A stretch of DNA of 40,962 nucleotides from a virus, in IMG/VR virus record IMGVR_UViG_3300030117_000349, positions 1-40,962 of that record. The stretch is one strand, 5' to 3'. The notes under the pieces were generated by a model. It was not told the DNA's origin, made no database searches, and worked only from the letters and a program-made list of their open reading frames with translations. A program made the position numbers and the translations under genes. Within the stretch, counting starts at the first letter, position 1. Every line of letters begins with the position of its first letter. Positions 1-40,962 of this stretch are shown here, in pieces.

Positions 1-134
1 CACATGGTGATCACGATGACTTGGCAGACTCGATGACACAGGCTATACTAAGATTCAGACAGGGTGGTTTTATAACCACACCAGATGATGAAGAGTTTGA
101 GCCAAGTTACAGAAGAAAGATGGAGTATTACTAA
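1..134 (+). CDS. Terminase large subunit, C-terminal end (partial)
   Basis: This is the last 43 codons of a gene that begins before the window; the reading frame starts at base 3 and ends with TAA at 132-134. The visible peptide contains HDDLADS, the usual form of the last acidic motif of the nuclease domain of phage large terminases, which cuts concatemeric DNA during packaging. A short tail ending RRKMEYY follows. A terminase just upstream of the portal is standard phage order and supports the call. The ATPase domain cannot be seen. The stop overlaps the next start (TAATG). Confidence 0.8.
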   Translation, partial: HGDHDDLADSMTQAILRFRQGGFITTPDDEEFEPSYRRKMEYY

Positions 135-442
135 TGGCAATAAAAAATCCAGCAAAAGATCCTCTTAAAGACATAGCCAAAGTAATACAGACAGTTGGCA
201 GTGGCAAAACTGGCCTTAAGACAGTTGACAAACAAAAGAAGAAAGATGCCATTCTTACAAAGCGTTTGAAAAAAATAGCAAAAACAAGTAAGGTAAAAGC
301 AAAGCCAAAGACTTTTGATATAACACCTGATCCTAAGAAAGATCCTTTTAGTATTCAAAAGCAGTCAATTATGATGGCTAGTGAGGGTGGAGTTGTAGAT
401 ATGACTAAATCAAGAATGATTAACCCAGAGACAGGAGAGTAA
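134..442 (+). CDS. Small basic protein of unknown function
   Basis: A 102-residue lysine-rich protein that I do not recognise. Its ATG overlaps the terminase stop, so it is probably translationally coupled and expressed with the packaging genes. The first 65 residues are strongly basic (clusters such as KQKKKD and KRLKKIAK). The second half carries PKKDPF, which recurs in the next protein (KKDPF), and then SEGGVVD, one of the glycine-pair motifs found across this window. No membrane segment or enzyme motif is visible. Its position between terminase and portal suggests a packaging or virion role, but that is inference. Confidence 0.7.
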   Translation: MAIKNPAKDPLKDIAKVIQTVGSGKTGLKTVDKQKKKDAILTKRLKKIAKTSKVKAKPKTFDITPDPKKDPFSIQKQSIMMASEGGVVDMTKSRMINPETGE

Positions 443-443
443 T

Positions 444-1160
444 GTGGCAAGTAAAACTAAATATCAAGTAAACTACTCAAAAAAAGGTCAATTGTATTCT
501 CAAACAATTAACGCAGATAGTGCTGATGATGCAGAAGAAAAAGCAATTAAAAAGTTTAATATTATGAATGACGATATTAGAAGTGTTGTGAAAGGCATGA
601 AAGATGGTGGGCTCATGGAAGCCATTGAGAAAGTAAAAGCTAAAGGCATGGAAGAAGGCGGTAATGTACCAAAGCCAAAGATGAGACCTAAAAAAGATCC
701 ATTTAGAGCTGATAAGACTATTATTTTAAATGAAGAGTTTAGCAAAAGAGTGGCTAAAGCAAATGAAGAGGCAATGAAAAAAGCTAAAAAGATGGAGAGC
801 GGCGGTGAGGCACTCGGCAGTCCAAAATTTGGTGCTAAATCAGGTGTTAGAACTATTGACATAAACACACCTACTGGTAGAAGGAAAATTTCAGAAATAA
901 GAAAAATATTACCAGGTGCATCTCGTGATGAAATCATAGAATTTGGTGTAAATGCTGGAGTTCTTAAAAAAGAAAAAGGTGGCGAGGTTCCTGCTAAATT
1001 CAAAGGCTTTTCAAAGTTACCAGAAGCTGTGCAAGAAAAGATGGATCCTGGTTTAGCCAAAAAGTTTGAAAAAGGTGGACCCGTAAAGATGGGTTCTGGT
1101 GGCGGTGTTTGCAGAGGTATGGGTGCTGCAAGAGCAGGCGGAAAGTTTAAGCTTAGATAA
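444..1160 (+). CDS. Lysine/glycine-rich protein with repeated GG motifs, unknown function
   Basis: A 238-residue protein starting with GTG one base after the upstream stop; an ATG two bases earlier is in another frame. The first 45 residues (TKYQVNYSKKGQLYSQT, then a DADDAEEKA-like stretch) resemble a small folded domain. The rest is low in hydrophobics and is punctuated by Lys/Glu-x-Gly-Gly motifs: KDGGLM, EEGGNVP, ESGGEA, KEKGGEVP and EKGGPV. The C-terminus GGGVCRGMGAARAGGKFK is of a type seen in small marine phage proteins and partly resembles the end of the protein at 11679-11963. Packed between terminase and portal, it may be virion-associated; I assign no function. Confidence 0.7.
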   Translation: MASKTKYQVNYSKKGQLYSQTINADSADDAEEKAIKKFNIMNDDIRSVVKGMKDGGLMEAIEKVKAKGMEEGGNVPKPKMRPKKDPFRADKTIILNEEFSKRVAKANEEAMKKAKKMESGGEALGSPKFGAKSGVRTIDINTPTGRRKISEIRKILPGASRDEIIEFGVNAGVLKKEKGGEVPAKFKGFSKLPEAVQEKMDPGLAKKFEKGGPVKMGSGGGVCRGMGAARAGGKFKLR

Positions 1161-1162
1161 TT

Positions 1163-3562
1163 ATGGCTATTGAAAAAGTAAATGGTATTGAGAGTGTAGA
1201 TCTGCCACAAGGTGTGCAAGTATCTGTAACTGATACAGAAATTACACCCGGCGTTACAGAGCTAGAAGATGGGTCTGCAATAATAGGGGAGATGCAAGAG
1301 CAAGTTCAAGCATCCATACCCGTGCCATTTAATGCAAACTTAGCAGAATACATAGACGAAGGCGACCTTGGTGTAATATCAAGCGATATTACTGGAGATA
1401 TTGATGAGGACATATCATCAAGAAGAGATTGGGAAGATCAGTATAAAGGTGGCTTAGAACTACTAGGCATGAACTATGAAGATAGGGCAGAGCCTTTTGA
1501 GGGTGCATCTGGCGTAGTTCACCCATTGTTAGCAGAAAGCGTTACACAGTTTCAAGCACAAGCATATAGAGAAATGCTACCAGCAAGTGGACCTGTTAGA
1601 ACACATATTGTAGGTGCAGAAAGTCCAGAGTTACTTGCACAAGCAGAGCGTGTTAAGAATTATATGAATTATCAAATAACTTATGAGATGGAAGAGTATG
1701 ATCCTGAATTAGATCAGATGTTGTTTTATCTTCCAATTGTAGGTTCAGCATTTAAAAAGATTTACTTTGACCCTTCAATGCAAAGAGCTGTTTCTAAATT
1801 TGTTCATGCAGAGGATTTAATTGTTCCTTACAATGCAACAGATCTTAAGACATCTACACGCATTACTCACGTTGTCCGTATGGATAAAAATGAGATTAGA
1901 AAATTACAACTACAAGGGTTTTATAAGGATATAGATTTACCCTCATCTGATAGTGGAGGATCAAGTTATGATGAGGTCAAGGAAACAATTGACGACATAC
2001 AAGGCGTAGAAAAAGGTTCTAGTTACAACGAAGAGATAACATTATATGAAGTTCACACAGATTTAGATTTAATTGGCTTTGAAGATATTGGCCAAGACGG
2101 AGAACCTACTGGATTAAAGATGCCCTATGTTGTCACCATAGTGGAGAAATCTGGTGAAATATTATCAATCAAAAGGAATTTCAATGAAGGTGATCCGTTC
2201 CGTAGGAAGATCCCTTATTTTGTTCATTATAAGTTCTTACCTGGTCTTGGCTTTTATGGCTTTGGCCTTACTCATATGATAGGTGGATTATCAAGAGCTT
2301 CTACTTCAATACTAAGACAACTTATAGACGCAGGCACATTATCTAACTTGCCTGCAGGATTTAAAGCAAGAGGTGCAAGGATCAGAGATGACGAGTCTCC
2401 ACTAAATCCTGGCGAGTTCAGAGATGTAGATATGGTGGGTATGGATTTGCGTCAAGCAATTATGCCTTTACCATTTAAGGAGCCATCTCAGACCTTGTAT
2501 TCTTTACTTGGAACATTAATAGATTCTGGTAGACGCTTTGCTTCTATGGCTGATATGAAAGTTGGCGAGATGCAAGGGAACGCACCAGTTGGCACGACAA
2601 TGGCTATAATGGAACGTGGTACAAAGGTCATGTCTGCGATACATAAGCGTTTGCATTATTCACAAAAGATAGAGTTCAAATTACTAGGTCGTATATTTGC
2701 TATGGATGTGCCTATGTATCCATATCAAGTACCAGGAGCACCACCTGAGATAAAGCAAACAGACTTTGATGAAAGAATAGATATATTACCAGTTTCTGAT
2801 CCTAATATTTTTTCCATGTCACAACGTATTGCTTTAGCACAAACACAATTACAATTGGCACAGAGTAATCCAGATATACATGGACCTAATGGAATGTATC
2901 AAGCATATAGAAAAATGTATGAGGCTTTAGGTGTAAATAACATAGATGCAATATTACAACCACCTCCACAACCAATGCCTATGAATCCTGCAAAAGAAAA
3001 TCAAGAGGCGTTAAAAGGTGGTTCGTTGAACGCTTTTCCAGAACAAAATCATCAAGCACATATTACTGCCCACTTAGCGATGATAAGCACACCAGTTGCA
3101 CAAGCCAATGCTGCAATTATTATGACCTTGCAAGGACATATTTCTGAACACATAGCAATGATGTCTGAATTACAAGCACAACAAGAAGTTTTAGCACAAG
3201 TACCACCAGAGCAACAAGCAATGATGCAACAAGATCCTAATGCCATGAAAGCTATGCAAGATCAAATAGCATCAAGGAGTGCAGAGTTGGCGGCTGAGAT
3301 ACAAGAGCAATATGCACAAGCATTAACTCCACCACCGAGTGAAGACCCACTTGTAACAATTAGAAAACAAGAGTTGGCACTTAGAGGTCAAGAGATAGCA
3401 CAAAAGCAAGATCAATTTGATTCAAAGCAAACTCTTGAGAGAGAGAAAGAAAGAAATGATATTCTACTAGATCAACAAAGATTAGATCAACAAGAGGAGT
3501 TGGCTAATCAAAGAGATCAAACAACTAGAGATATTGCTGCAATGAAAGCTATGAAAGGATAA
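1163..3562 (+). CDS. Portal protein
   Basis: At 799 residues this is in the size range of large podoviral portals (P22 gp1 is about 725). Portals form the ring at one capsid vertex through which DNA enters and leaves. I call it from length, from its place directly after the terminase, and from a portal-like body (roughly residues 60-560) with motifs such as GVVHPLL and RGTKVMSAIHKR. The last 180 residues are Met/Gln-rich and probably coiled-coil (QEIAQKQDQF, RLDQQEELANQ), like a barrel region. The gene starts 2 nt after the previous stop and lies 3 nt before the next. No catalytic motif is expected. Confidence 0.85.
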   Translation: MAIEKVNGIESVDLPQGVQVSVTDTEITPGVTELEDGSAIIGEMQEQVQASIPVPFNANLAEYIDEGDLGVISSDITGDIDEDISSRRDWEDQYKGGLELLGMNYEDRAEPFEGASGVVHPLLAESVTQFQAQAYREMLPASGPVRTHIVGAESPELLAQAERVKNYMNYQITYEMEEYDPELDQMLFYLPIVGSAFKKIYFDPSMQRAVSKFVHAEDLIVPYNATDLKTSTRITHVVRMDKNEIRKLQLQGFYKDIDLPSSDSGGSSYDEVKETIDDIQGVEKGSSYNEEITLYEVHTDLDLIGFEDIGQDGEPTGLKMPYVVTIVEKSGEILSIKRNFNEGDPFRRKIPYFVHYKFLPGLGFYGFGLTHMIGGLSRASTSILRQLIDAGTLSNLPAGFKARGARIRDDESPLNPGEFRDVDMVGMDLRQAIMPLPFKEPSQTLYSLLGTLIDSGRRFASMADMKVGEMQGNAPVGTTMAIMERGTKVMSAIHKRLHYSQKIEFKLLGRIFAMDVPMYPYQVPGAPPEIKQTDFDERIDILPVSDPNIFSMSQRIALAQTQLQLAQSNPDIHGPNGMYQAYRKMYEALGVNNIDAILQPPPQPMPMNPAKENQEALKGGSLNAFPEQNHQAHITAHLAMISTPVAQANAAIIMTLQGHISEHIAMMSELQAQQEVLAQVPPEQQAMMQQDPNAMKAMQDQIASRSAELAAEIQEQYAQALTPPPSEDPLVTIRKQELALRGQEIAQKQDQFDSKQTLEREKERNDILLDQQRLDQQEELANQRDQTTRDIAAMKAMKG

Positions 3563-3565
3563 ATT

Positions 3566-3826
3566 ATGGTTAGTTCAATCAGAGAAAAAATTTGGGAAGT
3601 TGAAAAACAGAAAAAAAGACAAAGAAGACTTGCAAAAGAAGGAGTTGTAGATGCCGTTGAAGAAAGGATCGAGTCAAAAGACAATCAGCAAGAACATACG
3701 CAAGTTGAGGAAAGAGAAGTACCCACAGAAACAAGCGATAGCGATAGCGTTGTCGAAAGCGGGGAAATCAAAGCCAAAATCAACAAGCCGAAAAAAAAGT
3801 CCAAAAAAGCCACAAAGAAAGAGTAG
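3566..3826 (+). CDS. Small charged protein, overprinted at its 3' end
   Basis: An 86-residue protein with a good ribosome binding site (AAAGGA, about 6 nt before ATG) just after the portal stop. Residues 1-28 are basic and helical ([16 protein letters not shown]). From about residue 29 on, its DNA is also read in another frame by the gene starting at 3651, and here the peptide is low-complexity: Glu/Ser-rich, then a lysine tail ([13 protein letters not shown]). That composition is what is expected of the freer partner in an overprinted pair. No family recognised. The start site and spacing make it likely to be translated. Confidence 0.6.
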
Positions 3827-3890
3827 TGGTGGCATGATCAAAAAGTTTTCACCTATAGCCAAACCACAAAGGTTTCAGGGCATATTTTAA
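3651..3890 (+). CDS. Small basic conserved phage protein ([12 protein letters not shown] type)
   Basis: A 79-residue basic protein. The stretch [19 protein letters not shown] followed by [15 protein letters not shown] is characteristic of a small protein very common in phage genomes (similar to DUF6496-type proteins, from memory). A strong Shine-Dalgarno, AGAAGGAG at 3637-3644, sits 6 nt before the ATG although it lies inside the gene at 3566-3826, so this internal frame is probably translated. The second half is a lysine/serine tail with SSGGMIKKF, another glycine-pair motif. Function unknown. It overlaps its neighbour by 176 nt in a different frame. Confidence 0.75.
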
Positions 3891-3923
3891 TGGAGTTATG
3901 CGATAGATCCAGCAACAATATCA

Positions 3924-4529
3924 TTGGCCGTTGGGGTCGCCTCAAAAGCATTTGATGCTATAAAAAAAGGCTTCGCGGTAGGTCGTGATATTGAGCAAAT
4001 GTCTGGAGATATTGGTAGATGGATGGGAGCTGTGTCAGATGTTGACAACGCTGAAAAACAAGCTAAGAATCCTCCCCTGTTTGGTAAGTTGTTTAAAGCT
4101 GGATCAATTGAGGAAGCAGCTCTCGCTGCTTATGCAGCCAAGAAGAAACTTGAGGAACAAAGGTATGAACTCAAGATGTTTTTAAACATGACATATGGTC
4201 CACAAGCCTATAATGATCTTTTGGCTATGGAAGGTCAAATAAGAAAGCAACGTCAAGAAACAGTTTACAAACAACAACAATTAAGAAGACAAATAGGCGA
4301 AGCTATAACTTGGTTTATTGTAATAGCTATAGTTGGTGGATTTATTGCATTAGTTGCTGGAATTTGGATGAAACAAGCACGAGCAGAAAATTTTTTACAC
4401 ATGACAGAGGGTTATATTTACAAACCAAAGGATTATACTAGACAACAAAAAATACATCAGGGTAAAATTAAAAAAAAAAATATACGACTTGCAGACTTGC
4501 TAAAAGAATTAAATCTAAAAGTGGTATGA
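3924..4529 (+). CDS. Conserved phage membrane protein, start codon apparently disrupted
   Basis: A protein of about 200 residues: an N-terminal Ala-rich part, a long charged, probably coiled-coil region (KKKLEEQRYEL, IRKQRQETVYKQQQLRRQ), a single membrane segment (about residues 128-149, WFIVIAIVGGFIALVAG), and a basic tail. I recall this family from marine phages, where it begins MAIDPATISLAV. Here the same frame reads YAIDPATISLAV with no ATG; the only formal start is TTG at 3924, which has no ribosome binding site. At 3892-3900 the sequence GGAGTTATG has a Shine-Dalgarno and ATG, but one base is missing between ATG and the GCGATAGAT frame. A natural lesion or an assembly error is possible. 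Confidence 0.65.
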   Translation: MAVGVASKAFDAIKKGFAVGRDIEQMSGDIGRWMGAVSDVDNAEKQAKNPPLFGKLFKAGSIEEAALAAYAAKKKLEEQRYELKMFLNMTYGPQAYNDLLAMEGQIRKQRQETVYKQQQLRRQIGEAITWFIVIAIVGGFIALVAGIWMKQARAENFLHMTEGYIYKPKDYTRQQKIHQGKIKKKNIRLADLLKELNLKVV

Positions 4530-4684
4530 TGGCTTGTATTTATAAGGGTGGTAATGAAACATACGAGATGATGATAGAAAGTTGGTGTCCAAAAAAATTT
4601 AAATGTGTTTATAATCCTTGGCAAAAAGAGCCAAACATTGATGATGTGATAAACTCTTTAAATAGTGCAGTAAAGGGAAAGTAA
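4526..4684 (+). CDS. Very small protein, unknown function
   Basis: A 52-residue reading frame whose ATG overlaps the previous stop (ATGA) and whose stop overlaps the next start (TAATG), so it fits the coupled gene chain with no gap on either side. The peptide begins MMACIYKGGNETYEM and contains WCPKKFKCVYNPW, with three cysteines in all but no clear zinc-binding arrangement. The ending (DDVINSLNSAVKGK) looks helical. No family recognised. Support is mainly the perfect packing and the lack of another gene here. Confidence 0.55.
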   Translation: MMACIYKGGNETYEMMIESWCPKKFKCVYNPWQKEPNIDDVINSLNSAVKGK

Positions 4685-4893
4685 TGACAGAGGTTAAGAA
4701 AAAACCAATTAATGTAAAGATTGATGAAAATAGTTTTGAGTTGTCTTTGAGAATACTCAGTAATGAATTTGTAGCAATAAAGATTGGTTCTACCAATTTT
4801 TCTGGTAAACTAATAGCTGGTGGAATTTTATTGTTATTTTTTACCCTTATTTTATTAGAGGGATTTGGTTTAAATGAGTTATTAGTACAATGA
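4684..4893 (+). CDS. Small membrane protein
   Basis: A 69-residue protein with a charged N-terminal domain (TEVKKKPINVKIDENSFEL) and one membrane-spanning segment near the C-terminus (about residues 40-58, KLIAGGILLLFFTLILL). It lies in a run of small membrane proteins (3924, 4684, 4890 and 5595), so a part in lysis or in altering the host membrane is possible, but no family is recognisable. Its start overlaps the upstream stop and its stop overlaps the next ATG. Confidence 0.6.
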   Translation: MTEVKKKPINVKIDENSFELSLRILSNEFVAIKIGSTNFSGKLIAGGILLLFFTLILLEGFGLNELLVQ

Positions 4894-5117
4894 ATGCAGA
4901 AACTATAATTAAACTTAAAATATTACCAAGATTTATGATGTTAGCTAGTACAGTAATGTCATGGAGATGTGCAGAGTGGTTCATGGATTTGGATTCACCA
5001 ACTGCCTCTCAATCAGCTTTCGTATCTGTCGTCATGGGCGTTATGACAGGCGTTTTCGGCATTTGGATGGGACACGAACATAAGGTAGATAATCATGGCA
5101 CCCAAGAGAAAAAGTAA
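4890..5117 (+). CDS. Small two-segment membrane protein, possible holin accessory
   Basis: A 75-residue protein with two hydrophobic stretches (about residues 12-26, LPRFMMLASTVMSW, and 42-60, AFVSVVMGVMTGVFGIWMG) joined by a short loop (DLDSPTASQS), then a polar tail. This two-helix layout with a charged tail is common among small phage holins and related proteins, and I recall similar sequences in marine cyanophages and pelagic phages. With a 3-TM holin only 480 bp downstream, it may be an accessory or alternative holin. The stop lies 23 nt inside the next gene. Confidence 0.6.
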   Translation: MNAETIIKLKILPRFMMLASTVMSWRCAEWFMDLDSPTASQSAFVSVVMGVMTGVFGIWMGHEHKVDNHGTQEKK

Positions 5118-5391
5118 AGATCCTAAAGTTGGAACAGGAAAAAAACCAAAAGGTTCGGGTAGACGCTTATACACAGATGAGAATCCCAAGGACACAGTTA
5201 GAATCAAATTTGCAACGCCAGCAGACGCAAGAGCCACAGTTGCAAAAGTTAAAAAAATCAATAAACCTTATGCGAGAAAGATACAAATTCTTACAGTCAT
5301 GGAGCAAAGAGCAAAGGTGATGAAAAAAGCAGAGGTTGTAAGAATAGCCAAATCTGCAAAAGAATCTTTAAAACGTGCTAGAAAAAAATGA
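5095..5391 (+). CDS. Conserved small basic protein
   Basis: A 98-residue protein, about one third Lys+Arg. The opening KDPKVGTGKKPKGSGRRLYT followed by KFATPADARATV, and the later ARKIQILTVMEQRAKVM, is a sequence type I recognise from many marine phages, always without an assigned function. It begins inside the upstream membrane protein gene after AAGGT (5082-5086). High charge and a likely late-expressed position are compatible with binding DNA inside the head or with a host-directed role; neither is shown by the sequence. Confidence 0.75.
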   Translation: MAPKRKSKDPKVGTGKKPKGSGRRLYTDENPKDTVRIKFATPADARATVAKVKKINKPYARKIQILTVMEQRAKVMKKAEVVRIAKSAKESLKRARKK

Positions 5392-5585
5392 CTGTTTTTA
5401 TGCTCATGTGTTATTTAAACGATAATTTTAATGGGGGAATATACTTCAAAAACATTAATGATTGCTTATATTATTCTGAAAAATTAAGTAGTCAAAAAAT
5501 AGAAGTGCCAATAAAAGTTGAAAATTATGAATGTATGTGTAAACTCATACCAAGTCTTGATGATAAAAAAGTTAAGGTTTATTAG
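5388..5585 (+). CDS. Small conserved phage protein, unknown function
   Basis: A 65-residue protein beginning MTVFMLMCYLND, with GGIYFKNINDCLYYSEKLS in the middle and MCKLIPSLDDKKVKVY at the end. This looks like a small alpha/beta domain with several cysteines (residues 8, 26, 49 and 51), of a kind I have seen next to holin genes in marine phages. It starts within the stop of the upstream gene (ATGA) and is followed 9 nt later by the holin, whose Shine-Dalgarno overlaps its end. No function can be assigned. Confidence 0.65.
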   Translation: MTVFMLMCYLNDNFNGGIYFKNINDCLYYSEKLSSQKIEVPIKVENYECMCKLIPSLDDKKVKVY

Positions 5586-5594
5586 GAGGTAGCA

Positions 5595-5990
5595 ATGTTA
5601 CAAGCACTTATAGGTCCAGTTACTGGACTATTAGATAAATTTATTCCCGACGCAGATCAAAAGGCAAAGCTCGCACACGAGATAGCCACCATGTCTGAAA
5701 AACATGCTCAAGAGGCACTACTTGCTCAATTGGAAATAAACAAAGCAGAGGCTGCAAGTGGCTCTATATTCAAGGGCGGTTGGCGTCCCGCTGTTGGGTG
5801 GGTCTGTGCGATTGCTTTTGCGTATCATTTTATCGTAAAAGATTTAATTATTTTTGGTGCAAGTTTTGCTGGTGCAGAACTACCAGATTTGCCCGAATTT
5901 GATATGGGTACACTTTTAACTGTTCTCGGCGGCATGTTAGGAATTGGTGGATTGCGGACATACGAGAAGCAAAAAGGATTAACAAAATGA
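5595..5990 (+). CDS. Holin, 3-TM (gene transfer agent) family
   Basis: A 131-residue protein matching the layout of the 3-TM holin family (PF11351): an amphipathic N-terminal helix with KFIPDADQKAKLAHEI, a charged helix rich in Glu/Ala, the signature GGWRPAVGWVCAIAFAYHF (about residues 58-76), a second hydrophobic stretch, and a glycine-rich last segment (LLTVLGGMLGIGG) with a basic tail. Holins open the inner membrane so that the endolysin can reach the cell wall. It has the best ribosome binding site in the area (AGGAGGT, 8 nt before ATG). The partner lysozyme is 29 kb away at 34437. Confidence 0.85.
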   Translation: MLQALIGPVTGLLDKFIPDADQKAKLAHEIATMSEKHAQEALLAQLEINKAEAASGSIFKGGWRPAVGWVCAIAFAYHFIVKDLIIFGASFAGAELPDLPEFDMGTLLTVLGGMLGIGGLRTYEKQKGLTK

Positions 5991-6082
5991 CATATGATCA
6001 ACTTTGGATACTTGCAATGAACAGTATGTTAGATCACGAGGGAAAAGTTAAAAATTGGTGCAAGACTTATTCAGACACTTAA
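5987..6082 (+). CDS. Possible 31-residue peptide
   Basis: A short frame starting in the stop of the holin gene (ATGA), reading MTYDQLWILAMNSMLDHEG and ending KVKNWCKTYSDT. It would be translationally coupled to the holin and fills an otherwise empty 109 bp. It has no recognisable family and could be chance; the only support is the coupled start. Confidence 0.35.
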   Translation: MTYDQLWILAMNSMLDHEGKVKNWCKTYSDT

Positions 6083-6099
6083 GGATACATTGTAAAACA

Positions 6100-6255
6100 A
6101 TGAAAGAAGAAGATAGAAAAATAGTGCCTATTTGTTATATACACAAAGTAGCAATGAAAAAAATTGAACAAGAAGAACCAATCCCCGAATATGGTATATA
6201 TCGTTATGTAGAATATAAATGTCCAGTTTGTTTAACAACTTGCGTAGAAACTTAA
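6100..6255 (+). CDS. Small zinc-ribbon-like protein
   Basis: A 51-residue protein with a CYIH pair (residues 12-15) and a CPVC pair near the end, giving a Cys-x2-His ... Cys-x2-Cys set that could bind one zinc. I chose the ATG at 6100 over an upstream non-ATG start at 6055 because the earlier start overlaps the short frame before it. The only purine-rich upstream sequence is AAGGA, about 14 nt away, which is weak. Small zinc ribbons in phages often bind nucleic acid or protein; no specific role is shown. Confidence 0.55.
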   Translation: MKEEDRKIVPICYIHKVAMKKIEQEEPIPEYGIYRYVEYKCPVCLTTCVET

Positions 6256-6256
6256 T

Positions 6257-6448
6257 ATGGACAGTGTAAAGTTAGCAGAACATTTATTGAAGAACATTCG
6301 CAAAAGACAAGATGAATTAACACAGTCTTTGGCAGATGGTTCGATAGACTCTATTGAGGACTATCGGTTTATTACAGGTCAGATACGAGGCATGACTTGG
6401 GTAATTGAAGAAATAAGATCCTCGATGAAAGGCATAGAAGATGACTAA
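6257..6448 (+). CDS. Small helical conserved phage protein
   Basis: A 63-residue, mostly helical protein (MDSVKLAEHLLKNIRKRQDE, then SIDSIEDYRFITGQIRGM). I recognise this type from many marine and cyanobacterial phages, where it commonly sits near capsid or scaffold genes, but it has no known function. It starts 1 nt after the upstream stop and overlaps the GroES gene by 8 nt. Confidence 0.7.
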   Translation: MDSVKLAEHLLKNIRKRQDELTQSLADGSIDSIEDYRFITGQIRGMTWVIEEIRSSMKGIEDD

Positions 6449-6911
6449 AAAACTTTACGTTCCCGACAGACTGTTGGCAAAAAATGTCAACCCAACTCCA
6501 TCATCAATAAGTAAAGGCTTCAAGAATGATGAGGTAAATAAAAATGAAGACGATCCTTCAAAATTAGACAGCTCTACATTGGATAGACTTCCACAGCCAA
6601 CTGGTTATAGGCTTTTAGTAATACCATATTATCCAAAAGAGAAAACTAAAGGTGGAATATATATACCCGATGCAACAAGAGAAAGAGAATCATTTGCAAC
6701 TGTTGTAGCTTATGTTGTTAAAATGGGTCCAGACGCATATCAAGACTCTGATAAATTCCCAAATGGAGCATATTGTTCTGAGAAAGAATGGGTGCTTATG
6801 GGTAGATATGCTGGAAATAGGTTCAAAGTGGAAGGACTTGAGCTTAGACTCATAAATGATGATAATATTATTGCAAAAATACTTGATCCAACAGATATTT
6901 CTTATGTATAG
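6441..6911 (+). CDS. Phage GroES-like co-chaperonin (Cpn10)
   Basis: A 156-residue protein: a polar N-terminal extension of about 45 residues, then a Cpn10 core. Core signatures are PTGYRLLVIPYYPKEKTKGG, with GGIYIPDA at the position of the mobile loop that contacts GroEL, then VVAYVVKMGPDAY, GRYAGNRFKVEG and a DDNIIAKILDP end. Phage co-chaperonins such as T4 gp31 replace host GroES so that host GroEL can fold the capsid protein. Its place two genes before the scaffold and four before the major capsid protein fits that role. No groEL is in the window, so it must rely on the host's. The N-terminal extension is unusual for the family. Confidence 0.85.
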   Translation: MTKKLYVPDRLLAKNVNPTPSSISKGFKNDEVNKNEDDPSKLDSSTLDRLPQPTGYRLLVIPYYPKEKTKGGIYIPDATRERESFATVVAYVVKMGPDAYQDSDKFPNGAYCSEKEWVLMGRYAGNRFKVEGLELRLINDDNIIAKILDPTDISYV

Positions 6912-6919
6912 TGGAGAGC

Positions 6920-7852
6920 ATGATGAATGACACCCAAGAAAAAGTTGAAGAAACTCAAAATCAAGAAGAAAACATTTTAGTCGATATTGAAGAGAATGAA
7001 ACTAAGCAAGAAGAACCTTCAAAAATTGAAGCTAAAGAACAAGAGCGAACAGATGTTCGTTCAGACGAGCAAGAAGAAGAACTCGAAAACTATTCTGAGA
7101 ATGTTCAGAAGCGTATTAATCAATTAACAGCAAAAAGAAAACAAGCTTTAGAAGAAGCTGATGCTGCTTACAGATACGCAGAAGAGCAAAAAAAGAAAAA
7201 TGAAGAGTTACAAAGTAAACTTTCTCAACTTAATAATGGTTACACTACAGAGTTTGGTAGTAGAATTGAAGCCCAAACAGCTAGTGCAAAAAAACTTTAT
7301 AAGGAGGCTTTTGATGCTGGTGACGCTGAAAAGATGTCTGAAGCGAGTGACCTCATGGCTAAACTCGCTATTGAAAATGAGAGGCTTAGAATCCAAAAAC
7401 TCCGAACCGAGCAAAGCAACACAACTCAAACAGATGAGGGACAAAGTAAAGAAGTCCAGCCCCAAGCGAGGCAGACCCAAGAAAAACAAGAGTTAGACCC
7501 TAAACTGCAAAATTGGTTGGATAAGAATACTTGGTTTGCTAAAGACATGGTTATGACTAGAGGTGCTCAAGCCTTACATGAAATAGTTGTTTCAGAGGGT
7601 TTTGATCCATCTACAGATGATTATTATAAGGAAATAGACAAAAGACTTAGAGTTGAGTTTCCACAAAAGTTTCAGAGTGACAGAAGAGTCGCCCAGACTG
7701 TCGCACCTGCAAACGGCAAAGCCGTAACAAATGGGCGGAAAAAGCAAATAGAACTTACACCTGGACAAGTTGCGTTTGCTAAAAAAATGAGAATACCTTT
7801 AGAGCAATATGCAAAAGAGGTAGCCAAAATTGAAACCAGGAAGGGAGCCTAA
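6920..7852 (+). CDS. Probable capsid scaffolding protein
   Basis: A protein of about 310 residues, highly charged and mainly helical. The first 55 residues are Glu/Gln-rich and acidic, the centre is a long coiled-coil (KRINQLTAKRKQALEEADAA, KKKNEELQSKLSQL), then come a Gln/Thr linker, a small folded region around NWLDKNTWFAKDMVM, and a basic C-terminus. This acidic and helical profile with a basic end is typical of phage scaffolds, whose basic C-terminus grips the coat protein. It sits shortly before the capsid gene. I use the ATG at 6920 (after GGAG at 6913-6916) rather than the GTG at 6911. No protease motif is visible. Confidence 0.7.
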   Translation: MMNDTQEKVEETQNQEENILVDIEENETKQEEPSKIEAKEQERTDVRSDEQEEELENYSENVQKRINQLTAKRKQALEEADAAYRYAEEQKKKNEELQSKLSQLNNGYTTEFGSRIEAQTASAKKLYKEAFDAGDAEKMSEASDLMAKLAIENERLRIQKLRTEQSNTTQTDEGQSKEVQPQARQTQEKQELDPKLQNWLDKNTWFAKDMVMTRGAQALHEIVVSEGFDPSTDDYYKEIDKRLRVEFPQKFQSDRRVAQTVAPANGKAVTNGRKKQIELTPGQVAFAKKMRIPLEQYAKEVAKIETRKGA

Positions 7853-7853
7853 C

Positions 7854-8306
7854 ATGGTGGATAGAACTAATCGAGAGTCTGCAACTCGTGAAAAACAGGA
7901 AAGAAGAAAAGCTTGGACACCACCATCACAGTTAGATGCTCCACCAGCACCTATAGGTTATAAGCATAGGTGGATAAGAGAACGTGTTATGGATTATGAT
8001 GATAAAGCAAATATCTATAAACGGCAAAGGGAAGGATACGAACTTGTTCGTGCAGAGGACTATCCTGACTCAGACTACCCCGTGATTGATGAAGGCAAAA
8101 ATGCTGGAGTAATTGGTCAAGGAGGACTTTTATTAGCACGGATTCCAGAAGAGATTGTAGAAGAAAGAAATCAATACTTTATGGATAAAACCAACACGCA
8201 GATGGAGGCTGTAGATAGAGATTTAATGAAAGAATCTAACCCTGCAATGCCAATATCTAAAGAAAGGAAGTCTCAAGTCGCTTTTGGTGGCAAGAGGCAA
8301 AGTTAA
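7854..8306 (+). CDS. Conserved virion-region protein, unknown function
   Basis: A 150-residue protein. The start at 7854 is chosen because GGGAG lies 6 nt before it; an earlier start would overlap the scaffold gene. The N-terminal half is basic and proline-rich (RRKAWTPPSQLDAPPAP), followed by GYKHRWIRERVMDYDDKANI. The middle (REGYELVRAEDYPDSDYPV) and GGLLLARIPEEIVEERN look folded. I recognise this arrangement from marine phages, where it lies between scaffold and capsid genes, but no function is known to me. A minor capsid component is a reasonable guess. Confidence 0.7.
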   Translation: MVDRTNRESATREKQERRKAWTPPSQLDAPPAPIGYKHRWIRERVMDYDDKANIYKRQREGYELVRAEDYPDSDYPVIDEGKNAGVIGQGGLLLARIPEEIVEERNQYFMDKTNTQMEAVDRDLMKESNPAMPISKERKSQVAFGGKRQS

Positions 8307-8331
8307 TAAAATTCTTACTTAGGAGTTAAAA

Positions 8332-8916
8332 ATGGCAAATCAAGATGCTGCTTTTGGCATGAGACCAGTTAAGATGATAGGGGGAGCACCCTACACTGGT
8401 GGTCAAAGCCGATATAGAATTGCTGCCAATTACGGAACTGCTATCTTTCAAGGCGACATGGTCGCTCAAGTTACTGGAGGTGGTGTAGAAGTACACGCTG
8501 ATGGTGGTACAGTACCGATAGTTGGAGTGTTCAATGGTTGTAGGTACACAGACCCTACGACAGGAAAAGAGACCTTTTCCAACTTTTATCCTGCAAGTAC
8601 AAATGCTTCAGACATTGAGGCTTTCATAATAGATGACCCAAATGTTATCTTTGAAATTCAATGTAACGCTGCATTTCCAGTTGCAGATTTATTTGGTAAC
8701 TTTGATATTGTTTATACAAGTTCAGGGTCTACTGTAACAGGTATTTCTGGTGCTGAGTTAAATGTAAGCGATGGTGCAACCACCGCAACTTTATCAGTCA
8801 AAGCGATTGATATTTCTCAAGATCCAGAAAATTCAGATGTTTCATCAGATGCAACTAATGTCTATGTTGTGATTCAAAATCACATATTTGGACAGAAGTC
8901 TGCAGGATTAGCGTAA
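8332..8916 (+). CDS. Probable capsid decoration / structural protein
   Basis: A 194-residue beta-rich protein with few charges. It begins MANQDAAFGMRPVKMIGG and contains YRIAANYGTAIFQGDMV, PIVGVFNGCRYTDPTTGK and VIFEIQCNAAFPVADLFGN. This sequence type is common directly upstream of capsid genes in marine phages. A small beta-rich protein there most often decorates the capsid surface (compare lambda gpD by position, not by sequence). A strong ribosome binding site (AGGAG, 6 nt before ATG) suggests high expression. The decoration role is inferred. Confidence 0.7.
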   Translation: MANQDAAFGMRPVKMIGGAPYTGGQSRYRIAANYGTAIFQGDMVAQVTGGGVEVHADGGTVPIVGVFNGCRYTDPTTGKETFSNFYPASTNASDIEAFIIDDPNVIFEIQCNAAFPVADLFGNFDIVYTSSGSTVTGISGAELNVSDGATTATLSVKAIDISQDPENSDVSSDATNVYVVIQNHIFGQKSAGLA

Positions 8917-8929
8917 GGGAGGTTGAACT

Positions 8930-9841
8930 ATGGCTATATCACGAGCACAACTAGTTAAAGAACTAGAACCTGGTCTTAACGCTTTATTCGGCATGGAATA
9001 TGATCGTTATGATCAAGAGCATACAGAAATCTATGAGACAGAGTCATCTGACAGAGCCTTTGAAGAAGAGGTAATGTTAGCAGGATTTGGAAATGCTGCA
9101 ACTAAATCAGAGGGTGCTGGAGTAACCTTCGATACTGCAAACGAAGTATATACTTCAAGATATACAATGGAAACCATTGCATTAGCTTTTGCATTGACAG
9201 AAGAAGCAATGGAAGACAATTTGTATGACCAGCTTGGAGCTAGATATACAAGAGCGTTAGCGAGATCAATGGCACATACAAAGCAAGTCAAAGCCGCTGC
9301 TACATTAAACAATGCGTTTAATTCAAGCTTTACAGGTGGTGATGGTAAAGAACTTTGTGCAACAGATCACCCATTAGGTGGTGGTGGTACATTTAGAAAT
9401 GAACCATCAACTGCGGCAGATCTTAATGAAACATCATTAGAAAATGCTCTTATTGACATTTCAAACTTTGTTGATGAGAGAAATATGATTGTTGCATTGA
9501 GAGGAATGAAATTAATTATTCCACCTGCATTACAGTTTGTTGCAGACAGATTACTTGAGTCAACTTTAAGAGTTGGTACTTCTGACAACGATGTAAACGC
9601 AATCAAAAATATGGGTATGTTACCAGAGGGTTATACTATTAACCACTTCTTAACAGACACAGATGCGTTTTTCATCAAAACAGATGCACCTAATGGTTTC
9701 AAGTATTTTGAAAGAATACCATTAAGCACAAGCATGGAAGCTGACTTTGATACAGGCAACATGAGATATAAAGCTAGAGAGCGTTATGCCTTTGGTTTTT
9801 CAGACCCTCGTGCTGTCTTTGGTTCTCCTGGAGCCGCTTAA
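8930..9841 (+). CDS. Major capsid protein (Mu gpT-like / HK97-fold group)
   Basis: A 303-residue protein that forms the shell of the head. Diagnostic stretches are MELEPGLNALFG-like (here VKELEPGLNALFGMEYD), EEVMLAGFGNAATKSEGAG, YTMETIALAFALTEEAMEDN, and ATLNNAFNSSFTGGDGKELC followed by ATDHPLGGGG; this last is typical of capsid proteins annotated as gpT-like. The C-terminus MRYKARERYAFGFSDPRAVFG is the usual strand-rich end. GGGAGG lies 8 nt before the ATG. A strong terminator follows, so the capsid gene ends a high-expression transcript. No N-terminal delta domain and no protease gene are seen, consistent with use of a separate scaffold. Confidence 0.9.
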   Translation: MAISRAQLVKELEPGLNALFGMEYDRYDQEHTEIYETESSDRAFEEEVMLAGFGNAATKSEGAGVTFDTANEVYTSRYTMETIALAFALTEEAMEDNLYDQLGARYTRALARSMAHTKQVKAAATLNNAFNSSFTGGDGKELCATDHPLGGGGTFRNEPSTAADLNETSLENALIDISNFVDERNMIVALRGMKLIIPPALQFVADRLLESTLRVGTSDNDVNAIKNMGMLPEGYTINHFLTDTDAFFIKTDAPNGFKYFERIPLSTSMEADFDTGNMRYKARERYAFGFSDPRAVFGSPGAA

Positions 9842-9860
9842 AAATATTTACATATTTTAT

Positions 9861-9888
9861 AAGGGGTCTTTTCAGACCCCTTTTTTTT
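9861..9888 (+). terminator. Intrinsic terminator after the capsid gene
   Basis: AAGGGGTCT (9861-9869) and AGACCCCTT (9874-9882) form a perfect 9-bp stem with a TTTC loop, followed by a run of T to 9888. This is a textbook Rho-independent terminator 19 bp past the capsid stop. It is the only clear one seen in the window and probably lowers expression of the genes after the capsid protein. Confidence 0.92.
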
Positions 9889-9910
9889 GTGTATAGTTAA
9901 ATTACCTTGA

Positions 9911-9926
9911 CGAACAATCAAGTTCG
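9911..9926 (+). other. Small inverted repeat in the gap after the terminator
   Basis: CGAAC (9911-9915) and GTTCG (9922-9926) are perfect inverted arms around AATCAA, in the 64 bp between the terminator and the next gene. A TTGACG at 9907-9912 touches it and could be a -35 element, but no good -10 follows at 16-18 bp. It may be a regulatory or mRNA-stability hairpin in the leader of the gene at 9953; it is too short to be sure. Confidence 0.3.
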
Positions 9927-9952
9927 ACATTGGCCAAGACAAGGAGATAAAC

Positions 9953-10579
9953 ATGGCTAATACAACATTTTCGGGTCCAGTCCGATCAGAAGGTGGTTTT
10001 ACATCTATAAGTAAAAACGCTACAACTGGAGCAATCACTACACAATCTAGCATTAGTTCAGCAGGTGTGTCCTCTTTTGATGCTAATACAATGGCTGTTG
10101 AAGCAGGCACTGGTATAACAACTGGCACTGGCACTATTTACAGAAGCTCTGTCCAAAGAGTTGGTGGTATAATTACAACAAGGATTTTAATTGACTTAAC
10201 TGGTTTAAGATCAACTGGTTCAGGTGATATTATTGGTGTTAATGGTACATCACTGGTTTGTCACATAGGTCAAATAACTGCCGCAAGGAATGGTACAATC
10301 TTAACAGGTAGTATGGAATGTTTTGAAGCACCTGCAGGTGGTGATCCAGACATTAACGTGCACTCTGCCACAGAGGGCACAGGTGTTGAAGACGGAGCTA
10401 TTGGAGATTTGACTGAGACATTATTGGTTAATGCTGGTGATGCAACACTTGGAAGTAAAGTTTACTTTACTGCTGTCCCTGCCGCTGATCAGTTTTTATA
10501 TCTAACAACTGGTGATGCAACAGATGCAGATTACACAGCAGGTAAGTTATTTATTGAGTTAATGGGTTACGAAGCATAG
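9953..10579 (+). CDS. Virion structural protein, conserved in marine phages
   Basis: A 208-residue, Gly/Thr/Ser-rich, beta-rich protein. It begins MANTTFSGPVRSEGGF and later has YRSSVQRVGGIITTRILIDL and CFEAPAGGDPDINVHSA, a sequence type found very often downstream of capsid genes in marine phages. Ribosome binding site AAGGAG, 7 nt before ATG. The first 20 residues resemble the attachment ends of small decoration or fibre proteins. It is the first gene of the transcript after the terminator, or is reached by read-through. The precise role is unknown. Confidence 0.7.
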   Translation: MANTTFSGPVRSEGGFTSISKNATTGAITTQSSISSAGVSSFDANTMAVEAGTGITTGTGTIYRSSVQRVGGIITTRILIDLTGLRSTGSGDIIGVNGTSLVCHIGQITAARNGTILTGSMECFEAPAGGDPDINVHSATEGTGVEDGAIGDLTETLLVNAGDATLGSKVYFTAVPAADQFLYLTTGDATDADYTAGKLFIELMGYEA

Positions 10580-10592
10580 TTAGGAGAGTAAT

Positions 10593-10997
10593 ATGGCAGA
10601 CGCAGTTACCTCACAAACTTTAGTTGACGGGCATCAAACTGCCGTCTTCAAGTTTACTAATATTTCTGACGGAAGCGGTGAAAGTGCAGTAAAAAAAGTA
10701 GATGTTTCTGCTTTAGCAACAAACGTAAGAGGCGAGGCTTGTACTAGAGCCACCATAGAAAAAATTTGGTGGCAGTGTAATGGTATGAAAGTTAAGGTTT
10801 TGTTTGATGCTTCAACAGACGACTTTTGTATTGAGTTAGGTGAAAATCAAAGTGGACATCACGATTACACATCTTTTGGTGGATTGACAAATCCAGCAAG
10901 TTCAGGTGTAACTGGTGATATAATGTTTACTACAGTTGGTCATTCATCGGCAGATAGCTACACTATCATTATGCAAGTTAGAAAGAGCTATGACTAA
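10593..10997 (+). CDS. Virion structural protein, conserved in marine phages
   Basis: A 134-residue protein with a compact beta-rich profile: TLVDGHQTAVFKFTNISDGS, then ACTRATIEKIWWQCNGMKVK, DDFCIELGENQSGHHDYTSF and TIIMQVRKSYD. I recognise the pattern from marine phage structural regions, where it follows the preceding gene type. It has GGAGAG 7 nt before the ATG and ends in an overlap with the next start. A small capsid or head-completion role is likely from position; no biochemical role is visible. Confidence 0.7.
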   Translation: MADAVTSQTLVDGHQTAVFKFTNISDGSGESAVKKVDVSALATNVRGEACTRATIEKIWWQCNGMKVKVLFDASTDDFCIELGENQSGHHDYTSFGGLTNPASSGVTGDIMFTTVGHSSADSYTIIMQVRKSYD

Positions 10998-11281
10998 TGG
11001 CTAGAAAACGAGATAAACAACCCCCTAAGACTAAAAAGTATTTTCGCTCTACTAAAAGTGGAGCGGGAATGACTAAAGCGGGGGTTGCTCGTTATAGAAG
11101 AGAAAATCCCGGCAGTAAATTAAAAACTGCCGTAACTGGCAAGGTTAAGCCTGGTAGTAAAGCAGCTAAAAGGCGTAAGTCTTTTTGTGCAAGAAGTGCA
11201 GGTCAAATGAAGAAGTTTCCAAAAGCAGCAAAAGATCCAAATAGTCGTTTAAGACAAGCAAGAAGAAGGTGGAAGTGCTAA
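10997..11281 (+). CDS. DUF6321-like small basic protein
   Basis: A 94-residue protein with about 38% Lys+Arg. Its core, SGAGMTKAGVARYRRENPGS, then KLKTAVTGKVKPGSKAAKRR and KSFCARSAGQMKKFPKAA, matches what I remember of the DUF6321 family, which is widespread in phages and has no proven function. Extreme basicity and a place among virion genes suggest it may bind packaged DNA or RNA; this is inference. It starts in the stop of the upstream gene and ends in the start of the next. Confidence 0.75.
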   Translation: MARKRDKQPPKTKKYFRSTKSGAGMTKAGVARYRRENPGSKLKTAVTGKVKPGSKAAKRRKSFCARSAGQMKKFPKAAKDPNSRLRQARRRWKC

Positions 11282-11439
11282 TGACAGCAAAAGAGGTTTT
11301 AAAATTACTTGAGAAGCATGAAGCTCAATGTGATAAAAGATATTCAGAAATACAAGACAAACTAAAATCTTTAGATGGTAGAGTTTGGGGTTTGTATGGT
11401 GTTATTATTGGTGTAGCAGTATTAGAAAAGGTTTTTTAA
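11281..11439 (+). CDS. XhlA-like small membrane-anchored coiled-coil protein
   Basis: A 52-residue protein: residues 1-34 are a charged helix (TAKEVLKLLEKHEAQCDKRY, then SEIQDKLKSLDGRV), followed by a single hydrophobic segment WGLYGVIIGVAVLEKVF. A short coiled-coil followed by a C-terminal membrane anchor is the layout of haemolysin XhlA-type phage proteins (PF10779), which take part in lysis with holins. It lies 6 kb from the 3-TM holin, so a second lysis component is possible but unproven. The stop is directly followed by the next start. Confidence 0.6.
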   Translation: MTAKEVLKLLEKHEAQCDKRYSEIQDKLKSLDGRVWGLYGVIIGVAVLEKVF

Positions 11440-11601
11440 ATGGTTATGGGAAGGTCGCAAATGTCACGACAAATCTCAAAGCCACCACAGAAAAGGAAAT
11501 GGAGTAATGCTAGGAAGAGGAAAATCAATTGCAAACGACCTAAAGGATTTTCTGAGAAAGCACATTGTGCCTCTAAAAAAAGGAGAGGTAATAAGAGGTG
11601 A
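11440..11601 (+). CDS. Small basic Arg/Lys-rich protein, overlapped in another frame
   Basis: A 53-residue protein, strongly basic, with the sequence MSRQISKPPQKRKWSNARKR and CKRPKGFSEKAHCASKKRRG. The two cysteine motifs (INCKRPKGFS and KAHCASKK) recur in small marine phage proteins. Start candidates are ATG at 11440, 11446 or 11461; the family usually begins at the MSRQ position (11461), but I list the longest frame. The last 95 nt are also read in another frame by the gene at 11507-11686. The function is unknown. Confidence 0.6.
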   Translation: MVMGRSQMSRQISKPPQKRKWSNARKRKINCKRPKGFSEKAHCASKKRRGNKR

Positions 11602-11686
11602 GCCAATAAAAGATTGCCCTAAGTGCATGAAAAGAGTTTATTGGTGTACATGTTGGAAAGTATTGAAAGGAAGATATTATGCCTAA
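11507..11686 (+). CDS. Small CxxC/CxC protein, overprinted on its neighbour
   Basis: A 59-residue frame starting with ATG 2 nt after GGAG (11501-11504), inside the preceding gene. It reads MLGRGKSIANDLKDFLRKHI and then DCPKCMKRVYWCTCW. The CPKC ... CTC arrangement is zinc-ribbon-like. Without it, 11602-11678 would be an unusual gap in this packed stretch, and its stop overlaps the next start, so I think both frames are used. The close spacing of the GGAG to the ATG is a weakness. Confidence 0.5.
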   Translation: MLGRGKSIANDLKDFLRKHIVPLKKGEVIRGEPIKDCPKCMKRVYWCTCWKVLKGRYYA

Positions 11687-11963
11687 AGACGCTTGTTATC
11701 ATAAAGTAAAAGCTAGATATAAAGTTTTTCCATCAGCTTATGCTTCGGGAGCTATTGCTAAATGCCGAAAGGTAGGAGCAGCTAATTATGGCACTGGTGG
11801 TAAAAAAAAGGCTAAAAAGAAAGCAGAAGGTGGTGTAATTGAGTTAAAAAATGGTGGAAATGTGCCAAGAAGAACTCGCAAAAGAAAAACAAAAAACCCA
11901 AACATTGCAAGAGGTTGTGGTGCTGTAATGAGCAATAGAAGAAAAGTTACAAAGTTTAGATAA
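11679..11963 (+). CDS. Small basic protein (DACYHKVKARYKV type) with a GG-motif linker
   Basis: A 94-residue protein in three parts: an N-terminal conserved module (ACYHKVKARYKVFPSAYASG, then AIAKCRKVGAANYG) seen as a free-standing small protein in many phages; a linker with two glycine-pair motifs (KKAEGGVIELKNGGNVP); and a C-terminal RGCGAVMSNRRKVTKFR, which I also know as the end of other small phage proteins. It therefore looks like a fusion of two small conserved units. Ribosome binding site AGGAAG about 5 nt before ATG. Function unknown; probable virion or DNA-associated protein from charge and context. Confidence 0.7.
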   Translation: MPKDACYHKVKARYKVFPSAYASGAIAKCRKVGAANYGTGGKKKAKKKAEGGVIELKNGGNVPRRTRKRKTKNPNIARGCGAVMSNRRKVTKFR

Positions 11964-12244
11964 TGGCAGTAAGAAAAACAAAAGCTGGTCTAGCACTAAA
12001 GCGTTGGTTTAAAGAAGACTGGAAAGATGTTAGAACTGGCAAAAAATGTGGTAGACAAAAGGGAGAAAAAAGAGGCACACCATACTGTAGACCATCAAAA
12101 AGAGTATCAAGTAAAACTCCTAAAACTGGTTCAGAAATGACCAAATCAGAAAAGCGTAAACGTATTGCACAAAAAATTAGATTAGGTCAACCAGCGGGTA
12201 AGCCAAGGAGAGTACAAGCAGCAAGGCGTAAAAAGAAAAAATGA
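11963..12244 (+). CDS. DUF5872-like small basic protein
   Basis: A 93-residue protein with about 40% Lys+Arg. The stretch LKRWFKEDWKDVRTGKKCGR, then YCRPSKRVSSKTPKTGSEM, matches my memory of the DUF5872 family, a small phage-associated family with a conserved tryptophan pair and two cysteines that could bind a metal. The tail (KPRRVQAARRKKKK) is purely basic. It is the fourth basic protein in this block. The start overlaps the upstream stop and the stop overlaps the next ATG. No proven function. Confidence 0.7.
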   Translation: MAVRKTKAGLALKRWFKEDWKDVRTGKKCGRQKGEKRGTPYCRPSKRVSSKTPKTGSEMTKSEKRKRIAQKIRLGQPAGKPRRVQAARRKKKK

Positions 12245-12792
12245 GTTTAGAGCAAAAAATTTGTAAAGAAATTAAAGATTGGTCTAAACATGCCTTAGAA
12301 GTTCCTAATGAAAATTATAACAATTTACCATCATGTCCCTATGCAAAAACTGCTTGGAAAAATAACAAAGTTGGATTTGCCTTAAAGAATAATAATAATT
12401 ATGACATTGTTTACACTTTAATAAATAAGTTTCATGATTCTAAAGACTTAATTATAGTTATTGATCTATGTTATGAAGATAACAAAACATTTCACAATAA
12501 TCTTTCAAATTTAAACACGCTAATACATTACAACAAATTTAACCAAAGAGATATTTGGTTGATGGGATTCCACCCTGACGATGACGTTAATGAGCTAATA
12601 GACGATGCTTCTTTTGACGAAATCGTTAGTGAGGAATATTCTTTAATATTCGTACAAAGACTAAGCAAACTTCAAGAAAGTGCAAATAAATTGAAGAAAC
12701 TTGGATATTATGATAAATATTATAATGAGTACAATGTTGAAGATATTTATAAGCAACGTGAAACTTACTATAGGAGATTAAAATGGCAATGA
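12241..12792 (+). CDS. Conserved protein of unknown function (LPxCPYA motif)
   Basis: A 183-residue protein, very AT-rich in codon use (many AAT, AAA, TTA), unlike its basic neighbours. It begins MSLEQKICKEIKDWSKHALE and has NLPSCPYAKTAWKNNK, then LIIVIDLCYED, IWLMGFHPDDDVNELIDD, EYSLIFVQRLSKLQESA and an ending YYRRLKWQ. The cysteine in CPYA and the histidine/aspartates in GFHPDDD are candidate functional residues. I recall the WSK ... LPxCPYAKKAW pattern from marine cyanophages and bacteria, but no activity is known to me. Its composition suggests separate acquisition. Confidence 0.65.
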   Translation: MSLEQKICKEIKDWSKHALEVPNENYNNLPSCPYAKTAWKNNKVGFALKNNNNYDIVYTLINKFHDSKDLIIVIDLCYEDNKTFHNNLSNLNTLIHYNKFNQRDIWLMGFHPDDDVNELIDDASFDEIVSEEYSLIFVQRLSKLQESANKLKKLGYYDKYYNEYNVEDIYKQRETYYRRLKWQ

Positions 12793-12932
12793 GTCCAAGA
12801 AAAATGATGGCATCCAAAACTAAAAAGATGAGAGGTGGAGGAATGGCAAAAAAGATGAGAGGCGGTGGCATGGCTAAAAAAATGCGTGGCGGTGGCATGG
12901 CTAAGAAGATGAAAAAAGGTGGTAAAGCCTAA
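12783..12932 (+). CDS. Short repeat protein, (KMRGGGMAK)n
   Basis: A 49-residue protein with AGGAG 6 nt before its ATG. After MAMSPRKMMASKT it consists of three units of KKMRGGGMA and a last degenerate unit KKMKKGG. It contains only Lys, Met, Gly, Ala and Arg in the repeat, is very basic and is probably unstructured. The units differ at third codon positions (for example GGTGGAGGA against GGCGGTGGC) but not in peptide, which argues for selection on the protein. Similar GGGMAKK proteins occur in marine phages; the function is unknown. Confidence 0.7.
   Translation: MAMSPRKMMASKTKKMRGGGMAKKMRGGGMAKKMRGGGMAKKMKKGGKA
12825..12914 (+). repeat. Coding tandem repeat, 27-bp unit
   Basis: About 3.3 copies of a 27-bp unit encode KMRGGGMAK inside the gene at 12783-12932. 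The copies diverge mostly at silent positions (GCA/GCT, GGA/GGC). It is in frame and without spacers, so it is a peptide repeat and not a CRISPR-like array. Confidence 0.75.
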
Positions 12933-13600
12933 TGACAACTTCAAGCTCAACTAATTTTGAATTAGATGTAGCAGAATACATTGAGGAGGCTTTTGAGAGA
13001 TGTGGCTTAGAAGCTAAAACAGGCTACGATTTGCAAACCGCTAGACGTTCTATGAACATCATGTTGGCAGAGTGGGCTAATCGTGGTCTGAATCAATGGA
13101 CAATAGAGCAAAGAACACAAGCTCTAACTGCAAGTGATTCAGAGTATAGTTTGGGCACTGACTTGATTGACATATTGTCCTTAGTTGTAAGGCGAAGTGG
13201 CACAGATTTTACTATGACTAGAATAAGTCGTGACTCTTTTTTGAATCTACCTAATAAAACATCAACTGGTAGACCAACACAGTATTTTTTAGATAGGCAA
13301 ATAACACCTAATTTAAAATTATTTCCTACACCTGAAAACAGTACAGATGTTATTGTTTATGACGCTTTAACACGCATACAAGATGCTGATGCACAAGTAA
13401 ATACTATGGAGATACCCTTTAGGTTTTATCCTTGTCTGACTGCTGGATTGGCTTATTATATAGCCATGAAAAGAGCACCAGATAGAATACAGTTGCTTAA
13501 AACTGTGTATGAAGAAGAGTTTGAAAGAGCTATGGCAGAAGATAGAGATAGATCTGCTTTTAATGTTGTGCCTAAATTAGATTATTATAAGGTAGGTTGA
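12932..13600 (+). CDS. Head-tail adaptor, P22 gp4 / tail tubular A-like
   Basis: A 222-residue protein with the layout of podoviral adaptors that close the portal and connect it to the tail: an N-terminal helical part (DVAEYIEEAFERCGLEAKTG, YDLQTARRSMNIMLAEWANR, GLNQW), a beta-rich centre (SEYSLGTDLIDILSLVVRR, then RPTQYFLDRQITPNLKLFPT) and C-terminal helices (CLTAGLAYYIAMKRAPDRI, LKTVYEEEFERAM). The NxMLxxWxNRGLNxW helix is typical. It overlaps the repeat-protein stop (TAATG) and is followed by two more small head-tail genes. The exact equivalent (gp4 or T7 gp11) cannot be fixed without a structure. Confidence 0.7.
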   Translation: MTTSSSTNFELDVAEYIEEAFERCGLEAKTGYDLQTARRSMNIMLAEWANRGLNQWTIEQRTQALTASDSEYSLGTDLIDILSLVVRRSGTDFTMTRISRDSFLNLPNKTSTGRPTQYFLDRQITPNLKLFPTPENSTDVIVYDALTRIQDADAQVNTMEIPFRFYPCLTAGLAYYIAMKRAPDRIQLLKTVYEEEFERAMAEDRDRSAFNVVPKLDYYKVG

Positions 13601-14091
13601 TGGCTTTTGCTAGTGGTAAATATGCTTATAGAATATCTGATAGATCTGGTTTTAGATATAAAATCAAAGACACTCGTAAAGAGTGGAATGGATCTATCGT
13701 TGGTAAAGATGAGTACGAAGAAAAACATCCACAATTAGAGCCTGCAAATGTAAGAGCTGATAATGAAGCTATAAGAGATGCTAGACCAGATAGAACTGAA
13801 ACAGCAGTTCCTAATTTGTTACCATTAAACGCATTTTCTACAACTGCTAGTTCTGCAACAGTAACAGTTAATGAGCCTAATCACGGCAGATCAACAAGCG
13901 ATACAGTTAGATTTAGAGATGCAATTAGTGTTGGAGGTATAGCTGCTACAACAATTAACTCTGCTTCTGGATTTACAATTACGAATATAGATACGAACAA
14001 TTATTCGTTTCCATCAGGAGTAACAGCAACAATAACACAGAAAGGTGGTGGAGGACTTGCTAGTGCAGGACCAACATCAATTACAAACTAA
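13600..14091 (+). CDS. Virion protein with a beta-sandwich-like domain shared with the large tail protein
   Basis: A 163-residue protein. The ATG at 13600 overlaps the upstream TGA. Residues 1-80 are basic and carry KYAYRISDRSGFRYKIKDTR and EWNGSIVGKDEYEEKHPQL, a pattern I associate with small tail-connector proteins. Residues about 85-160 form a domain (TVTVNEPNHGRSTSDTVRF, then INSASGFTITNIDTNNYSF) that aligns clearly by eye with residues about 108-180 of the protein at 25130-27271. Shared modules of this kind usually contact the same partner in the particle. A tail-completion role is plausible. Confidence 0.65.
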   Translation: MAFASGKYAYRISDRSGFRYKIKDTRKEWNGSIVGKDEYEEKHPQLEPANVRADNEAIRDARPDRTETAVPNLLPLNAFSTTASSATVTVNEPNHGRSTSDTVRFRDAISVGGIAATTINSASGFTITNIDTNNYSFPSGVTATITQKGGGGLASAGPTSITN

Positions 14092-14738
14092 TGAGCTTCA
14101 CACTTGCAACATTAAAAACAGCGATACAAGATTATGCAGATAATAGTGAAACTAGCTTTGTAACAAATCTACCTAACTTTATTAAAGCGGCAGAAGAAAA
14201 AATATTCAAAGGTGTTGATTTAGATATTTTTAGGAAAAATGTCACAAGTGCATTTACATCATCAGATCAATTTTTAACAGTGCCAACTGATTACCTTGCA
14301 TCATTTTCTTTGCAAATAACAACATCTGGGTCTGAAAGTTTTTTACTGCAAAAAGATGTTAATTATTTAAGAGAATACACACCAGCATCCTCAACAACAG
14401 GGCTGCCTAAATATTATGCTAGGTTTGACTCAGACAATTTTATTGTAGCACCAACTCCAGACTCTAATTATACGCTTGAATTACATTATTACTATAGACC
14501 TGCAAGTCTGACTGCAGGAGCAGATGGTGGAACAACATGGTTAAGTACAAACGCACCATTTGCTCTACTTTACGGGTCGCTAATAGAGGCGTATTATTAC
14601 ATGAAAGGTGAGCCAGATGTTATTGCACAGTATGAAAAGAATTATGTTTTTTATTTGCAAAGACTTAAAGATTTAGGGGAAGCAAGAGAAAATGAAGACG
14701 CTTATAGGCAAGGACTACCTAGAGCACCAAGAACATAG
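14091..14738 (+). CDS. Phage adaptor protein (SU10 adaptor-like)
   Basis: A 215-residue protein with an N-terminal helical region (LKTAIQDYADNSETSFVTNL, then PNFIKAAEEKIFKGVDLDIF), a beta-rich centre (DQFLTVPTDYLASFSLQIT, GLPKYYARFDSDNFIVAPTP, YTLELHYYYRPASLT), and C-terminal helices (FALLYGSLIEAYYYMKGEPD, then YEKNYVFYLQRLKDLGEARE). This matches what I know of the adaptor family that binds under the portal of short-tailed phages. Together with the gene at 12932 it would build the neck. The start overlaps the upstream stop (TAATG). Confidence 0.75.
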   Translation: MSFTLATLKTAIQDYADNSETSFVTNLPNFIKAAEEKIFKGVDLDIFRKNVTSAFTSSDQFLTVPTDYLASFSLQITTSGSESFLLQKDVNYLREYTPASSTTGLPKYYARFDSDNFIVAPTPDSNYTLELHYYYRPASLTAGADGGTTWLSTNAPFALLYGSLIEAYYYMKGEPDVIAQYEKNYVFYLQRLKDLGEARENEDAYRQGLPRAPRT

Positions 14739-14747
14739 GAGTAAAAA

Positions 14748-15182
14748 ATGGCAACAGCAAATGCAGCAACCAATTATCTAGAAAGAAGATTGTTACATTA
14801 TATATTTAAGAACAATTCTCTTAGCTTTTCATCCCCTGGTGATAGTATTTATGTAGGACTTGCAACAGCAGTAAGTGCAGCAGAAACTGGATCTGTAACA
14901 GAAGCTGACTTTACAAATTACGCAAGACAACAAGTAGCGGCTTCTGGCTGGACAACAATAGGTTCAGATTCAACAGATACACAAACTGCAACCAACGCAG
15001 CTAATATTGAGTTTCCAGCCTCTGGTGGAGGTGGAGATGATACAATCACTCATGTGTTTATTGCAGACGCATCAAGCAGTGGTAACATACTTTTTGTTGG
15101 TGCATTAGATGCAAGTAAAACAATAGCTAGTGGTGATATATTTAGAATTAATGCAGGTAACTTAACAATAGAGTTGAAGTAA
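14748..15182 (+). CDS. Small tail/fibre structural protein
   Basis: A 144-residue beta-rich protein with AGGAG before its ATG. Signature stretches are NYLERRLLHYIFKNNSLSFS, SIYVGLATAVSAAETGSVTE and NYARQQVAASGW, ending in a beta-rich GDIFRINAGNLTIELK. This is the usual type of small phage tail-fibre-region protein in which Y-VGLAT and N-YARQ are conserved. It opens the fibre region and is coupled to the next gene (TAATG). Its role in the tail is unknown. Confidence 0.7.
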   Translation: MATANAATNYLERRLLHYIFKNNSLSFSSPGDSIYVGLATAVSAAETGSVTEADFTNYARQQVAASGWTTIGSDSTDTQTATNAANIEFPASGGGGDDTITHVFIADASSSGNILFVGALDASKTIASGDIFRINAGNLTIELK

Positions 15183-15907
15183 TGGCACTTGTAATATCAG
15201 ATAGAATAAAAGAAACGACAACCACAACTGGCACTGGTACTTATACATTAGGTGGTGCGGTTACTGGTTTTGAAACTTTTACTGCTAATTTAAGCAATTC
15301 TGATACTACATATTATGCTTGTACTGATGGAACTAACTTTGAGGTTGGGTTAGGAACATTTACATCTTCTGGAACCACACTTGCTAGAACAACTATTTTA
15401 TCTAGTTCTAATTCTAATAGTGCTGTTAGTTGGAGTTCTGGAACTAGAACTATATTTTGTACACTACCAGCTGCTAAAACTGTTTTCTTAGATGCTAGTG
15501 GCAATATAGTTGCTGCAAACGGCAGTAATTTAACCGCATTAAATGCTTCTAATTTATCAAGTGGCACTGTGCCAAATGCAAGACTAGATGCACAACTGCA
15601 AGATGTTGCAGGACTAGCAGTAACAGATAGCGGTTTTATTGTGGGTGATGGCTCAAATTTCGTTTTAGAAACTGGTTCAACAGTGCGTACATCTTTAGGT
15701 CTTGGTACAGTTGCAACATTAGATACTGGTATATCAAATACAAACATACCAAAATTTACATCTGGTGTAGCCGATAATGATTTTTTAAGAGTAGATGGCA
15801 CTTCTGTAGAAGGTAGAAGTGCTAGTGAGGTTTTATCTGATATAGGTGGTGTAACGGCAGCAGACGCATCCAATGATGCAACAGCTTTAGCAATAGCGTT
15901 AGGATAA
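15182..15907 (+). CDS. Tail fibre-like protein
   Basis: A 241-residue Ser/Thr/Gly/Ala-rich protein with almost no Lys/Arg after residue 10. It begins VISDRIKETTTTTGTGTYTL and contains DGTNFEVGLGTF, FLDASGNIVAANGSNLTALN, and repeated short strands (LSSGTVPNARLDAQLQDVAG, then DSGFIVGDGSNFVLETGSTV) ending in ALAIALG. The N-terminal GTGTYTLGG and the LNASNLSSGTVPNARL strand are standard in phage fibre shafts. It probably forms a trimeric beta shaft and may need a partner at its tip, since it lacks a clear receptor-binding end. Confidence 0.7.
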   Translation: MALVISDRIKETTTTTGTGTYTLGGAVTGFETFTANLSNSDTTYYACTDGTNFEVGLGTFTSSGTTLARTTILSSSNSNSAVSWSSGTRTIFCTLPAAKTVFLDASGNIVAANGSNLTALNASNLSSGTVPNARLDAQLQDVAGLAVTDSGFIVGDGSNFVLETGSTVRTSLGLGTVATLDTGISNTNIPKFTSGVADNDFLRVDGTSVEGRSASEVLSDIGGVTAADASNDATALAIALG

Positions 15908-15911
15908 TGAT

Positions 15912-16259
15912 ATGGCAAATACATTTAAATTAGTTTCAAAGGCAGGTGTAACAAGTGCCGATGTTATATATACAGTAGCGAGTTCTACAACGACAGTTCT
16001 ACTTGGAATCATGTTAGGCAATACAACAACAAGTCAAGTTACTGCTACAGTTACAATAGAATCAGATACATCAAATAGATCAGGAGCGAATAACGAAGCC
16101 AACCAAAATGTTGAGCTTGTTACAAATGCACCCATCCCAGTAGGATCATCACTAGAATTATTGGCTGGTAACAAAGTTGTTATGGAAACAACAGACGTAT
16201 TAAAACTTACAGCGAGTGGAGCTACAGATATTGCTGTATCAATAATGGAGATAACTTAA
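15912..16259 (+). CDS. Small beta-rich virion protein
   Basis: A 115-residue protein with a regular beta pattern: ANTFKLVSKAGVTSADVIYT, then TTTVLLGIMLGNTTTSQVTA, QNVELVTNAPIPVGSSLELL and NKVVMETTDVLKLTASGATD. It resembles small jelly-roll-like phage virion proteins of about 110 residues; a paralogous style is seen at 27271-27660 (VPSDADFNAAVV, GEILKVQAA). It ends in an overlap with the next gene; GGAGAT in its last codons can serve as that gene's ribosome binding site. Confidence 0.65.
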   Translation: MANTFKLVSKAGVTSADVIYTVASSTTTVLLGIMLGNTTTSQVTATVTIESDTSNRSGANNEANQNVELVTNAPIPVGSSLELLAGNKVVMETTDVLKLTASGATDIAVSIMEIT

Positions 16260-16708
16260 TGCCCTTTCTTGGTAAAACTCCAGTTACAACTTTTGAGGCT
16301 ACAACTGCTGTACAAAGATTTAATGGCGATGGATCAGATACCACATTTACATTAAGTAGAACAGTAAATTCAGTACAAGATGTACTTGTATCTGTAGATG
16401 GTGTTGTGCAAGATACATCAGCATATACCATACCAGATGGCACAACCTTGACATTTACTGCTGCACCTAGTTCTGGAACTGCAAATATCTTTGTAAATTT
16501 TTTAGCACCACAAACTGGTACAGTTACACCAGCAGATGAGAACAAGGGTAATTTTAAAGCAGGTGGTTTGTTTAGAACTAACGCACAAAACTTAACTGCT
16601 AATACTACAATATTAGCTACAGAAAATGCACAAGTCACTGGAACACTCACTATAGACAGTAGTGTTACATTGACAGTAAACAGTGGTGGAAGGTTGGTCG
16701 TATCGTGA
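16259..16708 (+). CDS. Anchor-like fibre protein of cassette A
   Basis: A 149-residue protein: an N-terminal FLGKTPVTTFEATTAVQRFN, a domain of the kind found at the tail-binding end of many phage fibres (DVLVSVDGVVQDTSAYTI, then TLTFTAAPSSGTANIFVNFL) and a beta-rich C-terminus (TLTIDSSVTLTVNSGGRLVV). The same order (partner domain, then TIDS ... TVTVN ... end) is seen at 19778-20236. Both genes are followed by three short paralogues of the -GDLA family, so I call this the anchor of the first array. Whether it truly binds them is inference. Its stop overlaps the GTG of the next gene. Confidence 0.65.
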   Translation: MPFLGKTPVTTFEATTAVQRFNGDGSDTTFTLSRTVNSVQDVLVSVDGVVQDTSAYTIPDGTTLTFTAAPSSGTANIFVNFLAPQTGTVTPADENKGNFKAGGLFRTNAQNLTANTTILATENAQVTGTLTIDSSVTLTVNSGGRLVVS

Positions 16709-17145
16709 GTACAATAAAAGTAGATACATATCTAACTCGTGGTGGTGCATCAGAGATAGCTATTGATAAACTAAAAGGTGCATCAAGTGCAGCGTCAATG
16801 ACTGTTGTTGGAGAAGGCGGTTCAACCACAACTAACTTACAGCAAGGGTTGGCTAAATGTTGGACACGCACAAGTGGAGATGGTACAAGTTTATTAGATT
16901 CTTTAAATTGTAGTTCAATAGATGACAGGTCAACAGGTCAAGTAGATGTAAATTTTACTAATTCAATGGCTTCTGTAAATTTTTATATATCCCTTACAAT
17001 ACAACAAGAAAGTGGGGGTCTTAATCTTATTTTATCCTCAACAAATGCAACGACAACTGCACAATTTGCTCATGGTACAACAAATACCTCTGTTGCATAT
17101 CAAGACCACGCAATGGGGTCATCAGTACACGGAGACCTTGCATGA
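16705..17145 (+). CDS. GDLA-family fibre cassette protein 1 (array A)
   Basis: A 146-residue protein starting with GTG. Layout shared by the family: an N-terminal strand (STIKVDTYLTRGGASEIAI), the block NLQQGLAKCWTRTSGDG, a DSLNCSSIDDRSTGQ block, a FTNSMASVNFYISL strand, a variable region and the end SSVHGDLA. Most differences from its paralogues lie in the last third, as expected for a receptor-contacting surface. A 24-nt stretch (16842-16865) is nearly identical to one in the gene at 20233. The last codons GGAGACCTTGCATGA also supply the next gene's ribosome binding site and start. Receptor-binding is inferred. Confidence 0.7.
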   Translation: MSTIKVDTYLTRGGASEIAIDKLKGASSAASMTVVGEGGSTTTNLQQGLAKCWTRTSGDGTSLLDSLNCSSIDDRSTGQVDVNFTNSMASVNFYISLTIQQESGGLNLILSSTNATTTAQFAHGTTNTSVAYQDHAMGSSVHGDLA

Positions 17146-17576
17146 GTGAAGTAATACTAGACACAATCACAGGTAAGTCCACTGCAACAACCATAACCAT
17201 TGGCTCAACACCTGTAGTTAGTGCAAGTGCAAACTCTATGACTATTAGAGGTGAGGGTAGCAATCAGACAAGTATTCAGCAAGGGTTGAATAAAGTTTGG
17301 CTTCAATATGACCAATCATCATCAACAGCTATACAAGATAGTTTTAATGTTGCAAGTATTACTGATAACGCAACAGGAAGAGCAACTTCTACATATACTA
17401 ATTCTATGAGTTCAGATAGTTATGCAATAGGAGGTTCTGCTCAAGGAAATGGAATTATAACTTTAGTTTCTGGTGGACCTAACACAGGTAACTTTCTTTG
17501 TATTACTGTATCTAATGGTGGAACTGATACCGACTATGACCATGTTGGACCATCTATACAAGGAGACTTAGCATAA
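17142..17576 (+). CDS. GDLA-family fibre cassette protein 2 (array A)
   Basis: A 144-residue paralogue. Shared blocks: SEVILDTITGKSTATTITIG at the N-terminus, SIQQGLNKVWLQYD, QDSFNVASITDNATGRATST, YTNSMSSDSYAIGG and the end PSIQGDLA. Its start ATG lies within the previous gene's GCATGA and is preceded by that gene's GGAGA. The central variable part (AQGNGIITLVSGGPNTGNF) differs completely from its neighbours in sequence but not in length. Probably a virion surface or fibre-tip protein. Confidence 0.7.
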   Translation: MSEVILDTITGKSTATTITIGSTPVVSASANSMTIRGEGSNQTSIQQGLNKVWLQYDQSSSTAIQDSFNVASITDNATGRATSTYTNSMSSDSYAIGGSAQGNGIITLVSGGPNTGNFLCITVSNGGTDTDYDHVGPSIQGDLA

Positions 17577-17980
17577 TGGCAAACGGAACAATAGCATTTG
17601 ATACATTACAGACAAGTGGACAGATAGAGTCAAGAGCTACAGGTCTTTCTATAGACACTGATTACTTAGTTCATGGTAGTAATAAGGCTTGGACAAACAT
17701 ATTATATACTAGTGCTGCTCCGGGAATACAAGATTCATTTAACGCATCTTCAGTTGCAGATACAACAACAGGTGAATACACAGTGACACTATCAAATAAC
17801 ATGGTAAATGATGATTATGTCTGTGTGTCAAATCAACAAGATTTTGCAGTTGAACATCAATCACCATCATTAGCCACTTCAACATATGCAATTAGAACCA
17901 TAGCAGATTCAAGTGGAGCAAGAGCCGATGTAGGTAACGGAACTGAGTCATATGCACTAATAACTGGAGAACTCGCATGA
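17576..17980 (+). CDS. GDLA-family fibre cassette protein 3 (array A), divergent
   Basis: A 134-residue, more divergent paralogue: ANGTIAFDTLQTSGQIESRA at the start, LVHGSNKAWTNILYTSAAPG (HGSNKAW instead of QQGLAKxW), QDSFNASSVADTTTGEYTVT, LSNNMVNDDYVCVS and the end ALITGELA. It is about 10 residues shorter at the N-terminus, where the other copies carry an extra segment. The GGAGAA in its -GELA codons lies 8 nt before the ATG of the next gene (17977), so the coupling signal holds even though the tetrapeptide has changed. Confidence 0.68.
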   Translation: MANGTIAFDTLQTSGQIESRATGLSIDTDYLVHGSNKAWTNILYTSAAPGIQDSFNASSVADTTTGEYTVTLSNNMVNDDYVCVSNQQDFAVEHQSPSLATSTYAIRTIADSSGARADVGNGTESYALITGELA

Positions 17981-18465
17981 CAATAGAAACACCTGAATTT
18001 CAAGGCACACATCTTTGGGATAGATTGTGTTGGGCAAAAGAAAAGCTAGAGCCACACAGAACAGAATATTGTGTTGTATGGGAAGACCCAGAGACACCTG
18101 ATGAACCTGCAAAGGTTACACATCCTGACCCTAATTGGATGGCTTGTGCATTGCAAGGTGGCATCTTACCACCTGTAGAAGTTTATTGGGAACTCAAGAA
18201 AGATGAAGAGAAGCCTGACTTTGTAAAGCATACAAGAGGTTACTTGTTACACAACACAAAGCCTATTGAAGCAATGACAGAAGAAAGAGCTATAGAGTAT
18301 TTAATTATGAAAGATATTCCACAACATGTGTGGAGAGACTATGATAAAGCAAATAAACCAAGAATGGTTATATGCAAAAAGAATCAACTTCCTAGCACTA
18401 GAGTATGGCGAAATGCTTGGAAGATCAACGAAGAACTAACCATACAGAAAGATGAGGTGGCTTAA
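17977..18465 (+). CDS. Conserved phage protein, possible fibre-assembly factor
   Basis: A 162-residue, Trp- and acid-rich protein quite unlike the fibre genes around it: LWDRLCWAKEKLEPHRTEYC, then VVWEDPETPDEPAKVTHPDP, NWMACALQGGILPPVEVYWE and the C-terminal NQLPSTRVWRNAWKINEEL. The motif PSTRVWRNAW is closely matched by PSDRHFRNAW near the N-terminus of the next protein. Its soluble, non-repetitive composition suits a chaperone rather than a structural fibre, but no family is identified. It lies between the two cassette arrays. Confidence 0.6.
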   Translation: MTIETPEFQGTHLWDRLCWAKEKLEPHRTEYCVVWEDPETPDEPAKVTHPDPNWMACALQGGILPPVEVYWELKKDEEKPDFVKHTRGYLLHNTKPIEAMTEERAIEYLIMKDIPQHVWRDYDKANKPRMVICKKNQLPSTRVWRNAWKINEELTIQKDEVA

Positions 18466-18837
18466 ATGGCAACAACAAACATAGTAGATAAAGATGGTAA
18501 TACTATTGCAGCATCAGATGCAACAGTGCCATCAGATAGACATTTCAGAAATGCTTGGACATTGTCTGGCAAAACAATAACGGAAGATCTAGCTGAATCT
18601 AAAAAAATATTTCAAGATAAAATTAGAGAAGTTAGAACTCCGTTATTAGCAGAAGAAGATGTAGTCTATATGAAAGCGTTAGAAGCTGGAGATAGTTCTG
18701 CACAAGCAGCTAGTGTTACAAAGAAAAAAGCATTAAGAGATGCACCTGCTGCAAAAGCAATAACAGATGCAGACACTATTGCTAAATTAAAAGCCGCTTG
18801 GGATACAAGTGTATTAGGTGACAGTCCATACGCATAA
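18466..18837 (+). CDS. Probable tail assembly chaperone-like protein
   Basis: A 123-residue protein: an N-terminal polar strand (VDKDGNTIAASDATVPSDRH), the motif PSDRHFRNAWTLSGKTITED, and an all-helical C-terminal part (LAESKKIFQDKIREVRTPLL, then AEEDVVYMKALEAGDSSAQA, KKKALRDAPAAKAI). Phage proteins with RxFRxAW followed by helices of this sort commonly sit beside fibre genes and are often described as tail-fibre assembly or tail assembly chaperone-like; I make the call on that basis only. Its stop is 10 nt before the S74 fibre. Confidence 0.6.
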   Translation: MATTNIVDKDGNTIAASDATVPSDRHFRNAWTLSGKTITEDLAESKKIFQDKIREVRTPLLAEEDVVYMKALEAGDSSAQAASVTKKKALRDAPAAKAITDADTIAKLKAAWDTSVLGDSPYA

Positions 18838-18847
18838 GGAGTAACGG

Positions 18848-19774
18848 ATGGCTTTAACAAAAGTAGGCAAAGAGGGTATTGCTGGCATATCTAATTCTAG
18901 TGATGCTACTGCTATAACTATAGATAGTTCAGAAAAAGTAGGAATAGGGCAAACTACTCCAGTAAGAAGATTGCATATTAAAGATACTTCTGCTGATATG
19001 TATATTGGCTTAGAGGGTGGCACATCAAATAATGTTGGTATTCTTATGGGTGATACTGACAATCATACACTAAGTAGAATAAGACATGATAATTCTGATA
19101 ATGCCCTTGAATTTCATACAAATGAAACAGAGCGGGCTAGATTTAATTCAACTGGTTATTTTCATGTTTCACAAGATATATCCGACTCTGAATTTTACAA
19201 TGTCACTCACACTAATTCATTTTCACATTCTAACACACAACCAGTATTATTTCTTGAAAACTCAGGTAATGGTAATGTTTATGGTCTTGGTATAGATTTT
19301 AGTGATGCGACACCAGATAATAACACTTCTTATTTTATGGTGTGTCAAGATGCTACAGCAGTTAGACTAAACATTTGGTCAGATGGTGATATTCAAAACC
19401 ATGATAATTCCTATGGTGCATTGTCTGATGAAAAACTTAAAGAGCAAATTGCAGATGCTTCATCACAATGGGAAGATATAAAAGCATTAAAAGTTCGTAA
19501 GTTTAAAATGAAAGAAGATGTTGCTAAAGGCGATAGTGATGACCATTGGAGATTAGGAGTTGTTGCTCAAGAAGTAGAAACAGCAGGAATGAAAGGTCTT
19601 GTAAAAGATAATCCAGAGTTAGTTACAAATTCTGATGGTGAACTTGAAAAAAGTGGTACAACAACAAAGTCAGTTAAATACTCAATACTCTATATGAAAG
19701 CAGTCAAAGCATTACAAGAAGCTATGACTAGAATAGAAACACTTGAAGCAGAAGTCAAAGCACTGAAAGGTTAA
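18848..19774 (+). CDS. Tail fibre/spike with C-terminal S74 intramolecular chaperone
   Basis: A 308-residue protein. Residues 1-185 are a beta-rich fibre (MALTKVGKEGIAGISNSS, VGIGQTTPVRRLHIKDTS). From about residue 190 comes a peptidase S74 domain: SDEKLKEQI gives the expected Ser193/Lys198 pair (serine and lysine five residues apart), GVVAQEVE follows at about 237, and the end is a helical coiled-coil (KALQEAMTRIETLEAEVKAL). S74 domains help three chains fold into a trimer and then cut themselves off at the serine. AGGAG precedes the ATG. The fibre body is short, so it probably makes a small spike. Confidence 0.85.
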   Translation: MALTKVGKEGIAGISNSSDATAITIDSSEKVGIGQTTPVRRLHIKDTSADMYIGLEGGTSNNVGILMGDTDNHTLSRIRHDNSDNALEFHTNETERARFNSTGYFHVSQDISDSEFYNVTHTNSFSHSNTQPVLFLENSGNGNVYGLGIDFSDATPDNNTSYFMVCQDATAVRLNIWSDGDIQNHDNSYGALSDEKLKEQIADASSQWEDIKALKVRKFKMKEDVAKGDSDDHWRLGVVAQEVETAGMKGLVKDNPELVTNSDGELEKSGTTTKSVKYSILYMKAVKALQEAMTRIETLEAEVKALKG

Positions 19775-19777
19775 ATA

Positions 19778-20236
19778 ATGCCATATATAGGTCGTTCAGA
19801 AAATTTTGGTGTAAGAAGTAGGTTTCAGTATCAGGCAACTGCAAGTCAGACTAGCTTTAGTGGATCAGATGCCAACTCACTATCACTAAGTTACACTGAT
19901 AGTCTGTACATGGATGTATATCAAAATGGTATTTTGTTAGTGCCGGGAGATGACTATACTGCAACTACAGGCACAACTGTCGTACTTGTACAAGCAGCAA
20001 GTTTGAATGACATCGTAGAAATGGTTGTTTATGATGTATTTACTGTAGCAGACAGTTATACAAAATCAGAAGCTGATACAAGATACCCATTTAAGGGTAA
20101 CAATAGTATTATAAGATTAAACGGACAGACAATAAGTGCAGACATTACAATAGATAGTGATGAGAATGGTGTGAGTGCAGGTCCTATAACACAGTCAGCA
20201 ACAGTTACTGTTAATGGCTACTGGAGTATTGTATGA
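19778..20236 (+). CDS. Anchor-like fibre protein of cassette B
   Basis: A 152-residue protein: PYIGRSENFGVRSRFQYQAT at the N-terminus, a fibre-type domain (YMDVYQNGILLVPGDDYTAT, then GTTVVLVQAASLNDIVEMVV), the short helix SYTKSEADTRYPFKG, and a beta end (TISADITIDSDENGVSAGPI, TVTVNGYWSIV). It parallels the gene at 16259 in having the same domain order and in being followed by three -GDLA paralogues. Its last codons (TGGAGT for Trp-Ser) provide a Shine-Dalgarno for the overlapping ATG at 20233. Confidence 0.68.
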   Translation: MPYIGRSENFGVRSRFQYQATASQTSFSGSDANSLSLSYTDSLYMDVYQNGILLVPGDDYTATTGTTVVLVQAASLNDIVEMVVYDVFTVADSYTKSEADTRYPFKGNNSIIRLNGQTISADITIDSDENGVSAGPITQSATVTVNGYWSIV

Positions 20237-20667
20237 CGAGTCAATTAAATGTAGATACTATTGTAGATAAAGCAGGTTCAGGTGGCACGAATGTAAAGAT
20301 AGGTAATACCTCAACCTATGTGTCTGATGGTGGTAGTGCTACACAGAATACTGTGCAAGGGTTGGCTAAATATTGGACAAATCTTGATGGTACAGGAACA
20401 ATAACAACTAGAGATAGTTTCAATCACGCTAGTGAAACAGACCATGACACAGGTAAATATACTCTAACTTTAACTAATGCAATGTCAAATGGCAATTATG
20501 CTATTACAATGTCTACAGGTGGCAGTTCATCTGGTAGTGGCAGAATTTTTGATGATAACACAGTTAGAACAACATCAGCATTTAAAGTAGTTGGTCAATC
20601 TTTAGATAATGCTGCTGTAATGGACATAGATAATTGGAATTTTGCTATTCATGGAGATTTAGCATAA
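20233..20667 (+). CDS. GDLA-family fibre cassette protein 4 (array B)
   Basis: A 144-residue paralogue: TSQLNVDTIVDKAGSGGTNV, then TVQGLAKYWTNLDGTGTI, RDSFNHASETDHDTGKYTLT, LTNAMSNGNYAITM and the end FAIHGDLA. It is closest to the gene at 16705 around the AKxW block, with 23 of 24 identical bases at 20355-20378. Its stop overlaps the next ATG (GCATAATGG), and GGAGAT in the -GDLA codons is the next ribosome binding site. Confidence 0.7.
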   Translation: MTSQLNVDTIVDKAGSGGTNVKIGNTSTYVSDGGSATQNTVQGLAKYWTNLDGTGTITTRDSFNHASETDHDTGKYTLTLTNAMSNGNYAITMSTGGSSSGSGRIFDDNTVRTTSAFKVVGQSLDNAAVMDIDNWNFAIHGDLA

Positions 20668-21074
20668 TGGCTAGTGAACTTAAAGTAGATAAATTTACAG
20701 GTGTAACCACAGCAGGTTCTATACTTGTTACAGGTGAAGGCAATAGTACAACAACTAATCTGCAACAAGGGTTGGCAAAGGCATGGGCTTGTTTTGTGCA
20801 AGATACAAGCCATACTTTTCACGATTCTTTTAATATGACTTCATTGACAGATAGTGGTGCTGGTTTTTCTGCTGTTACTTACACTAATAATTTTAATAAT
20901 GACGATTATGCTAGTCCGGGTTTAAGTGGTAAAGGTGGTGCTAGATTGTATCTTGATTCAGTTGGAGACGCAGGAAAAGCTACAAGTTCTATGCAACTAT
21001 ATGTAGCAAATACTAGTGGCACAGGAACAGATGCCGATGATGTTAATATTAGTGGTTTAGGAGACCTCGCATAA
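20667..21074 (+). CDS. GDLA-family fibre cassette protein 5 (array B)
   Basis: A 135-residue paralogue; I take the ATG at 20667, not the longer frame from 20634, because homology starts at MASELKVDKFTG and the ATG overlaps the upstream stop. Shared blocks: NLQQGLAKAWACFVQDTS, HDSFNMTSLTDSGAGFSAVT, YTNNFNNDDYASPG and the end ISGLGDLA. The N-terminal VTGEGNSTTTNLQQG resembles VVGEGGSTTTNLQQG in the gene at 16705, so these two are probably the closest full-length pair. Confidence 0.7.
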   Translation: MASELKVDKFTGVTTAGSILVTGEGNSTTTNLQQGLAKAWACFVQDTSHTFHDSFNMTSLTDSGAGFSAVTYTNNFNNDDYASPGLSGKGGARLYLDSVGDAGKATSSMQLYVANTSGTGTDADDVNISGLGDLA

Positions 21075-21451
21075 TGGCTAGTATATTAAGAGTAGACACA
21101 TTAACAGATGCAAGTAGTAATAATAGTATAGCAACGAGTGTTGTAGCAGGTGGTAGTGCGAAAGTTACCTCTTCTACAAATGCCGCAGGAACAACTATAA
21201 ATGGTTCTACAAACGTAAGTTCCTTAACAGATTCTGCCACAGGTAAACAAGTTTTAAATTTAAGCTCTTCTTTTGCTAACACTAATTATACACCTATTTG
21301 TGGTGTGGGTAACAAAGACGATGGTAATGCTAGAGATACAATGATACGTTCTGTAGCTACAGGTTCATATGCAACAAATATTTATAGCACGATTAGTAGT
21401 GCCTTTTCTGATGATGCAACATCAAGCACAGCACACGGAGACCTAGCATGA
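21074..21451 (+). CDS. GDLA-family fibre cassette protein 6 (array B), lacks the QQGLAKxW block
   Basis: A 125-residue divergent paralogue: ASILRVDTLTDASSNNSIAT at the start, then directly INGSTNVSSLTDSATGKQVL and LSSSFANTNYTPICG, ending STAHGDLA. Compared with the others it lacks the 20-residue QQGLAKxW block, so it is an internally deleted or alternative form. The -GDLA codons GGAGACCTAGCATGA again serve the next gene, the large fibre at 21448. Confidence 0.68.
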   Translation: MASILRVDTLTDASSNNSIATSVVAGGSAKVTSSTNAAGTTINGSTNVSSLTDSATGKQVLNLSSSFANTNYTPICGVGNKDDGNARDTMIRSVATGSYATNIYSTISSAFSDDATSSTAHGDLA

Positions 21452-22521
21452 CCAAAGCAGCAGAATTAGCAAAGATGGGTGAAGTCCTAACCAATAGTCA
21501 GATTGGTGGGCGAAGGAATATGATTATTAATGGTGCTATGAGTGTTGCAAAGAGAGGAACAAGTCAGGCAAGTATTACATCAACTGGCTACTACACCATA
21601 GACAGATGGCAAGTAGTAAATACTAATGGTGGTACATGGACAATGAGCCAAGATACAGATGTGCCAACTGGTGAAGGTTTTGCAAACTCATTAAAGATGG
21701 ATTGCACAACTGCCGATACAAGTCTTGGTGCGTCAGACCATTTATATGTAAGGACAAAACTTGAATCACAAGATTGCCAAAACATGAAAAAAGGCACATC
21801 AAATGCAGAAAAAGTTACTCTTAGATTTTGGGTTAAATCAAGTAAAACAGGAACACACATTGTAGAACTTTTAGATAATGACAATAGTAGATTTGTTTCT
21901 TTAGCCTACACAATATCTTCTGCTGATACTTGGGAAAATCACACATTAACATTTCCTGCTGATACAACAGGAGCTTTTGCAGATGACAATGGTGTTGGTT
22001 TAGGTATTCATTGGTATATGGCAGCAGGGTCAACATACACAAGTGGCACTTTAGGAACTACTTGGAATACTACTCAAGCAAATAGAGCAGTAGGACAAGT
22101 TAATGTAGCAGATAGCACAGACAATAATTGGTATTTAACTGGAGTACAACTAGAAGTAGGCGAACAAGCCACACCATTTGAGCATAGGTCATTTGGGGAA
22201 GAACTAAAATTGTGTCAAAGATATTTTAAAAGAATAGAAGTAGGAAATAATACAAGAATTAGCACTTCTGCATATGCAGACACAACAACAAGAGCAAGAT
22301 TTGTAATTCATCATGACCCAGAAATGAGACAAGCACCGACTCTTACAGAGGTTAATGTTGATTTAGATGGACAAGATTTATCAGCTATCGCCACTGCTGG
22401 GTCAAATGATTTGAGTGAAGCTATAATTACTAGAAGTTCTGGCTCACATTCAGTTAATGATATTATACAAGTTCATACTAGTAGTAATACAGCAACATTA
22501 GACTTTGATTCGGAGCTTTAA
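21448..22521 (+). CDS. Large tail fibre / receptor-binding protein with CBM-like region
   Basis: A 357-residue protein: a short N-terminal helix (TKAAELAKMGEVLTNSQIG), then GRRNMIINGAMSVAKRGTSQ, the hallmark of phage fibres with a galactose-binding-like carbohydrate-binding fold (TIDRWQVVNTNGGTWTMSQD, LRFWVKSSKTGTHIVELLD, then WYLTGVQLEVGEQATPFEHR), and a C-terminal EELKLCQRYFKRIEVG followed by a variable beta region. The EVGxxATPFEHRxFxEELxLCQRYF stretch is widespread in marine phage fibres. It is the last gene of the coupled chain that begins at 19778 and probably carries the main sugar-binding surface. Confidence 0.75.
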   Translation: MTKAAELAKMGEVLTNSQIGGRRNMIINGAMSVAKRGTSQASITSTGYYTIDRWQVVNTNGGTWTMSQDTDVPTGEGFANSLKMDCTTADTSLGASDHLYVRTKLESQDCQNMKKGTSNAEKVTLRFWVKSSKTGTHIVELLDNDNSRFVSLAYTISSADTWENHTLTFPADTTGAFADDNGVGLGIHWYMAAGSTYTSGTLGTTWNTTQANRAVGQVNVADSTDNNWYLTGVQLEVGEQATPFEHRSFGEELKLCQRYFKRIEVGNNTRISTSAYADTTTRARFVIHHDPEMRQAPTLTEVNVDLDGQDLSAIATAGSNDLSEAIITRSSGSHSVNDIIQVHTSSNTATLDFDSEL

Positions 22522-22522
22522 A

Positions 22523-22690
22523 ATGGAAATATCTAACGCAAAATATTATAAGGATAAAGATAAAATTATATGTATTACTTGCACTATAGACGGAAAAAAC
22601 TCAGCAGTGCCACTAGACCCTAAAAACAGACACTACCAAGCAATCCAAGAATGGGTCAAGGAAGGCAACAAGATAGAGGATGCCGATTAA
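22523..22690 (+). CDS. Small conserved fibre-region protein
   Basis: A 55-residue protein; the ATG at 22523 has GGAG (22512-22515) upstream in the last codons of the fibre gene. It reads MEISNAKYYKDKDKIICIT, CTIDGKNSAVPLDPKNRHYQ and ends IQEWVKEGNKIEDAD. This small fold (a beta hairpin plus a helix, with DG..S.VPLDP.NRHY) is common beside marine phage fibre genes. Function unknown; perhaps a small tail or fibre accessory. Confidence 0.65.
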   Translation: MEISNAKYYKDKDKIICITCTIDGKNSAVPLDPKNRHYQAIQEWVKEGNKIEDAD

Positions 22691-23172
22691 TGTTGGGTGC
22701 GTCTACATTTGCTGAACACTCAATAGCAAATCAAGGCGTTTTATTTTTTGATAGTGCCACCATGAGTGGTATATCATCCAAGACATCTGTAGGTGTTGGA
22801 ATACTTGCTGGTATAGCCAGTATGGATGGAAACTTTACCCAAAGCTCAAATGGTATTTATATAACGGCTGGTGCAAATGCAGATATAAGCTCGAACTTTG
22901 TTCAGACAACGACAAATATTAAACTTGTAAATGAAGCAACGCAGTCTTCTGCATTTATATTTAGTTTGTCTAGTGCAGCAATAGAAATAGCTCTTGGTGC
23001 TTCTACACAAGAATTGAGTTTTACAAAATCAACATCTGGAGATATACTATATGTAGCAGTAACAACAGATGCCACAACAGAAACATATACAGAAATAACA
23101 CCAAGTGGCACTGAAACATGGACAGAGATAACACCATCAGGTGCAGAGACTTGGACAGAAATAGAAGCGTGA
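22690..23172 (+). CDS. Fibre-region protein with C-terminal TEITPSG repeats
   Basis: A 160-residue protein; ATG at 22690 overlaps the upstream stop. It begins MLGASTFAEHSIANQGVLFF, has a beta-rich body, and ends in imperfect 11-residue repeats ETYTEITPSGT, ETWTEITPSGA and ETWTEIEA. The GxxTFAExxI start and the ETWTEITPSG repeats are both typical of marine phage structural proteins. The Trp/Thr-rich repeats probably form an extended or polyproline-like tail that contacts a neighbour. Confidence 0.65.
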   Translation: MLGASTFAEHSIANQGVLFFDSATMSGISSKTSVGVGILAGIASMDGNFTQSSNGIYITAGANADISSNFVQTTTNIKLVNEATQSSAFIFSLSSAAIEIALGASTQELSFTKSTSGDILYVAVTTDATTETYTEITPSGTETWTEITPSGAETWTEIEA

Positions 23173-23179
23173 GGTAAGC

Positions 23180-24064
23180 ATGGCAAGTACATATACATCA
23201 AACATAGGGGTTGAAAAGATAGGTGCTGGTGAACAAGCTGGTACATGGGGTACAACTACCAACAACAACCTAGATATAATAGACAGAGCCATTAATGGTG
23301 TAGGAGCTATAACCTTATCTGGTACAAGTCACACATTAACAACTAGTGATGGCACATTATCAGAAGGTGGTAATAAAGTTCTTGTATTAGGGGGATCTCC
23401 GTCTGGTACAAACACAATTACTATATCTCCAAACGATCAAGATAAAATGTATTTTGTTCATAACAACTCTGGTCAAACAGCGACATTCACACAAGGTAGT
23501 GGTGGTAATGTATCTATTCCAGATGGAGCTAAAGGTCTTATATTTGCAGATGGTGCAGGGTCGGGTGCTAAAGTAACTGATCTATTAGATGGCTTTGCTT
23601 TTGGTGGTACAAAAATTACATCTACTGCGGCAGAAATAAATCTTATGGATGGTGGCACAAGTGCTGGAACAACCGCAGTTGCAGATGGAGATGGTATTGT
23701 AACCAACGATGGTGGTACAATGAGACAAACCACTGCCGCTACCTTCTCTACATATTTCAATGCTAACCTTGTAACAGTGCCTAGTGCTATAACATCTTCA
23801 TCAGCCACGCTTACACCATCTTCTGCACAATCTATATATCAAAAGGTTGATACATCCAGTAATAACGTAGCTTTAACTTTAGCGATAGGCAGTTTGGCGA
23901 TAGGTCAGTATATAATTGTGGATAAGACAAGTTCATCTAATACATTAACTTTAAGTTATCCATCTAACTCACAAGGTGTAAGTCTTGGTAGTTCGGCATC
24001 TTTTGCAATAGCGATAAATCAAAATGGAAGTATATTTACTTTTGTAGAGTCAATTAAATATTAG
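23180..24064 (+). CDS. Tail fibre protein
   Basis: A 294-residue protein whose N-terminus (STYTSNIGVEKIGAGEQAGT, then WGTTTNNNLDIIDRAINGVG) is the classic opening of many phage tail fibres. It continues with repeated short strands (FVHNNSGQTATFTQGSGGNV, GFAFGGTKITSTAAEINLMD, then GGTSAGTTAVADGDGIVT) and ends in IAINQNGSIFTFVESIKY. A GAGGTAA Shine-Dalgarno lies 3 nt before the ATG. It has no S74 domain of its own. Confidence 0.78.
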   Translation: MASTYTSNIGVEKIGAGEQAGTWGTTTNNNLDIIDRAINGVGAITLSGTSHTLTTSDGTLSEGGNKVLVLGGSPSGTNTITISPNDQDKMYFVHNNSGQTATFTQGSGGNVSIPDGAKGLIFADGAGSGAKVTDLLDGFAFGGTKITSTAAEINLMDGGTSAGTTAVADGDGIVTNDGGTMRQTTAATFSTYFNANLVTVPSAITSSSATLTPSSAQSIYQKVDTSSNNVALTLAIGSLAIGQYIIVDKTSSSNTLTLSYPSNSQGVSLGSSASFAIAINQNGSIFTFVESIKY

Positions 24065-24071
24065 GTGATAT

Positions 24072-25130
24072 ATGACAATACCATTTATGCCAAACGTAGG
24101 ATTTACTGAAGTAAGTTCAGCAGGAAGTTTAAATGATAAAGCAGGTACTAAAACTAAGTTACCAATACAGTTCTTTAGATTAACAGATAATATATCTGGT
24201 AATTTAAGTCTTAGTGATGATTCTGCACACAAAAAAATAATACTAGATACAAATGGAAATAATATTACTAACTCTTCTGGATCACCTTTGACAACCAACT
24301 CAAGCACTACATTGGAGTTGAAAGGTAGTGGTAATATACAATCTACTTTAAAAACTTTTACTGCTTCAGACAGTTCAACAGGTCACACAGGCACAACTAC
24401 TTTTAGCAATAGCGATAGTTCAACTCTAGTGGTTTCAACATCTACGACAGATACTACAACAACAGCTTCTCTTGATAGAAATTTTGTAGATGGAGGATCT
24501 TCTTTTGGTAATAATGTTCCTGTGGCATATGTTAGTTGGAACGATTCTGATGTTCCTGCTGCTTTTCAAAATGCTGACTCATCTTTAAATGGTGGTGGTA
24601 ATTTTACTTCTGGTACTTTGTTTTTGGGAGCTACTAATACATCCGTTAGTTCTGCACCCTCTGGAGCCACAATTAGTATACCTCGGAGTTGTGGATCAAC
24701 CACAAGTATAATTAATGCAGGTATTTCGTCATATGTTGGTAGTACACCTGCCTTTTATCAAAATTGTGCATCAGGTAATCCTTATCAATTTATTTATTGG
24801 AGGCAAGGCGAGACTGGAGTATCAGGAAGTTTAAGAATATGGATAAGGCTACCATCAACTCAAGACAATAGAGTATTAACTTTTACAAATAATTTAGCAA
24901 TATCATGTGTGCTATCTGGTGCAGACCCCTATGATGGTGTTACAGTTAGTGCAGGATCAACAGCAGTGGTCACAAGATCAGATTCTACAGATGGTTCTTT
25001 TAATGTTACTGGAACAATATCTGGTAGCGATGGCAGTAGTCAACCTTATGCTTTGGCTGTTGTTAATAGTGGTACTGGTAGTATTAATACCAGTGCTTAT
25101 ACTGGAACTTTATCAGCGAGTGCTTTATAA
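24072..25130 (+). CDS. Fibre/structural protein, Ser/Thr/Asn-rich
   Basis: A 352-residue protein with low charge and high Ser/Thr/Asn/Gly. The first 30 residues (FMPNVGFTEVSSAGSLND) are followed by strands (FFRLTDNISGNLSLSDDSAH), a Thr-rich stretch (STSTTDTTTTASLDRNF), and a region with NVPVAYVSWNDSDVPAAFQN, paired cysteines and YRQGETGVSGSLRIWIRLP-like sequence (YWRQGETGVSGSLRIWIRL). No family is recognised. It lies between a fibre gene and the large tail protein and starts after AGGTGAT. Probably another fibre or a tail-plug component. Confidence 0.62.
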   Translation: MTIPFMPNVGFTEVSSAGSLNDKAGTKTKLPIQFFRLTDNISGNLSLSDDSAHKKIILDTNGNNITNSSGSPLTTNSSTTLELKGSGNIQSTLKTFTASDSSTGHTGTTTFSNSDSSTLVVSTSTTDTTTTASLDRNFVDGGSSFGNNVPVAYVSWNDSDVPAAFQNADSSLNGGGNFTSGTLFLGATNTSVSSAPSGATISIPRSCGSTTSIINAGISSYVGSTPAFYQNCASGNPYQFIYWRQGETGVSGSLRIWIRLPSTQDNRVLTFTNNLAISCVLSGADPYDGVTVSAGSTAVVTRSDSTDGSFNVTGTISGSDGSSQPYALAVVNSGTGSINTSAYTGTLSASAL

Positions 25131-27271
25131 TGCCTATGACAGCTTTAAAATTTAAACCTGGTATTGTATCTGACATTACATCTTATAGTAATGAAGGTGG
25201 GTTTGTTGATGGTGACAAAGTAAGATTTAGATTTGGTTTTCCAGAAAAATTTGGTGGTTGGGAGAAATATAGTCCTAATCAATATCTAGGTAGTGCTAGA
25301 AGATTGCATAACTGGGTAGCTCTTGATGGTTCTGATTTCATGGGTGTTGGCACACATCTTAAATACTACATAGAAGAGGGTCAGACGTTCAATGACATTA
25401 CACCGATTAGAAACACCACAGGTGCAGGTGATATAACTTTTGCCGCCACAAATGGATCAACAACAATAACAGTCACCGATCCAGCACATGGTGCTAATGA
25501 AAAAGACTTTGTAACATTTTCTGGTGCGGCAACTTTAGGTGGCACGATTACAGCTACAATACTTAATGCAGAGTTTCAGATTGTATCTATCATAAGCTCT
25601 AATGCCTACACAATTACATCAAGTGTGGCAGCCAATTCATCTGATACTGGCAATGGTGGTGGCAGTGTTGTAGGTGCATATCAAATAAATGTTGGACTTG
25701 ATAACACAGTTGGTGGAACTGGTTGGGGTGCTGGACAATGGAGTGGTACAACATCTGGTGCTTTGGCAACACAACTTAATGAAGCATTAGATGATAGCGA
25801 AACTGATGTAGATGTAGATGATGAAACTGGCATGAACACAGCAAATGACGTGATCCTTGTAGATAACGAACTGATGCTTGTATCAGCAACTTCTGATGAC
25901 AATACAATGACTGTAACTCGTGGACATAGTGGAACAACTGCAACTACACACGCAGATAATACACTTGTAAGATTAGCAGTTGGTAATGCAGATTCTGCTA
26001 ATGACTTTGTAGGGTGGGGTAATGCCGCAAGTGTTACTGTTCCTGGAGCACAGATTAGATTATGGTCACATGATAATTTTGGAGAAGATTTAATCATCAA
26101 CGCAAGAGATGGTGGTATATTTTATTGGGATAAAACAAATGGTTTAGGCAACAGAGCAATAGAACTTAGTGCGACAAGCACATATTCTGGAGAAACCAGT
26201 GTGCCCACAATAGCAAAACAAGTTCTTGTATCAGACCAAGACAGACATGTTATCGTGTTTGGTTGTGATGGATTGGGTGCAAATTCATCTGCCACACAAG
26301 GAGATGGTGTGCAAGATCCTTTGTTAATACGTTTCTCATCACAAGAAAATCCAGTGGATTTCTTTCCAACTGCTACAAATACAGCAGGTGATTTAAGATT
26401 AGGTGGTGGATCTACCTTCGTACAAGCTGTTGAAACAAAACAACAGATATTAGTCTTCACTAACAAAACACTACACGCTATGAAGTTTATAGGTCCACCA
26501 TTTACTTTTGGTCTGCAAGAACTATCCAAGAACATAACTATAATGAGTTCGTTTTCGGCCATAGCTGTTGAAGATGCAGTTTATTGGATGGGTGTTGATA
26601 CTTTTTATGTTTATGGAGGCGGTCAAACAATACAACTGCCATGCACTGTAAAAGATAAAGTATTTTTAGATTTTAATTTTGAAGAGCGTGATAAGGTTCA
26701 TGTAGGTTTAAACTCTGAATTTGGTGAGATATTGTGGTTCTATCCATCTTCCGCTGGAACAGAGATTGATAAGTATGTTGCATATAACTATATTGAAAAA
26801 CTTTGGTATTACGGCACACTTGTAAGACAGGCGTGGTTAGATAGAGGTATAAGAAACTTACCACAAGCAACTGGCAATCAGTATCTTTATAACCATGAAG
26901 TAGGATTTGATGATGATGGATCTGCTATGACATCGTTTATTGAATCATCAGCAATTGATATAGGTGATGGCGATAAGTTTGTGTCATTAAAGCAAGTTAT
27001 ACCTGATATTACATTTAATGGATCTACAAGTGTTAATCCTGATGTATCATTTACTATGAAATCAAGAAACAATCCTGGTGCTAACTTTAATCAAACTACA
27101 GAAAACACAACACAAAGATCTGCAACCACACCAGTGGAGCAATTTACACAAAAGTTAGATTATCGTTTACGAGGAAGGTCTTTTGCTTTAAGGATAGATT
27201 CCACATCACTAGGAACAAAGTATAAATTAGGCACACCAAGGGTTGATGTGCGAGAGGATGGTAGACGCTAA
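25130..27271 (+). CDS. Large tail protein, nozzle/hub-like (T7 gp12 / P22 gp10 role)
   Basis: A 713-residue protein. N-terminal MTALKFKPGIVSDITSYSNE, then GGFVDGDKVRFRFGFPEKFG and VGTHLKYYIEEG, is typical of the large tail proteins of marine short-tailed phages. Residues about 108-180 carry an inserted domain (TTITVTDPAHGANEKDFVTF) shared with the protein at 13600-14091, then a DETGMNTANDVILVDNELML region. The second half is propeller-like (FGLQELSKNITIMSSFSAIA, VYWMGVDTFYVYGGG, IEKLWYYGTLVRQAWLDRG) and the C-terminus contains FTMKSRNNPGANFN and LRGRSFALRIDS. It probably forms the lower tail tube. The assignment to gp12 or gp10 rests on size and position. Confidence 0.68.
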   Translation: MPMTALKFKPGIVSDITSYSNEGGFVDGDKVRFRFGFPEKFGGWEKYSPNQYLGSARRLHNWVALDGSDFMGVGTHLKYYIEEGQTFNDITPIRNTTGAGDITFAATNGSTTITVTDPAHGANEKDFVTFSGAATLGGTITATILNAEFQIVSIISSNAYTITSSVAANSSDTGNGGGSVVGAYQINVGLDNTVGGTGWGAGQWSGTTSGALATQLNEALDDSETDVDVDDETGMNTANDVILVDNELMLVSATSDDNTMTVTRGHSGTTATTHADNTLVRLAVGNADSANDFVGWGNAASVTVPGAQIRLWSHDNFGEDLIINARDGGIFYWDKTNGLGNRAIELSATSTYSGETSVPTIAKQVLVSDQDRHVIVFGCDGLGANSSATQGDGVQDPLLIRFSSQENPVDFFPTATNTAGDLRLGGGSTFVQAVETKQQILVFTNKTLHAMKFIGPPFTFGLQELSKNITIMSSFSAIAVEDAVYWMGVDTFYVYGGGQTIQLPCTVKDKVFLDFNFEERDKVHVGLNSEFGEILWFYPSSAGTEIDKYVAYNYIEKLWYYGTLVRQAWLDRGIRNLPQATGNQYLYNHEVGFDDDGSAMTSFIESSAIDIGDGDKFVSLKQVIPDITFNGSTSVNPDVSFTMKSRNNPGANFNQTTENTTQRSATTPVEQFTQKLDYRLRGRSFALRIDSTSLGTKYKLGTPRVDVREDGRR

Positions 27272-27660
27272 TGCTTATAACCAGTATTCCTCAATATATT
27301 CAAGGTATTACAAATGCAAAGGTAGATTTAACTACAACAAATCTAACAACTTTGTTTACAGTTCCTAGTGATGCCGATTTCAACGCAGCGGTAGTAAGTT
27401 CTATACTAGTTGCTGAAGATAGCGGAAATGCTGATACAATCACAGTCCAACTAGTAAGTGGCAGTGACACATTTATATTATTTAAAGTAAAAGCAGTAGG
27501 AGCTAATACAACTGTAGAATTGCTTACAAGAGATTTGATATTGCAAAGTGGTGAGATATTGAAAGTACAAGCCGCAACAGCAAATAGATTGCATGTTGTA
27601 GCTAGTATTCAAGAGTTATCTAAAACAAGGGTAACAACAAGTGCGTTGTCAAGAATTTAA
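27271..27660 (+). CDS. Small beta-rich virion protein
   Basis: A 129-residue protein: LITSIPQYIQGITNAKVDLT, then TLFTVPSDADFNAAVVSSIL, DTITVQLVSGSDTFILFKVK, NTTVELLTRDLILQSGEIL and HVVASIQELSKTRVTTS. It resembles the small jelly-roll-like protein at 15912 in its strand pattern (LEVGxSLELL/GEILKVQA). The start overlaps the stop of the large tail protein. No known function. It is followed by 43 bp with no clear terminator or promoter. Confidence 0.62.
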   Translation: MLITSIPQYIQGITNAKVDLTTTNLTTLFTVPSDADFNAAVVSSILVAEDSGNADTITVQLVSGSDTFILFKVKAVGANTTVELLTRDLILQSGEILKVQAATANRLHVVASIQELSKTRVTTSALSRI

Positions 27661-27703
27661 AAGGCGTATAGACGAATTTGTTAAAATAAGATAAGGTAAC
27701 AAT

Positions 27704-28558
27704 ATGAGTTTAGGTAGATTTTTAAAAAAAATAGCTCCAATAGCTTTAACTGCCGTTGCAGGACCTGCCGTAGGACAAGGATTGGGTGCCTTGTTTGGAC
27801 CTGCTGCACAAACTGCTTTGGCGAACAATCCATTTTTAGTTAGAGCTGGACTTGGATTTGTAGGATCAAAAGCTTCTGGTCGTAAAAGTAAAGATGCTCT
27901 AAGAGATGCTTTAATATCTGGTGCAGTTGGTACAGCATTAGATAGTTTTACTGGACCCGAAAATGTTGCTTCAGATGTTGCAAAATTTAGAGCAACACCA
28001 AAAGATCAAAAACTACCTTTTGCCATGACAAGAAGCGAACAAACTATTGGTGGTGGAGCATCACCAATAAGTGGTAAACCTCCTATTGAACAAGCAAAAG
28101 ATGCAATACAAGGTGTTAGCCCTAAAACATTTAGTGGAGAGTTATTAAGAGCAGCTGGAGTTGCAGACGATAATTTATTTGCAAAATTATTAAATACAAG
28201 GCTTGGTGAGGGGTTGACTGCAGGTTTAATAGCACAATTATTAGCTGGTGATGATGATGAAGAAAGACCTCGTGAGTTTGAGCAAAGACCATTTGGCTTT
28301 GGTGGGCCTGGAGGTCAACTTGGCAGTATAAGATTTGCAGCAGATGGTGGCTTAAGTGATCCTATGAGTTTTCCAAGACGTAATGGTGGTATAGATCCAT
28401 CAGAGGGTTCTGGAACAAAAGATGACGTACCTGCTATGTTGATGGCGGGTGAGTTTGTTTTGACAAAGGATGCAGTAAAAGGGTTAGGTGATGGAAACCA
28501 AAGAAAGGGAATACAAAGAGCCTATGATATGATGGATAAACTAGAGGCGAGGGCGTAA
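27704..28558 (+). CDS. Probable internal virion protein with DDVPAMLMAGEFV motif
   Basis: A 284-residue protein: a basic start (SLGRFLKKIAPIAL) leading into a hydrophobic Ala/Gly stretch (AVAGPAVGQGLGALFGPAA), a second one (AGLGFVG, LISGAVGTAL), a polar centre, a helix (LGEGLTAGLIAQLLAGDDDE), and the C-terminal motif GTKDDVPAMLMAGEFVLTKD followed by AVKGLGDGN. This last motif is widespread at the C-terminus of marine phage virion proteins. AADGGLSD and RRNGGID are further glycine-pair motifs. AAGGTAA precedes the ATG. Amphipathic and hydrophobic content suits a protein that leaves the head with the DNA. Confidence 0.62.
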   Translation: MSLGRFLKKIAPIALTAVAGPAVGQGLGALFGPAAQTALANNPFLVRAGLGFVGSKASGRKSKDALRDALISGAVGTALDSFTGPENVASDVAKFRATPKDQKLPFAMTRSEQTIGGGASPISGKPPIEQAKDAIQGVSPKTFSGELLRAAGVADDNLFAKLLNTRLGEGLTAGLIAQLLAGDDDEERPREFEQRPFGFGGPGGQLGSIRFAADGGLSDPMSFPRRNGGIDPSEGSGTKDDVPAMLMAGEFVLTKDAVKGLGDGNQRKGIQRAYDMMDKLEARA

Positions 28559-29496
28559 TGGCAAACGGCACAGTTACATATGAAAATATACAGAGATTAC
28601 CACCTTTTCTTGAAGGTTTGCAAAAAAGACTATTGCAGACAGGATTTGGTGTATTTGATGGCGAAGATCAAACTACCCCAGGCTTATTAGATAAACCGCT
28701 AGGTTTACCAGGAATACAGATTGCTGGTGCAGATCCCTTAACAACAAGGGCAGCAGAGTTAGGCGAACAAATGGTTGGCACTTCAAGGCCTTTTCTTGAG
28801 GGTGCTAGAGATCAAGCTTTAGCTGGACAACAAGCAATTACAAGTGGTCTTGCCTTCTTGCAACCAGATAGCATACAAAAATTTCAAAATCCTTTTCAAC
28901 AACAAGTAATTGATGTTGCATTGAATGAATTAGACAGACAAGCAGCACAACAAAGATCAAGAGCTGATGCCGCAGCCGTTGGTGCTGGTGCGTTTGGTGG
29001 ATCAAGACAAGGTGTGCAAAGAGCAGAAGCAGATAGAGGATTACAACAAGTAAAAGCAGACACATTATCAAAGTTGTTGGCAAGTGGCTTTGGACAAGCA
29101 CTAAAAGCCTCACAAGAGGCAGGTAGATTATCGGGTGGTCTTGGACAAGCCTTTGGTACTTTAGCAGGCACAACAAGTGATGTAGGGCGTTTGCAACAAG
29201 CATTGGGTCAAGCAGATATATCTCAATTAACACAATTAGGTGCTTTGAGGCAAAGACAACAACAAGCAGAGCTAGACGCTCAAAGAGCGAATTTACTACA
29301 ACAAGCACAAGAGCCTTTTACTAGATTGCAATTAGGACAAAACTTGCTACAAGGTATGCCTAGTGCAAGTATTCCGTCAACATTTACACAAGCTACACAA
29401 CCTGCTGCTAATCCGTTTTTACAAGGAATAGGTGCTTACACTACACTATCACAGATAGCACCATTCAGTGGTGGTCCTACAGCGAACAGAGGATAA
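28558..29496 (+). CDS. Probable internal virion / ejection protein, Gln/Ala-rich
   Basis: A 312-residue protein with MANGTVTYENIQRLPPFLEG at the start and a long helical Gln/Ala/Arg body (LNELDRQAAQQRSRADAAAV, GAGAFGGSRQGVQRAEADRG, then QLGALRQRQQQAELDAQRAN). Such mostly helical, Ala/Gln-rich proteins between tail and lysozyme genes correspond by position to T7 gp14/gp15-type ejection proteins. The GAFGGSRQ motif is known to me from marine phage virion proteins. The start overlaps the upstream stop (TAATG); the next gene begins 1 nt after the stop. Confidence 0.65.
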   Translation: MANGTVTYENIQRLPPFLEGLQKRLLQTGFGVFDGEDQTTPGLLDKPLGLPGIQIAGADPLTTRAAELGEQMVGTSRPFLEGARDQALAGQQAITSGLAFLQPDSIQKFQNPFQQQVIDVALNELDRQAAQQRSRADAAAVGAGAFGGSRQGVQRAEADRGLQQVKADTLSKLLASGFGQALKASQEAGRLSGGLGQAFGTLAGTTSDVGRLQQALGQADISQLTQLGALRQRQQQAELDAQRANLLQQAQEPFTRLQLGQNLLQGMPSASIPSTFTQATQPAANPFLQGIGAYTTLSQIAPFSGGPTANRG

Positions 29497-29497
29497 G

Positions 29498-31411
29498 ATG
29501 GCACCAAAACAAGGCTTAAATCTTGGAGACACAGACACTTTATTAAAAAGTTTGAATCTTCCTAGTCAACCAAAAACATTTGCAGAATTATCAAAAATGT
29601 ATGGACAAGGATTGTTTTCAGGCGAGGGGCCTGCTGCAAAGACATTCATACCACCAGTAAAAAATATGAAACAAATGTTCGGTGCACCTAAAACGCAAGG
29701 TGGTAAACTTTTACAATTTTTAGGCGATATTCCTTTGGCTGCTTTAGAGGGTGGTAGGTTGTTAACTGGTGGAATAGGTGCTTTAACAAACCCTGGGGGT
29801 AACATAATCGCTGATTATTTAGCACAAGTAACGCCAGAAGAATTTGAAAAAAGAACTGGTGGTCTTGGTGCGGGTCCAGAAATGTTTTTGCCAACCGATC
29901 AAACATCTTCAATTGCTGGATCAGATATTTTTACACAAGCAGGTCAAGATGCGTTAGCGTCTGAAACAAATGAGGCACTTAAAAATTTAATAGGTAAAAG
30001 TGTTGGTGATGTTGGTGCGTTTGATCCACAAGGTGAGGTTGATCAAGCAACTGTTGATAAGATAAAAGAGACACCAAAAACTGAAACTAAGGCAATTGCA
30101 GATGATCCATTTTTCAATGTATCTGGAGAAGATGATGGAAGTGGAGAGGATAGAAAAACTGACGAAACAACAGAAGTAGAGGGTGCAGATACACCTGCAA
30201 AAAAAGCTACAGTTAAGGCTTTAGATGCTTTTTTAGAACAGGCTAGACCTGGCATAAAGCCAGGTAAATACGAAGATTATATTAAAGAATTTGGAGAAGC
30301 AACTGGATTAGACGTTTCTGGTGAGCCAGATACTAAACAAGCACTTATGTCCTTTGGATTAGCACTAATGCAAAATAGAGCAGGCAAAGGATTTAACTTT
30401 AGTAAAATATTAGGTGCTGTGGGTGAGGCAGGCGAGGCTGCAATGCCAGATTTTAGAAAAGCAGTGTCAGAGGCAAAGGCAATAAGAGCTAAAGCTGGAT
30501 CTTATGCTTTAAGTCAGAAAGAGTCAGATCAAAAGAAAGCCATGAATAGAGCCTCTTACGTTGTCATACCAAAAGAGGGTGGATTACAAAATAGTATTCT
30601 TCAAAACACTGGTAGATTTGCAAGGCTTAACAGTTATGAATTAAACAATTTAATGAACAACGCAGAGTTTAACGAAAGATTTGAAGTCATAGATGCTTCT
30701 ACATACACAGATATGACAAAATCTCTTATTACTGCTGCTAATAAAAATAAAAAGAAAACATTTTTAGAAAAACCAACATCAATACCATTGTTTGGTGGAT
30801 CTAAAATAAAATTTGATGTTTTTTATGCAAATCCAAACAATCCAACCGGTGCAAAAAATCAAATTATTGAGCCACAATTAGCTTTGAACACGATAGCAAC
30901 AATGGAAAAAGGCTTAAAAAGAGCACAAGATCAATTTAGAGATATTGCTTCCTTAATAAATCAAACAGGTGTGACTGCGGCAGATCAGATACAATCCTTT
31001 GGAACGCAATTAGCTAAATCATTTGGTATTAAAATTGGCTCTGGAAAGACTACTCCGTTAAAAAGATTACAAGCCATCTTGACTGAATTAAAAGCAAGAA
31101 ACGCAGCAGACATTCTTGGAGAAAGTGGTAAAACTATATCTGATAATGATAGAAGATTAGTTGATGAAATAGTTGGTGGTATTGACGTTTTTAAAGGTGA
31201 GGGTGACTTAGATTTACTAAAAGAAAAACTAGGTAGACTTTATAAAAACATTATTGACACAAGAAGAGATGAGATAAATGAAGCTTATAGAAATGTGGGT
31301 AGGTTTATAAACATACAACAGGGTGGTGCCGCAACTGGTGGCACAAAATATGAAAAAGCAGAAGACGAACAAGGTGTTGTCTATAGAAGAGTTAGACCGA
31401 GTGGAACATAA
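29498..31411 (+). CDS. Internal virion protein (probable DNA ejection)
   Basis: A 637-residue protein; ATG at 29498 is chosen because the longer frame would overlap the upstream gene. It has an amphipathic N-terminal part, an acidic Ser/Thr/Asp linker (about residues 200-235), a helical Ala-rich region (SFGLALMQNRAGKGFNFSKI, then LGAVGEAGEAAMPDFRKAVS) that resembles many marine phage virion proteins, and a helical C-terminal half (MEKGLKRAQDQFRDIASLIN, LKRLQAILTELKARNAADI). No enzyme motif. The order small-medium-large-very large before the lysozyme is that of ejection genes in podoviruses. The stop overlaps the next ATG. Confidence 0.65.
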   Translation: MAPKQGLNLGDTDTLLKSLNLPSQPKTFAELSKMYGQGLFSGEGPAAKTFIPPVKNMKQMFGAPKTQGGKLLQFLGDIPLAALEGGRLLTGGIGALTNPGGNIIADYLAQVTPEEFEKRTGGLGAGPEMFLPTDQTSSIAGSDIFTQAGQDALASETNEALKNLIGKSVGDVGAFDPQGEVDQATVDKIKETPKTETKAIADDPFFNVSGEDDGSGEDRKTDETTEVEGADTPAKKATVKALDAFLEQARPGIKPGKYEDYIKEFGEATGLDVSGEPDTKQALMSFGLALMQNRAGKGFNFSKILGAVGEAGEAAMPDFRKAVSEAKAIRAKAGSYALSQKESDQKKAMNRASYVVIPKEGGLQNSILQNTGRFARLNSYELNNLMNNAEFNERFEVIDASTYTDMTKSLITAANKNKKKTFLEKPTSIPLFGGSKIKFDVFYANPNNPTGAKNQIIEPQLALNTIATMEKGLKRAQDQFRDIASLINQTGVTAADQIQSFGTQLAKSFGIKIGSGKTTPLKRLQAILTELKARNAADILGESGKTISDNDRRLVDEIVGGIDVFKGEGDLDLLKEKLGRLYKNIIDTRRDEINEAYRNVGRFINIQQGGAATGGTKYEKAEDEQGVVYRRVRPSGT

Positions 31412-34400
31412 TGGGTATAATAAGAGTAGAAACACCTCAAGGAATTGTTAGAGTTGAGATAGAGGGTAATGAGCCAACCGAACAAGAGTTAGCTGATATT
31501 GATAGACAATTTTCAGTTGAACCTAGAGCTGAAACTTTCGAAGATCTATTAGCACAAACAAAAACAACTCAACAAAAACAAATTGCCACCACACAAGCAA
31601 ATTTTGATACAGAATCTGGTATTCAAGATGCAGGTCTAAGAGCGGCTTTGTCTGCCGCTGAAAACAATGCAGAAGAAGAGAATATTCTTGCCACACAAGG
31701 TTTTAGTAGAGAAGATTACACAAGAGATAATAGAGGCAGATTAGCATTAACGCCTAGTGGTGCTAGAAAAGTAGGTGTGGAAACAGATAAAAATGTTCTT
31801 ATTGATGAAGAGGGTTTTAGCAGAAACGATCTATCTGATTTAGCAGGCATTATACCAGAACTTGGTCTTGGTATAACTGGTGCAATTAAAGGTGCTGCAG
31901 TTGGATCAACAATAGCTCCCGGCATTGGAACATTACTTGGTGGTGCGATAGGTGCTTTTGTCGGTGGTGGTGGTGGTTCTCTTGTTGAAGAGGCTATCGA
32001 GGGTATCGCTGGTGTTTCCGAACAAACTGCTGGAGAAATTGCAACAGACGCACTAATAGAGGGTGGAATTGCTGCTGGTGGAGAACTGTTGTTCGGCATA
32101 CCTATATTAGCTTACCGAGCAATAGCTCCATCTGGTAAAAAATTTATACAAGAGGCAAGTAAAGAAGATTTAAGAATTACTGCTGAGGGTATTAAAAGAG
32201 GTTTAGAGCCTACTATTGCACAAATAAAAGGAAGACCTATTGCTGCAAAGTTTCAACAATTACAAGAGAGTGTATTAGGTGGATCACCAAGAACACAAAA
32301 AATAGCGGCAGCTATGGAAAGAGAGATAGGCGAACTAAACAAGCTTATAAGTCAAGGTGTGACAGAAGGTAGTGAAAAATCAGCTGGTGAGTTGTTTATT
32401 GAGTTTGAAAAGAAGTTTGGTAAAGAATTAGCTAAGAAACAAACACAAGCTTATGGATCTATAATGACTGCTCTAAAAGAGTCTGCTGATAATTTAGCGG
32501 GTGGCTTAGAGCGTAATCAATTAATAGACGATAATATATTCAACTTTGTGCAACAATCTGCAAAGAACTTTGAAAATAATATGTCTCGACAATGGGCTAC
32601 CATTAACGAGGTTATTGAAACATCTATTGGTGATGCAAGAATTTTACCAACAAATCTTGTAAAAGATGTTGCAGATGTGGCAGAGAAAAAATTTGCAAAA
32701 GCAGGAACTGGCAGACTGTCTACTGAAGAAGGAACAGTAGGTCTAAATCTAGTAGAAGAATTAAGAGCGTTAGGTGACAAAGCATCTTTTACAGACGCAT
32801 ACCAATTAAGAAGAAAACTTTGGGATCTTAAAAATGCACCAAAGACAGAGGCGGAATTAACACAAAAAGCTATTATTGATGGATCTAAAAATTTATCTGA
32901 TGTGTGGGATAGTGCAATCAAAACAGTTGACAACTTGCTTATGGATACAAATATCACCTCTTTGACAGATGATATTACAAAACAATTAGGTTCAGAGGCA
33001 TTTAATAAGATTAAAGTTGCATCTGAGTTGTTACCATCAGCAAGAAAACAATTCAGAGAGGGCACTAAATTATATGATGATATATCCACAACTTTAGGAT
33101 CAAAAGACTTAGTATCTCAAATGAGAAGTGGAGCCTTTGATATTACAAGGCCAGGAGCTTTAACTGGATTAACTCAAAAAATTATTGGTAAAGGTGGCAA
33201 ACCTACTGGTTTAAAGAGATTAAAAAAAGCGTTAGATGACACGCAATACAATCAAATAAAAGGTCAGATGGGTAGAGATTGGTTGCAGAGTGCCTTAACT
33301 AAAACTGGCTTTGCATCAATCAAACCAACTAATTTTAAACCAAATGAATTTATAAAATCATTAGATGATTTAGGTGAAACTGGCGTAGAACTTTATGGTA
33401 GGGCAGAATACAATAGATTAAAGCAGGTTGCCAAAGGTTTTGAAGATTTAAAACTTACAAACATTGATGAAGAAGTTTTGTCAAATGCTGTTGCACAAGG
33501 ATTAGATCAAGGTGTTGCAAATGCCGTGAGGGGTGCTTTAGATACATTGGAAGAAACTTCAAGATTAAGGTCTAATAGTGTATTTGCTAAAATTAGAAAT
33601 AACAGATTAGATCCAGAAGAAGCTTTAGATTTAGTAATGTCTCCAGGTGCTACTCGTGGCGACATTAGAGCTGTTATGGAGTTTTTTAAAGACAGTCCTG
33701 CAGAGTTAAAAACTATTAGAGGCACTTATGTAGAAAATATGCTCGATAATGTTGGTGCAGTAACAAACGCTGATAGTATGAAACAATTAGCTAAAAATAT
33801 AGCAAGAGCAGATAAGAGCAATAAGTTGGATATAGTGTTTCCTAATGTTGGAGAAACTGCTGGTCAAGCACAGAACATTAGAGATTTTGGAAAAATTTTA
33901 AATAGAATATCATCAAACATTCCAAAAGGTGATTTGGTTGCTCAAGGTATATTGGCAAACATTTTTAATAACATTGGCAGAATTGCAAAAATGTTTGTGT
34001 TAGGTCAACTATTTACTGGTAAAAAGGCTATGAAAGAGATAGTTGAGGCTGCTAAAAAATTAGACGATACTGCTAGTCCGACTGCCGAACAACAAAGAGT
34101 ATTTTTAGATGCTGTGGCTAACGCTTTTAGACCTGGACAGGCGACAACACAAACAATTCAAGAGGGCGTAAAAGATACATCTAATCAACTACAAGCGTTA
34201 TCTGAGAGCAGTGGCATTAATCAAGCAGTTGGTAACATCGTAAATCAAACGACTAATCAAGTTAGAAATGTGCAACCAGCAAATCCAAACACTGCCGTTG
34301 GAAGCATAGATGTAACAAGTCCAGGTGTTGGTGCTGCATTAGGTTTAAATCCTACAGACCAAGCAATAGCTGCTAGACGTAAGCCTCAATCACCACTTTC

Positions 34401-34440
34401 TGCTAATATGGAACAATTTGGAGAATTATTTAATAGATGA
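31411..34440 (+). CDS. Large internal virion protein (probable DNA ejection channel component)
   Basis: At 1009 residues, the longest protein here. The N-terminus (GIIRVETPQGIVRVEIEGNE, then PTEQELADIDRQF) is a module found in many phage ejection or transglycosylase proteins. Residues about 152-197 form a glycine-zipper membrane-like stretch (ITGAIKGAAVGSTIAPGIGT, then LLGGAIGAFVGGGGG), and the following several hundred residues are helical. A second hydrophobic patch lies near 860 (IARMFVLG-like, here IAKMFVLGQLF). No SLT glutamate motif was found. It probably spans the periplasm or inner membrane during DNA entry, as T7 gp16 does. It ends in an overlap with the lysozyme start. Confidence 0.68.
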   Translation: MGIIRVETPQGIVRVEIEGNEPTEQELADIDRQFSVEPRAETFEDLLAQTKTTQQKQIATTQANFDTESGIQDAGLRAALSAAENNAEEENILATQGFSREDYTRDNRGRLALTPSGARKVGVETDKNVLIDEEGFSRNDLSDLAGIIPELGLGITGAIKGAAVGSTIAPGIGTLLGGAIGAFVGGGGGSLVEEAIEGIAGVSEQTAGEIATDALIEGGIAAGGELLFGIPILAYRAIAPSGKKFIQEASKEDLRITAEGIKRGLEPTIAQIKGRPIAAKFQQLQESVLGGSPRTQKIAAAMEREIGELNKLISQGVTEGSEKSAGELFIEFEKKFGKELAKKQTQAYGSIMTALKESADNLAGGLERNQLIDDNIFNFVQQSAKNFENNMSRQWATINEVIETSIGDARILPTNLVKDVADVAEKKFAKAGTGRLSTEEGTVGLNLVEELRALGDKASFTDAYQLRRKLWDLKNAPKTEAELTQKAIIDGSKNLSDVWDSAIKTVDNLLMDTNITSLTDDITKQLGSEAFNKIKVASELLPSARKQFREGTKLYDDISTTLGSKDLVSQMRSGAFDITRPGALTGLTQKIIGKGGKPTGLKRLKKALDDTQYNQIKGQMGRDWLQSALTKTGFASIKPTNFKPNEFIKSLDDLGETGVELYGRAEYNRLKQVAKGFEDLKLTNIDEEVLSNAVAQGLDQGVANAVRGALDTLEETSRLRSNSVFAKIRNNRLDPEEALDLVMSPGATRGDIRAVMEFFKDSPAELKTIRGTYVENMLDNVGAVTNADSMKQLAKNIARADKSNKLDIVFPNVGETAGQAQNIRDFGKILNRISSNIPKGDLVAQGILANIFNNIGRIAKMFVLGQLFTGKKAMKEIVEAAKKLDDTASPTAEQQRVFLDAVANAFRPGQATTQTIQEGVKDTSNQLQALSESSGINQAVGNIVNQTTNQVRNVQPANPNTAVGSIDVTSPGVGAALGLNPTDQAIAARRKPQSPLSANMEQFGELFNR

Positions 34441-34886
34441 ACATAGATGAGTTAAGAGAAGAAATAGCCAATGATGAGGGCAAGGTTATGTCCGTGTACC
34501 TTGACCACCTTAACTTACCCACGCTAGGCATCGGTCATTTGATAACTGAATGGGATGAAGAGCATGGTAAACCAGTTGGCACAGAGGTATCTGAAGAAAG
34601 AGTTAACGAGTTGTTTGCAAAAGATATTGAAACAACAATATCAGAGTGCAAAGAGTTATTTGAAAACTTTGATAATCTACCAGATGAAGTACAAAAAATA
34701 TGTGCAAACATGATGTTTAATATGGGCAGGCCTAGATTAAGTGGATTCAAAAAATTTCGTGCGGCGATAGCAAACAACGACTGGCAAGAGTGTGCCGTTC
34801 AGATGGAAGACAGCCGTTGGCACAAACAGGTAACAAACAGAGCGAATCGCCTAATATCAAGAATGAGAGCGGTCGAGGGTACCTAA
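34437..34886 (+). CDS. Endolysin, T4-type lysozyme (GH24)
   Basis: A 149-residue muramidase that cuts the glycan strands of peptidoglycan at the end of infection. The catalytic triad positions match T4 lysozyme exactly in spacing: Glu14 (in NDEGK), Asp23 (in VYLDH) and Thr29 (in LPTLGIGHL), against T4 Glu11, Asp20, Thr26. The C-terminal helices contain VQKICANMMFNMGRPRLSGF, the usual GH24 pattern. No signal peptide or membrane anchor, so it needs the holin. It overlaps the large virion gene at its start and, at its end, the minus-strand gene by 30 bp. Confidence 0.93.
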   Translation: MNIDELREEIANDEGKVMSVYLDHLNLPTLGIGHLITEWDEEHGKPVGTEVSEERVNELFAKDIETTISECKELFENFDNLPDEVQKICANMMFNMGRPRLSGFKKFRAAIANNDWQECAVQMEDSRWHKQVTNRANRLISRMRAVEGT

Positions 34887-35054
34887 TCCCAACGTCTTGA
34901 CGTTACTTGTAATATCATGTTTTTCATATTCTTTATCAACCATTAATCCGATCTGTTGACGTATATTTCTTCGCTCTTTATCGCATATAGCTTTAAGTTT
35001 GTTGTAGGTTAGAACGTCTATTCCTATTGACTTGAACTTTGATGGGTCTGCCAT
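34857..35054 (-). CDS. Ribbon-helix-helix-like regulator (the only minus-strand gene)
   Basis: A 65-residue protein on the opposite strand to everything else. It has a proper ribosome binding site on that strand (GGAGG, 8 nt before its ATG). The layout fits an Arc/MetJ-type DNA-binding protein: a strand (KFKSIGIDVLTYN), helix A (NKLKAICDKERR) and helix B (IRQQIGLMVDKEYEKH). Such proteins act as dimers or higher oligomers on short repeated half-sites. Its position between the late lysis gene and the DNA-metabolism genes suits a control function. A candidate target lies at 35459-35485. The family call rests on pattern only. Confidence 0.65.
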   Translation of the reverse strand: MADPSKFKSIGIDVLTYNKLKAICDKERRNIRQQIGLMVDKEYEKHDITSNVKTLGLGTLDRSHS

Positions 35055-35066
35055 TATACTACCTCC

Positions 35067-35441
35067 ATGACTTATAAATACCCAATTATACCCAAAAAAA
35101 CCCGAAGACCAAACAAATATTTCGCAAAAAAAACTGTGGCTATGGGATTAAAATTTGACAGTAGATGGGAAGCAGAGCGTTGGGGTCAATTAAAAGCTAT
35201 GGAAAGAGCTGGTGTGGTAACACAATTGGAACGTCAAATTAAATATGAGTTAAGCATTAATGACGTGAAAATTTGTGATTATATCGCAGATTTTAGATAC
35301 CTACTTGAAGAAGAAGATGGTTTATCAAGATTAGTTATAGAAGATGCAAAAGGTATTCAAACACCAGAGTTTCGTCTTAAGAAAAAGATGATGAAAGCCA
35401 TACACGATATAGATATTTATCTTTCTTTCAAAAAAAAATAA
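35067..35441 (+). CDS. DUF1064-type PD-(D/E)XK nuclease-like protein
   Basis: A 124-residue protein. After a basic start (PKKTRRPNKYFAKKT) it has KFDSRWEAERWGQLKAMERA, GVVTQLERQIKYEL, CDYIADFRYLLE and LVIEDAKGIQTPEFRLKKK. This is the DUF1064 pattern, a small nuclease-fold family in phages where Glu (EAE), Asp (YIADF), Glu-x-x-Lys (EDAKG) form the metal site. It probably processes replication or recombination intermediates. The gene begins 12 bp from the start of the divergent regulator and has no clear ribosome binding site, so its ATG is the weakest point. Confidence 0.75.
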   Translation: MTYKYPIIPKKTRRPNKYFAKKTVAMGLKFDSRWEAERWGQLKAMERAGVVTQLERQIKYELSINDVKICDYIADFRYLLEEEDGLSRLVIEDAKGIQTPEFRLKKKMMKAIHDIDIYLSFKKK

Positions 35442-35450
35442 TAAAGTTTA

Positions 35451-35479
35451 TTGACAGCTAGGTTATGTGTGCCTATGTT
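35451..35479 (+). promoter_or_regulatory. Sigma70-like promoter before the recombination/replication operon
   Basis: TTGACA (35451-35456), a perfect -35 hexamer, is followed after 17 bp by TATGTT (35474-35479), a 4-of-6 match to TATAAT. It lies in the 82-bp gap before the gene at 35524 and points into the block of DNA-metabolism genes. It is the best promoter seen in the window. The start of transcription would fall at about 35486. Confidence 0.65.
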
Positions 35480-35485
35480 ATAGGT
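35459..35485 (+). promoter_or_regulatory. Candidate operator over the promoter
   Basis: CCTAT-GTT-ATAGG (35472-35484) is a perfect inverted repeat that covers the -10 element, and TAGGT occurs twice in direct orientation (35459-35463 and 35481-35485), 22 bp, or two helical turns, apart. A protein bound here would block the promoter. The nearby ribbon-helix-helix-like protein (34857-35054) is an obvious candidate, as such proteins bind repeated short half-sites; that link is inferred. Confidence 0.5.
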
Positions 35486-35523
35486 ATCTAGTGTCTATTT
35501 TATATAAAGAGAAAGGAATAATT

Positions 35524-35958
35524 ATGGAATTAGATTTTTTACATATGCCTTTGCAGGATCTATTCAAGTATCGTGAGGACTTGAAGAACCAGATCCAAGC
35601 GTTAAAGGATAAACAAGCTCATCTTAATGATGATCTTGCGATTAGGTTTGGCAACACTGCAAGAAATAAACTTGCAGATGATGGCAAAGATTATGGCTCT
35701 GTAACATTACATGAGCATGGCTATAAAGTTAAGGTTAGCTTGAGGCAAAAAGTTACTTGGGATCAAGAAGGTCTTGCACAGTCTTTAATGGATATGAATG
35801 AAGATGATGCAAGGCACTATGCCAAAATTACTTATGGCATTGATGAGCGTAAGTACAACAACGCACCTCCTGCTATCAAAGCAAAACTACAAGAACACAG
35901 AACTGTAGAATTAACTGGTACATCTGTGGATATTACGGAGGATACTAATGGCTCTTAA
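35524..35958 (+). CDS. Conserved protein preceding Sak4, unknown function
   Basis: A 144-residue protein. I take ATG 35524, with AAAGGA 8 nt upstream, instead of an earlier frame start that would lie inside the promoter. Residues 1-45 form a helical, coiled-coil-like region (DLFKYREDLKNQIQALKDKQ), then a beta part (KDYGSVTLHEHGYKVKVSLR, then QKVTWDQEGLAQ), and HYAKITYGIDERKYNNAPPA. I recall this protein type just upstream of Sak4-like genes in marine phages, which suggests a role in recombination or DNA annealing, but no activity is known to me. It overlaps the next gene by 11 nt. Confidence 0.68.
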   Translation: MELDFLHMPLQDLFKYREDLKNQIQALKDKQAHLNDDLAIRFGNTARNKLADDGKDYGSVTLHEHGYKVKVSLRQKVTWDQEGLAQSLMDMNEDDARHYAKITYGIDERKYNNAPPAIKAKLQEHRTVELTGTSVDITEDTNGS

Positions 35959-36817
35959 GATTATTACTGCTGATGAGAGGTTAGCAGAAAAGCGTGGTCA
36001 TAAGATTGTAGTTTGTGGTCAAAGTGGTGTGGGTAAGACAACTCTTGCCCGCACACTTGATCCAGATACTACTTTATTTATGGACTTGGAAGCTGGTGAT
36101 GCAGCTATTGAAAGATGGCCTATTGACGTTATTAGACCAAAAACTTGGGAAGAATGTAGAGATTTTGCATGTTTCTTAGGTGGTCCTAATCCAGCTCTAA
36201 CACCTGAACAACCATACTCAGTAGTTGAATACGAGAGAGTTTCACAGATGTATGGTGATTCTATTGAGATGATGAAAAAGTATGACAGCATCTTCGTAGA
36301 TAGTATTACTGTAGCAGGTAGATTGTGTTTTCAATATTGTTTAGGACACCCTGATAACAAATCAGATAGAACTGGCAAAATTGATACAAGAGCTGTCTAT
36401 GGTATGCAAGGTCGTGAAATGATGTCATGGCTTACACATCTTCAACATATTAGGTCTAAGAATGTAATCTTTGTTGGCATCTTGGATGAGAAGGTTGATG
36501 ACTATGGTAGAACTTTGTATGAATTACAAATTGAAGGTTCCAAGACTGGTCGTGAACTACCTGGTATTGTAGATGAAGTTATTACTATGGCAGTAATGCC
36601 AAGTGAAGAACATGGTCCTTATAGGGCTTTTGTATGTCAAACACTTAACCAATGGGGTTATCCAGCAAAAGATAGATCTGGTCAATTAGAAGTAATTGAG
36701 GAACCACACCTTGGTAAGCTATTGGCAAAAATTAGTGGTAGGTCAAGCGGAGAAAGGGATTTAAACTTCGTTGACCCTAATGCAATCAAATCTAGCGAAA
36801 AAGGAGATACTAAATGA
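35948..36817 (+). CDS. Sak4-like RecA-fold ATPase (single-strand annealing/recombination)
   Basis: A 289-residue P-loop ATPase: Walker A GQSGVGKT (residues 24-31), Walker B near YDSIFVDSI (about 112-120), and a following VYGMQGREMMSWLTHLQHIR and VIFVGILDEKVDDYG that fit the AAA_24/Sak4 group. Sak4 proteins are compact RecA-like phage proteins that help anneal single strands during recombination and replication and work with an SSB. The next gene is a DUF669-like ssDNA-binding candidate overlapping by 4 nt, the usual partner. The RecA DNA-binding L2 loop cannot be judged by eye. Confidence 0.8.
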   Translation: MALKIITADERLAEKRGHKIVVCGQSGVGKTTLARTLDPDTTLFMDLEAGDAAIERWPIDVIRPKTWEECRDFACFLGGPNPALTPEQPYSVVEYERVSQMYGDSIEMMKKYDSIFVDSITVAGRLCFQYCLGHPDNKSDRTGKIDTRAVYGMQGREMMSWLTHLQHIRSKNVIFVGILDEKVDDYGRTLYELQIEGSKTGRELPGIVDEVITMAVMPSEEHGPYRAFVCQTLNQWGYPAKDRSGQLEVIEEPHLGKLLAKISGRSSGERDLNFVDPNAIKSSEKGDTK

Positions 36818-37407
36818 TTGATTTTAATGAAGTTCCAACTGGTGGTGGCGGTGGAGGAGATTTTGAGTTAATTCCTGCTGGCACTGTAGCTCGTGTTATC
36901 TTAACTATGAAAAGGGGTCCTGAAGTTATCCCTGATTACTCAACACAACCTATGTTTAAGCAAGGTCAAACTGGTACTAAGTGGCTTGAGTGTGAGTTCA
37001 CTGTTGTTGGTGGTAAGTATGATAAACGTAAGTTTTGGCAGAATATCATGGTTGATGGTGGCAAGATTAACCCTGAAAGCGGCATGCCTTGGTGTAAAGA
37101 AATTGGCATCAGAACTTTTAGAGATATTATTAATAGCACTTTTGGTCTTGATCCAAATGACACCTCACCAGAGGCAGCCATGAAGAGAAAGGTCAATGAC
37201 TTAAACGTGCTTGATGGTGCAGAGTTTTGTGTCAAGGTAGCCATTGAAAAAGGTACTAATGGCTATGCAGATAAGAATAAAATGATGGTTGCTCTTGCTG
37301 TTAATAGTAATGAGTACATTGGTTCTGCACAAGCACCTCAGACTAACAATACACAACCTCAACAACCTAATGGTAACAGTCCGTTACCACCTTGGGCTAA
37401 GAAGTAG
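36814..37407 (+). CDS. DUF669-like single-stranded DNA-binding protein
   Basis: A 197-residue protein: a glycine loop (PTGGGGGGDFELIPAGTVAR), an OB-like core (TKWLECEFTVVGGKYDKRKF, then WQNIMVDGG, NVLDGAEFCVKVAIEKG) and an unstructured Asn/Gln/Pro tail. FELIPAG ... W ... GGKYDKRKFWQN is the pattern of DUF669 proteins, which are found next to Sak4 and proposed to be its SSB partner. It ends PPWAKK and therefore lacks the acidic DDDIPF-type tip through which bacterial SSBs recruit partners; a tip of that type occurs on the protein at 39698-39946. Start overlaps Sak4 (ATGA). Confidence 0.72.
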   Translation: MIDFNEVPTGGGGGGDFELIPAGTVARVILTMKRGPEVIPDYSTQPMFKQGQTGTKWLECEFTVVGGKYDKRKFWQNIMVDGGKINPESGMPWCKEIGIRTFRDIINSTFGLDPNDTSPEAAMKRKVNDLNVLDGAEFCVKVAIEKGTNGYADKNKMMVALAVNSNEYIGSAQAPQTNNTQPQQPNGNSPLPPWAKK

Positions 37408-37506
37408 GTTTCTAGGTTTCTAGCGGCAGGACTGCTTTCTCGTCTGCTAGAGTCGGTTTGGGTAGCACCGATGCCGCAAAGCTACCCATTTAACTAGGAA
37501 ACAAAC
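37408..37506 (+). ncRNA. Candidate structured RNA element / mRNA leader between ssDNA-binding gene and helicase
   Basis: These 99 bp hold no gene and, by direct count, 49 are G or C, clearly more than the AT-rich surroundings. Self-complementary parts can pair together: GCGGCA (37423-37428) with TGCCGC (37472-37477); GGAC (37429-37432) with GTCT (37442-37445); TCGGT (37453-37457) with ACCGA (37467-37471); and the loop TGGGTAGC (37459-37466) with GCTACCCA (37481-37488), a perfect 8-bp pseudoknot. An alternative 8-bp pairing (37419-37426 with 37444-37451) competes with the first stem, as in a switch. I match it to no known RNA class. Confidence 0.5.
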
Positions 37507-39189
37507 ATGATTTTAAGACCATACCAAGAAGTAGCAGTAGACGACGCATCAACTGCATTAGATAAACACAAGAATACAATTGTCGTTGCACCAACTGGTG
37601 CAGGCAAAACAATTATGTTATCTGCATTGGTTGGCAAGAGATACAAGGTAGGTAACAAGGTACTTATTCTGCAACATAGAGATGAGTTAGTAAGACAGAA
37701 TAGAACTAAGTTCTCTAAGGTTAATCCTAACATTACGACTAGCATTGTTGATGGATCAGAAAAAGATTGGTCTGGCAATACGATATTTAGCATGGTGCAG
37801 ACATTATCAAGAGAGAATAATTTAAATAACATCAATCACTTTGATTTGGTTGTGGTTGATGAAAGTCATCATGCAGTAGCAGATACATATATGCGTATCA
37901 TTGACAAAGTTAAACAAGCAAATGAATCAGTAGAGATTGTTGGCTTTACTGCAACACCTAATCGTGGTGACAGAAAAGGACTTAAAAAAGTATTCACTAA
38001 CTGTTCACATCAGATTGAGATTAACACATTAATTAGAGAAGGCTTCTTAGTGCCACCTAAAACATACGTCGTTGATGTGGGTGTGCAGAAAGACTTACAA
38101 AATGTTCGCAAAACAGTAATTGATTTTGACATGTCAGAAGTTGAAAAGATTATGAACAAACGTGCCATTAATGAGAAGATTGTTCAAGAATGGCAAGATA
38201 AGTCTAATGAAAGAAAGACAGTTGTTTTTTGCAGCACAATTACTCATGCACAAGATGTTTGCGATGAGTTTAGAAAAAAAGGTATCAGAGCAGAAATTGT
38301 AACTGGTGATACACCAAGCGAACAACGTAAAGAAATACTACATGATTTAGAACATGGTGATGTCCAAGTCGTGGTCAATGTTGCAGTATTAACAGAAGGC
38401 TTTGATGCACCACCAATTAGCTGTATTGTTCTTACAAGACCATGTTCATACAAATCTACAATGGTGCAGATGATTGGTCGTGGTCTGCGAACAATCAGTC
38501 AAGAAGAATATCCTGGAGTAATTAAGAAAGATTGTATCGTCTTGGATTTTGGCACCAGTGTTTTGACACATGGGTCACTTGATGAGGGCGTTGACCTTGA
38601 TGGTGCTCAAGCAAACGTAAATGGAGCAACACCACTAAAAAACTGTCCAGAGTGTCAATCTGAAATTCCATTGTCATCAAGAGAGTGTCCTATCTGTGGA
38701 CATGAGTTTGGCACTCAAGATAAAGAAGTTCTTGATAACTTTACCATGACAGAAGTTGATCTTATTGACAGATCACCATTTAGATGGCTTGACTTGTTTG
38801 AGAATAATAGATGTATGATGGCAAGTGGGTTTAATGGATTTAGTTTAGTTGCACATTTAGATGACCTATCTGTAGCTCTTGTAAAGCGTAATAAAGGGCG
38901 TTTAAGGGTTGTTAGTGTTGGAACTAAGGAGCAAGCAGTTGCGTCTGCTGATGACTTCCTAAGAGGCATAGAAGATGGTGATGGCTCAAAGAAAGGTAAA
39001 AGATGGTTAAATCAAGGTGTGAGTGTAAAGCAAAGAGACGCATTAGCACAATTAGGTCAGTTTGTTAGACCTATGGACTTTAGTTGGAATAAATATAAAG
39101 CAGCCTGCTGGTTAAATTATTTGTGGAATAAAAAAGAAATTGATGCAAAGATTTTAACCTATTACGAAGGAGATGATAATGCAGCGTAG
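37507..39189 (+). CDS. SF2 DNA helicase with C-terminal zinc ribbon
   Basis: A 560-residue helicase. Motifs: Walker A APTGAGKT (28-35), motif II VDESHH (DESH, 118-122), motif III GFTATP (146-151), motif VI QMIGRGLR (321-328). C380, C383, C394 and C397 (CPECQSEI ... CPIC) form a zinc ribbon, followed by about 150 residues not related to the core. This resembles the UvsW/ResIII group that unwinds branched DNA during replication and recombination. The zinc ribbon and tail probably bind DNA. The gene follows the structured RNA segment, has no strong ribosome binding site (AGGAAAC, 37497-37502) and overlaps the next gene. Confidence 0.88.
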   Translation: MILRPYQEVAVDDASTALDKHKNTIVVAPTGAGKTIMLSALVGKRYKVGNKVLILQHRDELVRQNRTKFSKVNPNITTSIVDGSEKDWSGNTIFSMVQTLSRENNLNNINHFDLVVVDESHHAVADTYMRIIDKVKQANESVEIVGFTATPNRGDRKGLKKVFTNCSHQIEINTLIREGFLVPPKTYVVDVGVQKDLQNVRKTVIDFDMSEVEKIMNKRAINEKIVQEWQDKSNERKTVVFCSTITHAQDVCDEFRKKGIRAEIVTGDTPSEQRKEILHDLEHGDVQVVVNVAVLTEGFDAPPISCIVLTRPCSYKSTMVQMIGRGLRTISQEEYPGVIKKDCIVLDFGTSVLTHGSLDEGVDLDGAQANVNGATPLKNCPECQSEIPLSSRECPICGHEFGTQDKEVLDNFTMTEVDLIDRSPFRWLDLFENNRCMMASGFNGFSLVAHLDDLSVALVKRNKGRLRVVSVGTKEQAVASADDFLRGIEDGDGSKKGKRWLNQGVSVKQRDALAQLGQFVRPMDFSWNKYKAACWLNYLWNKKEIDAKILTYYEGDDNAA

Positions 39190-39466
39190 TGAAGCGTTGA
39201 AAAAAGTAGACTTAATCATTAATGGACCAAGAGCTAAATCTCATGGAGATGCCACAGAGACACATACTTATATAGCTCAAATGTGGAATATATTACTGAG
39301 AAAAAAATTAAAAGAGCCTTTAGACATACATGATGTTTATAGGGCTATGATTGGTATTAAACAAATTAGAAATAGTCAGAATCCAAAAGTCGATGACAAC
39401 ATGATCGATATTATTGGATATGCTGCATTAGCTTTGGAGGCAAAAGATGGCAAGAATGGTAATTGA
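39179..39466 (+). CDS. DUF6378-like small protein
   Basis: A 95-residue helical protein. I use ATG 39179 because AAGGAG (39167-39172) is then 6 nt away, not the ATG at 39173, which touches it. The sequence RSEALKKVDLIINGPRAKSH, GDATETHTYIAQMW and the end NMIDIIGYAALALEAKDGK fit the DUF6378 family as I remember it (ExA..LINGDRAK.YGD ... D.AGYAALA), common in phages, with no proven function. It overlaps the helicase by 11 nt and the next gene by 20 nt. Confidence 0.72.
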   Translation: MQRSEALKKVDLIINGPRAKSHGDATETHTYIAQMWNILLRKKLKEPLDIHDVYRAMIGIKQIRNSQNPKVDDNMIDIIGYAALALEAKDGKNGN

Positions 39467-39731
39467 ATATACTATCCAAGAAGAAAACAAAGTTGGTATT
39501 GAAAACTTTAAAGATGGCAAGATGTTTGTTCAGTTTAGTTTTGATGATCACCCAGACGTTACTGCAGGTAAGATGCAAGATGCGTTAGTCAATGTGATGC
39601 ACAAAAATAAAGATTACGTTTTAAGTATAGTCTTCATTGCTAAGTTTGAAGGCGTAACAATGGCAGAGGGTGCTCTGTACAAAGAAGGAGAAGGTAGATG
39701 GATAAACCCACAATCGGAGACGATTCACTAA
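39447..39731 (+). CDS. Small protein of unknown function
   Basis: A 94-residue protein with a strong Shine-Dalgarno (GGAGG, 39436-39440; 6 nt before ATG) inside the previous gene. It reads ARMVIEYTIQEENKVGIENF, then GKMFVQFSFDDHPDVTAGKM, SIVFIAKFEGVTMAEG, and ends in a polar tail. The alternating strand-helix pattern suggests a small alpha/beta fold. No family recognised. It lies in the DNA-metabolism operon, overlapping the next gene by 34 nt. Confidence 0.6.
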   Translation: MARMVIEYTIQEENKVGIENFKDGKMFVQFSFDDHPDVTAGKMQDALVNVMHKNKDYVLSIVFIAKFEGVTMAEGALYKEGEGRWINPQSETIH

Positions 39732-39946
39732 AAAATTTAACTCAATTATTTACAAGAATTGGTTGGGATAAAAAGTTAAGCGAACTAACTGAAGATGAGA
39801 TAGTCGCAACAATATTGATTATGCAATTTTCAAAAAGGATAGATTCAGATGAACAATATACAAAAGACAGACTCGACAAACTACTTCTTGAATATGTCTA
39901 CGAAAAACAAGACGACACAATCGATGAAGACGAAATACCTTTTTGA
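39698..39946 (+). CDS. Small acidic protein with an SSB-type C-terminal tip
   Basis: An 82-residue acidic, helical protein (TIGDDSLKNLTQLFTRIGWD, then KLSELTEDEIVATILIMQFS) that ends DDTIDEDEIPF. The last residues closely match the acidic tip of bacterial SSB (typically D-D-D-I-P-F), which recruits RecO, PriA, Exo I and other repair proteins. The body bears no OB-fold signature, so this is not an SSB. It may be a mimic that competes for these host partners or that supplies the missing tip for the phage ssDNA-binding protein; both ideas are inference. Its last codons are overlapped by the start of the next gene. Confidence 0.6.
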   Translation: MDKPTIGDDSLKNLTQLFTRIGWDKKLSELTEDEIVATILIMQFSKRIDSDEQYTKDRLDKLLLEYVYEKQDDTIDEDEIPF

Positions 39947-40634
39947 AGAAGTTATTGACGAAACTATTGTAGACAAAAATAGAAAAGAGCCTAGACGTAA
40001 ATATTTAGGTGCATCAATGTTAGGAGATAGGTGTGCAAGAAAGATACAGTATATTTATACTGGTTGCGAACCTGATGAAGAAAAGAAGTTTAATGCTAGG
40101 ACTTTGAGGGTGTTTCAGTTAGGACATGAGCTAGAAACAAGTATGGCTGGTTGGATTAGAAATGCAGGATTTGACATAAGAACTATGGATAGTAATGGCG
40201 AACAATTTGGTTTTTCGATAGCAGATGATGAGATCAAAGGACACATAGATGGTGTGATTTGTTCTGGTCCTTTGGATGTCAGTTATCCAATGTTATGGGA
40301 ATGTAAGTCTGCTAATGAGAAAAAGTTTAGAGATTTCAAGATGAAAGGCATAAAAGCTAATCATACTTATGAAGTGCAAGTTGCGTTATATCAAGCATAC
40401 ATGGAGCTAACAGATAATCCTTGTTTGTTTACAGTTATTAACAAAAACACTAGTGAGATATTCTATGAGCTTGTTCCGTTCAATCAAGAGTTAGCACAAT
40501 ATGCCAGTGATAGAGCAGTTGATATATTAAGAGCATCAAAGCAAAATGAAACCTTACCTAGAATAGCACAGAACAGAGATGTATTTGACTGTAAATTTTG
40601 TCAGTTTGCAGACACATGTTGGGAAGATGGTTGA
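39924..40634 (+). CDS. Cas4/RecB-like PD-(D/E)XK nuclease with four-cysteine Fe-S motif
   Basis: A 236-residue nuclease. GHIDG (Asp109) and WECKSA (Glu126, Lys128) form the metal-binding core, and QVALY (Gln152, Tyr156) is the QxxxY motif of the RecB family. Cys37 (GDRC) and Cys223-x2-Cys226-x5-Cys232 (CKFCQFADTC) reproduce the iron-sulfur arrangement of Cas4 and AddB nucleases. Phage members act as exonucleases in recombination and replication. I use ATG 39924; upstream in-frame ATGs (39849, 39888) would overlap the previous gene more, and no ribosome binding site decides. No cas genes are present, so it is not part of a CRISPR system here. Confidence 0.85.
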   Translation: MKTKYLFEEVIDETIVDKNRKEPRRKYLGASMLGDRCARKIQYIYTGCEPDEEKKFNARTLRVFQLGHELETSMAGWIRNAGFDIRTMDSNGEQFGFSIADDEIKGHIDGVICSGPLDVSYPMLWECKSANEKKFRDFKMKGIKANHTYEVQVALYQAYMELTDNPCLFTVINKNTSEIFYELVPFNQELAQYASDRAVDILRASKQNETLPRIAQNRDVFDCKFCQFADTCWEDG

Positions 40635-40680
40635 TGGTGACACAGAAGGTAGCAAAGTGCCACCATCAAGGGGAATGGTA

Positions 40681-40962
40681 ATGAACATTATAAAGTTTGG
40701 CAACAGTAAAAGAACTATGGATGCAAAGGAATTAGTTGAGCTAATTAGTGAGAGAGTTCCTGCAAATGTTCAGATTGATTTACTCAAAGATACATATCCA
40801 CAAGGTGTTGTTAGAGGTGATCAATTTACTATTGGATCGCTTGGTGGAGAGGCAGGTAAATCTCTTAAAATAGACATAAACCCTAGATCACCATACTTTA
40901 TGAAAGGTCAAGATTTTAATGGTGCAGATGGAGTTGGGGGTATTGTTAAAATATTGATGGAA
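40681..40962 (+). CDS. DNA primase (or primase-helicase), N-terminal part
   Basis: The first 94 codons of a gene running off the window. AAGGGGA (40668-40674) lies 6 nt before ATG 40681. The visible part reads TMDAKELVELISERVPANVQ, then GDQFTIGSLGGEAGKSLKID, INPRSPYFMKGQDFNGADGV and GGIVKILME. The GxxGxSLxIxI(N/D)P ... FMKGQDF ... GVGGI(V/I)KI pattern is the N-terminal, non-zinc region of phage primases in my memory; the catalytic Toprim or helicase motifs would be further on. It follows the Cas4-like nuclease, with 46 bp between the two genes. Confidence 0.6.
   Translation, partial: MNIIKFGNSKRTMDAKELVELISERVPANVQIDLLKDTYPQGVVRGDQFTIGSLGGEAGKSLKIDINPRSPYFMKGQDFNGADGVGGIVKILME

Follow-up and report, generated by a model that had tools for sequence, protein, structure and literature searches.

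We consider it probable that the fibre region of this marine bacteriophage encodes a set of receptor-binding proteins addressed to particular slots, the heads of which come from a large common pool and are exchanged at short borders of conserved sequence. The window, meaning the whole stretch of DNA analysed, is a virus record of 40,962 bases, and the genes of the region, at 16259-21451, are all on the + strand. Each array would consist of one anchor protein on the short tail and three separately encoded small fibres. As judged from sequence, each small fibre protein is a position-specific N-terminal tag of about 30-50 residues followed by a head of about 95 residues; the tag would be an address fitting one place only (A1, A2, A3, B1, B2 or B3), and the head a receptor-binding part usable by any slot. 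Heads would be swapped among slots and among phages by recombination at the QQGLAK-coding border (5') and the GDLA-stop border (3'), and the outcome would be relatives with common tags but different combinations of heads.

The reading frames of all genes of the region are open at the coordinates below, mostly with stop-to-start overlaps (ATGA, GTGA or TAATG), and the order is anchor A, three short genes, the genes at 17977 and 18466, the S74 spike, anchor B, three short genes and the gene at 21448. The start of the fifth short gene is the ATG at 20667 and not that of the longer TTG frame at 20634.

16259-16708, + strand, anchor A (149 aa), with a T7 gp17-like N-terminal domain and a C-terminal stretch common with anchor B
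16705-17145, + strand, slot A1, tag 16705-16857, head 16858-17142
16842-16866, + strand, 5' head-border DNA repeat, family D1, with further copies at 17279, 20355 and 20765
17123-17145, + strand, 3' head-border DNA repeat coding for -GDLA-stop, families D2 and D4, with further copies at 17554, 17958, 20645, 21052 and 21429
17142-17576, + strand, slot A2, tag 17142-17294, head from 17295
17576-17980, + strand, slot A3, tag 17576-17686, head from 17687
17977-18465, + strand, gene 17977, for a conserved protein of 162 aa, directly 3' of A3 in relatives
18466-18837, + strand, gene 18466, for a conserved protein of 123 aa, phrog_20196
18848-19774, + strand, middle slot (M), N-terminus MALTKV.., the head here being an S74 chaperone-type spike (PF13884)
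19778-20236, + strand, anchor B (152 aa), with relatives in 64 phage records and a C-terminus common with anchor A
20233-20667, + strand, slot B1, tag 20233-20370, head from 20371
20667-21074, + strand, slot B2, tag 20667-20780, head from 20781
21074-21451, + strand, slot B3, tag 21074-21163, head from 21164
21448-22521, + strand, terminal slot (T), N-terminus MTKAAELAKMGEVL.. and then a larger variable body, phrog_4492 tail fiber

An earlier note on this DNA had described two anchors, each followed by three paralogous short fibre genes, with an S74 spike between the arrays. Reading frames, alignment and family matches bear out the arrays, and a PF13884 match (E 1.1e-9) in 18848..19774 the spike. 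The record also encodes SU10-type portal and adaptor proteins (PF23899, E 1.2e-16, and PF24175, E 2.4e-25), which makes it probable that the phage is short-tailed.

The six short proteins are 125-146 aa in length, and their alignment has 12 invariant columns, with 25-37% identity to the first protein. The similarity among them that the note had claimed is not due to chance, because all six match one family, phrog_11355 "tail fiber protein" (E 8e-5 to 2e-17); a search of solved structures with a profile of the six gave chance matches only. The QQGLAKxW block is absent from one of them as described, this being 21074, where the aligned K is still present. The C-terminal -G[DE]LA is likewise there, -GDLA being usual and near-invariant (entropy of 0.16 bits over the last four residues) and 17576 having GELA. 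The copies were also said to vary mainly in the last third. This holds along the head, where entropy rises from 1.9 bits at residues 61-92 to 3.4 bits at residues 93-130, but on a larger scale everything beyond the K, the whole head, is replaced.

Whole-head replacement is seen in a comparison set of about 230 related viral loci, mostly fragments and sampled by similarity. Viral contigs were searched for such loci with the adaptor and two short proteins as queries. The short queries were single slot-1 proteins, as no stretch of the six-sequence alignment is conserved enough for a search, and a second sample, retrieved with gene 17977, served to check for the bias that this choice brings. In an alignment of 115 trios one lysine is conserved in 338 of the 345 proteins. 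Before it, mean identity is 0.459 for proteins in the same position and 0.245 for those in different positions; after it the values are 0.259 and 0.257. For a nearest-neighbour test 111 trios (333 proteins) were assigned to the six slots A1-A3 and B1-B3. The nearest neighbour in another contig occupied the same slot in 329 of 333 cases for tags as against 107 of 333 for heads, with 16.8% expected by chance, and for heads with a best match below 60% identity the same-slot figure is 11-20%. The border between tag and head, located from one alignment, is a single residue, the K of QQGLAK, and from the next residue onwards same-slot and different-slot identities are within 0.02 of each other. When slots were permuted within genomes the tag effect was 0.397, against a shuffle maximum of 0.062, and the head effect 0.007, against a maximum of 0.004; the latter is small but not zero, as is expected because some heads are co-inherited. 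The modular fibre set in two arrays, with domain exchange and variation toward the C-terminus, is thus supported, and the exchange goes further than had been proposed, as it involves complete heads, at all six positions, between phages and with a one-residue border.

The movement of heads can be followed in individual cases. The head of 16705 (A1) is found on B1 tags in two loci, L090 and L091, with 99% and 98% identity, and on an A2 tag in L092 with 97% identity, and the DNA similarity of the moved head starts at the QQGLAK codons and ends at the GDLA-stop. The phage of L090 and L091 has different surrounding genes and a very short anchor B; anchor A was not found in it. There are 50 pairs of heads that are at least 80% alike. 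Eleven of them, all same-slot pairs, have been inherited together with the adjacent heads, and of the other 39, in which the neighbouring heads differ, 21 are in different slots, the pairs not all being independent events. The strongest direct DNA repeats in the window are the two head borders. In the sister locus L013, with an adaptor 98% identical, nucleotide identity to the window is 78-92% for tags and 87-95% for core genes as against 49-55% for heads, and slots A1 and M carry proteins of different kinds in the two.

The note had spoken of a duplicated system. Heads within a genome are not more alike than those of different genomes (mean identity 0.253 and 0.258), and none of 459 within-genome pairs exceeds 60%, which speaks against recent duplication within the genome. 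As there is no within-genome excess of similarity, the set would have been filled from a pool and not by recent duplication, and old common descent is visible only in the tags and in the C-termini of the two anchors. The 333 heads fall into 291 clusters at 70% identity, and the Chao1 estimate of the number of heads is about 1,475, a rough lower bound.

The number of slots in an array is close to constant. A profile of the six proteins found 577 ORFs in 162 fetched loci, with at most one domain per ORF, and runs of adjacent members in the complete deduplicated contexts (n=121) were of three in 84 cases, one in 33, two in 3 and five in 1; several of the single-member runs that were mapped are arrays with a different protein in one position. 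From anchor A to 17977 there are three slots in 59 of 59 arrays, of which 46 have members in all three and 13 have one slot replaced; in four of the latter an additional gene of about 77-108 aa adjoins the replacement. From anchor B to the terminal gene there are 42 arrays with three members and three more consistent with the rule. Six apparent anchor-B matches among the fetched loci are without members. In the sample fetched with 17977, 39 of 41 anchored arrays have three slots (26 with all members, 13 with one replaced), the exceptions being one four-member and one single-gene array. The note had suggested counting copy number across viral contigs, and it hardly departs from three per array. 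In two freshwater cyanophages, Nostoc phage Nsp-JY18 and Microcystis phage Mel-JY33, a protein that has the anchor C-terminus is likewise followed by exactly three short genes and these by relatives of 17977 and 18466. The fixed number could in part be a matter of inheritance.

Anchor A matches PF03906 (E 1.6e-6, 28.3 bits against a cut-off of 25.2) and also phrog_18673 tail fiber, and it probably attaches in the manner of the T7 fibre N-terminus. Its matches among solved structures were antibody light chains only, with weak E-values, and we take these to be chance. Anchor B (19778) has no PF03906 match, and many of its relatives in the 64 phage records are annotated as tail fibre. When the two anchors are aligned, as the note had advised, their C-terminal parts prove to be related (98% probability, E 7.6e-14). 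The common stretch of about 45 residues, at about 16556-16705 in anchor A, lies directly before slot 1, and we propose it as a candidate socket for the tags.

However, the A tags may dock on something other than the anchor. In a test limited to 31 arrays with shared ancestry, distances for 17977 covary with those of the A tags (Mantel rho 0.56 for A1, p 0.001) and the A-array tags covary among themselves (rho 0.60 for A2-A3), whereas covariation of anchor A with the tags is weak (rho 0.20); heads covary with nothing tested, rho for the A1 and A2 heads being -0.09. Because the A tags covary more with 17977 than with anchor A, 17977 may help to place the tags, and is perhaps an assembly factor or docking partner for them. 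It has 67% mean column identity over 48 sequences, and 18466 travels with it in related loci. The suggestion that the two are chaperone-like finds no support in Pfam, PHROGs or NCBIfam, nor, for 17977, in a fold search, which gave no match; a scan of genome contigs with 18466 gave no relative.

A small member head occupies the M position in L013, L220 and Puniceispirillum phage HMO-2011, and in L220 also the position of the terminal protein 21448, which matches phrog_4492 tail fiber (E 1e-60).

An AlphaFold2 model of 20233 has a confident beta-rich head, where pLDDT is above 90 for most positions beyond residue 50; confidence is low for the tag, which is predicted to be disordered when alone. 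The head fold has no significant match among solved structures, the best being phage AP22 fibre gp53 (E 0.11), and has 68 significant relatives among predicted viral structures, several of them inside long cyanophage tail fibres. Of the proteins that fill replaced slots, several among those tested have matches to the C-terminal portions of tail fibres and tailspikes; tail-fibre assembly families are matched by two genes that accompany them, gp38 and gp30 of HMO-2011. Since the position accepts recognised fibre C-termini, this is the best evidence for the small heads as receptor-binding parts, a putative function which we infer from their company and interchangeability. Dunaliella viridis virus SI2 has one protein of 491 aa that ends in a member head and is followed by relatives of 17977 and 18466, so the separate parts exist fused elsewhere. 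Heads of the S74, spike and C1q types form homotrimers, and because such heads can fill one slot alone we favour a separate homotrimer for each slot. All slots would be on one virion, and several binding specificities on one particle, as the note had it, are plausible.

Three other arrangements of the proteins have to be considered. The three genes of an array could encode the three chains of an obligate heterotrimer continuing a trimeric anchor, the slots being chain positions. This would account for the near-strict number of three, the three different tags, the translational overlap and the covarying tags, and the three non-equivalent places of the N-termini in an SU10 fibre trimer (PMC9509320) would give a reason for the three tags. 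However, the heads of one array are uncorrelated, and an S74-, spike- or C1q-type head can fill one slot while its partners keep small heads, and we think a heterotrimer unlikely. A little less likely still is that these are ordinary paralogous tail fibres, with the tag merely an inherited N-terminus and no addressing of slots. Phage fibres in general have a conserved N-terminus and vary at the C-terminus (PMC10684548), but here six N-termini keep a fixed order over diverse phages while heads cross slots, and something must keep the tags apart. Less likely again is a chain of beads, with the three proteins stacked head to tail on the anchor and each tag on the C-terminus of the previous head. 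The near-invariant -GDLA of all small heads is a possible common docking site, and the gp81 trimers of Anabaena phage A-1(L) do join by N-terminal hairpins (PMC10966104), but a universal site would need no slot-specific tags, and downstream tags are unchanged after a foreign preceding head, as in L013.

The extreme variation in the C-terminal part of heads might also suggest a built-in generator, either mutagenesis driven by a reverse transcriptase or an invertible segment. Against this, heads differ as whole sequences with indels, the record, itself possibly incomplete, has no reverse transcriptase (PF00078) of a diversity-generating retroelement, and its inverted repeats are two weak pairs unrelated to heads, neither being at the head borders; we regard such a generator as highly improbable.

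Slot-addressed fibres with exchangeable heads remain our preferred reading. With rather less assurance we lean towards a fuller form of it, a plug-and-play turret in which each of six to eight fixed addresses (A1-A3, middle, B1-B3 and terminal) would draw its head independently of the others. The pool, common to the whole population, would number well over a thousand interchangeable heads that recombine at a one-residue protein border, and phages otherwise almost identical would carry different sets of host-binding heads.

With regard to known systems, SU10 has long fibres on the adaptor and short fibres on the nozzle (PMC9509320), and by analogy the two arrays may replace these two sets. Ackermannviridae are known to have branched sets of spikes that assemble through N-terminal domains (PMC11414711, PMC8825819), and in them a receptor domain has been transferred by recombination to a different spike (PMC11414711). 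CBA120 TSP1-4 and kuttervirus S117 resemble the present case in that several of their receptor-binding proteins combine a conserved N-terminal domain for assembly with a C-terminal receptor domain that can be exchanged. However, theirs are large enzymatic spikes joined by gp10-like XD and TD domains, whereas here, as read from genes alone, there are proteins of 125-146 aa with short tags, exactly three per anchor and in two arrays; gp10-like XD domains gave no Pfam, PHROGs or NCBIfam match in the anchors or short members. HMO-2011 (gp41-gp28) has the same order of anchors, slots and two conserved genes, in a region annotated only as tail fibre or hypothetical proteins, and differs in having other heads in slots A2 and B2 (C1q-type in B2) and assembly chaperones.

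The PF03906 match of anchor A is to the N-terminal domain of the T7 gp17 fibre, and anchor B resembles part of the long fibres of pelagiphages and roseophages, but in T7 and the pelagiphages the anchor domain is in one long fibre and here the protein ends after about 150 aa. The neck fibre of A-1(L) has short separate trimers, as this phage would, and couples them via N-terminal hairpins (PMC10966104), but is made of many copies of one bead on the neck with no slot-specific tags. Mosaicism of receptor-binding proteins, with a near-identical N-terminus and an unrelated C-terminal receptor domain (PMC10684548), has been described gene by gene and not as an address set with a shared pool of heads, and an abundance of fibre and C1q genes has been reported for marine phage islands (PMC3909814). 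Phage fibres are already known to swap heads. What seems to be new is the strict triplet, the presence of slot tags on genes that are very short, and the crossing of slots by heads, no description of them having been found in the literature searched, which included few subscription journals.

Swaps of heads probably change which bacterial surfaces the virus can grip. If our interpretation is correct, the tags would be a natural short peptide address system of use in building multi-headed binders. Because tags and heads can both be recognised from sequence alone, head combinations could be followed through metagenomic data and related to hosts. The combination of small, independently exchanged heads would, on this reading, set the host range of a common group of marine phages, and the continual replacement of phage-host pairs in the sea would have a direct molecular route.

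The larger genes at 18848-19774 (the middle slot, here an S74 spike) and 21448-22521 (the terminal slot, fibre-like) have conserved N-termini, beginning MALTKV.. and MTKAAEL.. respectively, and variable bodies, and in other phages the same positions carry the heads of the small tail-fibre family. These two genes behave like further slots of the arrays.

Some of the heads seem, from family matches, to travel with their own chaperone, as in HMO-2011 (L007) two small genes adjoining replaced slots, those with another protein, match tail-fibre assembly families:
L007 6596-6916, gp38
L007 9904-10149, gp30

A member head is also present in Dunaliella viridis virus SI2, for which the record gives an algal host and which has a genome that looks like that of a bacteriophage:
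L235 5424-6899, tailed-phage fibre module with a member head at its end

The SU10 adaptor family (PF24175) has matches in two genes of the window that lie next to each other, and it is unusual to find such an adaptor-like gene twice:
12932-13600, E 2.4e-15
14091-14738, E 2.4e-25

The product of the conserved gene 17977-18465, directly after slot A3, may have a role for fibres more generally, as its relatives are found also in phages without small-fibre arrays, where they sit directly 3' of a 15912-like gene or a long fibre gene.

Follow-up and report, generated by a model that had tools for sequence, protein, structure and literature searches.

Gene organization of the locus

The window, which here means the whole 40,962-nt stretch of viral DNA that was analyzed (IMG/VR record IMGVR_UViG_3300030117_000349), encodes in order a PHROG 2480 protein, Sak4, an SSB-like protein, an SF2 helicase, a DUF6378 protein, an unknown ORF, a DUF6511-like protein, and a Cas4-domain exonuclease (table 1). 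The core of this recombination module is common to the Acidithiobacillus phage AcaML1 (no helicase in the stretch), Azospirillum, and another bacterial contig. DUF6511 is near a Cas4-type gene in all 14 fetched prophage loci, of which one is cut (L136) and one is rearranged with Sak4 and the SSB-like gene on the other strand (L133); Sak4 and an SSB-like gene are also present in 13 of the 14.

Several minor features were observed in and around the module. The best PHROG families of the DUF6378 protein are labeled phosphofructokinase, a doubtful assignment. Between the DUF6378 and tip genes is a 94-aa ORF (39447-39731) without a convincing family match, and ORFs resembling this one by eye precede the tip gene in L094, L099, L102, and L103. 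A GGGTAGC...GCTACCC hairpin lies between the SSB-like and helicase genes (37405-37510; folding little better than that of shuffled sequences, z of -1.76, with 11 of 200 shuffles equally good), and no Rfam family matched 36500-40962 at gathering scores. Further upstream, a minus-strand 65-aa ORF (34857-35054) sits amid plus-strand genes and, as an impression from the letters only, possibly encodes a small DNA-binding regulator.

Table 1. Features of the recombination module in the window, and proteins that occupy the DUF6511 slot in other loci
Feature	Coordinates	Strand	Basis or remark
PHROG 2480 protein, first gene of the conserved module	35467..35958 (start maybe 35512)	+	PHROG match, synteny
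Sak4-like recombinase (single-strand annealing protein)	35948..36817	+	phrog_124 E 1.7e-47; AAA_24 E 8e-40
OB-fold SSB-like protein, no tip	36814..37407	+	phrog_2300 E 4e-29; model
PPWAKK, P-x-W tail of SSB-like protein	37387..37404	+	proposed docking site of DUF6511-like hairpin
SF2 DNA helicase with zinc ribbon	37507..39189	+	phrog_16 E 2e-101
DUF6378 protein	39173-39466		Pfam E 4e-19
DUF6511-like helical protein, 82 aa, with SSB-type tip	39698..39946	+	translation, profile searches, AlphaFold2
DEDEIPF tip codons	39923..39943	+	IPF = 39935-39943; shared from 39924 on with Cas4-type gene, other frame
Cas4-domain exonuclease	39924..40634	+	phrog_1990 E 6e-65
Slot protein without DUF6511 profile match	L220:6426-7061
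Slot protein without DUF6511 profile match	L364:4547-4861
Slot protein without DUF6511 profile match	L365:8261-8578

The SSB-like protein is modeled as an OB fold (pLDDT 86.5). Its best structural match in the PDB is PrgE (8s4s_B, E 6e-5, prob 1.00), followed by weaker fold matches to RPA (E 0.014) and bacterial SSBs (E 0.15 and weaker); by sequence, no relative was found in the PDB (best E 0.18). Fold and context point to a putative ssDNA binder. Its translation ends in PPWAKK, and the columns of P192 and W194 within this tail are invariant across 31 aligned viral relatives. No classical SSB was found in the record (Pfam PF00436, 0 matches at E ≤ 1), and profile searches likewise reject the tip protein as an SSB itself.

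The translation of the tip protein ends in DTIDEDEIPF, directly before a stop codon at 39944-39946. In an AlphaFold2 model based on 36 sequences (mean pLDDT 65.5), helices span residues 10-21, 32-47, and 54-66, and the tail of residues 69-82 is of low confidence. Searches gave no match for its DNA among phage records, no match for the helical fold in the PDB at E ≤ 0.001, no NCBIfam match at E ≤ 0.01 for either it or the SSB-like protein, and, at the protein level, just four matches, all with E of 5-8. Profile matches to the designed coiled coil 8qae (E 8e-6, no single stretch passing alone) and ribosomal uS13 (E 0.04) were judged to be chance, and the remaining matches are weaker. Both halves of what the first-pass annotation had described, an SSB-type tip on a helical protein that is not an SSB and an ssDNA-binding candidate of the phage that lacks one, are borne out by the translations, and the DEDEIPF-type end is conserved among relatives of the 82-aa protein.

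The tip is conserved in the DUF6511 family

Relatives of the tip protein in IMG/VR number 19 by a single-protein scan and 34, those 19 included, by an alignment. A scan for the neighboring Cas4-type gene was followed up in the best 80 of 388 matches, and in 50 of the 51 loci examined among these, a relative of the tip protein is upstream of the Cas4-type gene (L096 lacks a clear one). Most relatives retain [I/L]PF, while the preceding stretch varies by substitutions and insertions. Forms of only 70-71 aa (L094, L095, L097-L103) also end in DDEIPF or EDEIPF, and the relatives in L035 and L066 end in FDPPF.

These proteins are akin to DUF6511. The Pfam profile (PF20121) matches residues 10-37 of the window protein with 20.7 bits (E 6e-4), below its 28-bit cut-off, and we therefore name the protein DUF6511-like. 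Two relatives exceed the cut-off, L095 (29.3 bits) and L103 (32.1 bits), and in the latter the profile reaches the last residue (11-71 aligned to 14-69 of 69). In a profile-profile comparison, the window subfamily shares a hairpin of 31 columns with eleven DUF6511 proteins (probability 89, E 2.4e-6). The window protein thus has the hairpin and genomic slot in common with PF20121, but differs in its score and in missing the N-terminal CxxC...FCSxxC zinc finger of longer members. Most of the genome-borne proteins are longer and have this finger; marine phage forms have none. DUF6511 is present in 14 of 385 genomes of the Azospirillum class (Alphaproteobacteria). In 14 of 16 genome-borne proteins the DUF6511 match extends to the final residue, and 15 of the 16 end exactly in [IVL]PF, the exception being L125 with PLPL.

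Across the family, 114 of 134 distinct C-termini end in PF, and 109 in [ILV]PF. None of the control families in the same loci has a PF end (Sak4, 0/134; helicase, 0/93; Cas4-type, 0/134; primase, 0/60; PHROG 2480, 0/108; 0/529 for the five together). Among other ORFs of at least 60 aa in all loci, a background that includes spurious ORFs, the end occurs in 17 of 7,047, nine of them [ILV]PF, and of 212 ORFs (≥40 aa) in the window, it occurs in the tip protein alone. Kinship with DUF6511, together with the difference between the family and the five control families, leads us to reject a chance match. The C-terminal tripeptides of 115 distinct tipped relatives are IPF (83), VPF (15), LPF (11), APF (4), PPF (1), and IPY (1). 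Acidic residues precede the IPF of the window protein; 17 of the 115 have no D or E in the four positions ahead of this tripeptide.

Whether homologues keep the IPF-type end was the check on which the first-pass annotation had hung its reading, and the answer is that the end is prevalent in the family but not universal. Homologues without it end in DIPI (L022-L025), QQDALF (L027-L034), EQSVKK (L079, L086), PLPL (L125), or RRTDQ (L366), and an AcaML1-like group has DDLPW plus an extension. Within that group (L104:3444-3965, L226, L236, L238, L279, and L285), the proteins either continue past DDLPW or end differently; L243, close to the group in the tree, ends in DFDDDIPF.

The tip alternates between two proteins

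A tip on the SSB-like protein itself goes with the absence of DUF6511 from the locus. All 295 complete SSB-like ORFs yielded 164 distinct C-termini. For 122 of these, DUF6511 is in the locus and none ends in PF; 118 have P-x-W (such as PPWAKK, RPSWAQ, and GPAWLN) and four have a PAPW variant. The 42 distinct C-termini without DUF6511 in the locus, which include those from loci ending before the DUF6511 slot, have PF (21), P-x-W (14), LPWA or LPWG (4), or otherwise (3), with one VPFE end among the 42. In a non-redundant set of 89 SSB-like proteins, 12 end in PF, and the fetched locus has DUF6511 in none of them; DUF6511 is present with 66 of the remaining 77, which include loci ending before the slot, and with 64 of the 72 that end in P-x-W. 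One of the PF-ending proteins, L276, is in the same place as L312 and represents an odd, probably deleted, locus.

An earlier non-redundant set retained 77 of 265 SSB-like ORFs after near-copies were removed, and both states are known for 72. We did not score loci ending before the slot as absences in this set or in the tree below. Four rows have the tip in cis, none with a trans tip, whereas of 68 non-cis rows, 56 have a trans tip and 12 do not (Fisher p 0.0018, relatedness ignored). In a tree of 74 rows, built with a stricter cut, without L248, L276, L312, and short rows, and with L220 and L364/L365 marked by hand as trans-tipped, the cis label changes four times, with at least three changes forced by supported branches. 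An AU test rejects placing the cis rows in one clade (p 0.008), cis there including two LPWA/VPFE ends, and the cis row L249 is on a very long branch. Four independent pairs could be formed, in which the two states are opposite in 2.3 on average, change the same way in 0, and show no difference in 1.7 (median p 0.5). The number of independent pairs is too small for significance, and the contrast draws on three or four lineages.

The cis arrangement is found in phages of several groups. The SSB-like proteins of Wolbachia phage WO and a Megaira phage, members of the window's SSB-like family that a tblastn search with the window protein recovered, end in DWVPF, DWLPF, and GDELPF, and the complete records of two WO phages and of the Megaira phage contain no DUF6511; in these three records the tip is in cis, in contrast to the trans arrangement of the window. 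WO-type contigs (L356-L363) have a DWxPF end, in one case DWVVPF, and no DUF6511 in the locus. Megaira-type contigs (L341-L355) have a DExPF end or, in L346-L350 and L355, LPWA, LPWG, or VPFE; in these loci neither DUF6511 nor Sak4 was found. Forty regions from among the genome matches were fetched. In two genomes of the alphaproteobacterial sample, the SSB-like protein ends in SEANWPF (G027) and GDGNFPF (G278), with DUF6511 absent in both at E 1e-6. In G278, the tip is in cis and DUF6511 is missing, while Sak4, the helicase, the Cas4-type gene, and the primase are retained. A prophage SSB-like protein (L312:3073-3882) has no P-x-W end, ends in FMDVPF, and is directly followed by a primase gene; a deletion possibly put the tip in cis in this locus.

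Other proteins carry the tip in some loci with neither DUF6511 nor a cis tip. In the DUF6511 slot of L220, a protein without a DUF6511 profile match ends in HDEDIPF, and in L364 and L365 such proteins end in DPNEPF, which is not a hydrophobic-PF end. They have weak similarity to the hairpin (E 9e-5, probability 59 for L220; E 1e-5, probability 82 for L364/L365). Since these replacements combine hairpin similarity with PF, hairpin plus tip appears to be the unit that is retained. These three loci account for 3 of the 14 distinct P-x-W C-termini without DUF6511. Also among the 14 are L096 and L244, which are tipless with an intact or nearly intact module, and L307, with a broken module; the rest are from loci that end before the slot or are not resolved. 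The 12 of 72 rows with neither tip comprise five AcaML1-like rows (L226, L236, L238, L279, and L285), which have an internal DDLPW or an extension, and L028, L305, L301, L250, L244, L096, and L248. L250 appears frameshifted, and L305 reads past the tip (DDIPFSSIGDAI).

A proposed carrier of the SSB interaction tip acting in trans

Bacterial DNA repair and replication rely on the C-terminal tip of SSB as their principal recruiting hub, and this tip has been regarded as belonging to SSB. Host proteins that bind it include PriA, RecO, the chi subunit, and exonuclease I. At the level of sequence, the DUF6511-like proteins combine a conserved hairpin, a variable spacer, and an [I/V/L]-P-F at the extreme C-terminus, and are encoded in a module with a tipless SSB-like protein. 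From this we consider it rather likely that the 82-aa protein, a product of the phage, carries the SSB interaction tip and acts in trans. Its hairpin would attach to the SSB-like protein of the phage on ssDNA, with the conserved P-x-W tail as a possible contact, so that the SSB-like protein and the adaptor would jointly perform the task of a bacterial SSB and its built-in tail. The pair is predicted to bring Sak4 recombinase of the phage and SSB-binding proteins of the host to phage ssDNA; where phage groups were found to lack the small protein, the tip is mostly present in cis on the SSB-like protein. The tip of the phage SSB itself seems to have been relocated to the adaptor. Host SSB-binding proteins are proposed as partners because the SSBs of 16 module-carrying genomes all end in IPF (18 of 18; DDEIPF or DDDIPF in 14). 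Megaira-type loci have the tip while no Sak4 was found in them, so Sak4 cannot be the sole partner and host partners are likely. The suggestion that the protein lures SSB partners to the phage replication site is supported to this extent, and the alternation between cis and trans makes it more specific.

We put forward more tentatively, and at somewhat less than an even chance, a broader reading in which SSB is split in a large set of phages and prophages of proteobacteria, with OB coat and tip as two products joined through P-x-W and hairpin and with repeated switches between cis and trans. If true, a split SSB would provide a function for Pfam DUF6511, a domain so far without one, and a detachable tip adaptor would mean that coating and recruiting are separable. 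This reading names a candidate docking motif (P-x-W) and a set of partners.

The tip is classical; its split from SSB is not. Like the bacterial SSB C-terminus (DDDIPF), that of the window protein is a hydrophobic-Pro-Phe at the extreme end, in the family usually after acidic residues, on a tail modeled with low confidence, but the protein that bears it is separate, helical, and has no OB fold. A study on phage HK620 (PMC5928155) reports that Sak4 annealing and recombineering need the last six residues (NDYPPF) of the HK620 SSB. There, as in the window, a Sak4 recombinase is encoded beside an ssDNA-binding protein (SSB-like in the window). However, according to the same study, the HK620 SSB bears its own tail, whereas in the window the SSB-like protein ends in PPWAKK and the tip is in another gene. 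PrgE of plasmid pCF10 (PMC11137577) is the closest solved fold to the SSB-like protein, although no sequence match was found, and the available text describes neither an acidic tail nor a tip carrier. The first-pass annotation knew of no described phage protein with this arrangement, and in agreement, titles and the beginnings of abstracts in the open-licence PMC literature show no trans, mimicked, or non-SSB tip. DUF6511 is not mentioned in that literature.

Alternative explanations

The best surviving alternative, which we nonetheless consider unlikely, also has the tip recruiting host SSB partners, but with the adaptor anchored on DNA or on another phage protein such as the Cas4-type nuclease, the helicase, or Sak4. 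DUF6511 directly precedes the Cas4-type gene, and the CxxC...FCSxxC zinc finger of longer members may bind nucleic acid. However, marine members lack the finger. DUF6511 loci without a helicase gene (L107, L130, L134, L135, and L138) still have the P-x-W tail, and G278 and G027 lack it; neither of these two has DUF6511, but both possess a Cas4-type gene, which is in two pieces in G027.

It is less probable still that the protein is a decoy whose free tip competes for host SSB-binding nucleases or repair proteins and ties them up, the counter-defense role that had been suggested from the sequence alongside luring. The tip is the same as the SSB ends of carrier genomes, which fits a decoy. Yet a decoy predicts neither a fixed position within a recombination module nor a tip on the SSB-like protein where the small protein is missing, and for this latter reason the suggestion is not supported.

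We regard as slightly more improbable again that the tip serves autoregulation or is a binding motif recognized by a single phage partner in a way that has nothing to do with SSB-binding pockets. Either role would be compatible with the loss of acidic residues in some relatives (17 of 115 with none in the preceding four). Against it stand an exact terminal [ILV]PF identical to host SSB ends and an OB-fold protein bearing the tip in phages without DUF6511.

Finally, because the tip codons overlap the probable start of the Cas4-type gene (ATG at 39924) in a different frame, the first-pass annotation had cautioned that the overlap might account for IPF, but a by-product of this kind is very improbable, and we reject it: overlap of a Cas4-type ORF with the tip codons is possible in the window and in at most 69 of 113 distinct tipped relatives with a Cas4-type gene nearby (an upper bound), while in the other 44 the tip is outside any possible Cas4-type ORF, and IPF persists despite differences in stop types, spacing, and codons. 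Across tipped relatives, all four Pro codons are used and Phe is encoded by TTC (58) or TTT (56), indicating that it is the residues that are conserved and not the DNA.
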